Part shown: piece after piece, positions 1-64,000 of the stretch | Layout of the letters: every line of letters starts with the position of its first letter | Position numbering within the stretch: position 1 is the stretch's first letter | Translations under genes and position numbers: made by a program | Origin: Bradyrhizobium lablabi | Lineage (GTDB): Bacteria > Pseudomonadota > Alphaproteobacteria > Rhizobiales > Xanthobacteraceae | Length of the DNA: 64,000 bases | Assembly (NCBI RefSeq): GCF_900141755.1 | Contig: NZ_LT670844.1 | Coordinates: 4,278,001 to 4,342,000 of the forward strand | Direction of reading: 5' to 3' | Notes under the pieces: model-generated | Database searches by the model: none | Told to the model about the DNA's origin: nothing | What the model saw: only the letters and a program-made list of their open reading frames with translations

Positions 1-2819
1 AAAGCCTGAAAGACCCCCCGGCCGACGTCCGCAAGAACGCCGAGGGACCGTCCTGGGGCCGGGACAACTGGCCGCTGGCCCCGCGCGATGAGCTGACCTC
101 CGCCCTCGACGGCAACTGGCCCGGGGTCGAAAAGGCTGTCAGCACCAAGATCGCGGCCAAGGCGCAGGCCAAGGGCGTCGAGTTGACCGCGGCCGACGTC
201 CACCAGGCGACCCGCGATTCGGTGCGCGCCCTGATGCTGATCCGCGCCTACCGCATGCGCGGGCATTTCCACGCCAAGCTCGACCCGCTCGGGATCGAGC
301 CGCCGCGCGACCGCGAGGAGCTCGATCCGCGCTCCTATGGCTTCACTGAGGCCGATTTCGATCGCAAGATCTTCCTCGATCACGTGCTCGGCATGGAATA
401 TGCGAGCCTGCGCGAGATCGTCGCGATCTGCGAGCGCACCTACTGCCAGACGCTCGGCGTCGAGTTCATGCACATCTCCAATGCCGCGCAAAAAGCCTGG
501 ATTCAGGAGCGCATCGAGGGCCCGGACAAGGAAATCAGTTTTACGCGTGAGGGCCGGCGCGCGATCCTGACGAAGCTGATCGAAGCGGAAGGCTTTGAGA
601 AATTTTGCGATCTGAAATTCACCGGCACCAAGCGGTTCGGTCTCGACGGCGCTGAATCGCTGATTCCGGCGCTGGAGCAGATCATCAAGCGTGGCGGCAA
701 TCTCGGGGTCAAGGAAATCGTGTTGGGCATGCCGCATCGCGGCCGCCTCAACGTGCTGACGCAGGTGATGGGCAAGCCGCACCGCGCGCTGTTTCACGAA
801 TTCAAGGGCGGCTCGGCCAATCCCGACGCGGTCGAGGGCTCGGGCGACGTCAAATATCATCTCGGCGCCTCGTCGGACCGCGAGTTCGACAACAACCGGA
901 TCCACCTGTCGCTGACCGCCAATCCGTCGCATCTGGAGATCGTCGATCCCGTGGTGCTCGGCAAAGTCCGCGCCAAGCAGGATCAGCACGGCGATCCGCC
1001 GGACCAGCGCATCTCGGTATTGCCGCTGTTGATGCACGGCGATGCCGCGTTCGCAGGCCAGGGCGTAGTGGCGGAATGCTTCAGCCTGTCTGACTTGAAG
1101 GGCTATCGCACCGGCGGTTCGCTGCATTTCATCGTCAACAACCAGATCGGTTTTACGACGTATCCGCGCTATTCGCGCTCGTCGCCCTATCCGTCGGACG
1201 TGGCGAAGATGATCGACGCGCCGATCTTCCATGTGAACGGCGACGATCCGGAAGCGGTGGTGTTCGCGGCCAAGGTCGCGATCGAATTCCGGCAGAAATT
1301 CCACAAGCCCGTCGTCATCGACATGTTCTGCTACCGCAGGCATGGCCATAACGAGGGCGACGAGCCGGCGTTCACCCAGCCGGTGATGTACAAGAAGATC
1401 GCCTCGCATCCCTCGACGCTGGAGCTCTATTCCAGGCGCCTGATCGCTGAGGGCGTGATGACCGAAGGCGAAGTCGAAAAGGCCAAAGCCGACTGGCGCG
1501 TGCGGCTCGATGCCGAACTCGAGGCCGGCTCGGGCTATAAGCCTAACAAGGCGGACTGGCTCGACGGCAAATGGGCCGGCTTCAAGTCGGCGGACCAGGA
1601 AGAGGACCCTCGGCGCGGCGTCACCGGCGTCGATGTCGCGGTACTCAGGGATATCGGCCGCAAGATTACAAAAGTGCCCGATGGTTTCCGGATTCACCGC
1701 ACCGTGCAGCGGTTTCTGGAAAATCGCGCCAAGGCGATCGACGGCGGCGCCGGCATCGATTGGGCGACCGGCGAGGCCTTGGCGTTCTGTACACTGCTGC
1801 AGGAAGGCCATCATGTTCGCCTTTCGGGACAGGACTCCGAGCGCGGCACCTTCTCGCAGCGCCACTCGGTCCTGATCGACCAGGAAGACGAGAGCCGCTA
1901 CACGCCGTTCAACCATCTCGGCGGCGACCAGGGCCATTACGAGGTCATCAATTCGCTGCTCTCGGAAGAAGCCGTGCTCGGCTTCGAATACGGCTACTCC
2001 CTCGCCGAGCCGAATGCGCTGGCGGTCTGGGAAGCGCAGTTCGGCGACTTCGCCAACGGCGCGCAGGTCGTGTTCGACCAGTTCATCTCCTCCGGCGAAC
2101 GTAAATGGCTGCGCATGTCCGGCCTCGTCTGCTTCCTGCCGCATGGCTACGAAGGGCAGGGGCCGGAGCATTCCTCGGCACGGCTCGAGCGCTTCCTGCA
2201 GATGTGCGCCGAAGACAACATGCAGGTCGTCAATATTACGACGCCCGCCAACTACTTCCACGCGCTGCGGCGCCAATTGCACCGCGAGATCCGCAAGCCC
2301 CTGATCATGATGACGCCGAAGTCGCTGTTGCGCCACAAGCGCGCGGTGTCGCGGCTCGACGAGTTGGGCAAGGACACCACGTTCCACCGTATCCTCTACG
2401 ATGACGCCCAGATGCTGCCCGACGAAAAGATAAAACTCGTGCCGGACGACAAGATCCGCCGCGTCGTGCTGTGCTCGGGCAAGGTCTATTACGATCTCTA
2501 TGAGGAGCGCGAAAAGCGCGGCATCGATGACGTCTACATCATGCGCGTCGAGCAGCTCTATCCGGTGCCGCTGAAGGCGCTGGTGCAGGAACTCGGACGC
2601 TTCAAGAGCGCCGAGCTGGTGTGGTGCCAGGAAGAGCCGCGCAACATGGGCTCGTGGCATTTCATCGAGCCCTATCTCGAATGGGTGCTGAACCAGATCC
2701 ACGCGCCGAACAAGCGTCCGCGTTACGCCGGACGCGCCGCGGCAGCAGCAACCGCCACCGGTTTGATGTCGAAGCATTTGGCGCAGCTCAAGGCGCTGTT
2801 GGATGAGGCGCTGAACTAG
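1..2819 (+). CDS. sucA: 2-oxoglutarate dehydrogenase E1 component, 5' end missing
   Basis: Thiamine-diphosphate-dependent E1 of the TCA-cycle 2-oxoglutarate dehydrogenase complex; it decarboxylates 2-oxoglutarate and passes the succinyl group to the lipoyl domain of SucB. The frame is open from base 3, so the gene enters from the left edge; about 938 residues are present against roughly 985 for alphaproteobacterial E1, and only the extreme N-terminus is missing. The TTG at 183 is therefore not a start. Visible motifs are the E1 block VLGMPHRGRLNVL, the diphosphate/Mg region HGDAAFAGQGVVAE followed by VNNQIGFTT, and the transketolase-like C-terminal half with QDSERGTFSQRH and HGYEGQGPEHSS. It ends in TAG 143 bp before sucB on the same strand, with a palindromic repeat between them. 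Family identification is secure. Confidence 0.97.
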   Translation, partial: SLKDPPADVRKNAEGPSWGRDNWPLAPRDELTSALDGNWPGVEKAVSTKIAAKAQAKGVELTAADVHQATRDSVRALMLIRAYRMRGHFHAKLDPLGIEPPRDREELDPRSYGFTEADFDRKIFLDHVLGMEYASLREIVAICERTYCQTLGVEFMHISNAAQKAWIQERIEGPDKEISFTREGRRAILTKLIEAEGFEKFCDLKFTGTKRFGLDGAESLIPALEQIIKRGGNLGVKEIVLGMPHRGRLNVLTQVMGKPHRALFHEFKGGSANPDAVEGSGDVKYHLGASSDREFDNNRIHLSLTANPSHLEIVDPVVLGKVRAKQDQHGDPPDQRISVLPLLMHGDAAFAGQGVVAECFSLSDLKGYRTGGSLHFIVNNQIGFTTYPRYSRSSPYPSDVAKMIDAPIFHVNGDDPEAVVFAAKVAIEFRQKFHKPVVIDMFCYRRHGHNEGDEPAFTQPVMYKKIASHPSTLELYSRRLIAEGVMTEGEVEKAKADWRVRLDAELEAGSGYKPNKADWLDGKWAGFKSADQEEDPRRGVTGVDVAVLRDIGRKITKVPDGFRIHRTVQRFLENRAKAIDGGAGIDWATGEALAFCTLLQEGHHVRLSGQDSERGTFSQRHSVLIDQEDESRYTPFNHLGGDQGHYEVINSLLSEEAVLGFEYGYSLAEPNALAVWEAQFGDFANGAQVVFDQFISSGERKWLRMSGLVCFLPHGYEGQGPEHSSARLERFLQMCAEDNMQVVNITTPANYFHALRRQLHREIRKPLIMMTPKSLLRHKRAVSRLDELGKDTTFHRILYDDAQMLPDEKIKLVPDDKIRRVVLCSGKVYYDLYEEREKRGIDDVYIMRVEQLYPVPLKALVQELGRFKSAELVWCQEEPRNMGSWHFIEPYLEWVLNQIHAPNKRPRYAGRAAAAATATGLMSKHLAQLKALLDEALN

Positions 2820-2833
2820 GAATTCTTAACTCC

Positions 2834-2934
2834 GTCATGCCCCGCGCAAGCGGGGCATCCAGTAACCCGCGCCGCTTATTTTAAATCACGACGGTCACGG
2901 CGTACTGGATCGCCCGCATTTCGCGGGCGATGAC
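2834..2934. repeat. paired REP-like palindromes between sucA and sucB
   Basis: Two hairpin units face each other. The first has arms TGCCCCGC/GCGGGGCA around GCAA and ends ATCCAGTA; the second begins TACTGGAT and has arms CGCCCGC/GCGGGCG. The outer ends GTCATG and GATGAC are also complementary, so the whole 100 bp can fold as one long mirror structure. Units opening GTCATGCCC recur at 12346 and 33363. It lies inside a likely operon and could act as an mRNA stability or attenuation element, which is inference. Confidence 0.75.
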
Positions 2935-2961
2935 CGCACCGAAATATTGGGGAAGCAGACC

Positions 2962-4200
2962 ATGACTGAAATTCGCGTTCCGACGCTCGGCGAGTCCGTG
3001 ACCGAGGCCACTATCGGCCGCTGGTTCAAGAAGGCCGGCGATGCCGTCGCGGTCGATGAGCCGCTGGTTGAACTCGAGACCGACAAGGTCACCATCGAAG
3101 TCCCGGCGCCTTCGGCCGGCACGCTTGGCGACATCGTCGCCAAGGATGGCGAGACCGTCGCCGTCGGCGCGCTGCTCGGGCAGATCAATGACGGCGCGGC
3201 CGCCGCCGCCAAGCCGGCCGCAGCCCCCGCGAAGGCCGCGCCACCGCCTCCGCCGCCGCCCGCTCCAGCCGCAGCCGCGCCAAAGGCGCCGCCGGCTGAT
3301 GCGCCGCTGGCGCCGTCGGTGCGCAAGCTGTCGGCCGAAACCGGCATCAATGCCTCGACCGTTCCGGGCTCCGGCAAGGACGGGCGGGTGACCAAAGGCG
3401 ACATGCTGGCGGCGATCGAGAAGGCGGCCTCGGCCCCTGTGCCGGTCAATCAGCCCGCCGCCTCCGTGCAGGTGCGCGCGCCCTCGCCGACGGACGATGC
3501 CGCGCGCGAGGAGCGCGTGAAAATGACCCGGCTGCGCCAGACCATCGCGCGCCGCCTGAAGGAAGTGCAAAACACCGCCGCGATGCTGACGACCTTCAAC
3601 GAGGTCGACATGACCCACATCATGGCGATGCGCTCGCAGTACAAGGACGTGTTCGAGAAGAAGCACGGCATCAAGCTCGGATTCATGGGCTTCTTCACCA
3701 AGGCCGTCGTGCAGGCGCTGAAGGACATCCCGGCCGTCAACGCCGAGATCGACGGTACTGATCTGATCTACAAGAATTATTATCACATCGGCGTTGCCGT
3801 CGGCACCGACAAGGGCCTGGTGGTGCCTGTGGTGCGCGACGCCGACCAGAAGTCGATCGCCGAGATCGAAAAATCGATCGCCGATTACGGCCGCCGCGCC
3901 CGCGACGGCCAGCTCAAGATCGACGAGATGCAGGGCGGCACCTTCACCATCACCAATGGCGGCATCTATGGTTCGCTGATGTCGACGCCGATCCTGAACG
4001 CGCCGCAATCAGGCATTCTGGGCATGCACAAGATCCAGGAGCGCCCGATGGCGATCGGCGGCAAGATCGAGGTCCGTCCGATGATGTATCTGGCGCTGTC
4101 CTACGACCACCGCGTCATCGACGGCAAGGAAGCGGTGACGTATCTGGTGCGGGTCAAGGAGAGCCTGGAAGATCCGGTGCGATTGGTGCTCGATTTGTGA
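2962..4200 (+). CDS. sucB: dihydrolipoyllysine-residue succinyltransferase (E2 of 2-oxoglutarate dehydrogenase)
   Basis: Core E2 subunit that transfers the succinyl group from lipoyl-lysine to CoA. The order is classical: an N-terminal lipoyl domain (residues 1-77) with the lipoylated Lys42 in [17 protein letters not shown]; an Ala/Pro-rich linker (about 80-120); a peripheral subunit-binding domain (about 120-160, [10 protein letters not shown] and [10 protein letters not shown]); and a catalytic acyltransferase domain ending with SYDHRVIDG, which carries the active-site His and Asp. Length is 412 aa. The ATG at 2962 is chosen over an in-frame TTG at 2947 because it has a GGAAG Shine-Dalgarno just upstream and gives the family start [13 protein letters not shown]. 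It lies between sucA and lpdA, as in other Rhizobiales. Confidence 0.97.
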
Positions 4201-4212
4201 TCGTCTCGCTTT

Positions 4213-4590
4213 GTGTCCGAAACTCCACCAGACTCTTCATCATGGAAACCGTCCGAAGGCTCGGACGATCCGCCAGCATGGGATCAAGATGAAGCCGATG
4301 GTCTGGTCGGGTTATATGTCTTGGTTGGGATCACTCATCTCAATGTCGGCGGTGAGACCGTAATATCGCAAACTCAATATCACGGGCGCATCGTCAGCGC
4401 CGACCCCAAGGCCGGATTTAAGGTGGAGTGCGAAGGCAAGTGGAAAGGCCAGCTCATGGGACTACCTCCGGATATCAATGTCTTTACCGCTGCCAGACCG
4501 GGACAATATAGGCTCCGTTCAACGGAGGAGATTGTAGAAAACCCGGATCTCCTCGCTACGTGGTCAGTAAAAGGGCGCGTAACGTCTTGA
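4213..4590 (+). CDS. small hypothetical protein in the sucAB-lpdA region
   Basis: A 125-aa frame starting with GTG 12 bp after the sucB stop. The N-terminus is acidic and Ser/Pro-rich (about residues 1-28), followed by a compact beta-rich segment with GLYVLVGITHLN, TQYHGRIVSADPKAGFKVE and PGQYRLRSTEEIVENPD. There is no signal peptide or membrane segment. The pattern resembles small SH3-like or barrel proteins, but I do not recognise a family. Codon use is less GC3-biased than in sucB, so it may be a later insertion. Position suggests co-transcription with the dehydrogenase genes. It could be over-called, but the ordered beta pattern and low complexity only at the N-terminus argue for a real protein. 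Confidence 0.6.
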   Translation: MSETPPDSSSWKPSEGSDDPPAWDQDEADGLVGLYVLVGITHLNVGGETVISQTQYHGRIVSADPKAGFKVECEGKWKGQLMGLPPDINVFTAARPGQYRLRSTEEIVENPDLLATWSVKGRVTS

Positions 4591-4636
4591 TGAAAGAATT
4601 TGGGTTGCCGTTATTGATTACGTTGATGGGGGACTG

Positions 4637-5380
4637 ATGGACAAAGTCGTTGTCATCACCGGCGGCAGCCGCGGCATCGGCCGCGCCACCGCGATTGCTG
4701 CTGCTTCCCGCGGCTTTCGGGTTTGCGTCGGCTATGCTTCCAATGAAGCCGCGGCCCGCCAGGTCGTCACCAGCATCGAAGCCAGGAACGGCAAGGCGAT
4801 CGCGGTGAAATGCGATGTCGGCAGCGAGAGCGACATTCTGGCGCTGTTCAAGGCCGCCGATGCGTTCGGCACCTTGGGTGCGTTGGTCAACAACGCCGGC
4901 ATCGTCGGGCCGAGCCTGCGCGTCGACGAGATGTCGGCCGGGCGCATCGAACGCATGATGGCGGTCAATGTCGCCGGCAGCATCTTGTGCGCGCGCGAGG
5001 CGGTGAAGCGGATGTCGACGCGGCACGGCGGCCAGGGCGGCGTCATCGTCAATCTTTCTTCGGTCGCAGCAAAACTCGGCGCGCCCAATACCTATGTCGA
5101 TTACGCGGCCTCCAAGGGCGCGATCGATTCCTTCACCATCGGACTTGGATACGAAGTCGCCGGCGAAGGCATCCGCGTCGCCGCGATCCGGCCCGGCCTG
5201 ATCGATACCGAAATTCATGCCTCCGGCGGCGAGCCCGACCGCGCGCATCGGCTCAGCCACATGGTGCCGATGAAGCGCGTCGGCACGGCGGAAGAAATCG
5301 CCAACGCCATCGTCTGGCTGATGTCGGACGATGCCTCCTACGTGACCAGCGCCATTCTTGATGTTTCGGGCGGGCGCTAA
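4637..5380 (+). CDS. SDR family NAD(P)-dependent oxidoreductase
   Basis: Classical short-chain dehydrogenase/reductase of 247 aa. The Rossmann cofactor motif is TGGSRGIG (about residues 8-15), followed by the NNAG motif near residue 88, the catalytic Ser in VNLSSVAA (about 140) and the catalytic YxxxK in YAASK (about 155-159). The C-terminus DVSGGR is typical of FabG/glucose-dehydrogenase-like members. The residue after the first strand region (GYASNEAAA) lacks the Asp that favours NAD, so NADP use is possible. It sits between sucB and lpdA, 35 bp before lpdA, an arrangement conserved in Rhizobiales, yet it has no known role in the dehydrogenase complex. Substrate unknown. Confidence 0.9.
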   Translation: MDKVVVITGGSRGIGRATAIAAASRGFRVCVGYASNEAAARQVVTSIEARNGKAIAVKCDVGSESDILALFKAADAFGTLGALVNNAGIVGPSLRVDEMSAGRIERMMAVNVAGSILCAREAVKRMSTRHGGQGGVIVNLSSVAAKLGAPNTYVDYAASKGAIDSFTIGLGYEVAGEGIRVAAIRPGLIDTEIHASGGEPDRAHRLSHMVPMKRVGTAEEIANAIVWLMSDDASYVTSAILDVSGGR

Positions 5381-5415
5381 TACCTGTCACCATCTTCAGC
5401 TACAGGACTTCAATC

Positions 5416-6819
5416 ATGGCCACTTACGATCTCGTCATCATCGGCACCGGTCCGGGCGGATATGTCTGCGCCATCCGTGCCGCGCAACTCGGCATGAAGG
5501 TTGCCGTGATCGAGAAGAACGAAACGCTCGGCGGCACCTGCCTCAATATCGGCTGCATGCCGTCGAAGGCTTTGTTGCACGCATCCGAAATGTTCGAGGA
5601 AGCGGAGCACTCGTTCGCCAAGATGGGCGTCAGCGTGCCGCCACCGAAGCTCGATCTGCCCTCGATGATGAATTTCAAGCAGCAGGGCATCGACGGCAAC
5701 GTCAAGGGCGTCGAGTTCCTGATGAAGAAGAACAAGATCGACGTCATCCACGGCACCGGAAAAATCCTCGGCACCGGCAAGCTCGAGGTGTCAAACAGTG
5801 ACGGCAAGACGCAGCCGGTGGAGACAAAAAATATCGTCATCGCCACCGGCTCCGACGTCGCGCAACTGAAAGGCGTCGAGATCGACGAAAAGCGCATCGT
5901 GTCCTCGACCGGCGCGCTGTCGCTCGACCGTGTGCCGGAGAGATTGTTGGTCGTCGGCGCCGGCGTGATTGGGCTTGAGCTTGGCTCAGTCTGGCACCGG
6001 CTCGGCGCGAAGGTCACGGTGGTCGAATTTCTCGACCGTATTTTGCCGGGCATGGACGGCGAGGTCGCAAAGCAGTTTCAGCGTATGCTGGAAAAGCAGG
6101 GTTTTGCGTTCAAGCTCTCGACCAAGGTCACCGCGATCGACACCTCGGGCAACACGCTCGTCGCCAAGGTCGAGCCGGCCGCGGGTAGCGCATCGGAGGC
6201 GGTGGAAGCCGACGTGGTGCTGGTCTGCATCGGGCGGGTGCCCTACACCGAGGGCCTCGGGCTGAAGGAAGCCGGCGTCGCGCTGGATAATCGTGGCCGT
6301 GTCCAGATCGACCCGCATTTTGCCACCAGCCTGAAGGGCGTCTACGCGATCGGCGATGTGGTCGCAGGTCCCATGCTCGCGCACAAGGCCGAGGACGAAG
6401 GTGTTGCGGTAGCGGAAATTCTCGCCGGCCAGGCCGGCCATGTGAACTACGACGTTATTCCAGGTGTTGTGTATACCACGCCGGAAGTGTCGGCGGTCGG
6501 CAAGACCGAGGAAGAGCTGAAGCAGGCCGGCGTCGCCTATACGTCAGGCAAATTCCCCTTCACCGCCAACGGCCGCTCCAAGGTCAACCAGACCACTGAC
6601 GGTTTCGTGAAGGTTCTCGCGGACGCGAAGACCGATCGGGTGCTCGGCGTGCACATTGTCGGCCGCGAGGCCGGTGAAATGATCCACGAAGCGGCCGTTT
6701 TGATGGAGTTTGGCGGCTCGGCCGAAGATCTGGCGCGCACCTGTCACGCGCATCCGACCCGTTCGGAGGCCATCAAGGAAGCGGCGCTTGCAGTCGGCAA
6801 GCGAGCGATCCATATGTGA
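5416..6819 (+). CDS. lpdA: dihydrolipoyl dehydrogenase (E3)
   Basis: FAD-dependent E3 that reoxidises dihydrolipoamide on SucB with NAD. The FAD motif GTGPGGY is at residues 10-16, the redox-active disulfide Cys42/Cys47 in GGTCLNIGCMPSK, the NAD-binding motif VVGAGVIGLELGSVW near 180, the second FAD segment GVYAIGDV near 310, and the C-terminal HAHPTRSE motif supplies the catalytic His446/Glu451 pair. Its 467 aa matches the family. The ATG at 5416 gives MATYDLVIIG. As the last complex gene of the cluster it completes E1-E2-E3. Nearby pyruvate dehydrogenase genes are absent, so this is the copy assigned to 2-oxoglutarate dehydrogenase by context. Confidence 0.97.
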   Translation: MATYDLVIIGTGPGGYVCAIRAAQLGMKVAVIEKNETLGGTCLNIGCMPSKALLHASEMFEEAEHSFAKMGVSVPPPKLDLPSMMNFKQQGIDGNVKGVEFLMKKNKIDVIHGTGKILGTGKLEVSNSDGKTQPVETKNIVIATGSDVAQLKGVEIDEKRIVSSTGALSLDRVPERLLVVGAGVIGLELGSVWHRLGAKVTVVEFLDRILPGMDGEVAKQFQRMLEKQGFAFKLSTKVTAIDTSGNTLVAKVEPAAGSASEAVEADVVLVCIGRVPYTEGLGLKEAGVALDNRGRVQIDPHFATSLKGVYAIGDVVAGPMLAHKAEDEGVAVAEILAGQAGHVNYDVIPGVVYTTPEVSAVGKTEEELKQAGVAYTSGKFPFTANGRSKVNQTTDGFVKVLADAKTDRVLGVHIVGREAGEMIHEAAVLMEFGGSAEDLARTCHAHPTRSEAIKEAALAVGKRAIHM

Positions 6820-6852
6820 TCGACGCCCGGCGCAGGCCGGGCGAGGATATGG

Positions 6853-7383
6853 ATGATGCGCCGCCTCCTTCAGCCGTTTTGGATTCTGCTTGCGGTCATC
6901 TTCCTGATCGAGGCCTGGCTTTGGGATCACCTCGAGCCGATTGTGGCCTGGTTCGTGGCGCTGATCCCGCTGCGCGCCTTCAAGCAATGGCTGACTGAGC
7001 GTATCGACGCGCTGTCGCCGGCGATGACGCTGATCGTTTTCGTCGTCCCGGTGATTCCGCTGTTTCCGCTAAAACTGGTCGGGCTCTATCTACTGACCCA
7101 TGAATATTGGTTCAGCGCCATCCTCACCATCCTCTTTGCAAAGTTCCTGGGCGTCGGCGTCATGGCTTTCGTGTTTGATGTAACGAAGGATAAATTGCTG
7201 GAGATGGATTGGTTCGAGAGGCTCTATGAGTTTGTCATGGGGTTGCGGACCAAGGCGACCGCGATAGTCGATCCCGTCAAAGCCCGCATCCTGGACTTGC
7301 TGCGCGGCGACGGCGACCGCTGGTCGTCGCGTATGCTGCGCCTGATCCAGCGCTTCCGCAAAGGCGTGCACGAAGCGCGCTAG
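6853..7383 (+). CDS. hypothetical integral membrane protein
   Basis: A 176-aa protein with hydrophobic segments at about residues 5-24, 30-42, 57-80 and 85-110, followed by an amphipathic, basic C-terminal tail of about 60 residues (KDKLLEMDWFERLYEF, then RMLRLIQRFRKGVHEAR). It starts 33 bp after lpdA and may be the last gene of that transcript. I recognise no catalytic motif. It resembles conserved alphaproteobacterial membrane proteins of unknown function. Start choice between ATG 6853 and ATG 6856 is open. Confidence 0.75.
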   Translation: MMRRLLQPFWILLAVIFLIEAWLWDHLEPIVAWFVALIPLRAFKQWLTERIDALSPAMTLIVFVVPVIPLFPLKLVGLYLLTHEYWFSAILTILFAKFLGVGVMAFVFDVTKDKLLEMDWFERLYEFVMGLRTKATAIVDPVKARILDLLRGDGDRWSSRMLRLIQRFRKGVHEAR

Positions 7384-7406
7384 GACATTTTTGCGCATTC
7401 ATGGCC

Positions 7407-7503
7407 TCGTGGTTCGAGACGCGCGGCGTTGCCGCGCTCCTCACCATGAGGGTCTAAGACCTCATCCTGAGGAGCGGCCGCTTGGCCGCGTCTCGAAGGA
7501 TGA
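7407..7503. repeat. interspersed palindromic repeat
   Basis: Two nested stem-loop units: GCGCGGC GTT GCCGCGC and GCGGCCG CTT GGCCGC, bounded by TTCGAGACG and CGTCTCGAA, with an inner AGGGTCTAAGACCT palindrome. This architecture matches the TTCGAGACG...CGTCTCGAAGGATGA repeats I know as abundant in Bradyrhizobium. It lies between the convergent membrane-protein gene and the DUF4337-like gene and may also end transcription. Confidence 0.7.
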
Positions 7504-7515
7504 AGCCCCAGTGTC

Positions 7516-8106
7516 TCACGGCAGATGCAACAGATGCGGCACGAACACGCCGAGTGCGGTGAAGGCGATGCCCACCAGCGTCAATAGGCCGGAGATCCAG
7601 GCCAATGCGATCATGCCGGTGATGATGCTCGCGGAAGCCAGCACGATGCCGATCTGAAAGGCGGCGGAGGCGAGTTCGAAATGATGGTATTTCGCAGTCG
7701 CAAGGTCGCGCTCTTCCTCGGCATGTTTGGCGCGCTCGGACAATTGCTCCTGCCCTTCACCGCTCTTGGGATCGGAGCGGTAGCGCTCGGCGGTCTTCTG
7801 CCAGTCGTCGATCTGCTTTTGCGTCGCCGCCCTGGCGGCATCGTCGCCTGCGGCGCCGAGGCCTAATTTGGTCTGCTCGGCGGCGGTCTGAACGGTGGTG
7901 TGGCGAACGCTCTTGGCCTGGAAGAACGCCCACAGGTTCGAGGCCTCGACATTCTTGCTGATCGATTCGGTCTGGGCGCCCTTGCCGAGCGTCTCCGACA
8001 GCGCCAGGCATAACGCGATCACGGCGATCAATAACGCGATCCTCCGGTTCTCGCCGGCGGCTTCCTTGGCGCTGTCCGCCTGCTCCATGCTCTCGTGCGC
8101 GCTCAT
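7516..8106 (-). CDS. DUF4337-like membrane protein
   Basis: A 196-aa protein with an N-terminal amphipathic region (MSAHESMEQADSAKEAAG), a hydrophobic helix at about 23-42, a long polar coiled-coil-like middle (about 45-130, rich in Ala, Gln, Glu and Lys) and two hydrophobic C-terminal helices (about 138-190). This helix/coiled-coil/two-helix layout fits the DUF4337 family, whose function is not known. The ATG at 8106 is chosen because GGGAGGG lies a few bases upstream; a longer frame to 8160 has no such site. It follows xerC on the same strand with a gap of about 105 bp. Confidence 0.7.
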   Translation of the reverse strand: MSAHESMEQADSAKEAAGENRRIALLIAVIALCLALSETLGKGAQTESISKNVEASNLWAFFQAKSVRHTTVQTAAEQTKLGLGAAGDDAARAATQKQIDDWQKTAERYRSDPKSGEGQEQLSERAKHAEEERDLATAKYHHFELASAAFQIGIVLASASIITGMIALAWISGLLTLVGIAFTALGVFVPHLLHLP

Positions 8107-8211
8107 GATTCCCTCCCGCTTTGATGACCCACGATTGACCGAACGGGACGGTCTGCGCAAGAGGCAAGCCGCTGCGATGGCAGTGTGTCGCGGATGAAAG
8201 CTCGGGCGATC

Positions 8212-9183
8212 TCAGGCGCGAGGATGCGCGGTCTTGTAGACTTCCAGGAGCCGCTCGCTGTCGATGCCGGTATAGATCTGCGTGGTCGAGAGCGAGGCGT
8301 GCCCGAGCAGTTCCTGGATCGCGCGCAAATCGCCGCCGCGGCTCAACAAATGGGTGGCGAAGGAATGCCGCAGCGCGTGCGGCGTCGCGCTATCGGGTAG
8401 CCCCAGCGCGCTGCGCAGCCGTTCCATGGTGAGCTGAATGATGCGCGGGCCGAGCGGGCCGCCGCGGGCGCCGACAAAGACCGGCCCCTCGGGTTTCAGC
8501 GCATAGGGGCATATCGCCGCATATTCCTGGATCAGCGCCAGCACGTTCTGCAGCACCGGCACCATGCGGGTCTTGTTGCCCTTGCCTGTCACCACCAGCA
8601 CGTCGCCCGCGCCCGGCAACGGCACGTCGCGGCGTTTTAGCCCGAGCGCCTCGGAGATGCGCAGGCCCGAGCCGTACAACAGTGCCATCACGGCGGCGTC
8701 GCGCGCCAAAATCCAGGGATCGCGGGTCTCGCCGGCGCGCTCGTTGGCGTCGGCAAAACGTTTTGCGGCGACAATCGGCACCGGCTTCGGCAGGCTCTTG
8801 CCGATCTTGGGGGCGCGGATCGCCGACAGCGCGCCGATCTTGCCCTTGCCTTCGCGCTCGAGGAAGCGGCCGAACGAGCGCAGGCCCGCCAGCGCGCGCA
8901 TCAGCGAGCGCCCGCCGATGTCGTCGGCGCGGCGCATCGCCATGAACGCCCTGATGTCGGAGGCCTCAAGCGCCGCAAAACGTCGAAGCGTCACCGATGC
9001 GCCCCAGTGTTCGCAGAGGAATTGAAGACATTGGCGAACGTCGCGGGCATAGGCTTCCAGCGTCTTCGGCGACAGCCGCCGCTCGGCGCGCAGATGCGAC
9101 AGCCAGCGCGTCATCTCGAGCGCAAGACTATCGTCGGCGCAGTCGAGTTCGATGGATTGAACCGCGGAAGCTGGTTTTGTCAT
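8212..9183 (-). CDS. xerC: tyrosine recombinase XerC
   Basis: Site-specific recombinase that with XerD resolves chromosome dimers at dif. It is 323 aa with an N-terminal SAM-like core-binding domain (about 20-110) and a C-terminal catalytic domain. All catalytic residues are visible: Arg175 in GSGLRISEAL, Lys201 in VTGKGNKTR, His269 and Arg272 in HALRHSFATHLL, His295 in LLGHASLSTTQ and nucleophile Tyr304 in QIYT. It is divergent from priA, a neighbourhood repeated in Rhizobiales, which supports XerC rather than a mobile-element integrase. The ATG at 9183 is the first in the frame with a plausible family N-terminus. Confidence 0.92.
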   Translation of the reverse strand: MTKPASAVQSIELDCADDSLALEMTRWLSHLRAERRLSPKTLEAYARDVRQCLQFLCEHWGASVTLRRFAALEASDIRAFMAMRRADDIGGRSLMRALAGLRSFGRFLEREGKGKIGALSAIRAPKIGKSLPKPVPIVAAKRFADANERAGETRDPWILARDAAVMALLYGSGLRISEALGLKRRDVPLPGAGDVLVVTGKGNKTRMVPVLQNVLALIQEYAAICPYALKPEGPVFVGARGGPLGPRIIQLTMERLRSALGLPDSATPHALRHSFATHLLSRGGDLRAIQELLGHASLSTTQIYTGIDSERLLEVYKTAHPRA

Positions 9184-9362
9184 ACCCTGAGTTCTGGGGC
9201 TGGCGCCTCTTGCGGCGCACGCGATGATTCCGAGCGATTATATCGCACCTCTTTCGTTTAACCTTCGCTAACTTGTCATCGTGGCAGCGGGGGAACACTG
9301 GCCCCGGCCGCCTCGCGGTCCTAAGTTAGGCCGTTCCTCCGCCTCCAAAACCTGATTCTCCG

Positions 9363-11573
9363 ATGGACCATCTTGCGCGCGCCACCACCTCATCCGCCTC
9401 GTCGACGCGTGTCGTCGATGTGCTGGTGCCGGTCGCGCTCAATCAGACCTATTCCTATCGCGTGCCCCGCGGCATGGAGCTGAAGCCGGGCGACGTGGTC
9501 GCCGTGCCGCTGGGGCCGCGCGAGGTGGTCGCGGTGGTCTGGGCGGAAAACGCCAATCCCGATCCGCGGCTGCATAATCGCCTAAAAGACGTCGGCGAAA
9601 AGCTCGACGTGCCGCCCCTGAAAGAGGAACTGCGCTCCCTCGTCGACTGGGTCGCCAACTACACCCTGTCGGCGCGCGGCATGGTGCTGCGGATGACCTT
9701 GCGGATGGGCGAACATCTCGGCCCGGAGCGGGTGCGGATGGGCGTGCGCCTGGCCGGCAAGCCGCCCCAGCGCATGACGCCGGCGCGGCGGCGATTGATC
9801 GATGTGCTGTCGGATGGCCTGCTGCACGGCAAATCCGAGGCGGCAAAGGAAGCCGGCGTCTCTACCGGGGTGGTAGATGGTCTCGTCGATGAAGGCACGC
9901 TTGCAACCGAGCCGATGCCGCGCGCGGTGGCGCCGCCGGCGCCCGATCCTTCCTACGCGCAGCCCGAATTTTCCCGGCAGCAGCGCACCGCCGTGGACGC
10001 GATGCGGGCGCTCGCAGCCAATGGCAGTTTCCATGTCGCCCTCCTCGATGGCGTCACGGGTTCGGGAAAGACCGAAGTTTACTTCGAGGCGATCGCGGAG
10101 GTCATCCGGCGCGGCAAGCAGACGCTGATCCTGATGCCGGAGATCGCGCTGACCGGACAGTTCCTGGATCGTTTTTCGCGGCGCTTTGGGGTGCGTCCGC
10201 TGGAATGGCATTCCGAACTGACGCCACGCACGCGGCAACGCAATTGGGCCGCGATCGCGGAGGGCGAAGCGCCGGTCGTGGTCGGCGCGCGCTCGGCGCT
10301 GTTTTTGCCCTACGCAAATTTGGGCCTGATCGTGGTCGATGAAGAGCACGACCAGGCCTACAAGCAGGACGAGGGCGCGCATTATCACGCCCGCGACATG
10401 GCGGTGGTGCGGGCGCATATCGCGAAAATTCCAATCGTGCTGGCTTCCGCGACGCCGTCGGTCGAGACGGAAGTGAACGCGCGCAAGGGCCGCTACCAGC
10501 GCGTGGTGTTGCCGTCACGGTTCGGCGGCCAGCACATGCCGCATATCGAGGCGATCGATCTGCGCCGCGAAGCCCCCGCGCGCGGCCGTTTTATTTCGCC
10601 GCGGTTGGCTGAGGAGATCAAAATCGCGATCGAGCGCCGCGAGCAGGCGCTATTGTTTCTCAATCGCCGTGGCTATGCGCCGCTGACCTTGTGCCGTGCC
10701 TGCGGGCATCGGTTTGCCTGCACGATCTGCGACGCCTGGCTGGTCGATCATCGTTTCCGCCAGCGCCTCGTCTGTCATCATTGCGGCTTCTCCATGCCGC
10801 GCCCGCTCATCTGCCCGCATTGCCAGGCGGAGCAATCGCTGGTCGCGGTCGGCCCCGGCGTCGAACGCCTGCAGGAGGAGGCCGCCGCACTGTTTCCGCA
10901 AGCCCGCACCATGGTGCTGTCGAGCGATTTGATCACCTCGATCGAGACCATGCGCAGCGAATTGAACGAGATCGCGGAGGGCCGCGTCGATATCATCATC
11001 GGCACGCAACTGGTGGCAAAAGGCCATCATTTTCCGCGGCTCAATCTGGTCGGCGTGGTCGACGCCGATTTGGGCCTGAGCAATGGCGATCCGCGCGCCG
11101 CCGAGCGCACCTTTCAATTGCTCAATCAGGTGATCGGGCGCGCCGGGCGCGATCAGGGCCGTGGCGTAGGCTATTTGCAGACCCACCAGCCCGAACATCC
11201 GGTGATGAAGGCGTTGGTGGCGTGCGACCGCGAGGCATTTTATTTAAGCGAAATCGAGGGGCGCGAGCGCGCGCTCTATCCGCCGTTCGGCCGGCTCGCG
11301 AGCCTGATCATCTCCGGGGGCGACCGCCCCACCGCTGAAGGCTTTGCGCGCCGCCTTGTGGCCGTTGCGCCGATCGATCCGCGCATCCAGGTGTTGGGGC
11401 CGGCCGAAGCCCCGCTCGCAGTGATCAAGGGCCGCTACCGTTTTCGGCTCCTGGTAAAATCAGCGCGCGGCGTCGACCTGTCGGAATATCTCCGCGAATG
11501 GCTCGCCGCGGGGCCGAAGACAAAAGGCAATCTCAAGCTCGAAGTCGACGTCGATCCGCAGAGCTTTTTGTGA
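9363..11573 (+). CDS. priA: primosomal protein N' (replication restart helicase)
   Basis: Superfamily 2 DNA helicase that reloads the replisome at stalled forks. At 736 aa it has the family length. An N-terminal 3'-DNA-end-binding domain covers about 15-115. The helicase core has Walker A GVTGSGKTEVYF (about 229-240), Walker B DEEH (about 326), LASATPSVET, and the C-terminal lobe GTQLVAKGHHFPRL and QVIGRAGRDQGRG. The zinc-binding insert between about 443 and 490 carries CRAC, CTIC, CHHC and CPHC pairs, as expected for PriA. It is divergent from xerC; the atp operon follows after a repeat-rich gap and rlpA, the usual alphaproteobacterial linkage. Confidence 0.96.
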   Translation: MDHLARATTSSASSTRVVDVLVPVALNQTYSYRVPRGMELKPGDVVAVPLGPREVVAVVWAENANPDPRLHNRLKDVGEKLDVPPLKEELRSLVDWVANYTLSARGMVLRMTLRMGEHLGPERVRMGVRLAGKPPQRMTPARRRLIDVLSDGLLHGKSEAAKEAGVSTGVVDGLVDEGTLATEPMPRAVAPPAPDPSYAQPEFSRQQRTAVDAMRALAANGSFHVALLDGVTGSGKTEVYFEAIAEVIRRGKQTLILMPEIALTGQFLDRFSRRFGVRPLEWHSELTPRTRQRNWAAIAEGEAPVVVGARSALFLPYANLGLIVVDEEHDQAYKQDEGAHYHARDMAVVRAHIAKIPIVLASATPSVETEVNARKGRYQRVVLPSRFGGQHMPHIEAIDLRREAPARGRFISPRLAEEIKIAIERREQALLFLNRRGYAPLTLCRACGHRFACTICDAWLVDHRFRQRLVCHHCGFSMPRPLICPHCQAEQSLVAVGPGVERLQEEAAALFPQARTMVLSSDLITSIETMRSELNEIAEGRVDIIIGTQLVAKGHHFPRLNLVGVVDADLGLSNGDPRAAERTFQLLNQVIGRAGRDQGRGVGYLQTHQPEHPVMKALVACDREAFYLSEIEGRERALYPPFGRLASLIISGGDRPTAEGFARRLVAVAPIDPRIQVLGPAEAPLAVIKGRYRFRLLVKSARGVDLSEYLREWLAAGPKTKGNLKLEVDVDPQSFL

Positions 11574-11586
11574 TTGACGCCCCATC

Positions 11587-11745
11587 CGTCATTGCGAGCC
11601 AACGGGTCGGCGCGAAGCGCCGCCCGATGACAGGCTCCGCGACTTGTCCGCCGTAGCTCGAAGAGCGAAGGCGGAAGCAATCCAGCTTTGGTGCCGCGAC
11701 ACAGAAAGCTGGATTGCTTCGTCGCGTCGCTCCTCGCAATGACGG
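11587..11745. repeat. long interspersed inverted repeat (CGTCATTGCGAG type)
   Basis: The element opens CGTCATTGCGAG and closes CTCGCAATGACG; inner arms AAGCAATCCAGCTTT and AAAGCTGGATTGCTTC pair around a short loop. This is the well-known rhizobial type of mobile palindrome. It starts shortly after the priA stop and could serve as its 3' end. No coding function is supported. Confidence 0.75.
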
Positions 11746-11768
11746 GGAGAGAGTGCGCCCAGCCGCAA

Positions 11769-11910
11769 CTGATTTGCCCGACGGGCAAATCAGCGAGCTA
11801 CGGCGGCCTGCGCCAAAACGCTAATTTGTTGAACCGGATCAACGTGATTTGGGTCGTCCAGTCCCATTCGCAAAAATAAATCCGTTCTCGTTTGACCCAA
11901 ATCACTTTTA
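11769..11910. repeat. second interspersed inverted repeat
   Basis: Contains the hairpin CTGATTTGCCC GAC GGGCAAATCAG at 11769-11793 and a wider pair GTGATTTGGGTC / GACCCAAATCAC at about 11849 and 11894. I associate both segments with repeats common in Bradyrhizobium genomes. The spacer between them has no gene. Confidence 0.65.
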
Positions 11911-11947
11911 AAACTCATCCCGTCTCGTTCCTCTGGAGGGGCGTATC

Positions 11948-12340
11948 GCGATCGTCACGGACGCGGAATGAGATGCGGTGGACGCGAGCGGCGCTATTGA
12001 CGAACAGCGCTGAAGCGGACGGCGAAGTCGTGTGGTCCTGACACCCCGACGCTGGTGTCAAGTTGGCGGAAGCAATTCCGCCGATGACGGTGGCAAAAGA
12101 GCCCGGTCACCGGGGAGAGCACGAAGTAAGCCGTTAAGACCATCGCGTGCGGGAATGCCGGGTTGTTCCGGTGGACCTGTGGTGACTAACGCGCGTGTTT
12201 ACTACACTACACGCGCGGCTGCGGGTGCATCGGCGCCCGGCATTCCCCACGCCCTCTTGGGGGCGGAAGTTTCTTGCACAACTCGGGCGCTTCGCGCCGC
12301 GAGATCGTGAAACTGCGTTTGAAGTTCGCGCTTTATATCG
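11948..12340 (+). repeat. conserved ~390-bp non-coding-looking element
   Basis: A structured stretch with several local inverted repeats: AATTCCGCC beside GGCGGAAGCAATT, CCGGTCACCGG, and CGCGCGTGT/ACACGCGCG around a TTACTAC loop. From memory near-identical copies occur many times in Bradyrhizobium genomes and are sometimes annotated as small hypothetical proteins; a frame at 12032-12310 is such a case but is Arg/Ala/Gly-rich with no start signal. I regard it as a dispersed element, possibly transcribed. No 300-bp coding region is otherwise present between priA and rlpA. Confidence 0.55.
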
Positions 12341-12345
12341 GAGTT

Positions 12346-12500
12346 CGTCATGCCCGGGCTTGTCCCGGGCATCCACGTCTTGGCCGCACGCGAATAGGCG
12401 AATAGCGAATGGAGAGTAGCGAATAGAAATTCGCCATTCGCTACTCGCCATTCGCCCCCTGCCAAGACGTGGATGGCCGGGACGAAGCCCGGCCATGACG
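12346..12500. repeat. composite repeat: GAATAG-type inverted repeat nested in a REP pair
   Basis: The outer unit starts CGTCATGCCCGGGCTTGTCC and ends GGCCGGGACGAAGCCCGGCC followed by ATGACG, each half being a hairpin, with CCACGTCTTGG matched by CCAAGACGTGG. Between them (12391-12456) sits a second type of inverted repeat built of reiterated GCGAATAG/GAATGG words on the left and GCCATTCGCTACTCGCCATT on the right. The inner type recurs at 18369 and 36253, the outer type at 33363. Confidence 0.75.
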
Positions 12501-12553
12501 AAAACGGGAATTGGCTGTTTGAAAATTGAATCGAGAGCACTCATCCACCCCGC

Positions 12554-12588
12554 AAAGAAAAAGCCTGCCGTCATTTGCGACGGCAGGC
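12554..12588 (-). terminator. intrinsic terminator downstream of rlpA
   Basis: Perfect 10-bp stem GCCTGCCGTC / GACGGCAGGC with a 6-nt loop at 12563-12588. On the minus strand it is followed by TTTTTCTTT. It lies about 90 bp after the rlpA stop and reads as that gene's terminator. The plus strand also carries a short T run, so it may work in both directions. Confidence 0.85.
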
Positions 12589-12679
12589 TTTTCTTCGGCG
12601 CGCAGCAAACCTCTGCGGCCGATACGCCACGCAACGCTTACTGAATTTTGCGGGATAAAGGAGGCGTCTAGGACGCCAC

Positions 12680-13189
12680 TTAGGAGACGACTTCGGCGGT
12701 GACGCGGCCGACGCCGGCACTGGTCAGGCCGACCGCACGCGCGGCGGCCGTCGAAAGGTCGAGAACCCGGCCGCGAACGAACGGGCCGCGGTCATTGACG
12801 GTGACGACCACGCTGCGGCCGCCATGGGTGACCCTGAGCTTGGTGCCGAACGGCAGCGAGCGATGGGCACAGGTCAGCGCGCTCTGATCGAAACGCTGGC
12901 CGGAAGCCGTCTTGCGGCCGGATTCGTTGCCGTAGAAGGAGGCCATTCCAGAGAAGCTATGTGCGGAGCCCGGCGACGGAGCAATCGCGGCATTGGCCTC
13001 GCGCCAGGAAGCGTTGCCGCCCCTGGGAGAGCTGCTGGCATAGTGATGATGACGCTGGCCGTGGTGCCGGTGGGATTTGGCCGAGGCTTCGGTGACGCTG
13101 CCCCCGACCATCAGAGTTGCGGCGAAAAGAGCTACCGCCGTGCGCGACTGGGTTACATGTCCCAGCTTGGGCTTGTTGAACTTCAGCAT
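12680..13189 (-). CDS. RlpA-like septal ring lytic transglycosylase
   Basis: Periplasmic double-psi beta-barrel protein of 169 aa. A signal peptide (about residues 1-38: basic start, hydrophobic AVALFAATLMVGG, then an Ala-Ser-Ala cleavage region) is followed by a His-rich low-complexity stretch and the RlpA/DPBB domain: SGMASFYGNESGRKTASGQ, LTCAHRSLPFGTKLRV and VNDRGPFVRGRVLDLS. The last motif carries the Asp typical of this lytic transglycosylase fold. There is no SPOR domain, so this is a short RlpA-like form rather than full-length RlpA. The ATG at 13189 has GAGGGAC upstream. A palindrome and a CtrA-like box lie in its upstream region. Confidence 0.85.
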   Translation of the reverse strand: MLKFNKPKLGHVTQSRTAVALFAATLMVGGSVTEASAKSHRHHGQRHHHYASSSPRGGNASWREANAAIAPSPGSAHSFSGMASFYGNESGRKTASGQRFDQSALTCAHRSLPFGTKLRVTHGGRSVVVTVNDRGPFVRGRVLDLSTAAARAVGLTSAGVGRVTAEVVS

Positions 13190-13209
13190 ATTTGTCCCTC
13201 GAAATAGTA

Positions 13210-13227
13210 TTGCCACATATGTGGCAA
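13210..13227. promoter_or_regulatory. perfect 18-bp palindrome upstream of rlpA
   Basis: TTGCCACATATGTGGCAA is exactly self-complementary and lies 20 bp upstream of the rlpA ATG, within the probable leader or promoter. It has the size and symmetry of a dimeric repressor operator, but could also form an RNA hairpin near the ribosome-binding site. Confidence 0.5.
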
Positions 13228-13369
13228 GTGGAACCCCCGTCCCGTTTGGAGAGATCGCGCTTTGGTGGGCTAATGAGGCGTGAATTAGGCAGTAGAATCG
13301 TTTTGTCGCAGGCTGAAATATCTTGTTACTGAATGCAGGTAATCGAGAGATGTTCCGTAATCTTACGGT

Positions 13370-13385
13370 TTAATGAAAAATTAAC
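13370..13385. promoter_or_regulatory. candidate CtrA-binding site
   Basis: TTAATGAAAAATTAAC fits the full CtrA consensus TTAA-N7-TTAAC, with a further TTAACC half-site immediately following. It is about 180 bp upstream of the rlpA-like cell-envelope gene (minus strand) and about 445 bp upstream of atpH. CtrA commonly controls division and envelope genes in alphaproteobacteria, so rlpA is the likelier target. Confidence 0.5.
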
Positions 13386-13828
13386 TTAACCATTACTTAG
13401 AAATACTGACAAACGAAGTCGTCGCCGGAATCGACGAGGTTTCGTCAAGTAATGCGGCGATGGAATAGCTCCGGCGCCCGGCCGTTCCTGCGGCTGGCGC
13501 ATCGGGCCCATGCAGGGGAGGGTGGAACAAATCTCCGACGTGTTGACGGGCGTCAATTATGGTTCGCGCTCGCCGACGAATTGTCCGAGCCCACTGGCCT
13601 GGAAATCAGAGCTCAATCGACAGGCGACAAGGCAGCGCCAGCGCTTCTCGTCATGTTGCACCTGCGCGCTCGCTATGTTAGCAAAGCCGCGATTTTAACG
13701 ATCCCGGTGCACTCAGTGCCGGTCGAAAATCGAAGTCCCGCTTGAATTCCAAGGGCTTGGATCGCTAGGCGCCGCATCGTGGCGACGGTTTTTCCCTTGC
13801 GAGTTTGACAGCTAAAAAGAGCGTGTCT

Positions 13829-15918
<2,090 letters not shown>

Positions 15919-16009
15919 TTTGCCGTCGTGGCCCGGTCTAAAGGCTGGGCCCGATGAAAGAGAGGCTTGCGGTCGGATCTAAAGATCGGATCGCCGGGGT
16001 TAACTAAGA

Positions 16010-16888
16010 ATGGCTTCACTTAAAGACATGCGGGTCCGCATTGCCTCTACCAAGGCGACGCAGAAGATCACCAAGGCGATGCAGATGGTCGCGGCCTCAA
16101 AGCTGCGCCGCGCGCAGACCGCCGCCGAAGCGGCGCGGCCCTATGCGGAAAAAATGGACGCGGTAATCTCCAACATTGCGACCGCGGCCGCAGGCTCGCC
16201 CGGGGCGCCGGTGCTGCTCTCCGGCACCGGCAAGGATCAGGTGCATCTGCTGTTGGTCTGCACCGGCGAACGGGGCCTGTGCGGTGCGTTCAATTCGGCG
16301 ATCGTGCGGCTGGCGCGCGAGCGCGCCAACGCGCTGATCAGCCAGGGCAAAGAGGTCAAGATCTTTTGCGTCGGGCGCAAGGGATTCGAGCAGCTGCGCC
16401 GCACCTTCGAGAAGCAGATCGTCGAGACCGTTGAGCTGCGCTCGGTGCGCCAGCTCGGTTTCGTTAATGCCGAAGACATCGCCAAAAAGGTGATTGCGCG
16501 TTTCGAGGCCGGCGAGTTCGACGTCTGCACGCTGTTCTATTCGCGCTTCAAGTCGGTGATCGCGCAGGTCCCGACCGCCCAGCAGATCATCCCGCTGGTG
16601 GTCGAAGCCCCCGCGGCCAGCGCCGGCCCGGCGACGGCTTACGAATACGAGCCGGAAGAGGACGAAATTCTGAGCGGGCTGTTGCCGCGCAATCTCGCGG
16701 TGCAGGTCTTCCGCGCGCTATTGGAAAACAACGCCTCGTTCTACGGCGCGCAGATGAGCGCGATGGACAGCGCCACCCGCAACGCCGGCGACATGATCCG
16801 CAAGCAGACCCTGGTCTACAACCGGACCCGTCAGGCGATGATCACCAAGGAGCTGATTGAAATCATCTCCGGAGCCGAGGCGCTCTGA
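16010..16888 (+). CDS. atpG: ATP synthase F1 subunit gamma
   Basis: Central rotor shaft of F1, 292 aa. The N-terminal coiled-coil helix has [20 protein letters not shown] and the C-terminal helix ends with ARQ-like [16 protein letters not shown]; these two long helices form the shaft. The Rossmann-like middle holds the family motif [12 protein letters not shown]. Start ATG 16010 gives [11 protein letters not shown], as in relatives. Located between atpA and atpD in the canonical order. Confidence 0.97.
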
Positions 16889-18367
<1,479 letters not shown>

Positions 18368-18368
18368 C

Positions 18369-18446
18369 AGGCGAATAGCGAATAGGGAGTGGCGAATAGC
18401 GCTGCTCCCTTATTCTCTACTCGCCATTCGCCACTCACCATTCGCG
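18369..18446. repeat. GAATAG-type inverted repeat inside the atp operon
   Basis: Left arm of reiterated GCGAATAGCGAATAGGGAGT words, right arm CTACTCGCCATTCGCCACTC plus ACCATTCGC, with GCTGCTCCC in the loop. It starts two bases after the atpD stop and ends 8 bp before the atpC ATG. The atpD-atpC mRNA can fold it into a large hairpin over the atpC initiation region. Same family as 12391-12456 and 36253-36321. Confidence 0.8.
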
Positions 18447-18454
18447 GGTTCTCC

Positions 18455-18862
18455 ATGGCCACCTTCCACTTCGATCTCGTCTCGCCCGAAAAGCTCGCCT
18501 TCTCCGGCGATGTCGATCAGGTCGACGTCCCCGGCCTCGAGGGCGATTTCGGCGTGCTTGCCGGACACGCCCCGGTGGTGGCCGCGATCCGGCCGGGAAT
18601 CCTCACCGTGACGGCAGGCGGGACGCACAAGAAGATCATCGTGCTCGGCGGTCTTGCCGAAGTGTCCGACAAGGGCCTCACCGTGCTCGCCGATGTCGCC
18701 ACCTCGATCGAGGAACTGGATCGGGCCAGGTTCGCCGACAAGATTGCCGAGATGGAAGCCAAGCTCGCGGAGAAGGAGGGCTCGGGGCTCGACCGCGCGA
18801 TCGAGCGGCTCGATCATTTCAAGAGCATCCAGAACCAGCTCAGCTCGACGGCGATGCACTGA
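18455..18862 (+). CDS. atpC: ATP synthase F1 subunit epsilon
   Basis: Epsilon subunit, 135 aa, joining gamma to the c-ring and inhibiting ATP hydrolysis. The N-terminal beta-sandwich begins [17 protein letters not shown] and includes the conserved [20 protein letters not shown]; a C-terminal helical tail (about 90-135) follows. The ATG at 18455 gives the family start; a longer frame from 18389 would translate the repeat and is rejected. There is no clear Shine-Dalgarno other than sequence donated by the upstream repeat. Confidence 0.96.
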
Positions 18863-18997
18863 GGCGCCGCGCCAGGCGCGCCGAAGAATTACATAAACAC
18901 GACGCCGCCAGCGCTGTAACGGATGCCGAAAGCCGGTTGCGCCTGACGGCTTCTGGCGGCATTCTGCGGCGGCAAATCGTTGTCCGGGGCTGGCTTC

Positions 18998-20650
18998 ATG
19001 AAACGCAAGATCGCGGCGATATTCGCGGCCGATATTGCCGGCTACTCAAGGCTTGTCGCCGAAGACGAAGAGGAGACGCTGCGGCGGCTCGCATCCTACC
19101 GGCTGGTGACGGACGACTTCATTGCCAAATCGGGCGGGCGGATTTTCAATACCGCGGGCGATGCGGTTCTCGCCGAGTTTCCGAGCGCGGTCGAAGCCGT
19201 GCGATGCGCGATCGACATCCAGGAAAGCCTGCGCACCCGGAATATGGCCTATCCGCCGAGCCGCCAGATGTGCTTTCGCATCGGCATCACGATCGGCGAC
19301 GTGGTGGAACGCGACGGCGACCTCCTGGGAGATGGCGTCAACATCGCGGCGCGGCTCGAGGGTCTGGCCGAAGTCGGCGGCATCTGCGTCTCGCGCGCGG
19401 TGCACGAACAGGTGGCCAACAAGCTGTCGGTGCAGTTCGCCGACATCGGCGAGCAGGAAGTAAAGAACATCCCGACGCCTGTGCATGCCTATATGGTGGC
19501 GATGCGGCGCGAGGACGGAACCTACGCGCCGCCGCAAGTCAAGAAGAAGGCCCCGCCGCCTCCCACTCACGCCACGCCGAGCTGGATGTGGCCGTTGGTG
19601 GTTGCGGTGGTGTGTCTTGCGGCCATCGGCGTCGGCGGCTTCCTGTATTTTACCAAGCTGGAGTTGCCCGGCGCGCCCAAGGACTCCTCGTTGGCCAACA
19701 ATATCGCCTCGCCTTCGCCGCCGGCCACGCCGGCTCCTGCGCCAACGCCGGCCCCGTCGCCGACATTCGCGAGCGCGCCGCCACCGCCACCGCCATCGCC
19801 GCCTTCCCCGCCGCCGCCCACATCAGGCGAAAAGTTTGTGGCCGAGACCGTGCCGTTCGTTCCCGATCGGGCTCGTACCGTTTTGGCGACCGAGTATGCT
19901 TCCGCACCTGACTACAAGGCCCTGGCCCTCAATACCAACGGTGTCAGCGGCTTCGCCGTCGGCCAGCCGAATGAAGAGGCCGCAAAAAATGCCGCGGTCG
20001 AGCAATGCCAGAAACGCGCGGACGCCACCCAGTTGCCGCGAAAATGCGAAGTCTACGCGGTCGGCAATGCGGTGGTCTACGCCCATGGCCGCCCGCCGGT
20101 GCCGCCCGCGCCCTGGATCAGGCACGACCCGGTAACCGAGCGGCCATTCGCCGCCAAGGATGTACCGATCGTGCGCGAGCCCGGAAAGGCCAGGATCGAG
20201 AACACGTATCCGCCGGCCCGAAAGAGCAAGACGCTGGCGATCGGACCCGGCGGCGCCTTCTTTTACATGCTCGGCCTGGACAGCATGGAGGAAGCGGCGC
20301 GCCGAATCCAGGAAACCTGCGGCGCCGTGGTCGGTGTTCCCTGCATGATCGTGGCCGCGGACGATGCATTCGTCGTTCCCGTGCCGACGACGTTGAAGGC
20401 CATCGGCTTCTTTCATGCCGACCGGCATCCGTCGATTGCGACGGATGCGAGAGATGATGTCGCGCGCAAACTCGCGGACGCGCCTTCGGGGTGGAATGCG
20501 GTTGCGGTTGGCACCTCCGGGCGCCCGGGGCTCGCACTCAAGGCGAACACCGAGCAAAATGCGGTCAACGAGGCCCTCGGCAATTGCGTCAAGCACGACA
20601 GCGATTGCCACGTCATCGCGATCGGCCCGTTCGCGGTCGGACCGAACTGA
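18998..20650 (+). CDS. membrane-anchored class III nucleotide cyclase with three DUF4189-like modules
   Basis: A 550-aa protein in three parts. Residues 1-170 form a class III adenylate/guanylate cyclase domain: metal ligands Asp12 (FAADIAGYSRL) and Asp55 (NTAGDAVLAEF), Asp112 and the Asn115/Arg119 pair in GDGVNIAARL. The residue that is usually an adenine-selecting Lys three before GD is Asn51. Residues 196-219 are one transmembrane helix, followed by a Pro/Ala/Ser-rich linker to about 285. The C-terminal part, presumably periplasmic, holds three related units at about 304-365, 407-460 and 495-550, each with an AIG/AVG-type strand and two Cys, of the DUF4189 kind. The enzyme end precedes the membrane helix, so sensing would be C-terminal. 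ATG 18998 chosen; ligand and product are unknown. Confidence 0.85.
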   Translation: MKRKIAAIFAADIAGYSRLVAEDEEETLRRLASYRLVTDDFIAKSGGRIFNTAGDAVLAEFPSAVEAVRCAIDIQESLRTRNMAYPPSRQMCFRIGITIGDVVERDGDLLGDGVNIAARLEGLAEVGGICVSRAVHEQVANKLSVQFADIGEQEVKNIPTPVHAYMVAMRREDGTYAPPQVKKKAPPPPTHATPSWMWPLVVAVVCLAAIGVGGFLYFTKLELPGAPKDSSLANNIASPSPPATPAPAPTPAPSPTFASAPPPPPPSPPSPPPPTSGEKFVAETVPFVPDRARTVLATEYASAPDYKALALNTNGVSGFAVGQPNEEAAKNAAVEQCQKRADATQLPRKCEVYAVGNAVVYAHGRPPVPPAPWIRHDPVTERPFAAKDVPIVREPGKARIENTYPPARKSKTLAIGPGGAFFYMLGLDSMEEAARRIQETCGAVVGVPCMIVAADDAFVVPVPTTLKAIGFFHADRHPSIATDARDDVARKLADAPSGWNAVAVGTSGRPGLALKANTEQNAVNEALGNCVKHDSDCHVIAIGPFAVGPN

Positions 20651-20656
20651 GGTTCG

Positions 20657-21157
20657 TCATCCCGCGAATTTCGCAAAGCTCTGCGCCACGTTCCGATACA
20701 CGTCACGCCGAAACGGCACCACGAGATCGGCGACGCGATCGAGCCGTTCCCACCGCCAGGCGTCAAATTCCGCGGGCTGGCCGTTGCGCGGCGTCAGCGG
20801 ATCGATTTCATCGTCACGGCCTCTAAAACGCAGCGCGAACCATTTTTGCCGCTGGCCGCGGAATTTTGCCAGGCGATGGGACGGCGGCACCGCGAATGGC
20901 GGAAATTCGTAGGTCAGCCAATCCGTCTCGCCGAGATAGTCCGCATTTGCAACGCCAGTCTCTTCCCAGAGCTCGCGCATCACGGCGTCGCGCGGATTTT
21001 CGCCCTCGTCGATGCCGCCCTGCGGCATCTGCCATTCGAGGCCGGGGAGAATGATTTCCGGCCCGTCGTCGCGAAAACGCCGCCCGATCAGGACCTGACC
21101 GGAAGGGTTGAGCAAAGCGATACCTACATTCGGGCGATAGGGTTTTGTCTCTGCCAT
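20657..21157 (-). CDS. RppH-type Nudix RNA pyrophosphohydrolase, copy 1
   Basis: 166-aa Nudix hydrolase of the RppH/invasion-associated IalA group, which removes pyrophosphate from 5'-triphosphate RNA or cleaves dinucleoside polyphosphates. It starts AETKPYRPNVGIALLNPSG, has the Nudix box GGIDEGENPRDAVMRELWEE followed by TG, and the family segments WQMPQGG, FRGQRQKWFALRF and FDAWRW. Start ATG 21157. It converges with the cyclase gene, 6 bp apart. A paralogue lies just upstream on the same strand, separated by a palindromic repeat; which one is the true RppH is undecided. Confidence 0.88.
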   Translation of the reverse strand: MAETKPYRPNVGIALLNPSGQVLIGRRFRDDGPEIILPGLEWQMPQGGIDEGENPRDAVMRELWEETGVANADYLGETDWLTYEFPPFAVPPSHRLAKFRGQRQKWFALRFRGRDDEIDPLTPRNGQPAEFDAWRWERLDRVADLVVPFRRDVYRNVAQSFAKFAG

Positions 21158-21170
21158 TGACTCAATGCCT

Positions 21171-21246
21171 GTCATTCCGGGGCGCGCGAGGCGCGAACCC
21201 GGAATCTCGAGATTCCGGGCTCATGCTTCGCATGCCTCGGAATGAC
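21171..21246. repeat. palindromic repeat between the two Nudix genes
   Basis: Opens GTCATTCCGGGGCGCGCGAG and closes CCTCGGAATGAC; the inner hairpin CCCGGAATCTCGAGATTCCGGG is a perfect 22-bp palindrome. This is a familiar Bradyrhizobium-type interspersed repeat. Confidence 0.75.
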
Positions 21247-21255
21247 GCGACAGCC

Positions 21256-21759
21256 CTAGCTACCCGCGAGCTTGGCAAATTCCTTCACCACGCGCTCGTA
21301 GACCGGGCGTTTGAACGGCACGATCAGGTCGGGCAGATTCTTCATCGGCTCCCAGCGCCAGCTGACGAACTCCGCCTTGTGGCCGCCGCCGGGGCTCGCA
21401 ACATTGATCTCGTCGTCCTTGCCGGTGAAACGAAGCGCGTACCATTTCTGCCGCTGGCCGCGGTAGCGGCCCTTCCAGGCGCGTCCGGCGACCGTGCGGG
21501 GAATGTCGTAGATCAGCCAGTCCGCGACCTCGGCCAGCTTCTCGACCGAGCGGACGCTGGTCTCCTCGTAAAGCTCGCGCTTCGCCGCCGCCCAGGTATC
21601 TTCGCCGGGATCGACGCCGCCTTGCGGCATCTGCCAGACATGGGCTTCGTCGACGTGTTCGATGCCGCCGGCGCGGCGTCCGATGAAGACCAGCCCGGCT
21701 GCGTTGATCAGCATCATGCCGACGCAGGTGCGATAGGGCAGGTCTTCGTAGCGCGCCAT
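21256..21759 (-). CDS. rppH: RppH-type Nudix RNA pyrophosphohydrolase, copy 2
   Basis: 167-aa protein with Nudix box [20 protein letters not shown] followed by TSV (the usual G after the second E pair is replaced by Ser), plus [26 protein letters not shown] and [10 protein letters not shown]. It begins [21 protein letters not shown], the pattern I associate with rhizobial RppH. The symbol is given with reserve because copy 1 is equally similar. It is 77 bp downstream of the YibQ-like gene on the same strand and may share its transcript. Confidence 0.85.
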
Positions 21760-21835
21760 TCGGTCAAAGCCTCTTCGCGGTCATAGCGGGCTGGCGAGAC
21801 CCGGCGGGTCCGGCCTCGCGCCAGTCGGTAAAGTG

Positions 21836-23035
21836 TCAGCTGGATTTTGATTTCAGCATTGCGGTTGTCAATGGCACAAGCATGATGCCGTGGCCCTCGA
21901 GCGCCTTGATCCAGACGCCGATCCGCTCGATCGAAACCGGCAACGCCGAGGCGATTCCGATCGCGGTTCCGCGCTCCTTGGCGAGACTCTCGAGTTTTGC
22001 CAAGGCGCGGTCGATTTCGAGCGCCGTCGGCACCGCATCGATCGAAAGATCGGCTTTGGCGAAGGGCATCGCCTGGGCGGCCGCCAAAGCGGGCGCGACG
22101 CTGCGCGGCGCGGAGCCGTCGTCGAGATAGCCGAGCCCGCGCTTGGCCGCCTCGCGCACGATCGGCTGCATCACCGCGTCGCTGACGACGAAGCGCCCGC
22201 CCATGAAATTCGCGATCCCGGCATAGCCCTGGAAACGGCTGAGGTGCCAATAGAGGCGATCGAGGTTCTGCTCGGGCGCGACCGTCGTCAGCAAGGTCTG
22301 CGGCCCGGGGTCGTTGTCGGGATAATCGAACGGCTCCATCGGAATCTGCAGCAGGATTTCGTGGCGTTGCGCCCGCGCCCGCTCGGCGAGTTTGGCGGGA
22401 TCCGAGCCGTAGGGGGTAAACGCCAGCGTCACCGCAGGCGGCAGTTTCATGATGGCGTCGGTGGTCTTGGCCGCGCCGACGCCGAGGCCGCCGACGACGA
22501 TGGAAACGACCGGCATTTTTGCCGCTTTGGCGCGGTCGGCCTCAGCGGCATAGACCGTGAAGGGCTTTAGACCATCGGCGACCACCGGGATCATGCCGTA
22601 GCGCGATTTTTCGAGCAGGCGCTGATCGATCCCGGCCACCATCGCGGGAGCGGCGTTAGGCTCGGCCTTGTCGGCGCCTTCGCTGCCGATCACCACGTCA
22701 TGGTGCGCGCCGCTCGAGCCGTCGATGATGGTGACGGTTTTTTGCTCGCCGGGCATGGCTTGCTTGGGTTCGGATTTGGCCCCATGCGCGGGCGCGTCCG
22801 AAACCGCCGTGGATTTTTCGCCCGCTTGCGTCGGCTGACGGATGGCGACATGGGTGACCGGCTCGCCGCCCAACGGATTGTCGTTGAAGAGGGCAAAGCA
22901 AGCGAAGGTAACCAGAAACAGGCCGAGCAGCACGGCAAGCGCCTGCGTCGCCGTAAACGGCAGCCGAAATCGGCGCTTCCGCTGCCCCTTCGTCTGTCCG
23001 AGCGGCGTGCTCAGATCGTCGGCCGCCTCAGCCAT
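21836..23035 (-). CDS. divergent polysaccharide deacetylase family protein (YibQ-like)
   Basis: 399 aa. A short cytoplasmic N-terminus (KGQRKRRFRLPF) is followed by one hydrophobic segment (about 29-47, ALAVLLGLFLVTFACFALF), a low-complexity linker to about 140, and a divergent polysaccharide-deacetylase/glycoside-hydrolase-like barrel: VSIVVGGLGVGAAKT, VTLAFTPYGSDP, RHEILLQIPMEP, GYAGIANFMGGRFV and GLGYLDDG. The family is periplasmic and associated with CtpA/EnvC genes across proteobacteria, as here; its substrate is not established. A terminator lies between ctpA and this gene, so it may have its own promoter or depend on readthrough. Confidence 0.85.
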   Translation of the reverse strand: MAEAADDLSTPLGQTKGQRKRRFRLPFTATQALAVLLGLFLVTFACFALFNDNPLGGEPVTHVAIRQPTQAGEKSTAVSDAPAHGAKSEPKQAMPGEQKTVTIIDGSSGAHHDVVIGSEGADKAEPNAAPAMVAGIDQRLLEKSRYGMIPVVADGLKPFTVYAAEADRAKAAKMPVVSIVVGGLGVGAAKTTDAIMKLPPAVTLAFTPYGSDPAKLAERARAQRHEILLQIPMEPFDYPDNDPGPQTLLTTVAPEQNLDRLYWHLSRFQGYAGIANFMGGRFVVSDAVMQPIVREAAKRGLGYLDDGSAPRSVAPALAAAQAMPFAKADLSIDAVPTALEIDRALAKLESLAKERGTAIGIASALPVSIERIGVWIKALEGHGIMLVPLTTAMLKSKSS

Positions 23036-23161
23036 GGCCCCCCCGAATCAACCGCGCCGACGATACCACGGAGGGACAAGCCCGCGGCAGCTCCGCAAAG
23101 CTCCGGTCGGCCCTGCAAAAGTCCGTTCCAGGCGCCGCCCCGAGCCGTCGGGACCCGACGC

Positions 23162-23190
23162 AAAAAAGGCGGCCCGAAGGCCGCCCTTTT
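23162..23190 (-). terminator. intrinsic terminator after ctpA
   Basis: Stem GGCGGCC/GGCCGCC closed by a CGAA tetraloop at 23168-23185; on the minus strand it is followed by six T residues. It is about 25 bp beyond the ctpA stop. Confidence 0.85.
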
Positions 23191-23214
23191 CGTAAATTCA
23201 CTAGCGGAACCGAA

Positions 23215-24570
23215 TCAGTTCGCCTCTTTGGTGGCGGGCTTGTCCGCCGAACCCTTGTCGGCGGTCGTCGGTGCGGTCGGATTGACCTTGATGCCGTGCA
23301 GGAGGTCGTCGGCCATCTTGAGGGCCTTATCGTCCTTGGCGTCCGGCGGCACGTAGGATTGCGAGCCGGTCTTCTCGTCGCCGTCGTTCTTCAGATGGCC
23401 GCGCAACGAGGCCTCACCCTTGGTATCGGTGCGCGATTTCAGCTCGTCGGGCACGTCCTGCAGCACCTCGATATCGGGCACGATGCCCTTGGCCTGGATC
23501 GACTTGCCCGACGGCGTGTAATAGCGCGCGGTGGTGAGACGCAGCGCGCCGTTGCCGCTTCCCAACGGGATGATGGTCTGCACCGAGCCCTTGCCGAACG
23601 AGCGGGTGCCGACCAGCGTCGCCCGCTTGTGGTCCTGCAGCGCGCCGGCGACGATTTCGGAGGCCGATGCCGAGCCGCCGTTGATCAGGACGATCACCGG
23701 CTTGCCCTTGGTCAAATCGCCCGGATGGGCGGCGCGGCGCTGAGTCTCCTCGGCGTTGCGGCCGCGCGTCGAGACGATCTCGCCGCGCTCGAGGAAGGCG
23801 TCGGAGACCGTGACCGCCTCTTCCAGCAGGCCGCCGGGATTGTTGCGCAGGTCGATGACGAAGCCCTTCAGCTTGTCGCCGATCTGGTTTTGCAGGTTGG
23901 TGATTTCCCGCTTCAATCCTTCGGTGGTCTGCTCGTTGAAGGTGGTGATGCGGATATAGCCGATATCGTCGCCCTCGACATGCGCGCGTACCGAGCGGAC
24001 GCGGATGTTGTCGCGCACCAGCGTGACGTCGATCGGGTTGTCCTGGCCCTTGCGGATGATCTTCAGCCGGATCTTGGTATTGACCGGCCCGCGCATCTTT
24101 TCGACGGCCTGGTTGAGGGTGAGGCCCTGCACCGCTTCGTCGTCGAGATTGGTGATGATGTCGTTGGCCATGATGCCGGCCTTCGATGCCGGCGTGTCGT
24201 CGATCGGCGACACCACCTTGATCAGGCCGTCTTCCATCGTGACTTCGATGCCGAGCCCGCCGAACTCGCCGCGGGTCTGCACCTGCATGTCGCGAAAACT
24301 CTTGGCGTCCATGTAGCTCGAATGCGGATCGAGGCCGGACAGCATGCCGGAGATGGCGGACTCGACGAGCTTTGAGTCGTCAGGCTTCTCGACATAGTCG
24401 CTGCGGACCCGTTCGAACACGTCGCCGAACAAATTGAGCTGGCGATAGGTGTCCGAGGTCGCGGCCCGCGCACTCGATCCCATGAGCACCGCGCGTGGCT
24501 GGGTCACGAAGAGTGTCAATGCCGCGCCGGCCGCGGCGCTTAGGAGAATTACTGAAGTCTTGCGCATCAT
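23215..24570 (-). CDS. ctpA: carboxy-terminal processing protease (S41)
   Basis: Periplasmic serine protease of 451 aa. A signal/anchor sequence occupies about residues 5-37 ending ARA, then an N-terminal helical region (QLNLFGDVFERVRSDYVEKP), a PDZ domain (about 100-175, with GGLGIEV and SPIDDTPASKAGI) and the S41 catalytic domain. The nucleophile is in GSASASEIVAGAL (about Ser302) and the Lys base in GTRSFGKGSVQ (Lys327). The Gly/Lys/Asp-rich C-terminal tail is degenerate. Its ATG overlaps the stop of the EnvC-like gene upstream (ATGA-type), so the two are translationally coupled; CtpA and EnvC-type factors act together in peptidoglycan remodelling in other bacteria. Confidence 0.95.
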   Translation of the reverse strand: MMRKTSVILLSAAAGAALTLFVTQPRAVLMGSSARAATSDTYRQLNLFGDVFERVRSDYVEKPDDSKLVESAISGMLSGLDPHSSYMDAKSFRDMQVQTRGEFGGLGIEVTMEDGLIKVVSPIDDTPASKAGIMANDIITNLDDEAVQGLTLNQAVEKMRGPVNTKIRLKIIRKGQDNPIDVTLVRDNIRVRSVRAHVEGDDIGYIRITTFNEQTTEGLKREITNLQNQIGDKLKGFVIDLRNNPGGLLEEAVTVSDAFLERGEIVSTRGRNAEETQRRAAHPGDLTKGKPVIVLINGGSASASEIVAGALQDHKRATLVGTRSFGKGSVQTIIPLGSGNGALRLTTARYYTPSGKSIQAKGIVPDIEVLQDVPDELKSRTDTKGEASLRGHLKNDGDEKTGSQSYVPPDAKDDKALKMADDLLHGIKVNPTAPTTADKGSADKPATKEAN

Positions 24571-25958
24571 CCGCGAACCTTTTCGCCTTCATTTGCGGCC
24601 CACCATGGGCCTGGATCGATTGGAGTGCCGTCCTTACGGAACTCGATATAGAGCACGGGCTGACTCGCGTTGGTCGCGAGGATAGATGCGACCTGGGACG
24701 TCGTCCCCATGGTCGCGACCGGCTCCCCCGTAAGTACAAACTGGCCGATGTTAACCGAAATGCGCTCCATCCCGGCGATCAACACATGATACCCGCCCCC
24801 GGCGTTAAGGATCAAGAGTTGTCCGTAGCTGCGGAAGGGACCCGCGTAAACAACCCAACCGTCACACGGGGTTGTGACCTGGGCTCCCGGCCGGGTTGCC
24901 AAAGAAATGCCCTTTTCTACGCCACCCGCGCCATCGGAACCGCCAAAATCGCGAATCTTGACGCCATTAACCGGCAACGCGAATAAACCCTTGGCGGTCG
25001 CAAAAGCAATGGCCGGGCTGAGCCGGGCAGGGTCCTTGAGCGCTCTCAGATCGGGCTTGCCGTTGATGGTCGCGGGGGCGCCCTGCAGGCTTGCGGTCGC
25101 AGCCGCCTTGGCGGCGCTCTTCAAATCCTGCTCCATTTTGGCGATCAGGCCCTGCAGGCTGTCGACCTGCTTGGATAACGCGATCGCCCGCGCCCCTTCC
25201 GTTGCCATGTCCTTTTCGATCGAACTCTGCTGCCGCTGCCGCTCGTCGATCAGAGCGGCAAGCCGGGTCTGGTCGTCCCTGAGGTTGTCGCGGTCCGCCG
25301 CCAGCCGGTCGCGTTCGCTGGCGATGGTCTTGCGCAGCGTCACCAACTCGGTGAGGTCGCTGGTGAGCATTTCCGCCCGGGTCCGCAATTCGGGCACCAC
25401 CGAGCCAAGCAGCATGGCGGTGCGGAGCGATTGCAGCGCGTCCTCGGGGCGCACCAGCAGGGCCGGCGGCGTGCGCCGGCCCGCGCGCTGCAGCGCTGCC
25501 AGCACCTCGACGATCTCGGAACGGCGCGAATCGAGCGAACCGCGAATCTGCTGCTCGCGGCCATCGAGCGGACGCAGCCGCGCTTCGGCATCGCCAATCC
25601 GGGTCTCGACGCTGCGCACTTGGGCCGCGATATCGATCAGCTGCGTATTGAGCTTGCTGCGGTCCTGACCGATCGCCGCGATGTCGGCCTTCAGCTTCTC
25701 CTGCGCTTCCGCCGCGCTCTTCTGCTGCGCGCGGGTCGCTTCGAGTTCCTGCTCGCGCTGCTTGATCGCGTCAGGTGAAGCCGCGGTCGCGGGCGGCGCT
25801 GTGGCTGCGACCTGGGCTTGGGCCTGAGCCGCTGCCGGCAACGGGCTGATCCCGGCAAAGCCCGCGGACAACAAAGCGACGGAAAGGGGAACCCGGACCG
25901 AAGATCGCGGACCGCGGCCGGTGTCAGGGTAGGACTGAATGTTCCGCGTTCTCTGCAT
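24567..25958 (-). CDS. EnvC-like murein hydrolase activator
   Basis: 463 aa. Signal peptide (about 22-45, ending PAAAQA), long coiled coil (about 65-290, rich in Gln, Glu, Arg, Ala heptads) and a C-terminal LytM/M23-type domain (about 330-455). The LytM metal residues are absent: the usual HxxxD position reads GISLAT and the final HxH position reads LYIEFR, so this is a non-peptidase activator of amidases rather than an endopeptidase, as known for EnvC. The stop overlaps the ctpA start. It is 32 bp downstream of rlmH on the same strand. Confidence 0.92.
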   Translation of the reverse strand: MQRTRNIQSYPDTGRGPRSSVRVPLSVALLSAGFAGISPLPAAAQAQAQVAATAPPATAASPDAIKQREQELEATRAQQKSAAEAQEKLKADIAAIGQDRSKLNTQLIDIAAQVRSVETRIGDAEARLRPLDGREQQIRGSLDSRRSEIVEVLAALQRAGRRTPPALLVRPEDALQSLRTAMLLGSVVPELRTRAEMLTSDLTELVTLRKTIASERDRLAADRDNLRDDQTRLAALIDERQRQQSSIEKDMATEGARAIALSKQVDSLQGLIAKMEQDLKSAAKAAATASLQGAPATINGKPDLRALKDPARLSPAIAFATAKGLFALPVNGVKIRDFGGSDGAGGVEKGISLATRPGAQVTTPCDGWVVYAGPFRSYGQLLILNAGGGYHVLIAGMERISVNIGQFVLTGEPVATMGTTSQVASILATNASQPVLYIEFRKDGTPIDPGPWWAANEGEKVRG

Positions 25959-25990
25959 CTATTCCGATCGGCGCTTTCCAGCGTTCCGGC

Positions 25991-26473
25991 TCACGCGCGG
26001 TGATAGGGGTGGCCGGCCAAAATGGTCGCGGCCCGATAAACCTGTTCCAGAAGCATGATGCGGACCATTTGGTGCGGCCAGGTCGCAGAGCCGAACGCCA
26101 TCCTCAACTTTGCCTTGCGCCGCAAATCGGGCGAAAGTCCGTCCGCGCCGCCGATTACGAAAATAGTGTTGCCGATTCCCTCGTCCCGCCAGCGGCCGAG
26201 ATGCCGGGAAAAAGCGATGCTGTCGAGATTCTCGCCGCGCTCATCCAGCGCCACCAGGACAAAATTCTCGGGCATCGCGGCTGAAATCGCGGCCGCTTCC
26301 TCGGCCATCCTGCCGGTCGCGTCGCGGGCGCGGCTTTCGGGAATTTCATGAATCTCCAGACCGCGAAAACCGAGCTTGCGGCCGATGTCGTCTATTCGCT
26401 CGCGATAGCGCTCTGCCAGTTCCCGCTCCGGACCTTGCTTCAGCCGGCCGATGGCGATGACGATGAGGCGCAT
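25991..26473 (-). CDS. rlmH: 23S rRNA (pseudouridine1915-N3)-methyltransferase
   Basis: SPOUT-fold methyltransferase of 160 aa acting on helix 69 of 23S rRNA in 70S ribosomes. Typical motifs are IAIGRLKQGPERELAERY, LVALDERGENLDS, FVIGGADGL and the C-terminal knot ATWPHQMVRIMLLEQVYRA. It belongs to the minus-strand run rsfS-rlmH-envC-ctpA, a conserved order in alphaproteobacteria. The ATG at 26473 gives MRLIVIAIGR. Confidence 0.96.
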   Translation of the reverse strand: MRLIVIAIGRLKQGPERELAERYRERIDDIGRKLGFRGLEIHEIPESRARDATGRMAEEAAAISAAMPENFVLVALDERGENLDSIAFSRHLGRWRDEGIGNTIFVIGGADGLSPDLRRKAKLRMAFGSATWPHQMVRIMLLEQVYRAATILAGHPYHRA

Positions 26474-26604
26474 GAGAGCCTTTTTGCGGCAAAGTGGAAT
26501 CCGGTTTGCCGTAGAAAATGCCCAAGATCAACAGCTCGCACGCGTTGCGATGCGCGCCAGCACGCTAGCGTGCGCCCGAGCCGATTTCACATCAGCTCGA
26601 TAAA

Positions 26605-27027
26605 CTAGATCGCCTTTGCCGCCACCGGGCCCTGCGTCCACAATCTTTCCAGATTGTAGAACTCACGGACCTCGGGTCTGAACACGTGCACGATCACGTC
26701 GCCGGAATCGATCAGCACCCAATCGCAATTGGGCAAGCCCTCGATGTGGATGTTTTTGATTCCGGTTTCCTTGAGACCCTTGGCGACATTCTCCGCGATC
26801 GCGCCGACGTGCCGGTTGACCCGGCCGGTGGTGACGATCATGTAGTCGGAGAAGGCTGATTTGCCGCGAAGGTCGATGGTGACCGTTTCTTCCGCCTTCA
26901 TATCGTCGAGGCGGGAGAGGATCAGTTTCAGCGTCTTGTCGGCGTCGGGTTGCGCCTTCAAGGCCGCAGCTTGGGTCGATGTTTTACGCGCGGTTTTAGA
27001 ACCCTTGGGTAAAACTGACTTGGACAA
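26605..27027 (-). CDS. rsfS: ribosomal silencing factor RsfS
   Basis: Iojap-family protein that binds uL14 and blocks subunit joining in starvation. About 140 aa with a Lys/Ala-rich N-terminal extension followed by the RsfS core: SRLDDMKAEETVTIDLRGKS, DYMIVTTGRVNRHVGAIAEN and DWVLIDSGDVIVHVFRPEVR. The start is uncertain: no ATG is in frame. TTG 27027 is used here, but the AAAGG at about 27050-27054 sits 7 bases before an in-frame CTG at 27042 and an in-frame TGA lies just beyond, so initiation at CTG or TTG must occur. nadD lies about 120 bp upstream on the same strand. Confidence 0.92.
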   Translation of the reverse strand: MSKSVLPKGSKTARKTSTQAAALKAQPDADKTLKLILSRLDDMKAEETVTIDLRGKSAFSDYMIVTTGRVNRHVGAIAENVAKGLKETGIKNIHIEGLPNCDWVLIDSGDVIVHVFRPEVREFYNLERLWTQGPVAAKAI

Positions 27028-27148
27028 TACAGATGTGGCCAGGGACCATTCCTTTCACTGTATCGCGACCGCCGAATCCGTAAGGCGCCCGCTCGCTATA
27101 CTACGCATGTGGGGTTAACGGTTTCAATATTCCAGTGAAGCCGCCTCC

Positions 27149-27799
27149 TCACTTTGTTCTCCAGCTGCCGTCCGGGTTCCGAAGCCCGGTCGATGACAGG
27201 CTGGATTTCATGCCGGTCAGGAACACCCAGGCCGGGGTACGATGATCGGCCAGCCTGCCGGCCTGGTTTTCGGGCAGCCGATAGCGTGCGAGCGCCTGCG
27301 CCGCGGGCGCGGCAAGCGCTCGAAAACTTTGTGGCGGACGGTCGATCACCGCAATCGGCACCTCGGCGGCGATGCGCCGCCAGTTCTGCCAGCGATGAAA
27401 TTGCGCGAGATTGTCAGCGCCCATGATCCAGACGAAGCGCAGCCCGGAAGCACGGCGGCGCAGATAGGTGATGGTGTCGACAGTGTATCGGGTTCCGATG
27501 ACGGATTCGAGACAGCTGATGTCGATGCGCGGATCGTCGGCCATCTCGCGCGCGGCCTCGATGCGCTGGTCGAGATCGTGCAAGGCCCCGCGATCCTTCA
27601 GCGGATTGCCCGGCGTCACCAGCCACCAGACGCGATCGAGCTTCAAGCGCTTGATCGCGAACAGGCTGATGGCGCGATGGGCGACATGCGGCGGATTGAA
27701 CGAGCCGCCGAGCAAGCCGATACGCATACCGTTGCTGTAGAGCGGAATTGCCTGTGAGACCGATTGCGGCGAGGTTGCAGCCCTGTTCAACGGAGCCAC
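27149..27799 (-). CDS. nadD: nicotinate-nucleotide adenylyltransferase
   Basis: NaMN adenylyltransferase of NAD synthesis. The nucleotidyltransferase motif [11 protein letters not shown] is followed by [26 protein letters not shown] and the C-terminal SSTGLR (family ISxTxIR). Length is 216 aa from the GTG at 27799 or 192 aa from the ATG at 27727 ([10 protein letters not shown]); the longer form contains about 24 non-conserved residues, and the shorter is also credible. It lies between proA and rsfS on the minus strand, the conserved obgE-proB-proA-nadD-rsfS-rlmH order. Confidence 0.94.
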
Positions 27800-27817
27800 C
27801 GCGTGCCGCTCGGCTCC

Positions 27818-27904
27818 GATTGAATCAGAACCGAAGGTCTATTTTTTGTTTGACGCGTTTTCTTCACGCGAACCGACTTCCACTTCGCTTGAAAACGCTT
27901 TCGC
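27818..27904. repeat. rhizobial interspersed repeat between proA and nadD
   Basis: Reads GATTGAATCAGAACCGAAGG, a T-rich core, then GACGCGTTTTCTTCACGCGA and ACTTCGCTTGAAAACGC. I recognise this as the widespread alphaproteobacterial repeat that on the other strand reads GCGTTTTC...GAAGTGG...CGCGTCAAA. It contains the small hairpin CGCGTTTTCTTCACGCG. It ends just before the proA stop. A shorter related piece (GCGGCAAAGTGGAATCCGGT) is near 26487, downstream of rsfS. Confidence 0.7.
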
Positions 27905-27906
27905 AT

Positions 27907-29199
27907 TCACGGCCGCGTCTGCCCGGTGCCGTGGACGCGATATTTGAAGCTGGTCAACTGCTCGGCGCCGACCGGGCCGCGGGCGTGAAATTTTCCGGTG
28001 GCGATGCCGATTTCCGCGCCAAAACCGAATTCGCCGCCGTCGGCGAATTGCGTCGAGGCGTTATGCAGCACGATCGCCGAATCGACCTCGTTGAGAAATC
28101 TGCCGGCGGCGGCTGCGTCCTCGGTCACGATCGCATCGGTGTGATGCGAACCGTGATCGTGGATGTGCGCGATCGCCTCGGTGACGCCGTCCACCACTTT
28201 CGCGGTGATGATCGCGTCTTCGTATTCGGTGTCCCAGTCTTCCTCGGAGGCGGGCTTTACCCGCGGGTCGGTTCGCTGCACCGCCTCGTCGCCGCGCACT
28301 TCGCAACCGGCGTCGATCAGCATCTCGACCAGCGGCTTGAGATTTGTCGATGCGCCCTTGCGATCGACCAGCAAGGTTTCGGCGGCGCCGCAGACGCCGG
28401 GCCGACGCATTTTCGCGTTGAGCACGATCGACTTCGCCATTTCGAGATTGGCGGCGTGATCGACATAGACGTGGTTGACGCCTTCCAGATGCGCAAACAC
28501 CGGCACGCGCGCTTCGGCTTCGACGCGCGCGACCAGGCTCTTGCCTCCGCGCGGCACGATCACATCGACACCGCCGTTCAATCCGCTGAGCAGAAGGCCG
28601 ACCGCGGCGCGGTCACGCGTCGGCACCAGCGTGATCGCAGCCTCCGGCAGACCCGCCTCGTGCAATCCCTGTACCAGGCAATCATGGATCGCGCGGCAGG
28701 ACCTGAAACTGTCCGAGCCGCCGCGCAGGATCACCGCGTTGCCGGATTTCAGGCACAGCACGCCGGCATCTGCCGCGACGTTGGGGCGGCTTTCGAAGAT
28801 CACGGCGACGACGCCGAGCGGCACCCGCACCCGCTCGATGGTCATGCCGTTCGGCCGTTGCCAGCTCTCGGTCACGACGCCGACGGGATCGGGGATATCG
28901 TGTACGGTTGCGATGCCGTCGGCCATCGCGTCGATGCGCGCGTCCGTCAGCGTCAACCGGTCGATGAAGGCCGCGCTGGCGCCGCCTGCGCGAACCTCCG
29001 CGACATCCTCGGCATTGGCTGCGAGGATCGCAGGTGCGCTGGCGCGGATGGCGCGCTCCATCGCCTGCAGCGCACGATTTTTCTGTTCCGGGGAGGCAAG
29101 CGCGAGCGCCCGAGCGGCGGTGCGCGCGCGGGTAGCCAACTCGGTCATCAGGGCCGGCAGATCGGCGTTGCCGTCGATCGCCTTCAGGGATGCGCTCAT
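27907..29199 (-). CDS. proA: glutamate-5-semialdehyde dehydrogenase (gamma-glutamyl phosphate reductase)
   Basis: NADPH-dependent reductase, second step of proline synthesis. 430 aa from the ATG at 29199 ([11 protein letters not shown]); an ATG at 29226 adding nine residues is possible. Motifs include [42 protein letters not shown], and the catalytic Cys in [14 protein letters not shown], followed by [15 protein letters not shown] near the C-terminus. Located next to proB on the same strand. Confidence 0.97.
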
Positions 29200-29349
29200 G
29201 TCGTTTCCAGCCTCGGTTAACGCCATGTCCTAGCACGGAAATCTGACCGTTGCGAAGCGCGGAAGGGGCATGGCAGGCGGGCGGGTGCCGGGTATGGCGG
29301 CGGCGGGTGGGCCAAACGGTCGGGTCGGTCAATGGCCTAGCCTTGGAAG

Positions 29350-30495
29350 CTAGCCTTGGGAAACCGGGCCTCTCGGGCCGCCCACCACGAGATCGTCGCG
29401 GTGGATCATCTCGGCGCGGCCGCTGATGCCGAGGATCGCCATCACGTCCGGCGACGAGCGGCCCTTGATCTTCTCGGCATCGTCGGCGTCATAGGCGACG
29501 AGGCCGCGGCCGATTTCGTGGGTGTCGGGGCCGCGCACCACCACCGCATCGCCGCGGGCGAATTGGCCATCGACCCGGATCACGCCCGCCGGAAGCAAGC
29601 TTTTGCCGGCGCGGAGCGCGCTGACCGCGCCGGCGTCGATGGTGAGCGTGCCCTTGGGCTCCAGGGATCCCGCGATCCAGCGTTTCCGCGCGGTGACGGG
29701 ATTGGCGGGCGTCAGAAACCAGGTGCAGCGCCCGCCGTCTGCGATCGCCTGCAGCGGATGCTCGATCTTGCCGGACGCAATCAGCATATGCGTGCCTGCC
29801 GTGGTTGCGATCTTGGCCGCCTCGATCTTGGTGTACATGCCGCCGCGCGACAATTCGGATTCGGCAGCGCCTGCCATTGCCTCGATTTCGGAGGTAACGC
29901 TCTCCACGATCGGGATCAGCTTTGCGTTGGGATTGGCGGCCGGCGGCGCATCATAGAGACCGTCGATGTCCGAGAGCAGGATCAAGAGATCGGCGCTTGC
30001 CATGGTGGCGACGCGGGCGGCGAGGCGGTCGTTGTCGCCGTAGCGGATTTCATTGGTGGCAACGGTGTCGTTTTCGTTGATGACCGGCACCGCGCGCCAT
30101 TCCAGCAGCTTTGCAATGGTCGAGCGCGCGTTGAGGTAGCGGCGGCGCTCCTCGGTGTCCTGCAGCGTCACCAGGATTTGACCGGCGCCGATGCCGTGAT
30201 GGCCGAGCACCTCAGACCAGGTTCGCGCCAGCGCGATCTGCCCGACGGCGGCCGCGGCCTGGCTTTCCTCGAGCTTTAAGGTGCCGCGGGGCAATTTCAG
30301 GCGGCTTCGCCCGAGCGCGATCGAGCCGGAGGACACGATCAGGATGTCGCGCCCCTCCTTGTGCAGTTTTGCCAGATCGGCGGCGAGCGCTGCGAGCCAC
30401 GAGGCCCGCACCTCGCCGGCGTCGGAATCGACCAATAGCGATGAGCCGACTTTAACAACGATGCGGCGGAATTTTTTTAAGCTGGGGCGGGCCAT
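29350..30495 (-). CDS. proB: glutamate 5-kinase
   Basis: First enzyme of proline synthesis, 381 aa, feedback-inhibited by proline in the family. The amino-acid kinase domain (1-260) has [41 protein letters not shown] and SDIDGLYD; a C-terminal PUA domain (about 280-370) has [20 protein letters not shown]. The ATG at 30495 is preceded by weak SD sequence. It is 96 bp downstream of obgE. Confidence 0.97.
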
Positions 30496-30591
30496 GGATG
30501 AGGCTTTGCGGCAAGGCTTTTCAAGCAGAGTGTCAGGCCTGTAAGGGAATACTACAAGATCACAGCGAGGGAAGCGTGCAAGCCGCGAAAT

Positions 30592-31686
<1,095 letters not shown>

Positions 31687-31806
31687 TTAACTAGGTAAAT
31701 ATCGCGAAAGTTCAATATTTTAGGGCCTTAATGAGGCTCAAATGACCATCCCGCCAATGTGCTAGAGTTGCCGCGAACCAACAATTTGCGAGATCCGGAA
31801 ATTATC

Positions 31807-32790
31807 ATGAGGCGCCGCCAGTTCATGACTCTCCTCGGCGGCGCGGCGGCCTTGCCGCTTGCCGCTCACGCACAGCAGCCGACCAAAAAGATACCTAAAA
31901 TCGGGGTGCTTTGGCACGCGGCCAGCGCGGAGGAGGAGAAGGAATATCTGGAAATCCTGACCAAGGCATTCAGCGATCTCGGCTATGTCGAAGGCAAAAA
32001 TGTCGAGTTTTTGCACAGGTTTCCCGCCGAACAGGCTGATCGATTTCGCGCCCTCGCGAAAGAGCTTGTCGAAAGCAAGGTCGACATTGCCGTCGGCGTG
32101 ACGGCGAAATGTGCCATCGAGTTGAAACAAGCCACAAGCACCATCCCGATCGTTTTTGTTATCGTGCCGGATCCGGTCCGTTATGGGCTTGTCGAGAGTC
32201 TGGCGCATCCGGGCGGCAACGCCACTGGACTGTCACTGATGTCGGTTGATCTGTCCGGCAAGCGTCTGGGTCTTTTGAGGGAGGCGGTCCCGAGCCTGTC
32301 CCGAGTGGCGCTTCTCGCCGATCCGAAGGACCCGATTGCGCCAGGTTTTTTCTCGGCTTCGCTGAATGCTGGGAAGGCTCTCGGCCTTTTTGTCCGCTCG
32401 GTCGAAGTGCCGACACCGGATGCTGTCGAGCCGGCGTTTTCAACGATCGCTCAAGACGGCTTTGACGGTGCGGTTGTTATTGGATCGATGATGTTCAATG
32501 AACGGGCGCGGGTAGGCGCATCGGCCCTGGCGCATAGGATGCCAACGCTGACGACGGTCGGCGAAATGGTCCAGTACGGTCTGCTTATGTCGTATGGGCA
32601 GGACTTTCCCGATTATTTCCGTAAAGCCGCCGGGTATGTTGACAAGATTCTAAAAGGCGCGAAGCCCGCCGATCTGCCGGTCGAGCAGCCGACGCACTTC
32701 AAGCAGATCGTCAATCTCAAGGCGGCCAAGTCCCTTGGACTGACGATTCCGCCGTCGCTGCTGGTGACAGCTGATGAGGTGATCGAATGA
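31807..32790 (+). CDS. orphan ABC-type substrate-binding protein with twin-arginine-like signal
   Basis: 327 aa. The N-terminus MRRRQFMTLLGGAAALPLAA followed by HAQQ is a lipidless signal peptide with consecutive Arg and a hydrophobic core, compatible with Tat export. The mature part resembles the uncharacterised TrpX-type binding proteins (PF04392-like): IPKIGVLWHAASAEEEKEYL, GYVEGKNVEFLHRF, IVFVIVPDPVRYGLV, HPGGNATGLS. There are no adjacent permease or ATPase genes; solitary copies of this family are common in Bradyrhizobium. ATG 31807 gives the signal peptide at the N-terminus. Divergent from obgE. Ligand unknown. Confidence 0.85.
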   Translation: MRRRQFMTLLGGAAALPLAAHAQQPTKKIPKIGVLWHAASAEEEKEYLEILTKAFSDLGYVEGKNVEFLHRFPAEQADRFRALAKELVESKVDIAVGVTAKCAIELKQATSTIPIVFVIVPDPVRYGLVESLAHPGGNATGLSLMSVDLSGKRLGLLREAVPSLSRVALLADPKDPIAPGFFSASLNAGKALGLFVRSVEVPTPDAVEPAFSTIAQDGFDGAVVIGSMMFNERARVGASALAHRMPTLTTVGEMVQYGLLMSYGQDFPDYFRKAAGYVDKILKGAKPADLPVEQPTHFKQIVNLKAAKSLGLTIPPSLLVTADEVIE

Positions 32791-32815
32791 AGCGCCGCAT
32801 TGGGCGCGGCGCTAT

Positions 32816-33304
32816 TTATGGCGAAGCCGCCGGCCGGCGGCGGATGAGAAATTTCTGCAGTCCTTCCAGCACCAGCTCGCGGCGCTGATTGAACACGGTA
32901 GAGCGCAGGGTCACCACGCCGGTAGAGCGGCCGGGTGTCAATTCGCTCACTTCGAGCGCCGGATAGATCGTATCGTCGGCGTATACAGGTTTTAGGAACC
33001 GGCTCGACTGTTCCAAAAAACCGACCAGGGATTCCTCGACCATAAACGGAAACAGCCCGCTTCCCGGCGCGGTGTGGATCAGCGTCTGAAAGCCATGGGC
33101 GAGCAGGTTCGGCATGCCGCGGGCGCGGCAATATTCGACATCGTAATGAACGGGGTGGGTATCGCCGCTCGCGGTCTGGAACGCCGCGAACACCGCCGGC
33201 GTCATGGTGCGGCTTGGGATGACAAAACGCTCGCCGAGCACAAAATCCTCGAGCCAGCGCTGTTGCGGCACCATGCGATGCGCTGCGGGATCGAACTCGA
33301 TCAT
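32816..33304 (-). CDS. MaoC-like (R)-hydratase family protein
   Basis: Hotdog-fold protein of 162 aa. It begins MIEFDPAAHRMVPQQRWLED, with FVLGERFVIPSRTMTPAVFAAFQ then ASGDTHPVHYD, which matches the MaoC motif D-x4-H containing catalytic Asp and His. Later VNQ-like oligomerisation strands include RSTVFNQRRELVLEG. The enzyme probably hydrates an enoyl-thioester or acts as a thioesterase-like dehydratase; no pathway partner is adjacent. ATG 33304 is preferred over a longer start at 33346 because the extension is not conserved-looking. Convergent with the binding-protein gene. Confidence 0.82.
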   Translation of the reverse strand: MIEFDPAAHRMVPQQRWLEDFVLGERFVIPSRTMTPAVFAAFQTASGDTHPVHYDVEYCRARGMPNLLAHGFQTLIHTAPGSGLFPFMVEESLVGFLEQSSRFLKPVYADDTIYPALEVSELTPGRSTGVVTLRSTVFNQRRELVLEGLQKFLIRRRPAASP

Positions 33305-33362
33305 GGGGGTTTCTCTTGCTAACGGGCTGATGTTTTCGGGGAGCAATCTATATCATCCATTC

Positions 33363-33488
33363 GTCATGCCCGGGCTTGTCCCGGGCATCCACGTCTTTAA
33401 AACAGCGCGGCGTGAAAGATGTCGATGGCCGGAACATAGGCGAGCGGAAGCGACGCCGTCCTTCGGACGGCTATGTCCGGCCATGACG
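33363..33488. repeat. REP pair (GTCATGCCCGGG type)
   Basis: Left half GTCATGCCCGGGCTTGTCCC with GGGCATCCACGTCTT; right half ends TCCGGCCATGAC, with an inner GACGCCGTCCTTCGGACGGC hairpin. The left half is identical over about 35 bp to the one at 12346, so these are copies of one element. Located between the MaoC-like gene and the EamA transporter, which are divergent. Confidence 0.75.
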
Positions 33489-33513
33489 AAGCGAGGAAAC
33501 GCCGCGGTCCCAA

Positions 33514-34434
33514 ATGAGCCTGCTCGCCAAAATCTCCACCGCCTCCGACGAGCGCTCGGCGCGCCTCGCCGGCATTGGCTTGATGCTGGTGTCGGTCGGC
33601 ATATTCGCGTTCGGCGATACGCTCGGCAAATTCATCGTCGCGACCTATTCGGTCGGGCAATTGCTGCTGCTGCGCGGCGCCGCCGCGCTGATCCTGCTGT
33701 CGCCCTTGATCTGGCGGCGCCGCCGCGAATTCTTGCAGCTGGAGCGGCCGCGGCTGCAATTGTTTCGCGTGGTGCTGTCCACGCTCGAGGTCGCGGCGTT
33801 CTTCCTCGCGACCGTCTATCTGCCGCTCGCCGATGTCGTCACTTATTACCTGGCAACGCCGATTTTCGTCACCGCGCTGTCGGCGATCGTGCTGCGCGAA
33901 AAGGTCGGCTGGCGGCGCTGGAGCGCCATCCTGGTCGGGTTCTGCGGTGTGCTCATCGCGCTTCGACCCTCAGCGCAAACCGTCAGCTGGCCGGCGATGA
34001 TTGCGCTTGCCGGCAGCATGGCGTTTGCGGTCCTGATGTTGATCACCCGCTCGCTGCGCGCCACGCCGGATATCGTGCTGGCGTCGGCGCAATTCATCGG
34101 CACCTTTGCTTTCGGTGCAGTACTGGCGCCGTTCGGATGGATTACGCTGACGCCGGCGGGCCTCGGCCTGTTCGTTGCGGCCGGCTTTATCTCGGTGTGC
34201 GCGCTGTTGTGCGGCAACCGTTCCCTCAAGCTCGCGCCTGCTTCCGTCGTGGTGCCCTATCAATATTCGATGATCATCTGGGCGGTGATGTTCGGCTATC
34301 TCGTGTTTGGCGACGTGCCGTCGCCCGCGACGATTCTGGGCGCCGCCATCATCATCGGCGCGGGGCTTTATATTTTTCTGCGTGAGCGGGATTTGGGGCG
34401 GGCTGACGCGATGGCCAGTCCACCGGGTGCTTGA
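33514..34434 (+). CDS. EamA/DMT family transporter
   Basis: 306-aa integral membrane protein with about ten hydrophobic helices arranged as two EamA repeats (about 20-150 and 160-290). Each repeat contains the typical patterns VGIFAFGDTLGKF, LYLPLADVVTYYLATPIF and, in repeat 2, VVPYQYSMIIWAVMFGYLVFGD. Such proteins export small metabolites or amino acids; the substrate cannot be read from sequence. ATG 33514. Convergent with the GNAT gene, whose stop is only 8 bp away. Confidence 0.88.
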   Translation: MSLLAKISTASDERSARLAGIGLMLVSVGIFAFGDTLGKFIVATYSVGQLLLLRGAAALILLSPLIWRRRREFLQLERPRLQLFRVVLSTLEVAAFFLATVYLPLADVVTYYLATPIFVTALSAIVLREKVGWRRWSAILVGFCGVLIALRPSAQTVSWPAMIALAGSMAFAVLMLITRSLRATPDIVLASAQFIGTFAFGAVLAPFGWITLTPAGLGLFVAAGFISVCALLCGNRSLKLAPASVVVPYQYSMIIWAVMFGYLVFGDVPSPATILGAAIIIGAGLYIFLRERDLGRADAMASPPGA

Positions 34435-34442
34435 CGGACAGA

Positions 34443-35039
34443 TTACCGCGCGCGCCGTGTCGAGCTTCCCCAGCTCTTCAGCGACGACCACACGCCGCGC
34501 GAAAGACGGAAGCAATCGACAGGGGTCGATGAGCCGAGCGCCTCGAAGCGGTGCAGTTCGACGCCGCTCCACTGGAAGCCGCACTTTTCCAGGATGTTGC
34601 GCGAGGACGGGTTGGTGACGCGCGCGCCCGAGGTGAGGTGCTCGACGTCGAATTCCTCGAAGGTGAAATCGATCACCGCGCGGGCCGCTTCGGTGCCAAA
34701 ACCGTGGCCCCAATGCTCGAAGCCGAGCCAGTAGCCGAGTTCCGGCGCCTCTTGATCGCGCCAGTCGATGCCGACCATGCCGATCGGGACAAAATTGTTT
34801 TCGATCAGGAACACGGTGCCGCGCGGATCGCTTGCGGTGCCGCGGACGAATTCGATGGCGTGGTCCTGAGAATAGGGATGCGGCAGGCGGCGGGTGTTTT
34901 CCGCAATGCGGCGGTCATTGGCGAGACGCGCAATCGCTTTTACGTCCGCGAGTGTCGGCCTGCGCAACGTCAGCCGTTCGGTCTCGAGGACGCAAGGACT
35001 TGCCTCACGTAGTGCCGGGGTCGGGATATCCTGCAGCAT
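34443..35039 (-). CDS. GNAT family N-acetyltransferase (RimJ/RimL type)
   Basis: 198-aa acetyltransferase of the RimJ/RimL-like group. ETERLTLRRPTLADVKAIAR opens the domain; the acetyl-CoA segment is WGHGFGTEAARAVIDFTFEE and NPSSRNILEKCGFQ forms the last conserved block. The substrate could be a ribosomal protein N-terminus or a small amine. ATG 35039 is chosen because GGAG lies 7 bases upstream; a longer frame to 35120 would run through the rpmA terminator. Confidence 0.85.
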   Translation of the reverse strand: MLQDIPTPALREASPCVLETERLTLRRPTLADVKAIARLANDRRIAENTRRLPHPYSQDHAIEFVRGTASDPRGTVFLIENNFVPIGMVGIDWRDQEAPELGYWLGFEHWGHGFGTEAARAVIDFTFEEFDVEHLTSGARVTNPSSRNILEKCGFQWSGVELHRFEALGSSTPVDCFRLSRGVWSSLKSWGSSTRRAR

Positions 35040-35060
35040 CTCGGGCTCCGTAAGCGAAAT

Positions 35061-35088
35061 AAAAAGAGGAGGCCGGTTTCCCGCCTCC
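35061..35088 (-). terminator. candidate intrinsic terminator after rpmA
   Basis: Stem GGAGGC/GCCTCC with a nine-base loop at 35068-35088, followed on the minus strand by CTCTTTTT. It is about 60 bp after the rpmA stop and just upstream of the GNAT start. Confidence 0.65.
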
Positions 35089-35150
35089 CCTTTGGAGCCC
35101 TTGGAGCTCCGCCGGTTCAACAGGACCCGGCGGACTCATGTTGTCCACCG

Positions 35151-35423
35151 TTACTCGGCCGCGGCTTCCGTCATCGGAACAACCGACACGAAAGTGCGGC
35201 CATTGGCTTTTGCACGAAACACGACATGGCCCTCGACCTTGGCAAAGAGAGTATGGTCGGTGCCCATGCCGACATTAAGGCCGGGATGCCAGGTGGTGCC
35301 GCGCTGACGCGCGATGATGTTGCCGGGGATGACGTGCTCGCCGCCAAAGGCCTTGATCCCGAGGCGCTTGCCCGCGGAATCCCGCCCGTTCCGCGATGAA
35401 CCACCTGCTTTTTTGTGAGCCAT
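35151..35423 (-). CDS. rpmA: 50S ribosomal protein bL27
   Basis: Ribosomal protein L27, 90 aa, reaching the peptidyl-transferase centre with its N-terminus. [20 protein letters not shown] and [17 protein letters not shown] are the hallmark sequence; [16 protein letters not shown] follows. The N-terminus lacks the cleavable extension seen in Firmicutes. It follows rplU after 90 bp on the minus strand. Confidence 0.98.
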
Positions 35424-35513
35424 AGCTCGTCTCCAAACTTGATCGTATCTCTAGATCAATTCCTTGACGGAATCATTTCACTTTTTGTCACGTTTCGTTT
35501 TACGCGGCGCGGA

Positions 35514-36020
35514 TCACTTCTTGTCGCTCTTCTTCGCCGCGGCCTTCTTGGCATCGGGCTTGGCGCGCGGTTTTGCCGCAGCCTTGGCGACCGCCTTCTT
35601 AGGCGTTGCCTTTTTCTTCGCGGCCTTCGGCGCCTCGTCGTCGCCATCCGCCGGCTCAGTCACGATCGGCTTCTCGCGCTTCGGACGCGGGCCGATGGTC
35701 GGCTTGTTGTCGTTGGTCAGGATCTCGGTGATGCGCAGCACCGTGATCTCGTCGCGATAGCCGCGCTTGCGGCGCGAATTCTTGCGGCGGCGCTTCTTGA
35801 ACGCGATCACCTTCGGACCGCGCTTGTGCTGCAGCACTTCGGCCGCAACCGATGCGCCGGCAACCGTTGGCGTACCGAGCACCGGTGATTCGCCGCCGAC
35901 CAGCAACACTTCGCCAAGCTGCACGATCGTCCCGACATCGCCGGCGATCTTGCCTATCTCGAGCACATCATCCGGAACGACGCGGTATTGCCGGCCGCCG
36001 GTTTTGATGACTGCGAACAT
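35514..36020 (-). CDS. rplU: 50S ribosomal protein bL21 with C-terminal Lys/Ala-rich extension
   Basis: bL21 of 168 aa; the usual length is about 103. The core runs from MFAVIKTGGRQYRV to about residue 102, with KRRRKNSRRKRGYRDEITVL as the rRNA-binding signature. The remaining tail of about 65 residues is low-complexity: an acidic stretch (PADGDDEAPKAAKKK) then KKA/AAK repeats. Such tails are known on rhizobial bL21. Start ATG 36020 is fixed by homology; the longer frame to 36200 is rejected. Promoter presumably lies in 36021-36250. Confidence 0.97.
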   Translation of the reverse strand: MFAVIKTGGRQYRVVPDDVLEIGKIAGDVGTIVQLGEVLLVGGESPVLGTPTVAGASVAAEVLQHKRGPKVIAFKKRRRKNSRRKRGYRDEITVLRITEILTNDNKPTIGPRPKREKPIVTEPADGDDEAPKAAKKKATPKKAVAKAAAKPRAKPDAKKAAAKKSDKK

Positions 36021-36252
36021 CGTTTTATTCCTTCGTGTTCGATCCCGGCCTCGGAACGGGTCCGGGCCGGCTTCTTGTTCAGTCGTTATGGGTTCAATTT
36101 CCGCGCGATCGGAAAACGATCCCCAAAATCCGCGCAAAAACAAACAGCGCGAGAAAATCCCGCGCCGGGTTGCCGGACTTATAGCCACCGATAGCCCCAA
36201 GTCAAGGGAAAGTGGCCTGAAATCGAGCGAAATATGAGGGATTTAGCCCAAA

Positions 36253-36321
36253 ATGGCGAATGGGGAGTGGCGAATGGCGAATAGGGAAGGTCGCCCGCCA
36301 TTCGCCATTCGCTGCTCGCCC
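36253..36321. repeat. GAATAG-type inverted repeat upstream of the ROK gene
   Basis: Left arm GGCGAATGGGGAGTGGCGAA plus TGGCGAATAG, right arm CGCCATTCGCCATTCGCTGC plus TCGCC. It belongs to the same family as 12391-12456 and 18369-18446. It lies in the divergent rplU/ROK intergenic region (36021-36384), which otherwise contains no gene. Confidence 0.75.
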
Positions 36322-36384
36322 GTTGGATGAAACCAACGGGTTCCAGCGCCGTTGTCCCCCGAATTTCCGCTATGGGCAGGGCAA

Positions 36385-37491
36385 ATGTCCGAAGACACCT
36401 TGACGACCTCCGGCATCGGCAGGCACGGCGCCACCCGCCTGCCGTCAGTCGATGTCGACAGCTTCAATATCGAATTGAAGGACGACGACGGCTTTCTCGG
36501 CGACCGCGCCAGCAAAGGCGCGTTTCGCAAGATTTTGGATACGCTCCGCAAGCCGCTGAAGAAGAACGGCGAAGATCCGTTCGGTAGCAAAGATGCAGTC
36601 ACCATCCCCAAGACGACGCTCGACGAGGCGTTGGTGGGTGACGACGTCGGCGCCGCCGCGCTGGTGCATGGCGCGATCGAGGAATTCGCGCAGGAATTAG
36701 CCTATGTGACGCAGCGGTTTCTCAAGACCAAGGCCTGGGCCGACACCGAACGGATCGTGGTCGGCGGCGGCTTTCGGCAGAGCCGGGTCGGCGAGCTTGC
36801 CATCGCGCGCACCGATATCATCCTCAAGGCCGAAGGCTTCAAGGTCGATCTGGTGCCTATCCGGTTCCATCCCGATGAAGCGGGCCTGATCGGCTGTCTG
36901 CACCTGGCGCCATCCTGGATTTTCGAGGCCCATGACAGCATCCTGGCGGTCGATATCGGCGGCACCAATATCCGCTGCGGCGTGGTCGAGACCCGCTGGA
37001 AGAAAGCGGCCGACCTGTCGAAAGCCTCAGTCTGGAAATCCGAGCTCTGGCGCCACGCCGATGATGAGCCGACCCGGGAGGGTGCGGTGAAGCGGCTGGT
37101 GAAAATGCTCAAAGAGCTGATATCGGCTGCCGACAGCGAGGGCCTGAAGCTTGCGCCCTTCATCGGCATCGCCTGTCCCGGCGTGATCAACGAGGACGGC
37201 TCGATCGCAAAGGGCGCGCAAAACCTGCCGGGCAATTGGGAGAGCAGCAAATTCAATCTGCCGGCGAGCCTGATCGAGGCGATCCCGGAGATCGGCGGTC
37301 ACGACACCGCGGTCCTGATGCACAATGACGGCGTGGCGCAGGGCCTCTCCGAGGCGCCGTTCATGCAGGATGTGGAGCGCTGGGGCGTGCTGACCATCGG
37401 CACTGGTCTCGGCAATGCGCGCTTCACCAACCGCAAGAAGGACAAGGATCAAGACAAGGACGAGAAGAAAGAGAAGAAGAGCAAGGATTAA
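36385..37491 (+). CDS. ROK-family-like protein with permuted domain order
   Basis: 368 aa. The sugar-kinase/repressor ROK motifs are present but in swapped order. Residues 90-176 match the C-terminal end of ROK proteins (ERIVVGGGF at 122-130, PDEAGLIGCLHLAP at 163-176). A short linker (177-186) then leads to what is normally the N-terminus: the phosphate-1 motif ILAVDIGGTNIRCGVV (186-201), IACPGVINEDGSI (262-274), the catalytic-Asp region HNDG (313-316) and TIGTGLG (337-343). The usual central GEIGH and zinc-binding CxCGxxGC motifs are absent, and a Lys/Asp-rich tail ends the protein. ATG 36385 has no strong SD. Function could be a kinase or regulator; no HTH is seen. Confidence 0.75.
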   Translation: MSEDTLTTSGIGRHGATRLPSVDVDSFNIELKDDDGFLGDRASKGAFRKILDTLRKPLKKNGEDPFGSKDAVTIPKTTLDEALVGDDVGAAALVHGAIEEFAQELAYVTQRFLKTKAWADTERIVVGGGFRQSRVGELAIARTDIILKAEGFKVDLVPIRFHPDEAGLIGCLHLAPSWIFEAHDSILAVDIGGTNIRCGVVETRWKKAADLSKASVWKSELWRHADDEPTREGAVKRLVKMLKELISAADSEGLKLAPFIGIACPGVINEDGSIAKGAQNLPGNWESSKFNLPASLIEAIPEIGGHDTAVLMHNDGVAQGLSEAPFMQDVERWGVLTIGTGLGNARFTNRKKDKDQDKDEKKEKKSKD

Positions 37492-37832
37492 CGCGGCCGA
37501 ATACTTGCGAAGGCCGGAACCGGCGCGGCCGGTAACCTTGACCGGTTAGGTTAAAACCGAGTTCGCATTGCCGAACGCCGGGGGATCGCTACCGTCAATC
37601 CGTCGCTCACCTTGGCCAGCGAAGCCGCACTTCCCGGCCAAAATTTCAATGATGCGACACGGGACCGCCGGTTTTTATCGCGTACGGCGGTCCCACCTTT
37701 GTCCCGCCTTCGGGCCGCTCGCTTGGACCGTGCGACGCCGCAATTTCTCCCTCCCGTGCCTTGTCTGGATAGCCGTCCTCGCCTAGAACACGGCCCGACC
37801 AAAGCGGCTAGAGTCGCTCCAATATGGCGCCT
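37492..37832. other. intergenic region upstream of tRNA-Ser
   Basis: About 340 bp without a credible gene; frames on both strands are Arg-rich and lack start signals. It contains a GC-rich inverted repeat near 37515-37545 (GGCCGGAACCGGCGCGGCCGG and ACCGGTTAGG pieces) that may end the ROK transcript, and a promoter candidate for the tRNA. Confidence 0.5.
37761..37789 (+). promoter_or_regulatory. candidate sigma70-type promoter for tRNA-Ser
   Basis: TTGTCT and TAGAAC are separated by exactly 17 bp and lie 44 bp upstream of the mature tRNA 5' end. The spacing and position are right, but the match to consensus is partial. Confidence 0.4.
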
Positions 37833-37922
37833 GGAGAGGTGGCAGAGTGGTCGAATGCACCGCACTCGAAATGCGGCATAGGTGCAAGCCTATCGGGGGT
37901 TCGAATCCCTCCCTCTCCGCCA
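37833..37922 (+). tRNA. tRNA-Ser(CGA)
   Basis: Type II tRNA with acceptor GGAGAGG/CCTCTCC, discriminator G and encoded CCA. The anticodon stem CCGCA/TGCGG encloses loop CTCGAAA, giving anticodon CGA for UCG codons. A long variable arm follows (ATAGGTGCAAGCCTAT), and the T arm is GGGGGTTCGAATCCCTC. The 3' end abuts an AT-richer segment, consistent with a genomic-island insertion point. Confidence 0.97.
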
Positions 37923-38405
37923 GTCATGTCTATTGAATCATTGAAATATCACAGATAATTTTTCGGATCGAAGGACTAGTCCCCAACTCAGCTCCCAAAC
38001 GTCAGTCCTAGCGAACGTCGACCTAGGCACCCTGACCGCTGAAAAAGCTGAACAGGGCCCTCGATGTGGTTGGCAGTCGACTGATTTTAGATTGTACCAA
38101 CCCACCTCGCGATATCGGTTACGTTCTGCGATGTCGTCGTATGGTCTTGGCCGACATATTCGGTCTTTTGTAACACCATCGCCAAGCGATTCACTGAGTG
38201 CCTTTGTTAGCGCGCCGTTAACCCGGGCGTCTATTGCCTCTTGGGAGCTTTTCGGTGCCCTCAGTTCCTTATTTTTTCGGAAACCGCCCGACGCCTCTCT
38301 ATGAGAACCGGGTTCGCTTCGAGCCCCGCCCAACCCGACAGAGAAGGCAGGCGCGCCATTAAGGCATCGGATGCGCGTGCGAGGATTCGGAATTGCGCGC
38401 GTCAG
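37923..38405. other. gene-poor left flank of the polysaccharide island
   Basis: About 480 bp after the tRNA. A minus-strand frame (37938-38333, 131 aa; contains ALTKALSESLGDGVTKDRIC) might be a decayed gene, but I recognise no family and see no ribosome-binding site. I looked for a repeated tRNA 3' end (GGTTCGAATCCCTCC) elsewhere in the window as an attachment-site duplicate and found none. No integrase is visible. Confidence 0.4.
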
Positions 38406-39713
38406 CTAGCGCGCTGCGATAGGAGCGGAGGGTCCACCCGAATGCGCGTGCATCGCTTTCTTCGCTCGTGCCGCTAAGCCGCCAGCAACCCCTACGCCCA
38501 ACACGTAAATCCATCCCTCCTGAAAATCGAACAGATGCGAATTTAAAAGCGAACTCACGACATTCTGAACTACAACGATGAGCCCGATCCACGCCGCGAA
38601 GTTCGTCGCGCGAAATAGCAAAAGATGAAAGTACCACATTGCATAGAGGACAAAACAACCCAACGCGCCCCACTGCACGGCCACATAGAGCGTTTGATTG
38701 TGCGGATTGTTGATCGAATCAGGCCAGGCGCCGCTCTTGCCCAGGGCTTCCCTATCGAACAATTGTTGGGTTGAACCTGTGCCCTTGCCGAATAGAGGAG
38801 CCTCGCCGATAGACTCGATCGACTTGCTCCAATACTCCAGTCGTAGACCCGTAGAGGTTGGACGATTGGCTTCATGATATTCTTGGTACTCGACTGCCAC
38901 GTGTTCGACATGTTGTCGCAAATAAGGTGAGGCCAACCAGACTAGTATCGCGGTCGCCATCGCTCCGGCAAACAGTAATAGCGTTGCACCACGGTCGAGA
39001 TGCCTGACGGCGAAAAGGATCAGTAGCACCGGCATGTAGAGCAAGGCCGTGCGCGCTGATACTACGAACATCATATTGGCGAAGAAGCAGAACATCAGCG
39101 TCGCGCAGACCGTAGCTAGCGCTAAGCGCCGCTGATTGAATAACGTCAGAGCGAAAGAAGCTAATGCAAAAATGCACAAAGCAAATTCTTGGCTCTGATC
39201 GATATAGTTCTTTATGGGCACACCCGCGGGCTCATTGGCTGTAATCTTCCAATCCGGCGCGAACAGCACGATCCACGACAGCCCCATCAAAAGTGCGCAA
39301 GAAACCAGAAACGCGACGAACACCCAGTTCCCACGCTGTGAGCGTTCAAAATGATAGAGTAGGAATGGTATCGCGAGAAGTTTCGTCACGGAACTAATGC
39401 CATGTAGCCTCGCAGACCATGAACTATCCGCCCACAGCGTCCCGATGACGGCAAGCGCAAAGAAAGCCAGTGGTAGCGAACAGGCAGGACGTTTCAGAGA
39501 GTTCAGGAATGAGCTTGGATCGAGCGTCGGGATCAATACAAGAAACCAAATAACCATGAAAATCGCGACGCCGGAAGTCGACCATGGAATGGAGGCCCCC
39601 ACTAGAACCGGGTACATGTCGACGCACAGGAGCCAAAATGAAGAATGTGCCGCCGAACGGACAACAGAGAATATCCCGGCGTTCCGTGTGGTTTTGTGCA
39701 CGGCTTCCAGCAT
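38406..39713 (-). CDS. O-antigen ligase family protein (Wzy_C type)
   Basis: 435-aa polytopic membrane protein with about ten to twelve hydrophobic segments. A large extracytoplasmic loop at about 270-340 contains the Wzy_C/WaaL-type features: TSTGLRLEYWSKSIESIGEA, PLFGKGTGST and, after the loop, NNPHNQTLYVAVQWG, where the HNxxL/Y His is typical of these ligases and polymerases. It would join or polymerise lipid-linked glycans at the periplasmic face. ATG 39713 lies 2 bp after the stop of the preceding 71-aa gene; a longer frame to 39782 starts with TTG and overlaps that gene. Codon use is visibly less GC-rich than in housekeeping neighbours. Confidence 0.8.
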   Translation of the reverse strand: MLEAVHKTTRNAGIFSVVRSAAHSSFWLLCVDMYPVLVGASIPWSTSGVAIFMVIWFLVLIPTLDPSSFLNSLKRPACSLPLAFFALAVIGTLWADSSWSARLHGISSVTKLLAIPFLLYHFERSQRGNWVFVAFLVSCALLMGLSWIVLFAPDWKITANEPAGVPIKNYIDQSQEFALCIFALASFALTLFNQRRLALATVCATLMFCFFANMMFVVSARTALLYMPVLLILFAVRHLDRGATLLLFAGAMATAILVWLASPYLRQHVEHVAVEYQEYHEANRPTSTGLRLEYWSKSIESIGEAPLFGKGTGSTQQLFDREALGKSGAWPDSINNPHNQTLYVAVQWGALGCFVLYAMWYFHLLLFRATNFAAWIGLIVVVQNVVSSLLNSHLFDFQEGWIYVLGVGVAGGLAARAKKAMHAHSGGPSAPIAAR

Positions 39714-39715
39714 GT

Positions 39716-39931
39716 TTATGCGACAAAGGTTGATGTCGCGGGCGTGAGCGTTTGGGACGTCTCTTTCAACCCAACAGCGCAACCCAAGAACGCAAAAAGA
39801 ACCGCATCCCGACTGATGCGTCCGTGCGCGAGGCTTTCCACTACGATAAAGGCAAAACCTATAACTATGATGCAGCCAGCTAGTGGCGCCCCGTCTGAAA
39901 TGCTTCTCGCTTGCAATTTCTGCTTTTTCAT
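39716..39931 (-). CDS. small membrane protein coupled to the polymerase gene
   Basis: 71 aa: a basic start (MKKQKLQARSISDG), one strong hydrophobic helix (about 16-32, LAGCIIVIGFAFIVVES) and a second weaker one (about 44-55). The ATG overlaps the TAA of the upstream polymerase-like gene (bases 39929-39933) and the stop lies 2 bp before the ligase ATG, so all three are probably co-translated. No family recognised. A degenerate duplicate of this gene's 5' end occurs at 42281-42350, supporting that the junction is an established unit. Confidence 0.55.
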   Translation of the reverse strand: MKKQKLQARSISDGAPLAGCIIVIGFAFIVVESLAHGRISRDAVLFAFLGCAVGLKETSQTLTPATSTFVA

Positions 39932-41361
39932 TATCGCCGGCCCTCTCGATCAGGACCTCTCGTCAATTCATGTGAGCAACGCGCCGTTTTATCGAAATAG
40001 CTGCGTGGGGTGACATGCCATAACAGGAAAAGAAGTCCGAGGCCGTTTGAAAGCAGCGTTGTTGATAGCGGCACGTTGAGCAAGATCTGCGGAATAACAG
40101 ACGCAGAAATGAGTACGAAGCGATCCGGAAGCCCCGCGGATGCCTTGTTTCCGACTGCTATCACCAATCCACAAACGAGAGCTGATAGTGGCGCAAAGAC
40201 CGGTCCAACAGACGCAACGCCTTCGGTAGCAAAGAGCGATGCGTTCATGTTTCCGAGTTTATATTCGTTGGCAAAAACGACACCTAGCTGGTCGGAATAC
40301 GGACACGCCACAAAACGCTTGACGATCGATATTTGACAAAAATGGGTCAACGGGTGATTTGCAAAGAACGCGTTATAGTGCTCCAGAGAGATTGAGGGGA
40401 TCGCGAGAAGCCGAAGGCTGAATAATCCGAAAGTCTGGCCCGATACATCGGGAAGAAAAATCATCGCAAACAAACCGACCAACAAGGGTATCAAGAGCGA
40501 CAGTACAGCGGATATTTTCGCCTCAAACATCATGGACAGAAGAGCGATGAAGACCAAATAGAATGGAAGAAATAGGGAGACCTTCGTCAACGTAACGGCG
40601 TAGTACATCGCGGACACTGAAAACAGCGCGAATAACATAAGCCATCGACGTTTTGCCAGCAGACATGCGAACGCGAAGGGGATCAACGCTCCGCTAATAT
40701 TACCTAGGAGGTATTGCACCGCGCGTGGATGAGCGAGCTCAGTCCGGTATTTATACATCTCCGACAGACCGACGAAGTGAAACCCACTCAACGAGGAAAT
40801 GGCCAGCGTAAAGATTGCAAACACAAGAATGCACGCCGGGAGATGGTTAAATGTCTTGAGTGGGATGGTGGTTGCGCGATTTGTTTGCGGTCGAATTAGA
40901 AGAGCTGGAACCAAAAATAGAATGATCGAAACGATCGCAGATATCAGCGCAGTGCGATGGTCGTACTCTAGCTCACTGAACCGATTGAGCCAAAAATAAC
41001 CAGCCGTCATCGTAAAGAGATAGAAGCTGACGAAATAGCCGAAACTAAACTTGGCGAATTGGAATGCTGGCGCAATGCACGCAGTGAGCAGAAGCGCGGT
41101 CGCAGCGCTTGCGCTAAAAGCGTCATGATACCGGACGTGGAAAGCGACGGAATGAGTCGAAACCATCGCCAGCGACAGAAAGAACAGCCCAAAAAAGCAA
41201 AGCAACATTGAAGCCCTGAGGAGCCCCGCTCCGCTCCAAGAAAAAGCGCCGCCTTCAATGGTCCCGTTGCTAGAAGTCAAAGGAAGTATAACAGCGTCCA
41301 CCGTGTCGCAAATCGCGCACGATTGGATGCGTAAGGCTTTAACCGCACCACGTAGTGTCAT
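39931..41361 (-). CDS. polysaccharide polymerase-like integral membrane protein
   Basis: 476 aa with roughly twelve hydrophobic segments from about residue 45 on and few charged residues outside loops. Segments such as MYKYRTELAHPRAVQYLLGN and a long loop with LEHYNAFFANHPLTHFCQIS then FANEYKLGNMNASLFATEGV resemble Wzy-type O-antigen or exopolysaccharide polymerases (OAG-polymerase-like), where a conserved loop with N-A-S-L/F near the end is common. No Wzx flippase or glycosyltransferases are adjacent. ATG 41361 is used (TTG 41364 also possible). First gene of a three-gene minus-strand operon; AT-richer than the surroundings, suggesting acquisition. Confidence 0.65.
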   Translation of the reverse strand: MTLRGAVKALRIQSCAICDTVDAVILPLTSSNGTIEGGAFSWSGAGLLRASMLLCFFGLFFLSLAMVSTHSVAFHVRYHDAFSASAATALLLTACIAPAFQFAKFSFGYFVSFYLFTMTAGYFWLNRFSELEYDHRTALISAIVSIILFLVPALLIRPQTNRATTIPLKTFNHLPACILVFAIFTLAISSLSGFHFVGLSEMYKYRTELAHPRAVQYLLGNISGALIPFAFACLLAKRRWLMLFALFSVSAMYYAVTLTKVSLFLPFYLVFIALLSMMFEAKISAVLSLLIPLLVGLFAMIFLPDVSGQTFGLFSLRLLAIPSISLEHYNAFFANHPLTHFCQISIVKRFVACPYSDQLGVVFANEYKLGNMNASLFATEGVASVGPVFAPLSALVCGLVIAVGNKASAGLPDRFVLISASVIPQILLNVPLSTTLLSNGLGLLFLLWHVTPRSYFDKTARCSHELTRGPDREGRR

Positions 41362-41496
41362 CAATCCAGCGCCGCCGCCAACCGATTCAATCCGTCAGCG
41401 CAACTCCAAATCGAACGTGCGCTCGAACATCTTAAAGAGAGCCGGAACGACACCATGCGGAATTGTGATCTGCAATGGGAGCAGCGGCGCCTGAAG

Positions 41497-41668
41497 TTAT
41501 TTCGGCGCAAGAAAAGTTATTTGGCGCAGGTTGTAAGACTTCAATGTGCATTTTTTAGCGCGCCCCACAGCAACTTTTGCTATCCGCGCAATTATTGATA
41601 TTTCGAAGGAATTATTGGTATGTACATTGTGAAAGAGATCCGAATCTTTGAGGGCGGGGCCGGACACT
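41497..41668 (+). repeat. partial copy C of the AraC-upstream repeat
   Basis: Degenerate direct repeat of the right half of copies A and B: shares GGCGCAAGAAAAGTTATTT-type start, TTATTGATATTTCGAAGGAA, GGTATGTACATTGTGAAA and CGAATCTTTGAGGG. It ends at GGGGCCGGACACTTT, where copy B continues into the AraC gene start. It lies upstream of the polymerase gene (transcribed away from it). No gene fits in 41365-41671 beyond this. Confidence 0.75.
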
Positions 41669-41671
41669 TTG

Positions 41672-41839
41672 TCATTTAAGATCTGAATTCATTCGTTGGC
41701 GGCTTCGTTGCCCCTTGGCATCCTTCTTGGAAAATTCCTGAAGGGTCATTCGCTCGGCTTTCCAGATTTCATATCTAGCCCAAAGCCAAACACCGGCAAT
41801 GGCGACCAACGGAAGCAACAATAACCACCACCATGACAT
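41672..41839 (-). CDS. possible small membrane protein (55 aa)
   Basis: MSWWWLLLLPLVAIAGVWLW forms an N-terminal transmembrane helix, followed by a strongly basic tail (YEIWKAERMTLQEFSKKDAK and more Arg/Lys). There is no good ribosome-binding site. Its 5' end is duplicated at about 42460-42480, where the frame is truncated and joined to the polymerase-gene 3' end, so at least one copy is broken. It may be a remnant rather than an active gene. Confidence 0.35.
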   Translation of the reverse strand: MSWWWLLLLPLVAIAGVWLWARYEIWKAERMTLQEFSKKDAKGQRSRQRMNSDLK

Positions 41840-42136
41840 GCGAGAGCTTTCACAATGTCCCGCAACTTTGGGATTTGGATACGCCGGGACAGGATCAGTT
41901 GGTTTCTTGATTGGCAACGCCAGATCAATCGGCGAAATTATTTTCGCCGAAAAAAAGCTATTTGACGCAAGTTGCAAGACTGTAATGTTGCATTTTAGAC
42001 GCGTGATCACGGCAATTTTAGATATTCCCAGCAATTATTGATATTTCGAAGGAGCTATCGGTATGCACTCTGTGAAAGGACCGAATCTTTGAGGGGAATT
42101 AGTTTGGGACCGAACACTAAAATGGAGTTGCATCAG
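41811..42136 (+). repeat. direct repeat copy A (326 bp)
   Basis: About 90 percent or more alike by eye to 42446-42769 over the full length, starting GGAAGCAACAATAACCACCA and ending GAGTTGCATCAG. The rightmost part corresponds to the first codons of the longest AraC reading frame (GPNTKMELHQ against GPDAKIELHQ), then diverges. It is therefore a decayed duplicate of the AraC upstream region. Between copies (42137-42280) nothing coding is seen. Confidence 0.85.
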
Positions 42137-42280
42137 AGCTACCCGCAATGCCCGCGCGGGGATTTTTGTGCGCTGTTGAGCATTGCTAACTCGGTTCAAT
42201 GGACGAGTGCCTAGGCCTCGGCGCTCGGCGTCAAAATAAAAAATGAATGAGGAACGACACCGCGCCGCCAACAAATGAGA

Positions 42281-42445
42281 AAAAACCTATAGCTATGATG
42301 CAGCCAGCTAGTGGCGCCCCGTCTGAAATGCTCCTCACTTGCAATTTCTGCTTTTCATTATCGCCGGCCCTCTCGATCATGACCTCTCATCAATTCATCT
42401 GAGCAACACGCGCGGGGTGACGGGCCAAAACAGGAAAAGAAGTCC
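42281..42445 (+). repeat. degenerate duplicate of the polymerase/71-aa gene junction
   Basis: Matches 39852-40036: AAAACCTATAGCTATGATGC, CAGCTAGTGGCGCCCCGTCT, ATTATCGCCGGCCCTCTCGA and AACAGGAAAAGAAGTCCG. It carries the 5' end of the 71-aa gene and the last codons of the polymerase gene (read on minus: ELMRGHDREGRR here, ELTRGPDREGRR in the intact gene), with a ~20-bp internal deletion. It joins directly to repeat copy B at 42446. Confidence 0.8.
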
Positions 42446-42769
42446 GGAAGCAACAATGACCACCACCATGACATGCGAGGGCTTTCATAATGTCCCGCAA
42501 CTTTGGGATTTGGAGACGCCGGGACAGGATCAGTTGGTTTCTTGATTGGCAACGCCAGATCAATCGTCGAAATTATTTTGGCGCAAAAAAAGCTATTTGA
42601 CGCAAGTTGTAAGACTGTAAATGTTGCATTTTAAACGCGTTACCACGGCAATTTTATTCCGAGCAATTATTGATATTTCGAAGGAATTATCGGTATGTAC
42701 ATTGTGAAAAGACCGAATCTTTGAAGGGAATTTAGTTTGGGGCCGGACGCCAAAATCGAGTTGCATCAG
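42446..42769 (+). repeat. direct repeat copy B (324 bp), AraC upstream region
   Basis: The copy adjoining the intact AraC gene; partner of 41811-42136 and, in its right half, of 41497-41668. Contains the conserved block TTATTGATATTTCGAAGGAA and a GTGAAAAGACCGAATCTTTG segment. It probably holds the AraC promoter. The left part carries a truncated MSWWW frame on the minus strand. Confidence 0.85.
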
Positions 42770-42808
42770 CGCGACCCCGATGCACATCATCCATTCTCAG
42801 TTAAACGG

Positions 42809-43660
42809 ATGTCTTGGTCGTGGTTCTCTGCCGAGCTTGTTCGTATTGAACCAGCGGAATTGGAATTCCGAGTGAAGGGAGATGCAGCTTATTTAGCGCT
42901 GCATGATTATGTTCGCTCTGATGGGGAGACGACTGTAAACGGAGGGAGCCGTTCGACGCTTACTGACGCCCGAGATAAATTGACGTTCGCGCCGATCGGA
43001 TCTTCCGTGGAAGGTTGGAATTGTTTCAAAGGCCGGGTGTCGTCGGCCTTTGCCGTTCATCTCGCCCCTCCCACATCATGTCACGACGCAAACGATATCT
43101 CAAAGATTCCTCCATCTCTATATTTTGAAAACAACAATCTTAAAGCTACGCTCCAAAAACTCCGAAGCGTCCTAGATGGCTCTGGCATAGACGACCATGC
43201 ATATGCGGAGACCCTCGGGCTGTTGCTGTTGTGGGAACTACGGCTCGCCGCTGACCCAAAGCACTCGCAACTGAAGCCGGTTCGCGGAGGTTTAACTGGA
43301 CATCAATTAAGGCGCATCAAAGAGTTTGTTGATGCTCACATTTCGAAAGGAATCGGGATATCCGAGCTAGCGAACTCGGTAGGATTGAGCCAGTTCCACT
43401 TTATTCGGGCGTTTAAACACTCAGTTGGGCTTTCGCCCTATCAGTACGTCCTATCTGAGCGGATCAGCGTTGCGAAAGAGATGTTGTTGAAACGCGATCT
43501 ATCGATTGCCGACGTGGCGCTTACGGTGGGGTTTAGCGATGCAGCCCAACTGAACCGCGTGTTTCGAAAATTGATTGGAGTTACGCCAACGGCTTTTCGG
43601 CGCGAGATTGGGTTGGGTTACTTGCATCACGTCTTAACCGAATCGAAATCTCTCGGTTAA
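42809..43660 (+). CDS. AraC family transcriptional regulator
   Basis: 283 aa from the ATG at 42809 (MSWSWFSAELVRIEP); a TTG at 42737 would add 24 residues encoded within the upstream repeat. The N-terminal part (1-170) is a divergent sensing domain with TLTDARDKLTFAPIGSSVEG. The C-terminal 100 residues carry the two AraC helix-turn-helix units: GISELANSVGLSQFHFIRAF and LSIADVALTVGFSDAAQLNR followed by VFRKLIGVTPTAFR. Nearest targets by position are the divergent polysaccharide genes. Codon use is like that of the island rather than the housekeeping genes. Confidence 0.88.
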   Translation: MSWSWFSAELVRIEPAELEFRVKGDAAYLALHDYVRSDGETTVNGGSRSTLTDARDKLTFAPIGSSVEGWNCFKGRVSSAFAVHLAPPTSCHDANDISKIPPSLYFENNNLKATLQKLRSVLDGSGIDDHAYAETLGLLLLWELRLAADPKHSQLKPVRGGLTGHQLRRIKEFVDAHISKGIGISELANSVGLSQFHFIRAFKHSVGLSPYQYVLSERISVAKEMLLKRDLSIADVALTVGFSDAAQLNRVFRKLIGVTPTAFRREIGLGYLHHVLTESKSLG

Positions 43661-43671
43661 CCCCAGAGAGC

Positions 43672-43938
43672 CTAATTCGCCAACGTTAGAGCGCGACCGA
43701 CGCGGATCAAGGCTGAAATATTTCGGCGTCGCGCAATTGCTTCCGCCGCATATCTACCGTGCTTGAATGCATTCCGATTACCTTTTGGTGCTCCCGGCGA
43801 GGGGCCACCGTGCATTTGGCATCCACCGTTTGCCATCGCGGGCGACTGGCACGGCTTCCCGCTTCGTGTTCGTGCCCGCATCTCCTGGCCCGGTGCATGT
43901 GTAATTGCATGGCGTTGATTCTCCGATTTGGTCCGCAT
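43672..43938 (-). CDS. small HGG-motif protein
   Basis: 88 aa, basic. Central C-x9-C-x2-HGG segment (GKPCQSPAMANGGCQMHGG), then PGAPKGNRNAFKHGRYAAEA and a helical end. Proteins of this pattern are frequent in Bradyrhizobium genomes and resemble phage/terminase-linked HGGxSxGxPxGxxNxxxHG proteins; the Cys/His spacing suggests zinc binding. The ATG at 43938 has an excellent GGAGGGG ribosome-binding site, which fixes the start. Convergent with the AraC gene, 11 bp apart. Function unknown. Confidence 0.75.
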   Translation of the reverse strand: MRTKSENQRHAITHAPGQEMRARTRSGKPCQSPAMANGGCQMHGGPSPGAPKGNRNAFKHGRYAAEAIARRRNISALIRVGRALTLAN

Positions 43939-44313
43939 CTCACTCCCCTCCACGTTGCGGACAATGGCCTGGCCACCCTCGTGGGGCGATATTTCCAATC
44001 AGGTTCCGGCAAGGCCTTTGCCAAGAGGCGTTTCCTGCAGAAAGTGCAAATGACGGGCGATTTTTCTGCTATGTCTTGCAGCGCGCGATCCAGCTCGAAG
44101 ATTGCCAGGCTTTCGATAGATCTGAGTGGCCTTCATCGCGCCGCATGCATGGGCACCATCTCCTACGGAACCGCATCGCCTCGAACGGCAACGGCGTCCA
44201 TCCACAGATCAATTTGTTTCGTCGTGCGGGTTGATGAAGCGATCCGCGATGGTCCATAAGCGTCCTCCCGCGGCTGGTTATCACCCACAGCAGCGGCGTC
44301 AGAAAGATCGCAC
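43939..44313. other. intergenic region before tex
   Basis: 375 bp. Frames on both strands are short, without ribosome-binding sites, and I recognise no family or repeat. The tex promoter and leader should lie in the right half; AGAAAG at about 44301 is a weak Shine-Dalgarno for tex. Confidence 0.45.
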
Positions 44314-46656
44314 GTGACAAACATCTATCGACAGATTGCCGAGGAACTCGGCGTTCGCGAGCAACAGGTCGAGGCGACGGTGGCGCTGCTCGACGGCGGC
44401 GCCACCGTTCCGTTCGTGGCGCGTTATCGGAAGGAAATCACCGGCGCGCTCGACGATGCGCAATTGCGCACGCTGGAGGAGCGCCTGAATTACCTGCGCG
44501 AGCTGGAAGAACGTCGCATCGCGATCCTCAATTCGGTCCGCGAGCAGGGCAAGCTGGATGCCGCATTGGAGGCGGCCATTCTGGCGGCCGACAGCAAGGG
44601 GCGACTGGAAGACATCTATCTGCCGTTCAAGCCGAAGCGCCGCACCAAGGCCGAGATCGCCAAAGAGGCGGGGCTGGAGCCGCTGGCCGATTTGTTGCTG
44701 GCGCAGCCGGAGAACGATCCGCAAACCGTGGCCTTAACCTTCATCGATCCCGACAAGCAGGTGGCCGATGCGGCTGCCGCGCTCGATGGCGCGCGGGCAA
44801 TTCTGGTGGAGCGCTTCGCCGAAGACGCCGACCTGATCGGCGCGCTGCGCGAGCAGATGTGGTCGAACGGGCTGATGGCGTCCACCGTGCGCAAGGGCAA
44901 GAAAACCGAGGGCGAGAAATTCAAGGACTACTTCGATTTCAGCGAGCCGCTCACCAAACTGCCCTCGCACCGCATCCTGGCGATGTTCCGCGGCGAGAAG
45001 GAAGAGATCCTCGACCTGCAGATGCTGCCCGAGCCGGTCGCCGCGACGCCGGCCGCGATCAGCGCGTATGAGGCGAAGATCATGCAGCGCTTCGCCATTT
45101 CCGGCTCTGGCCGCCCCGGCGACAAATGGCTGGTGGAGACGGCGCGGTGGGCGTGGCGCACCAAGATCGAGGTCCATCTCAACATCGACTTGCGGATGCG
45201 GCTGTGGACCGCGGCCGAGCAGGAAGCGGTGCGGGTGTTCGCGTCTAATCTGCGCGACCTGTTGCTGGCGGCGCCGGCGGGCGCGCGCGTCACCATGGGC
45301 CTCGATCCCGGCTTCCGCTCCGGCGTCAAGGTCGCCGTCGTCGATGCCACCGGCAAGGTGGTGGCCACCACGGCGATCTATCCGCACGAGCCGCAGAAGC
45401 GCTGGGACGAAGCGCTGGCGACGCTCGGCAAGCTCGCCGTGCAACATCGCGTCGATTTGATTGCGATCGGCAACGGCACCGCGTCGCGCGAAACCGATAA
45501 ACTCGCCATGGAGTTGGTAAAGCTGCTTCCGGACTTGAAGATGTCGAAGATCGTGGTGTCGGAAGCCGGCGCCTCGGTCTATTCGGCCTCGGCCTTTGCA
45601 TCCGAGGAATTGCCGGAACTCGACGTCACCTTGCGCGGCGCGGTGTCGATTGCCCGGCGGCTGCAGGATCCACTGGCCGAATTGGTCAAGATCGATCCGA
45701 AGGCAATCGGCGTCGGACAATATCAGCATGACCTCGGCGAGAGCAAACTGGCGCGCTCGCTCGATGCCGTGGTCGAGGACTGCGTGAATGCGGTCGGTGT
45801 CGATGCCAACACCGCCTCGGCGCCGCTGCTGGCGCGGGTATCGGGGATCGGCACAGGGCTGGCGCAAAGCATCGTCCAGCACCGCGACGCCAACGGCCCG
45901 TTCAAGTCACGCAAGGCGCTAAAGCAGGTGCCGCGGCTAGGGCCGAAAGCGTTCGAGCAATGCGCCGGCTTCCTGCGCATCACCGGCGGCGACGACCCGC
46001 TCGACGCCTCCGGCGTCCATCCGGAGGCCTATCCTGTCGTGCGCAAGATTCTTGCCGCGACCAAGAGCGACATCAAGGCGCTGATCGGCAACGCCGAGAT
46101 CCTGCGCGAGGTCAAGCCGCAAAGTTTTGTCGATGATACTTTTGGCTTGCCGACGGTGACCGACATTCTGCGCGAATTGGAAAAGCCCGGCCGCGATCCG
46201 CGCCCGGCCTTCAAGGCCGCGGTGTTCAAAGAGGGTGTCGAGACGCTGAAGGATCTCAAGCGCGGCATGATCCTCGAGGGCACGGTAACCAACGTCGCGG
46301 CGTTCGGCGCCTTCGTCGACATCGGCGTGCATCAGGATGGGCTGGTGCACATTTCGGCGATGTCGAAGACCTTCATCAAGGATCCGCGCGAGGTGGTGAA
46401 GTCGGGCGACATCGTCAAGGTGAAGGTGCTGGAGGTCGAAGTCGCCCGCAAGCGCATCGCGCTGACGCTGCGTCTCGATGACGAAGCCGGCGGCAGGAGC
46501 GAGCGTCCGGCGCAAGGCAAGCCAAGTAACAATTCCCGCGCGTCGAAGACATCGTCGGCGACGCGCAAGCCGCAGGAACCGTCGGGCGGCGGAGCGCTCG
46601 CCGAGGCCTTGCGCCGCGCCAGTGAGAAAGGCGGGAGCGGCAAAACCAGGGCTTAG
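44314..46656 (+). CDS. tex: Tex family RNA-binding transcription accessory protein
   Basis: 780-aa cytoplasmic Tex/Spt6-like protein. Order: N-terminal helical domain (1-190, [16 protein letters not shown]), YqgF/RNase H-like domain (about 330-450, [20 protein letters not shown]), helix-hairpin-helix units (about 500-560, [20 protein letters not shown] with [17 protein letters not shown]), and an S1 RNA-binding domain (about 650-720, [20 protein letters not shown] and GLVHIS). A 50-residue disordered Ser/Arg/Gly tail follows. GTG start at 44314 gives [13 protein letters not shown], the family N-terminus. Confidence 0.95.
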
Positions 46657-46701
46657 TCGAGCAAGGCTTAGTCGAGAGCGCGCAGGAGGCCAACGCCATC
46701 T

Positions 46702-47832
46702 TTAGCCACAGGCAAAGATCGTCTGCGTGGGGAATTTATCCGAAATCAATTCCGGTCCATCGGCGCGAATCACGAACATATCCTGGATATGCCAATGATC
46801 GACGTGGGGCTCCATGGCGATCACCATTCCCTCCTCCAGGCGTCGCGGGTTGTCGCGTGAGATCACTGGCTCCTGCTGGTGCCACCAGGCGCCGACGCTA
46901 TGACCGGCCAGCATCGATTTGTAGACCATGCCGGCAGCTGCGAAGCGGCCCACCACGAATTGATAGACCTCGCCGGCCGTACGTCCCGGTATCAATTGGT
47001 CATTGGCGGCCCGGTAGATGTCGCGGATGACAGCGTATTGGCGGTGCTGCTCCGCGCTCGGCGTGCCGAGCACCGCACATCGCGATTGATGGCCGGGATA
47101 ACCCTGCACATAGGCGACGTAATCGGTGCGGATCGCATCTCCCGGCGCAAACGGAAAATCACTTTCTCCGGCATAGGGAACCGTGTTGCGCTCCGAATTG
47201 AGAATGCCGTGGGTGAATTCCGACCCTCCGGCCAGGCAATGCGCGACCAGCGCGGCATGCAAATCGCGCTCGCGCATGCCGGGGCGGACGGTCGGAAAAT
47301 GCGTGAGGTAAGCTTCGTCAAGAAGATCGGCGCCGCGTTTCAACCGCGCCAGTTCAGCTGAGGTTTTCACCGCGCGCACGATATCCATCAGGTTGACGCA
47401 ATCCAAAGGCCGCATCCGCGGCAGACGGCTGCGCAGAATGTCCCAATCGGCGGCGCTGATGAAATTGGTCTCGAAGCCGATTTTCGATTCAGCCAATCCC
47501 ATCTCAGTGATGACCTTGGTGAGCCGCTCGACCGGCGGCTCGGAATAGCCCTCATACACATCAAAATGCTCGATAAACGAATCCCGCCGCGCAAGTCCCT
47601 CGGCGATCGCATTGACCACCATGCGCGGTTCACCGCGGCGCGGCCAAACCAGATAGACCCCGCGCGGCGAATCGGCGAGGTCGAGGTGGCGCGCCAGCGT
47701 CCCGGGATAGACCAGGCCGGAGAGATAAGTGAAGTTGATGCCGGCGCGCGCGACGATGGCATCAAGGCCTTGTTCATCCATTTGCCGGGCGAGGCGCTCG
47801 GTCTGTACTAAATCGGAAACCGCTGCTTTCAT
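46702..47832 (-). CDS. M24 (pita-bread fold) family protein with altered active site
   Basis: 376 aa, creatinase/aminopeptidase P-like. The N-terminal half has RLARQMDEQGLDAIVARAGI and IVRAVKTSAELARLKR; the C-terminal pita-bread domain runs from about 170. The metal-site positions are mostly changed: Asp237 is kept, the second Asp position is His248 (GYPGHQSR), His311 (AGHSVG) and Glu341 (AMEPHVDH) are kept, the last Glu is Gln350, and the usual LHY His upstream is replaced (TVPYAG). It is unlikely to be a standard Xaa-Pro peptidase. ATG 47832 has AAGGA upstream (GTG 47871 possible). Last gene of a minus-strand operon with an amino-acid-type ABC system. Confidence 0.8.
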   Translation of the reverse strand: MKAAVSDLVQTERLARQMDEQGLDAIVARAGINFTYLSGLVYPGTLARHLDLADSPRGVYLVWPRRGEPRMVVNAIAEGLARRDSFIEHFDVYEGYSEPPVERLTKVITEMGLAESKIGFETNFISAADWDILRSRLPRMRPLDCVNLMDIVRAVKTSAELARLKRGADLLDEAYLTHFPTVRPGMRERDLHAALVAHCLAGGSEFTHGILNSERNTVPYAGESDFPFAPGDAIRTDYVAYVQGYPGHQSRCAVLGTPSAEQHRQYAVIRDIYRAANDQLIPGRTAGEVYQFVVGRFAAAGMVYKSMLAGHSVGAWWHQQEPVISRDNPRRLEEGMVIAMEPHVDHWHIQDMFVIRADGPELISDKFPTQTIFACG

Positions 47833-47894
47833 GTCCTTCAACTCTCCAATGAGGATCTTGGTAGCGCTCACCGACGGCGCGAGCGCGACGGGGT

Positions 47895-49592
47895 TTAGCT
47901 TGCTTGTTGTTCGACCATTCTGAGGAAACGCTGGGTTCGCTCGTGCTTTGGATGATCCAGCACCTCTTCGGGTGGCCCTTGTTCAACGATCAGGCCATCG
48001 TCCATGAAGATCACCCGATCGGCGACCTCGCGCGCAAATCGCACTTCATGGGTGACCACGATCATGGTCATCCCGGCTTCGGCGAGGCGGCGGATCACGG
48101 CAAGGACTTCTCCGACCAGTTCGGGGTCGAGCGCCGAGGTCGGCTCGTCGAACAGCATCAGCCGAGGCGAGATGGCGAGCGCGCGGGCGATTGCCACGCG
48201 TTGCTGCTGGCCGCCGGACAGGCGGTGCGGCAGATGGTCGGCGTGATTGGAAAGACCCACCATGCGCAGCAAATTCATGGCGAGCGCGCGCATCTTGTCG
48301 GTCGCTTCGCCATAGACATGGATCGGCGCTTCCATGATGTTTTCGAGAGAGGTGAGATGATCGAACAAATTGAAATGCTGGAACACCATGCCGATACGGG
48401 CGTCGGCGCGCGCCTTGGCCACGTTACGAATGGGCTTCAATCCGCCCCCGATCTGCTGCTGGTATCCGACATACTTGCCGTCGACGGTGATTTCGCCCCA
48501 ATCGAGCGGCTCCAGATGGTTGACCAGCCGCAGCAAGGTGCTTTTGCCGGAACCGCTCGGGCCCATCAGCACCACGACTTCGCCGCGGTGCACGGACAGG
48601 TCGATGCCGCGAAGGATTTCTCTGTCGCCGTAGGATTTTTGGACATTCCGGCAGATCACGAAGGGTTGGTCGGGCGTCATACTTTCGGTGCGGCTTGCCT
48701 GCAGACCGTCCATCCAGGCGGTCGCCGACGGCACAGGTGCGGCTGAAGCGGTTGCCAAAGCGGCTTCGCCAGGCGGAACGGCTTTGGCGCTCAGCTTTTT
48801 CGAAGCCTCGAGGCTATAATATCTTTCCAGGTAGAATTGGGCTATCGCCACCGCGCTCGTCAGGACGAGATAGATGATGCCGGCAGCCGCGAACACCGTG
48901 AAAAATTTGAAGTTCTGCCCTACGATCTGTTGCGAGCGGAACGTAAGCTCGTTGACGAAGATCACGGATGCGATCGATGTCCCCTTGATCATGGAGATGG
49001 TCTGGTTGGCCATGCCGGGCAGAATGGCGCGCATGGCCTGAGGCAGAATGATGCGCCGAAGCGTCAGAAAGGGTCCCATGCCGAAGGAGGCCGCGGCGAG
49101 GCTTTGCTTGCGGTCCACCGAAAGGATGCCGCCGCGGATGATCTCGGCACTGAAGGCGGCCTCGTTCAGCATGAAGCCGACGACGGCGGTCGTAAAACTA
49201 TCGAGCTTGATGCCGACGACGGGCAGCGCGTCGTAGAGAAAGACCAGTTGCAGGATCAGCGGCGTGCCGCGGATGAACCAGATATAGAGCCAGGCCGTTC
49301 CCTGCAGCGGCGGCAGTGGGGAGAGACGCATCAAAGCCAGCACCAGACCGATCACGACACCGCCCGCCATCGCAAGCGCCGCGATTTCCACCGCCGTCAG
49401 AGCACCGTCCAGCAGGAAAGGTGACGACGCGTAGCTAAGCACCTCCATCAGCGGCGCAGGTACGAGGTTAGACCGCCAGCCGAAGGCGGCGGCGATCACG
49501 GCGATGATAACAACGCCGCCGCCCCATAAACTCCGTCGATCCAAGGCGCCCGTGCGCGCCGCTGTCGCGATTTCCGTGCCGGTTTCGCCCAT
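47895..49592 (-). CDS. fused amino-acid ABC transporter permease/ATP-binding protein
   Basis: 565 aa combining two normally separate subunits. Residues 30-270 form a HisM/GlnP-type permease with several membrane helices and the EAA loop ([20 protein letters not shown]). A linker of about 45 residues (Ala/Pro-rich) leads to a HisP/GlnQ-type ATPase from about 305: Walker [10 protein letters not shown], signature [15 protein letters not shown], Walker [14 protein letters not shown] and switch His in VVTHEVRFA. The polar-amino-acid family imports amino acids or opines. Start ATG 49592, 2 bp after the M20-type gene's stop. No second permease gene is present, so it may homodimerise. Confidence 0.9.
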
Positions 49593-49594
49593 GG

Positions 49595-50866
49595 TCAGCC
49601 ACACAATCTGGCGGTTGCATATGCCACTGCCCGTGCGGCGGTGACGAGATCGGAGAGCCGCACGCGCTCGTCGGCGGTGGGCCATTCCTCATAGATGCGA
49701 ATGTCGCCTGGGCCATACTGCACAGTGGGGATGCCATGCGCGGCGATGATGTTACCGTCGCCGACATTGCCAAGCCGCCCCCAACCGCCAACGACGGCTT
49801 GAACGCCTGATGCCAGTTCCTGACCCCTCGCCAACGCGGCCACCAGATCATGATCGGCGGCGCAAGCCATTGGCTCCTGGCACCATCCTTCCTCGGTGCC
49901 CTTGGCCGGTACCTCAAAGCTGTAATTGAACGCAGGATGGTCGCGCCGGATGCCTTCCAGCAGCGCAGCAACATCCGCTCTCACGCTTTGCAGCGTTTGT
50001 CCCGGCACGGTGCGGAACTGCAGCAACAGCTCGGCCTGCTTGCTGTGCAGCCCGGTGTGGTTCTTCTGATAGTAATGCTCCTTGTGGAAGGTATCGAAAG
50101 TGTGGGTCGGAAATCCCGGCAACTCCGGGTGGGGGATAAAATTCATCCAGCTTGCTTGTGGAATTGGATCGAGGCTTGGGCCGATGCGGCGAATGACCTC
50201 GCAAAGCTGTTCGATCGGATTCCAGTACTGGGCCTTGGCTTCGGCACTATAACGGAAGAACAGCTCCGGCGCCTCGACCCGGATGCGCGCCATCACAATG
50301 CCGACGCAGACATTGGCGATGGTGTTGTTGGAGTGTTCCATGTTGATGCAGAGGTCCGCCTGGACACCGCTGCGCAGCAGCGCCCTTGTCCCGGCGCCGC
50401 CGAGCTTGTGCGCGATCACCGGACACAGCAAGACGTCGCCTTTGAGCCGCGTGCCTGAGCGAATGATGGCCTCCAGGCCGCAGAACGCGGCGGCGATGCC
50501 GCCCTTGTCGTCGTGGGCGCCCATCCCCCAAACCCAGCCGTCCTCGAACTTGGCGCCATAGGGGTCCACGGACCATCCCGGCATTTCGACGCCGGGATCC
50601 ATATGTCCGTTAAGCATCAGGCTTGGTCCCTCGCCGCTGCCACGCAAGATGCCGGTCGGCTGCCGGCTGGTCACCGTGGGATCGAAGGGATGCACGACGT
50701 CCATCATGGTGACGTCGAGCCCGATGTCCTCCATCCGTTCGGCGAGATGATCGGCGATCGCGTGCTCCTGGAAGGCGGAACTGGGGATGCGCAGCAACGC
50801 CTGCTCCACTTCGAGCACGCGCGCGGCATCGACGTGTTCCTGCACGCCGGATAGTTCGGTGTTCAT
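49595..50866 (-). CDS. M20/ArgE-DapE-like hydrolase with incomplete metal site
   Basis: 423 aa with the M20 fold: LNGHMDPG (His88, Asp90), [15 protein letters not shown] (Asp119), a lid/dimerisation region (about 200-310) and [20 protein letters not shown] at the end. The catalytic Glu-Glu pair that normally follows (in a DEExGGxG context) reads His153-Lys154 in [10 protein letters not shown], and the last metal His position after GPG is not His. Glu177 may replace the third ligand. So activity as a normal dinuclear metallohydrolase is doubtful; a changed mechanism or a binding role is possible. Second gene of the operon, after the binding protein. Confidence 0.82.
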
Positions 50867-50959
50867 GGCTTTTCTCTCCGCTCACACACTGCCGAAAGCT
50901 CACCGCGCCCCGCGCCGTCAGAGCCACGGTCATGATGGGTCGCGCGATAGTCTTCGCGC

Positions 50960-51844
50960 TCATTCGGTCAGGGTCGTAGGCTCCGTGGTGAGGCCATAGT
51001 CGACATGGTAGCGCTCATAGATCGCCTTCTCGGCGCCGTTGGCGCGTATCGCCGTGAGCCCGTCATGCAGCGCCTTGACCAGATCGGGATTACCCTTTGC
51101 CGTGCCTACCGCGATCCTGGCGCCGGTGATCACGTCGAATGCGCTCTCGATCGTGGTGGGATTACTCGCAACCATGCTCTCGCCGACGAACTTGTTGACC
51201 GCGACCAGATCCGCTCGCGCGTTCTGGACAAGGCGCATGCCGCTGGGCATGTCGGTGGACGTGATGATATTGACTTCAGGCTTGCCGGCGGCGACGCACT
51301 TGCTGCTGGCGTCGCGCAGCATGGCTTCCTGCGTGGTCCCGAGCGTCGTGGTACTGGTCAGGCCGCAGAGATCACCAAGCGAATGGATGTTCTTGGGATT
51401 GCCCTTGGCGACGAGCATCCCGGTGGCCGCATTCATATAGACCACGAAATCCAATTTCTTGGCCCGCTCGGGTGTGTACAGCAGGGTGTCCCACATGACG
51501 TCGATCTGGCCTGACATCGCCGCCGGAATGAGCCCGGACCAAGTTCCGATCACGAACTGCATCGGGACGCCAATGCAGGCAAACGTCGCTTGGGCGAGAT
51601 CGGCATCTAAGCCGACCAGCTTCGAAAAATCCTTGGGGTCGCGCATGCTGAACGGCACGCTCTCGCCATCCTGACCGATCTTGATCGTCTTGCCGGCGAG
51701 GCCGGGATATTTGGCTGCGAGCTTTGCCGGTTCGCAGGCTGCATCGTCAGCTCTTGCGCCGCACAATGCAGAAGCGGCGAGCAAAGCCAGGCAGGCGGCG
51801 CCGCGCAGTACGATCGGACGCGCAAACTTATAAAAAGTATGCAT
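50960..51844 (-). CDS. family 3 amino-acid-type ABC substrate-binding protein
   Basis: 294 aa. Signal peptide at 1-32 (ARPIVLRGAACLALLAASAL ending ARA) followed by a Lao/His-type binding domain: KTIKIGQDGESVPFSMRDP, LVGLDADLAQATFACIGVPM, SGQIDVMWDTLLYTPERA and NARADLVAVNKFVGE. It partners the fused permease/ATPase two genes downstream. ATG 51844. Divergent from a LysR gene, the probable regulator. The ligand is not predictable beyond a small polar or amino-acid-like compound. Confidence 0.87.
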   Translation of the reverse strand: MHTFYKFARPIVLRGAACLALLAASALCGARADDAACEPAKLAAKYPGLAGKTIKIGQDGESVPFSMRDPKDFSKLVGLDADLAQATFACIGVPMQFVIGTWSGLIPAAMSGQIDVMWDTLLYTPERAKKLDFVVYMNAATGMLVAKGNPKNIHSLGDLCGLTSTTTLGTTQEAMLRDASSKCVAAGKPEVNIITSTDMPSGMRLVQNARADLVAVNKFVGESMVASNPTTIESAFDVITGARIAVGTAKGNPDLVKALHDGLTAIRANGAEKAIYERYHVDYGLTTEPTTLTE

Positions 51845-51958
51845 GAATTTCGTTTCCGTTCTTGAGAGCAAACCCGGCTGGCACAAATTATTTCGTCAGT
51901 ATTGGGGCATTACAAATGAATTATAGACATCTGAATCATGCATATGCATTATACGGGA

Positions 51959-52924
51959 ATGGATTCTCGGCACTTGGAAACGTTGTTGTGGGTTGCAAGG
52001 CTTGGCGGCATCGGCGCTGCAGCGCAGCATCTCAATTTGACTCAGCCGGCGGTCACCCGCCGGATTCAGGAGCTTGAGCGAGAGCTTGGCGCCAAGGTGC
52101 TGCGCCGCCAGGGACGAAATGTGGTGCCGACGCCGGTGGGCCAGACCTGCCTCGGCAGCGCCGAGCGCATCCTGTCGGAAGTTGCGACCATGCGCGTTGC
52201 GGCGAGCGGCAAATCCGCCGTCGGCACCATTCGCGTCGGCGTGGTTGAGAGCATCGCGCTGACGTGGTTTCAAAATTTCCTGGCCCGGATCGAGGGACGC
52301 TATCCCAAGGTGCAGATGGAGATCGACGTCGATCTATCGAACCGATTGATCACCAGTCTTGCGCGACGTCAGATCGACATCGCCTTGCTGCCTGGTCCGG
52401 TGCAATTGCCCGGCGTCGTCCGTGTGTCGCTCGGCGATTGCGCCATGCAGTGGTTGGGTCATCCGCAACTGTGCCCGAAGGATCGGGAGATGAAGGCTGC
52501 GGATCTCGCCGAACTGCCGATCATCGGCATGCCGCAGGATGCCAATGCTTATCATTCCATCATCAACTGGTTCGAGGAGGCGCAGGTCACGCCCAGCCTT
52601 ATGCATTGTTGCAACAGTTTTAGCGTGGTGGCGCTGTTGGTGCGGCGCGGAGTAGGCGTCAGTCTGCTGCCGCCGGACCTGTTTGCCGGCGACCTCGAGC
52701 AAGGCGTGCTGAAGGTATTGATTGAACAGCCCGACGTTCCGAAGGTGGAATATTCGGCAGCCTATTTGCCCGCAACGAACGCCTCGATCCTTCCGGAAGT
52801 CGCGGCAATCGCGCGCGAGGAAAGCTGGTTCTTTGGCCCGTCACGAACACGGCGCAAGAACTTTGGCGGAGGGCCTTCTCCCGCACTGCAGGTTCGGGCG
52901 ATCCTGAAGGATGAGGTCCCGTAG
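51959..52924 (+). CDS. LysR family regulator divergent from the ABC/hydrolase operon
   Basis: 321 aa with the N-terminal winged HTH (residues 1-60: LETLLWVARLGGIGAAAQHL, NLTQPAVTRRIQELERELGA) and a periplasmic-binding-like effector domain from about 90 (GTIRVGVVESIALTWFQNFL, DIALLPGP). ATG 51959 is used; the frame could extend to 51938. The 114-bp divergent intergenic region is AT-rich and contains the palindrome ATGCATATGCAT at 51938-51949, possibly part of its operator. Confidence 0.88.
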   Translation: MDSRHLETLLWVARLGGIGAAAQHLNLTQPAVTRRIQELERELGAKVLRRQGRNVVPTPVGQTCLGSAERILSEVATMRVAASGKSAVGTIRVGVVESIALTWFQNFLARIEGRYPKVQMEIDVDLSNRLITSLARRQIDIALLPGPVQLPGVVRVSLGDCAMQWLGHPQLCPKDREMKAADLAELPIIGMPQDANAYHSIINWFEEAQVTPSLMHCCNSFSVVALLVRRGVGVSLLPPDLFAGDLEQGVLKVLIEQPDVPKVEYSAAYLPATNASILPEVAAIAREESWFFGPSRTRRKNFGGGPSPALQVRAILKDEVP

Positions 52925-53012
52925 CTTCCTGCTTGAAAAAAAACGGTCGCATGTCGCCTAAAATTCCGCGATCGACTACATTGGGCGCCGCACCCGGCAC
53001 GGAGCCCTGTTG

Positions 53013-54281
53013 ATGAGTTTGGATATTCTGGTCAAGAACGTTGCGCTGTGGGGCACCAAGGGCCTTTGCGATCTCGGCATCGCCGGCGGCAAGTTTGCCA
53101 GCATCGGCCGGGGTACCACGTCCTCACCCGCAGCGCTCACGCTCGATGCTGAGGGCCGGATGGCGGTGCCGGGCTTTGTCGAGCCGCATATTCATCTCGA
53201 CAAGGCGCTGATCTCGGAGCGAGCGCCGGTCAATATTTCGGGCACGCTCTCTGAGGCGATCGAAATTCTCTGGGAGATCAAGCGCAATTACACCGTGGAA
53301 GAAATCGCCGATCGAGCGTCGCGTGTGCTCGGCCGTGCGCTGGAAAACGGCATCTCGAGATTGCGCACGCATGTTGACGTCGATCCGATCGGGGGCACGC
53401 GGCCGGCCGAAGGTTTGATCCGCGCCCGTGAGCGGTTTCGCGATCTGATGGATATCCAGATCGTCGCCTTTCCGCAGGAGGGAATCATCAAATCGCCCGG
53501 CACCGAGGCGCTGATGCGGCAGGTAATGAAGCTTGGCGTCGATGTCGTCGGCGGCATGCCCTTCAACGAGGCGTCGCCGGCAGACAGCCGGCGGCATATC
53601 GAGATCGCCTTCGAGATCGCGAAGGAGTTCGATGCCGACATCGACATGCATGTCGATGAGACCGACGATCCGATGGCGCGAACGCTGGAAGTGCTCGCCG
53701 AGCTGACCATCAAGAATGGCTGGCAGGGGCGGGTGACCGCCGGCCACACCTGCGCGCTGGCGGGTTACCCGCGGAACTACGCCGATCACGTGATCACGCG
53801 CCTGCGCGAAGCCAATGTCAACATGATCGCCAATCCGGCCACCAATCTGATGCTGCAGGGCCGGCTTGACGATTATCCCAAGCGCCGCGGGGTGACGCAG
53901 GTCAAGGAATTGTTGGCGGCCGGCGTCAACGTCGCCTGTGGACAGGACTGTGTGCACGACACGTTTTATCCCTTCGGCCAGAATGATCCGCTTGAGATCG
54001 CATTTCTGCTCTGTCATGCCTCCCATATGAGCCAGCCGCCCGAGATTCTGACGGTAATGGATATGGTCACCAACAACGGTGCCAAGGCCTTGCGCGTGCC
54101 GGATTTTGGCGTGGCGGTAGGCAGCGTGGCCGATCTCGTGGTGCTCGAAGCGCGTGACGTGCGCGAGGCCTTTGCGACGCGGTCGCCGCGGCGCTGGGTG
54201 ATCCGCAAGGGAAAATTGATCGCCGAGACCAAATTGGAGACGCTGCGCTATTTTGACAGGCTGGCCATGCCGGCCTCATAA
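53013..54281 (+). CDS. cytosine deaminase-like amidohydrolase
   Basis: 422-aa metal-dependent amidohydrolase of the CodA group. The HxH ligands His59/His61 (VEPHIHLDKAL) begin the barrel; the third is in DADIDMHVDETDDP, the fourth in VTAGHTCAL, and the metal Asp in ACGQDCVHDTFYP. The GQD motif and the FYPFGQNDPLEIAF stretch resemble CodA, which deaminates cytosine and, in some bacteria, creatinine. ATG 53013 has GGAG 8 bases upstream. The LysR gene follows 12 bp later, then hyuA/hyuB and a barbiturase-like gene, consistent with a pyrimidine or hydantoin pathway. Substrate undetermined. Confidence 0.85.
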   Translation: MSLDILVKNVALWGTKGLCDLGIAGGKFASIGRGTTSSPAALTLDAEGRMAVPGFVEPHIHLDKALISERAPVNISGTLSEAIEILWEIKRNYTVEEIADRASRVLGRALENGISRLRTHVDVDPIGGTRPAEGLIRARERFRDLMDIQIVAFPQEGIIKSPGTEALMRQVMKLGVDVVGGMPFNEASPADSRRHIEIAFEIAKEFDADIDMHVDETDDPMARTLEVLAELTIKNGWQGRVTAGHTCALAGYPRNYADHVITRLREANVNMIANPATNLMLQGRLDDYPKRRGVTQVKELLAAGVNVACGQDCVHDTFYPFGQNDPLEIAFLLCHASHMSQPPEILTVMDMVTNNGAKALRVPDFGVAVGSVADLVVLEARDVREAFATRSPRRWVIRKGKLIAETKLETLRYFDRLAMPAS

Positions 54282-54293
54282 GGGATTTCGAAT

Positions 54294-55187
54294 TTGGATT
54301 TTCGCCAACTGCGTTACGCGCTTTCGGTCTACAAGGAGCGCAGCTTCACCAAGGCGGCGAAGCGGCTGAATATTTCGCAGTCGGCGGTCAGCGAACAGGT
54401 CAAATTGCTCGAAGAGGAAATCGGCTTCGAATTGTTTCGCCGCACCTCGCGCGGCATCGAATCGACCGACCGTGGCCGCACCTTTCTCTACGAGTCCGAG
54501 CGGGTGATGGGCGACCTGCTCAGCCTGTCCGATACCGCGCGGCGGCTGCGCGGCGCGCTGCAGGACACGCTGACCATCGGCATGGGTTCCGGCATGGCGC
54601 AGATCTTCATTCCGCGCATGTTTGCCGATCTCAGGAACGATCTTCCGGGCGTGCGGCTGGAAATCCTGACCGCGCCGACCAAGAATATCTTCAACGAGCT
54701 GCACGAAGAGAAGCTCGACGCCGGGATCGCGATCGAATCCGATCCGGAGCGATTGCCGGCCGGCCTCGTGTTCGATCGCCTGATCGATGCCGAGATGGCG
54801 CTGATCACGCATCCAAAACACGCGCTGGCGCGCTCGAAGCAGCCGGTCGATATCGGGCGCCTGCTCGCCGAACCCATCATCATGAGCGAATTGACTGTCG
54901 GATACGGCCAGGTGGTGCTCTCGCTGTTTACGGATTTGGGGATCAAGCCCAATATTTTGGCGGTGGTCGACAATATCGAGACCATCAAGATGATTGTGCA
55001 ATCCGAAGGCGGTATCGCCATCGTGCCGCGCGCCTGTGCGGAAAATGAAGTCACGTTGGGACTACTGAAGGCACTTTCGATTCAGCCGGCGCGCAATGTC
55101 GCGTTCAGCCTGTTTCGGCGGCGCGAGCCGATGTCGCGGCGCAAGGAAACGGCATTGCTCAGATTGCGAGAGATGCTGAAAGCCTAG
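54294..55187 (+). CDS. LysR family regulator of the heterocycle cluster
   Basis: 297 aa. HTH at 1-60 (MDFRQLRYALSVYKERSFTK, LNISQSAVSEQVKLLEEEIG) and effector domain from about 90 (TLTIGMGSGMAQIFIPRMFA, LDAGIAIESDP). Starts with TTG at 54294, backed by AAGGGA 9 bases upstream. Same strand and 12 bp after the deaminase gene; a T-N11-A palindrome lies downstream in front of hyuA, fitting control of the following operon. Confidence 0.88.
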   Translation: MDFRQLRYALSVYKERSFTKAAKRLNISQSAVSEQVKLLEEEIGFELFRRTSRGIESTDRGRTFLYESERVMGDLLSLSDTARRLRGALQDTLTIGMGSGMAQIFIPRMFADLRNDLPGVRLEILTAPTKNIFNELHEEKLDAGIAIESDPERLPAGLVFDRLIDAEMALITHPKHALARSKQPVDIGRLLAEPIIMSELTVGYGQVVLSLFTDLGIKPNILAVVDNIETIKMIVQSEGGIAIVPRACAENEVTLGLLKALSIQPARNVAFSLFRRREPMSRRKETALLRLREMLKA

Positions 55188-55210
55188 GCATTTTCGAGCG
55201 GCTTTTATGG

Positions 55211-55225
55211 ATCGGAATTTCCGAT
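55211..55225. promoter_or_regulatory. candidate LysR operator (T-N11-A palindrome)
   Basis: ATCGGAATTTCCGAT has perfect 7-bp arms around one base and contains T-N11-A, the LysR-box core. A related imperfect copy (TATCGAAATTCGG) follows within 20 bp. It lies in the 156-bp gap between the LysR gene and hyuA, about 120 bp upstream of hyuA. Confidence 0.5.
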
Positions 55226-55343
55226 AGCCGTATCGAAATTCGGCCTTTGCTTAACCGAAAAATCTGACCCATTGTGCCGGCCACGCGGATGATGCCGGCC
55301 CACTTCGGCATCGCCACATTTTTTCGGAGAACGGTTGCGAAGC

Positions 55344-57431
55344 ATGTCGAACAATTCCGCTTCCGCGCGCCTTCGCATCGGCATCGATACCGGCGGAACT
55401 TTTACCGATATCGTCTCGGTCGATGTCGTGTCCGGCGCGACCCAAGTGACAAAAGTGGCGAGCACGCCTTCTAACCCCGCGATCGGCCTGGTGCGTGGCG
55501 TCAACAAGATTCTGGCCGCGAGCGGCGCCACCACCGACGCTGTCGCGGGCCTCGCCCACGGCACTACGGTTGCGACCAACGCGCTGTTGCAGGGCGAGAT
55601 CAATTCGCTCGGCCTGATCGTCAATGCAGGCTTTCGCCACATTCTTGAAATCGCGCGCCAGTCGGTGCCGGAGGGCTACGGAAATTCCTACTTCTGGGTC
55701 AAGCCCGACCGCATCGTGCCGTTGCAGTTTGTCCGCGAAGTGGTTGGCCGATTGGATTTCCATGGCAATGAATTGCGCCCGCTCGATGAGGCGAGCGTTC
55801 GCGAAGCCGCAAAATTTTTCCGCGCGCAAGGCGTGCGCGCCATCGGCATTTGTCTGCTGCATTCCTACGCCAACGATGCGCATGAGCGCCGCGCCGCCGA
55901 GATCGTCGCCGAGGAATATCCCGACGCGACGTTATCGTTGTCTTGTGTGGTGCTCCCCGAATATCGCGAATATGAGCGCGCTGTGACGACATTGGTCGAC
56001 GCCTTCGTCAAGCCGCATATGGAACGCTATCTCAAGCGCGTGCATCAGGAGCTCGGCGCCGGCCTGCAGGACAAGCCGTTTTTGGTGATGCAGTCGAGCG
56101 GTGGCGTCGCCAGCGCCGATCAGGTGGTGCGGAAGCCAATCACGACCGCGCTTTCGGGGCCTGCGGCCGGCGCGCTTGGCTGCGCTGTTATCGCCGACAT
56201 CGCGGGGTTTCCCGACCTGGTCACGCTGGACGCCGGCGGCACCTCGACCGACCTCTGCCTGATCGAAGGCGGCAAGCCGCAAGTCACCAATGGCGGATCG
56301 GTCGGCCCGTTCCCGGTGCGGATCCCCATGATCGACATCGAGACCATCGGCACCGGCGGCGGCTCGATCGCCTGGATCAGCCGCGAGGGCCATCTCAAGG
56401 TCGGCCCGCGCAGCGCCGGCGCCGAGCCCGGGCCGATGTGCTATCCGAACGGCGGCAATGAGCCGACCATTACCGACGCCAATCTCGTGCTGGGGCGGAT
56501 TCCGCCGTCGCTGATCGGCGGCGGCATCGCGCTCGATGTGGCCCGGGCGCGCGGCGGCATCGCGGCGCTCGCCGCGAAATTGCCGGGCTCGATGAGCGTC
56601 GAGCAGCTTGCCAGCGGCATCATCGAGATCGCGAACTGGAGCCAGGCCAACGCCATCCGGCAGATGACGATCCAGCGCGGCATCGATCCGCGCGCTTTTG
56701 CATTGCTGTCGTTTGGCGGCGCGGGTCCGGCGCAATCGGCGGCGGTGATGGACCTCTTGGCCATGAAGGCCTGCATCGTGCCGCCGAATCCCGGCAATCT
56801 CTCCGCCTTCGGCCTGCTCGCGGTCGACTGGCGCACCGACCATATCGTCACCAAGGTGATGCATGAAGGCGCCATCGATCTTGCCGACGTCGCTTCGCGC
56901 TATGCCGCGCTGGAGCGCGAGGCCATCGCGACGCTGATGCGCGACGGCATCGAGGCCTCGCGCATTCGTCTCGTCCGCGAAGCCGACATTCGCTATGCCG
57001 GCCAGTCGATGGAAGTCCGCGTCACCGCGCCCGGCGGCGCGGTGGATGCGTCATTTTTGGCCGGACTGATCGGCGCCTTCAATGCGGCGCATCTCAAGAC
57101 GTTTGGCTATAATTATGCCGGCCAGCAGAAAATTGAATTGGTCAATCTCTGCGTCTCCGGCTTTGGCGTGATCGAGCGGCCGCAGATGCCAAAGCTCGAT
57201 TCACGGGAGGGCAAGCCAACCGCGAAAGGCCGCCGCGCGGTCTATTTCGGCGGCGCGTTCCAGGACACGCCGGTCTATGACCGCGCCTCGCTGCCATCCG
57301 GTGGCCGGATCAATGGCCCGGCGGTCGTGGAAGAGTTTGGTTCGACGACGGTGGTATTTCCCGGGCAAACGCTCGAGGTCGATCCGCACGGCATTCTTGT
57401 CATCCGCTCATCGCAGGAGGCTTCACGATGA
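55344..57431 (+). CDS. hydantoinase/oxoprolinase family protein, subunit A (HyuA-like)
   Basis: 695 aa. N-terminal Hydant_A_N region with the phosphate-binding motif IGIDTGGTFTDIVSVD, then the hydantoinase A domain with TLDAGGTSTDLCLI, TIGTGGGSIAWI and GPMCYPNGGNEPTITDANLV. These are the marks of ATP-dependent hydantoinases, N-methylhydantoinases and 5-oxoprolinases. It overlaps hyuB by 4 bp (ATGA), so the subunits are coupled. ATG 55344 is preferred to a TTG at 55335. Which ring is opened cannot be read from sequence. Confidence 0.9.
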   Translation: MSNNSASARLRIGIDTGGTFTDIVSVDVVSGATQVTKVASTPSNPAIGLVRGVNKILAASGATTDAVAGLAHGTTVATNALLQGEINSLGLIVNAGFRHILEIARQSVPEGYGNSYFWVKPDRIVPLQFVREVVGRLDFHGNELRPLDEASVREAAKFFRAQGVRAIGICLLHSYANDAHERRAAEIVAEEYPDATLSLSCVVLPEYREYERAVTTLVDAFVKPHMERYLKRVHQELGAGLQDKPFLVMQSSGGVASADQVVRKPITTALSGPAAGALGCAVIADIAGFPDLVTLDAGGTSTDLCLIEGGKPQVTNGGSVGPFPVRIPMIDIETIGTGGGSIAWISREGHLKVGPRSAGAEPGPMCYPNGGNEPTITDANLVLGRIPPSLIGGGIALDVARARGGIAALAAKLPGSMSVEQLASGIIEIANWSQANAIRQMTIQRGIDPRAFALLSFGGAGPAQSAAVMDLLAMKACIVPPNPGNLSAFGLLAVDWRTDHIVTKVMHEGAIDLADVASRYAALEREAIATLMRDGIEASRIRLVREADIRYAGQSMEVRVTAPGGAVDASFLAGLIGAFNAAHLKTFGYNYAGQQKIELVNLCVSGFGVIERPQMPKLDSREGKPTAKGRRAVYFGGAFQDTPVYDRASLPSGGRINGPAVVEEFGSTTVVFPGQTLEVDPHGILVIRSSQEASR

Positions 57432-59311
57432 ACGTGCATCACACCCAGCACCCGTGGCCGACCGCGCCGCAGCGCAAAACGGTCGCGGTCGATCCGATCG
57501 TGCTGCAGATCGTCGAAGGCACGCTGAATTCGATCGAGGCCGAAATCGAATACGCCATCGAGCGCACCGCGCGCTCGCCGATGATCCGCGAAGCCCACGA
57601 TTTTCGCGTCGGGCTGTTCGACCGCTATTGCCGCAAGCTGACCGGGCGCTCCTATTCGGCGATGCCGAACGGCGTGGTGCGCGATTTCCCGCCGGAGACG
57701 ATGAAGCCCGGCGACGTGTTCCTGATGAACGATACCTATTTGACCGAAGGCTCGATCGGCCATCTGCCCGATCTCTGCAGCACGGTGCCGGTGTTTCATG
57801 ACGGCCAGGTCGTCGCCTACATCCAGGCCTTCGGACATCACGACGACGTCGGCGGCCGGGTGCCGGGCTCGATGCCGGGCACGGCGGCGACCGTGTTCGA
57901 GGAAGGCATCGCCATCCCGCCGGTGAAGATCTACAGCGAGGGCATCCGCAACGAAGCGGTATTCACCATTGTTCGCCGCAACACCCGCGTGCCCGAAATG
58001 CTGTCGGCCGATCTCGACAGCGAAATCCAGGCCTGCCTGATGGGCGCGCGGCGGATGGCTGGGTTGTTCGAGCGTTTTGGCAAGGAACAGGTCGAGGCCT
58101 GCTTCCAGGCCATCCTCGAAAAATGCCGCGACATCTATCGCAACGAGCTATTGGCAAAAATCGCCGACGGCGAATATGCCTGGGAAGATTATGTCGAGCA
58201 CGACGGGATCACCGACCCCAAGCTGCACAAAATCGCGCTGAAGATGACCAAGAAGGGCGGCAAGATCACGCTCGACTTCAACGGCACCGATCCGCAATCG
58301 ACCGGCCCGATCAACTGGCCGGCGGACTATGCCGACGGCGCATTCCTGATCAAATGGATCGCGCCGATCCTGCGCAATCTCGCTGATACACCCGAACGCG
58401 CCGCGGAAATCCATGTTAACGAAGGCGTCTGCGACGTGTTCGAGGTGATCTTCCCGCCAAAGGGCACGCTGATCACGCCGGAATGGCCGGCCGCGACCAA
58501 TGCGCGCTCGTTTGTGCTGTTGCGCTGCCTTGGCCTGCTCGCCGGCGTGGTCGCGCAAGCCGTCGACGGCCGCATGCCGGCGGATCAGGAGACCATCCGC
58601 TACACGGGTTTCTTCGGCACTGATCTCGAGGGAAAACCGTTCCTGTCGCGCGAGGTGCTCGGCGGCGGCTCGGGCGGGCGCTATTATGCCGACGGTAACG
58701 ACGCGATCCACATCGTGCCCGACTCGCGCAACCAGCCGGCGGAATTCACCGAGACGCGGTTTCCGCTGCTGGTCGAAAAACTCGCGCTGCGCACTGATTC
58801 CGGCGGCGCCGGTCTCCGCCGTGGCGGGCAGGGCTACGAAAAACATTATCGCGCGTTGGTCGATTGCCGCACCATCGTCACCGCCGATCGGGTGCGGCTC
58901 GGTTGTTACGGTCTCAATGGCGGCAAGGCCGGCCAGCCGTTTTGCGTGACGGTCGATGCCGACGGCGAGGGTTTTGACCTTGGCGGTCTCGTCGATGGCG
59001 AGCCCGTGCTGAAAGGGCAGGTCGTTCGCGTGGTGACGACCGGCGGTGGCGGCTGGGGCGATCCGCTGCAGCGCGAATTGGAATTGGTGTTGCGCGACGT
59101 CGTCGAGGGCAGGGTCTCGCTTGCAGCCGCGGAAGCCGATTATGGCGTGGTATTGAAGGGCAGCGCCGACCAGCCCCTGATCGACGAAGCCGCCACAAAA
59201 CAGCGCCGTGCCGAACTGGCTAGCGCGCGAAAAAGCGCGCTGCCGATGATTGACCGCGGCGAGGGCTATGAAAAGATGCTGCGCGGCGAGCACCGGCCGC
59301 GGATGCGATAA
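57428..59311 (+). CDS. hydantoinase/oxoprolinase family protein, subunit B (HyuB-like)
   Basis: 627-aa partner of the A subunit. Typical blocks are VDPIVLQIVEGTLNSIEAEI, ERTARSPMIREAHDFRVGLF, PGDVFLMNDTYLTEGSIGHL and DHxD-like AFGHHDDVGGRVPGS near residue 140. Toward the C-terminus are SGGAGLRRGGQGYEKHYRAL and TGGGGWGDPLQRE. The last residues carry an Arg-rich tail. Overlaps hyuA by 4 bp, 27 bp before the ring-opening hydrolase gene. Confidence 0.9.
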   Translation: MNVHHTQHPWPTAPQRKTVAVDPIVLQIVEGTLNSIEAEIEYAIERTARSPMIREAHDFRVGLFDRYCRKLTGRSYSAMPNGVVRDFPPETMKPGDVFLMNDTYLTEGSIGHLPDLCSTVPVFHDGQVVAYIQAFGHHDDVGGRVPGSMPGTAATVFEEGIAIPPVKIYSEGIRNEAVFTIVRRNTRVPEMLSADLDSEIQACLMGARRMAGLFERFGKEQVEACFQAILEKCRDIYRNELLAKIADGEYAWEDYVEHDGITDPKLHKIALKMTKKGGKITLDFNGTDPQSTGPINWPADYADGAFLIKWIAPILRNLADTPERAAEIHVNEGVCDVFEVIFPPKGTLITPEWPAATNARSFVLLRCLGLLAGVVAQAVDGRMPADQETIRYTGFFGTDLEGKPFLSREVLGGGSGGRYYADGNDAIHIVPDSRNQPAEFTETRFPLLVEKLALRTDSGGAGLRRGGQGYEKHYRALVDCRTIVTADRVRLGCYGLNGGKAGQPFCVTVDADGEGFDLGGLVDGEPVLKGQVVRVVTTGGGGWGDPLQRELELVLRDVVEGRVSLAAAEADYGVVLKGSADQPLIDEAATKQRRAELASARKSALPMIDRGEGYEKMLRGEHRPRMR

Positions 59312-59338
59312 ACCAGGCGATAACGGAGTTTTCCGCGA

Positions 59339-60433
59339 ATGGCGATTGAAGTTGCAAAGGTCGAACTGAAAACCGTTCAGGACGCGAGCGGGCTGGAAGC
59401 ATTGATCGCGGCCGGCAAGTTCGGTGCCGACGAGGTCATCGCCGTGATCGGCAAGACTGAAGGCAATGGCGGCGTCAATGATTTCACCCGTATCCTGGCC
59501 GACCAGGCCTTTCGCCGCGTGCTGCTCAAGCACGGCAAGCGCTCCGAGGCCCAGATCCACGACGTGCCGATGGTGTGGTCCGGCGGCTGCGACGGTGTCA
59601 TCACGCCGCACGCCACGGTTTTTGCGCGTAACGGCAAGACCGGTCCGGCCGACAAATCGCGACTCGTGATCGGCACCGCGCTGAGCGCGGAATTGCTCCC
59701 CGAAGACATCGGCCGTCCGGCGATGGTCCAAAAGGTTGCGGATGCCGTCAAAGCGGCGATGAAGGATGCTGGAATCACCGATCCGAAGGACGTGCATTAC
59801 GTCCAGACCAAGACGCCGCTTCTCACCATCGACTCGGTCCGCGATGCGGAATCCCGCCACCAGACGCTGGCCTGCGAGGTCCACGATTCCATGGGCGTCT
59901 CCAACGGCACCACCGCGCTCGGCATTGCGGTCGCGCTCGGCGAAGTGCCGATGCCGAAGGCCGAGCAGATTTGCAAAGACCTCGATCTCTATTCGTCCGT
60001 CGCCTCCTGCTCGTCGGGCGTCGAACTGACCCAGGCGCAGATCGTGCTGCTCGGCAACAAGGCCGGCGCCGGCGGCCGCTACCGGATCGGCCATGCCGTG
60101 ATGCGCGACGCGCTCGATATCGACGGCATCTACGATTCGATTCGCGACGCCGGTATCGAATTGCCGGAACGGCCGCGGGCGGAAGACTTGAAAGGCCGTG
60201 TCGTTAATTGCTTCATGAAATGCGAGGCCGACCGCCGCGGCGTGTTGCGCGGCCGGCGGCAGATCATGCTCGATGATTCCGACGTCCATCATCACCGCCA
60301 TGCCAAGGCGGCCGTGGGCGGCGTGGCGGCAATGGCCATCGGTGATCCCGCGGTATTCGTGTCGGTCGATGCCATGCATCAGGGCCCGCATGGCGGCGGT
60401 CCGGTGGTCGCGATTGTCGAATTGGACGAATAG
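59339..60433 (+). CDS. AtzD/barbiturase-type ring-opening amidohydrolase
   Basis: 364 aa, cyanuric acid hydrolase/barbiturase family, which hydrolyses the ring amide of cyanurate or barbiturate. Three internal repeats each carry a Ser-Lys pair: Lys39 ([13 protein letters not shown]) with Ser81 ([13 protein letters not shown]); Lys158 with Ser225/226 ([19 protein letters not shown]); Lys294 ([12 protein letters not shown]) with Ser342 ([16 protein letters not shown]). [20 protein letters not shown] is a further hallmark. All three pairs appear intact, so activity is likely. Cyanurate versus barbiturate preference cannot be decided by eye; hyuAB, a deaminase and an amidase nearby fit a pyrimidine-oxidation or s-triazine route. 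ATG 59339. Confidence 0.9.
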
Positions 60434-60460
60434 AACCGGCACGTTCCTTGCTCTAGAAAT

Positions 60461-60498
60461 GAGCGCTTTGCCGGCCGCCGGACTGCAAAGCGCTCTTT
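60461..60498 (+). terminator. hairpin with short T run between hydrolase and binding-protein genes
   Basis: GAGCGCTTTG and CAAAGCGCTC form a perfect 10-bp stem with a 15-base loop, followed by TTT. It lies 27 bp after the hydrolase stop and 23 bp before the next start. The U-run is short, so it may act as an attenuator or mRNA-end stabiliser rather than a full stop. Confidence 0.55.
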
Positions 60499-60520
60499 GG
60501 GTAAATGGCTGGAGCATATG

Positions 60521-61498
60521 ATGAAATTGCCGAATTTCAGGTTATTGGCGATCGCCGTCTTCTTGGCCTTGGGCGCAGCCGCGTCCGATCCGGCTGCCGC
60601 GCAGGACAAGGTGTCGGTCGGCGTATTCCCCGTCAGTTCCTCACTGCCCTATTTCGTCGCGCTGGAACGAGGGTTCTTCAAGGAACAGAACATCGAACCC
60701 GAGATGACAAAATTGATGGGCGGTCCGCCCAACGTCGCGGCAATGATGACCAACCAGATCGAGGTGTCGGCCGTGCTGGTGACGCTCGAAGGGCTGAACG
60801 CCGATGTGAAGAAGCCAGGCGTCGCGATGTACATCAGCATGAACAGCCAGACCAAGGTCTGGAAGATGGAGCAATTCGTGGTCCGCAACGGTCTTAAGGC
60901 GGAGACGATCGCCGACCTCAAGGGCGCAAAGCTGATGTCGGCGCCGGGGCCGGCCAATCTCAACACCGCCAAGGCCATTCTCGCCAAGAACGGATTGAAG
61001 GATGGCGACTACACCATCGACCAGCTCGACATGGGCCAGCACGTCAACGCCATGACGGCCGGAACCTTCGACGGCGGCTACACGCTCGAGCCCAACGCCT
61101 CGATGATGATCAAGGCCGGCGTCGCGCGCTCGCTCGAGACCGGCGTCATCTCCAAATATATCCTGGGCGACGAGAAGGCCGACGCCTATGCCGCCGGTTG
61201 CGCCATGACCACCGACTTCATCCAGAAGCGGCCCGAGGTGGCAAAACGCTTTGCCGCGGCGTGGGCCAAGGCAATCGATTTCATCAACAAGAACCCGGAT
61301 GAGGCGCGCAAATATCTCGCCAAGAACACGTTCACCCCCGACAACGTCGTCGATATGGTTTCGATGCTGGGATACGTGATGGCCGGCGATATGAGCCCCA
61401 AGCAAATCGGCGACCTGCAAAAACTTGCCGATTTTGGAAATTCGATCGGCGTCGTCCCTGAAAAGCTCGACGTCACCAAGGTCCTGCAGAAATTCTAA
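60521..61498 (+). CDS. NMT1/SsuA-type ABC substrate-binding protein
   Basis: 325 aa. Signal peptide at about 1-28 (LLAIAVFLALGAAASDPAAA) then an NMT1/THI5-like domain: KVSVGVFPVSSSLPYFVALE, RGFFKEQNIEPEMTKLMGG, TNQIEVSAVLVTLEGLNADV, DLKGAKLMSAPGPANLNTAK. Typical of importers for nitrogen heterocycles, sulfonates or thiamine precursors. ATG 60521 has GGAG 6 bases upstream (ATG 60518 is also in frame). Followed by ATPase and permease genes. Confidence 0.88.
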   Translation: MKLPNFRLLAIAVFLALGAAASDPAAAQDKVSVGVFPVSSSLPYFVALERGFFKEQNIEPEMTKLMGGPPNVAAMMTNQIEVSAVLVTLEGLNADVKKPGVAMYISMNSQTKVWKMEQFVVRNGLKAETIADLKGAKLMSAPGPANLNTAKAILAKNGLKDGDYTIDQLDMGQHVNAMTAGTFDGGYTLEPNASMMIKAGVARSLETGVISKYILGDEKADAYAAGCAMTTDFIQKRPEVAKRFAAAWAKAIDFINKNPDEARKYLAKNTFTPDNVVDMVSMLGYVMAGDMSPKQIGDLQKLADFGNSIGVVPEKLDVTKVLQKF

Positions 61499-61509
61499 AG
61501 GGTAACGCC

Positions 61510-62334
61510 GTGGCCGGAGCACAGCTAGCTGCAAAGGTCGACCAGGTGGGCAAGGTTCACGATCCGTCGGCGCGCACCGCACCCCACGTCACCATTCGCG
61601 GCCTGACAAAGCGGTTTTCCGACGCCACCATCTACGACAATTTCGACTTCGACATTCCGCGCGGCAAGTTGATGTCGGTGTTCGGCCCCAATGGCTGCGG
61701 CAAGAGCACGCTGATCAACATGATCGCGGGGCTGTTTCCGCTCGATGCCGGCGAGATCCTGTTCGACGGCCAGCCGCTCTCCAGCATCAAATTCGGCTAT
61801 GTGTTCCAGAACTATCGCGAAGCGATGTTTCCCTGGCTGCGCGCCTTCGACAATATCGCTTATCCCTTGAAGGTGATGGGCGTGCCGAAGGCCGAGCGCA
61901 CCGTCCGCGTCGAAAAGATCGTCTCCAACCTCAACGTCAAGATCGATCTCAGCCTTTATCCTTATCAGATGTCCGGCGGCCAGCAGCAACTGGTCTCGAT
62001 CATGCGGGCGCTGATCGTGGAGCCGGAAATCCTGTTCCTCGACGAACCGTTTTCGGCGCTGGATTATGAAATGACGCTGTTCATGCGCGAGCAGCTGCAG
62101 CGGATTTTCGTCGAGACCGCAACGACCACGGTGCTGGTGTCGCACGATCTGGAAGAGGCGGTTTATCTGTCGGATCGCATCCTGCTGTTGTCGCGCCATC
62201 CGGCGCGCGCGGTCGAATTCGTGCATTACGATGCGCCGCGTCCGCGCACCCCGAAAACGATGTCGGAGGCCGATTTTATCACTATCAAGGCGCATTGCCT
62301 CGAGGTGTTTCAGCGCGAAGTTCGGAAAGGCTGA
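61510..62334 (+). CDS. ABC transporter ATP-binding protein (SsuB/TauB type)
   Basis: 274 aa. Walker A GPNGCGKSTL, Q-loop region FQNYREAMFPWL, signature YQMSGGQQQLVSIMRALI (LSGGQ variant MSGGQ), Walker B ILFLDEPFSALD, and switch VLVSHDLEEAVYLSDRI. This domain arrangement is typical for nitrate/sulfonate/taurine/heterocycle importers. GTG start at 61510, 11 bp after the binding-protein stop with AAGGG before it. Couples to the permease 7 bp downstream. Confidence 0.92.
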   Translation: MAGAQLAAKVDQVGKVHDPSARTAPHVTIRGLTKRFSDATIYDNFDFDIPRGKLMSVFGPNGCGKSTLINMIAGLFPLDAGEILFDGQPLSSIKFGYVFQNYREAMFPWLRAFDNIAYPLKVMGVPKAERTVRVEKIVSNLNVKIDLSLYPYQMSGGQQQLVSIMRALIVEPEILFLDEPFSALDYEMTLFMREQLQRIFVETATTTVLVSHDLEEAVYLSDRILLLSRHPARAVEFVHYDAPRPRTPKTMSEADFITIKAHCLEVFQREVRKG

Positions 62335-62341
62335 GGCAACG

Positions 62342-63097
62342 ATGAAACGCTTTCAGATCTTGCTTCCTTTCGTCGGCGTCGCGGTGCTGCTGGTGGTCTG
62401 GTCGGTGACGGTGTGGGCGCGGGTGGTCGATCCGGTGCTGCTGCCGTCGCCGGCGTCAACCTTCCGCGCGATGTGGATCGGGATGACCAGCGGCAAGCTC
62501 GGCGCGGATTTTTTCAAAACCGTAGAGCGCACGATCTATTCCACCGCGATCGCGGCGGTGATTGCAATTCCGCTCGGCATCCTCCTGGGCTCGTCGGAAA
62601 AGCTCTATCGCTCGGTCGAATTCCTGATCGACTTTTTCCGCTCGACCCCGGCGTCAGCGATGTTTCCTCTGTTCCTGGTGCTGTTCGGCGTCGGCGACCG
62701 CACCAAGATCTCGGTCGCGGCCTTTGGTGCAGCGCTCGTGATCCTGTTCAACGTCGCCTATGGCGTGATGAATGCGCGCAAGACGCGCATTCTGGCTGCA
62801 AAGGTGATGGGCGCTTCGCGCCTGCGGGTGCTCTGGGACGTGATGCTGCTGGAATCGCTGCCGCAGACCTTTGTGGGATTGCGCAACGGCGTGTCGCTGG
62901 CGCTGGTGATTGTCGTGGTCGCCGAGATGTTCATCGGTTCGACCGATGGGCTTGGCCAGCGCGTATTCGAGGCGCAGCAATTGTTTGACATGCCCGACAT
63001 GTATGCTGCGATTTTCGCCGCCGGCGCGCTGGGCTACGGCCTCAACCTCCTGTTCCTCACGATCGAACGCCGCTTCGTGCACTGGGCGGGCAGATAA
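62342..63097 (+). CDS. ABC transporter permease (SsuC/TauC type)
   Basis: 251-aa permease with about six membrane helices (10-30, 63-88, 100-120, 122-140, 190-210, 215-240). The EAA motif is MGASRLRVLWDVMLLESLPQ and the N-terminal segment has LLPSPASTFRAMW. Starts with ATG 62342, 7 bp after the ATPase stop; the reading frame could be extended upstream inside the ATPase gene, which I reject. Completes the importer with the two upstream genes. Confidence 0.9.
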   Translation: MKRFQILLPFVGVAVLLVVWSVTVWARVVDPVLLPSPASTFRAMWIGMTSGKLGADFFKTVERTIYSTAIAAVIAIPLGILLGSSEKLYRSVEFLIDFFRSTPASAMFPLFLVLFGVGDRTKISVAAFGAALVILFNVAYGVMNARKTRILAAKVMGASRLRVLWDVMLLESLPQTFVGLRNGVSLALVIVVVAEMFIGSTDGLGQRVFEAQQLFDMPDMYAAIFAAGALGYGLNLLFLTIERRFVHWAGR

Positions 63098-63109
63098 CGG
63101 AAATCCGAC

Positions 63110-64000
63110 ATGACTGACAATCTGAGCCGCAAGACGGCTGTCGAACTGGCGTCGCTGATCGCGACCAAGGCGGTGAGCCCGGTCGAGGTGCTCGACGCCC
63201 ATCTCGCCACCATCGCCCGCGTCAATCCAAAACTCAACGCCATCGTCACGCTGGTGGAAGATGCCGCGCGTGAACGGGCCAAAGGCGCGGAAGCCGCGGT
63301 CATGCGCGGGGACAAGCTCGGCGCACTGCACGGCCTGCCTGTTGTCATCAAGGACATCACGCCGACAAAAGGCATCCGCACCACCTATGGTTCGCCGCTG
63401 TTCAAGGACAATGTACCGACCGAGGATGCGGAGGTGGTGCGGCGCCTCAAAGCCGCCGGCGCGATCGTGCTCGGCAAGACCAACACGCCGGAATTCGCCG
63501 CCGGTGCCAATACGTTCAACGATGTGTTCGGTGTCACGCGCAACCCCTGGAATCCGGCGTTGAGCCCGGCGGGCTCCTCCGGGGGATCGGCGGTCGCGGT
63601 GGCGACCGGGATGGCGCCGTTGGCGCAGGGCACGGATTTCGGCTGCTCGATCCGGATGCCGGCCTCGTTCTGCGGCATCGTCGGCATCAGGCCTACGCCG
63701 GGATTGACGCCGAACTGGCCGATGCCGCTGGCCTGGGACCCCGGTCAAGTCCACGGACCCTTGGCGCGCACCGCCGAAGATGCCGCGCTGATGCTGGATT
63801 CGATTACGGGTTTTAGCCGCATCTCGCCGATCTCGGTGGCGCCGCCATGGGCCAGCGCGCGCGCCATCGTCGCAGACGCCAAGGACGCAAAGGGCCTGCG
63901 GGTCGCTTACGTCTCCGATATAGCCGGTATCGGCGTCGAGCCGGAAATTGATGAGATCTGCCGCGCGACTGCGATGTCGCTGCGCGATGCTGGTGCTACC
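63110..64000 (+). CDS. amidase signature family enzyme, 3' end cut by window edge
   Basis: 297 codons from ATG 63110 to the last base; amidases of this family are about 450-490 aa. The Ser-cisSer-Lys triad is visible: Lys81 in LPVVIKDI, cis-Ser156 in PAGSSGGSAVAVATG and nucleophile Ser180 in GTDFGCSIRMPASF (Cys replaces the usual second Gly). Family members include AtzE-type carboxybiuret hydrolases, ureidomalonases and general amidases. Last visible gene of the putative heterocycle operon, 12 bp after the permease. The product it cleaves would be the linear ureide formed by the ring-opening enzyme, by inference. Confidence 0.88.
   Translation, partial: MTDNLSRKTAVELASLIATKAVSPVEVLDAHLATIARVNPKLNAIVTLVEDAARERAKGAEAAVMRGDKLGALHGLPVVIKDITPTKGIRTTYGSPLFKDNVPTEDAEVVRRLKAAGAIVLGKTNTPEFAAGANTFNDVFGVTRNPWNPALSPAGSSGGSAVAVATGMAPLAQGTDFGCSIRMPASFCGIVGIRPTPGLTPNWPMPLAWDPGQVHGPLARTAEDAALMLDSITGFSRISPISVAPPWASARAIVADAKDAKGLRVAYVSDIAGIGVEPEIDEICRATAMSLRDAGAT

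Follow-up and report, generated by a model that had tools for sequence, protein, structure and literature searches.

A natural circular permutation of a ROK-type sugar kinase in Bradyrhizobium lablabi and its relatives

A gene of Bradyrhizobium lablabi encodes a protein in which the two halves of a ROK kinase follow each other in reverse order, and this order is a real and conserved circular permutation, found in a single clade. The gene occupies positions 36385 to 37491 on the forward strand of the window (the whole stretch of 64,000 nucleotides analyzed), starts with ATG and codes for 368 amino acids, the stop codon being included in the coordinates. We regard the protein as a ROK sugar kinase (ASKHA fold) whose chain has been circularly permuted in nature, with a probability of about 0.97. 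A sequence-only reading had proposed the swapped order, and its reading-frame limits and motif positions proved exact: ERIVVGGGF occupies residues 122-130, DEAGLIG 164-170, ILAVDIGGTNIRCGVV 186-201, IACPGV 262-267, HNDG 313-316 and TIGTGLG 337-343. The swap itself is supported by profile comparisons with controls, including a continuous run on a tandem profile, by an AlphaFold2 model of the full-length protein and by the structures that each half matches when compared on its own. Open reading frames resembling rplU and rpmA, named from their translations, adjoin the gene on the opposite strand, and a tRNA-Ser lies downstream of it. The protein is the sole PF00480 match in its own genome, where a normal Glk is also present.

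All the segments described below are read on the forward strand. Residues 19-174 (36439 to 36906) were assigned to the remainder of domain II, the ROK C-lobe, from predicted secondary structure, profile match and fold match, the predicted elements being a strand at 22-27, helices at 44-61, 76-84 and 88-113, a strand at 123-128 that carries the GGG motif, and a last helix at 163-174. The GGG at 127-129 (36763 to 36771), a motif of the adenosine type, is invariant in 89 sequences (set A2). The old C-terminus and the old N-terminus had been claimed to be joined by about ten residues, and such a linker, residues 175-184 (36907 to 36936), is located between the helix 163-174 and a strand at 185-191 in the predicted structure, with a short helix at 177-182. 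Domain I, the ROK N-lobe, covers residues 185-330 (36937 to 37374) with the motifs DIGGTN, CPG, QNLPG and HND; Asp315 of the latter (37327 to 37329), conserved in at least 90% of set A2, is expected to be the catalytic base, a role that we assume from ROK kinases. The first two strands of domain II, predicted at 332-338 and 342-349, lie in residues 331-350 (37375 to 37434) with the phosphate-2 motif GTGLGN and form the new C-terminal end of the fold. They are followed by a Lys/Asp-rich tail, residues 351-368 (37435 to 37488), which is lineage-specific and has low model confidence. Around the new ends the predicted strands succeed one another as 332-338, 342-349 and then 22-27. Hence, in the model the new chain ends are located in a β-hairpin of domain II just past the phosphate-2 strand (TIGTGLG), and not at the missing CxCGxxGC and GEIGH elements, where they had been placed earlier. 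An N-terminal extension of about 90 residues, also suggested before, proved to be mostly C-lobe: residues ~19-113 are a strand and helices of the ROK C-lobe, with no added domain.

The Pfam ROK profile (PF00480) aligned above its cut-off (33.9 vs 22.9 bits, E = 3.2e-8) with residues 187-350 only, through positions 2-142 of 294, which make up its first half. The N-terminal part scanned alone gave no Pfam ROK match, while residues 108-175 matched weakly the C-terminus of the NanK model and residues 95-175, also weakly, that of PDB 2aa4. Detection of one half only, with an N-terminal part devoid of a ROK match, would be explained without permutation if half a ROK protein were fused to an unrelated N-terminal domain. 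This explanation is very improbable, since the N-terminal part is assigned to the ROK C-lobe by profile, tandem and fold tests alike. A single HMMER profile lacks the sensitivity to detect the C-lobe, and profile-profile comparison is required. Of the two halves that were expected to align with ROK separately, 187-350 did so by Pfam and the N part only by the profile-profile method.

Profiles of the family were built by splitting 377 sequences at their motifs. These were 361 proteins together with translations of 16 loci, and the window's protein is present in both groups. The first profile set omitted 25 of 105 rows in which the splitting pattern found no match, and the later one only P0109, P0156 and P0299. 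In the remaining 374 of the 377 the C-lobe part comes first, with an N-lobe motif that starts beyond residue 130 and is itself followed by the phosphate-2 motif, which confirmed the same order in relatives. Against a reference profile of 36 canonical Pseudomonadota ROKs, the part preceding the N-lobe motif aligned with ROK positions 202-260 (59 columns) at 84.4% probability, and at 82.7% with the fuller set (374/377); 30 column-shuffled controls of this part reached 1.4% at most. The C part aligned with ROK positions 5-143 at 97.9-98.1%. The family profile in its native order matched a single ROK profile in two separate, swapped stretches (scores 92.5 and 45.0), and a tandem ROK-ROK profile in one run, 101-378 to 202-450, comprising 238 columns (score 135.8, E = 3e-17); for 20 tandem controls with shuffled N columns the maxima were a score of 97.9 and a run of 174 columns. 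One fused run on the tandem is what circular permutation predicts, and it is the strongest single result. Against this stands the Pfam scan of individual sequences rearranged into canonical order: P0001 did not gain (33.6 vs 33.9 bits), L016 stayed in two stretches and L009, alone of the three, gave a single continuous one. The canonical ROK criterion places the N-lobe before the C-lobe; in the family this order is swapped, and the protein is therefore filed as a permuted relative and not as a canonical member.

The AlphaFold2 model of the full-length protein (pLDDT 89.5, pTM 0.86) contains both lobes. Residues 182-350 matched ROK N-lobes, and residues 1-182 alone matched ROK C-lobes, modestly, as the permutation required of a structure prediction. 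Structure aligners keep the chain order and a whole canonical ROK cannot be aligned to the permuted protein; therefore, half coverage in structure searches is expected. Canonical ROKs (PF00480), such as the ManNAc kinase of GNE (2yhw), the S. griseus glucokinase (3vgk) and E. coli NanK (2aa4), share with the permuted protein both lobes, the phosphate, adenosine and HND motifs and the predicted fold. The permuted protein differs from them in its swapped lobes, in the lack of CxCGxxGC and GEIGH, and in the chain ends at the phosphate-2 hairpin. The same succession arises in the tandem mammalian hexokinases 1 and 2 (2nzt, 4foi, 1dgk), where one half ends in its C-lobe and the next opens with its N-lobe, although these contain two complete kinase units per chain and not one permuted unit. 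The match spanned 2nzt from chain residue 257 to 690 and 4foi, less cleanly, from chain residue 46; the aligned ranges consist of first and last residue only, and the crossing of the hexokinase junction is an interpretation.

The permuted order is widespread. The first protein search returned at least 8000 candidates, all with E of 0.001 or better, and among the matches listed 120 relatives covered 95-100% of the query. Searches from a Pseudoxanthomonas-type member and from an alphaproteobacterial one, whose named relatives include Reyranella, each gave 120 relatives among the matches listed, with coverages of 88-100% and 92-100%, respectively. Matches were present in 34 of 299 sampled Pseudomonadota genomes and were full-length, at 48% identity or more, in 16 (seven of the window's genus, its own included, two others of its family and the rest scattered); in the other 18 only weak matches were found and the translated ones were mostly canonical-order ROKs. 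A scan of species genomes detected at least 565 relatives among at least 595 pattern matches, and the best 80 of these relatives were all full length or nearly so. Among 207 matching plasmid records, 204 covered at least 80% of the query; Rhizobium contributed 111, Sinorhizobium 79, and one came from Roseateles, which we take to be a betaproteobacterium. The permuted family occurs in Alpha-, Beta- and Gammaproteobacteria; 13 pattern matches in viral contigs included no relatives. An assembly error, a frameshift or a decayed pseudogene was considered as the cause of the swapped order, and nothing was found in its favor. This alternative has a negligible probability in view of the full-length copies in 16 of 299 sampled genomes, the best 80 species-genome relatives and the 204 plasmid records, and because third codon positions carry most of the changes in 10/10 relatives (140 codons), a bias that, together with the order in 374/377 sequences and the profile tests, excludes the artefact and rules out the frameshift considered earlier.

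Two genomes of the window's genus, G200 (C151 and C102) and G217 (C1), contain two full-length permuted copies each, and G200 also carries an N-terminal fragment that matches residues 1-42. In another genome (G051) an open reading frame of 278 amino acids, L029, matches residues 33-177 weakly and is not ROK-like in sequence.

The zinc-binding motif CxCGxxGC and the GEIGH element are hallmarks of ROK proteins. Their reported absence stood, as neither occurs in any of 361 sequences, and residues ~14-60 fill the place of the segment that bears them, so the zinc site appears replaced and not merely excised. A permissive alignment, suggestive only, puts HGATRLP, with an invariant His14, opposite GEWGHNHLP, and GFLGDRASKGAF opposite the GCxExxxSG region; Gly39 and Asp40 are also invariant in the family. 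Other motifs persist: GTGLGN is found in 360 of the 361 sequences, HND..QGL in 357, QNLPG in 356, [CG]PG in 343 and GGG before DxGGT in 340, and in set A2 DxGGT, GTG, GGG and ND are invariant or conserved at 90% or more. The Lys/Asp-rich tail described from the single sequence is present, but it is typical only of the Bradyrhizobium-type search set, where its median is 20 residues with 87% Lys, Asp and Glu (120 rows); in the two other sets the medians are 5 and 1 residues (118 and 73 rows measured).

The origin of the permuted clade was approached with a tree of 35 rows and 172 columns of the N-lobe part, which is unrooted and has long stems. A single branch separates the 11 permuted rows from all others (98/96, and 99% of 200 bootstrap trees), and we read this single clade as suggesting one permutation event. 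In the same unrooted tree they lie beside rows like the polyphosphate glucokinases (PPGK), and another branch with 98/96 support parts both from 16 other ROKs. The permuted protein might accordingly be conceived as a permuted relative of PPGK that uses polyphosphate as donor: its best NCBIfam match is polyphosphate-glucose phosphotransferase, although far under the equivalog cut-off of NF045942 (29.1 vs 250 bits), and the zinc motif is missing from both. The C-lobe part, however, matched a 13-row PPGK profile at only 1.3%, against 82.7-84.4% for zinc-type ROKs, which makes this origin improbable. The signals of nearest relationship thus differ, the N-lobe tree pointing to the PPGK side and the C-lobe to zinc-type ROKs. 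A permuted PPGK with a change of order alone was dropped as stated, its N part having no match to PPGK. Canonical-order PPGK-like ROKs (NF045942 relatives, e.g. L028 and L186) share with the permuted protein the N-lobe, which matches at 97.3-97.6%, the lack of zinc motif and the tree side, but have the normal order, are shorter and possess a C-lobe without match to the permuted N part. The 13 canonical-order PPGK-like rows, as read from the alignment, also lack the zinc motif; therefore, its loss need not stem from permutation. Short canonical-order PPGK-like ROKs of 222-227 residues (trimmed) with a shortened N-lobe (L189, L191, L198 and L192-L197, the first three from genomes G200, G217 and G289) occur in the window's genus, in its family and in family f3, and are absent from the window's own genome.

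Returning to the permuted kinase fold, a short linker (~175-184) would tie the old termini and the chain would be opened in the phosphate-2 hairpin, so as to run from the rest of domain II through all of domain I to the first two strands of domain II. Such a chain most likely still forms a kinase with two lobes that close on each other. The nucleotide would be held by DIGGTN, GTGLGN and GGG, and Asp315 would act as base in the transfer of its phosphate to a small molecule, which is probably a sugar. An open active site had been contemplated; nothing points to one, and the model holds both lobes at high confidence. Active phosphotransfer is favored, with somewhat better than even odds, because the phosphate, adenosine and catalytic motifs persist; glucose as the substrate is a tentative proposal. 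The protein might instead be a non-catalytic binder of sugars or nucleotides, a sensor or regulator like the ROK repressors, in which permutation, loss of GEIGH and new residues had ended turnover. That possibility is rather unlikely: all three search sets retain the phosphate, adenosine and HND motifs, which is more than binding alone needs, and the Pfam scan of the protein revealed no DNA-binding domain. If the permuted enzyme is active, chain ends can be placed beside the phosphate-2 loop without loss of the hexokinase/ROK fold, a point of relevance to the folding and evolution of ASKHA domains. The hinge-closing hexokinase/actin fold would then have a natural permutation whose new ends adjoin the phosphate site for ATP.

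A description of a permuted ROK was not found in the open-licence PMC literature among the matches listed; the text of PMC12696579 does not contain "permut", and a passage of PMC1079889 discusses permutation between kinase fold families in general. The permutation goes unmarked because Pfam detects half of the protein and the source names of relatives are generic ("ROK family protein", "Glucokinase", "predicted NBD/HSP70 family sugar kinase") or "hypothetical protein".

The promoter region suggests a role in stress. Of 12 distant alphaproteobacterial loci, 7 carry the exact motif GGAAC-N16/17-CGTT ~60-95 bases upstream of the gene. They come from R. leguminosarum, R. laguerreae, Phyllobacterium and two records of S. 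meliloti, to which L117 and L116, possibly a Rhizobium too, are added, so that at least four rhizobial lineages are represented. Six of these loci (6-17 kb) contain no other copy, and L117 has three in all. The motif appeared in 10 of 3760 random windows of the same loci sets; it was not found upstream of the gene in L114, L115, L118, Shinella or Methylobacterium. Neighbor genes vary between lineages. In 14 loci, recurring neighbors were seen only among two or three at a time, in an incomplete comparison, since for four of the loci (L115, L117, L118, L120) the permuted gene was not among the ORFs picked. A divergent otsB lies beside the gene in R. leguminosarum and R. laguerreae, with a homologue at the equivalent place in L116. 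Other stress-like neighbors are a NAGGN-system peptidase in S. meliloti, DUF892 in L117 and L120, and in L118 an ATP-dependent DNA ligase; genes of these three kinds typically belong to the general stress response. GGAAC-N16-CGTT is given as the R. etli EcfG1 site in a passage of PMC3892343, and one of PMC8092242 states that in B. diazoefficiens the trehalose-6-phosphate pathway is controlled by EcfG. The main text of PMC6180224, on S. meliloti sigma factors, contains neither ROK, glucokinase nor the motif letters of the gene, and open-licence PMC literature yielded no paper joining RpoE2 with the ROK family and none on these letters. We infer that the rhizobial members with the exact motif are fairly likely to be under EcfG stress control, and the protein would probably be made in the general stress response in several rhizobia, with a possible role in sugar phosphate supply for osmoprotectant (trehalose) metabolism. 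One hypothesis, prompted solely by the otsB adjacency and the promoter motif, is that it supplies the glucose-6-phosphate from which trehalose is made under stress. Permutation, a predicted two-lobed kinase and a probable stress role in several rhizobia form together the best explanation, a likely one; chances are about even that a single ancient ROK permutation founded a widespread family of active kinases, without zinc site, with a changed acceptor pocket and recruited to stress in rhizobia. Rhizobial genetics would gain a conserved, probably stress-controlled putative kinase, whose gene, being on S. meliloti pSymB and Rhizobium plasmids, is easy to delete and assay. Assignment of the S. meliloti 1021 gene to SMb20472 was wrong, as this tag is that of arcB2 in a passage of PMC7268258.

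For the window's own gene stress control is only suggested. A one-base variant of the EcfG-type motif, GAAACC-N15-CGTT, constitutes a putative promoter at 36329 to 36353 on the forward strand. The exact form was found in 0 of 86 upstream regions, mainly of close kin and with the window included; the one-mismatch form occurred in 64 of 86, where mononucleotide shuffles gave 1.55, although most of these regions come from close kin and lack independence. The variant was unsupported as the motif of a Bradyrhizobium regulon, with 17 genome sites against 15 for the reversed control, and 3.1 kb around nepR contained neither this form nor exact GGAAC-type sites. The element at 36329-36353, TGAAACCAAYGGGTTCC...CGTTGT, is strongly conserved before the gene in close relatives and partly palindromic (GAAACC-N4-GGTTCC); it could represent either a stress promoter that has diverged or an operator in its own right. 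Hairpin-like repeats of GGCGAATGGCGAATAG units were also observed on both strands at 12397-12456, 18370-18439 and 36255-36313 of the window, where the unit has 17 matches with up to three mismatches against 1.24 expected in shuffles. One of these copies is directly upstream of the permuted ROK gene, and similar stretches lie upstream in several close relatives.
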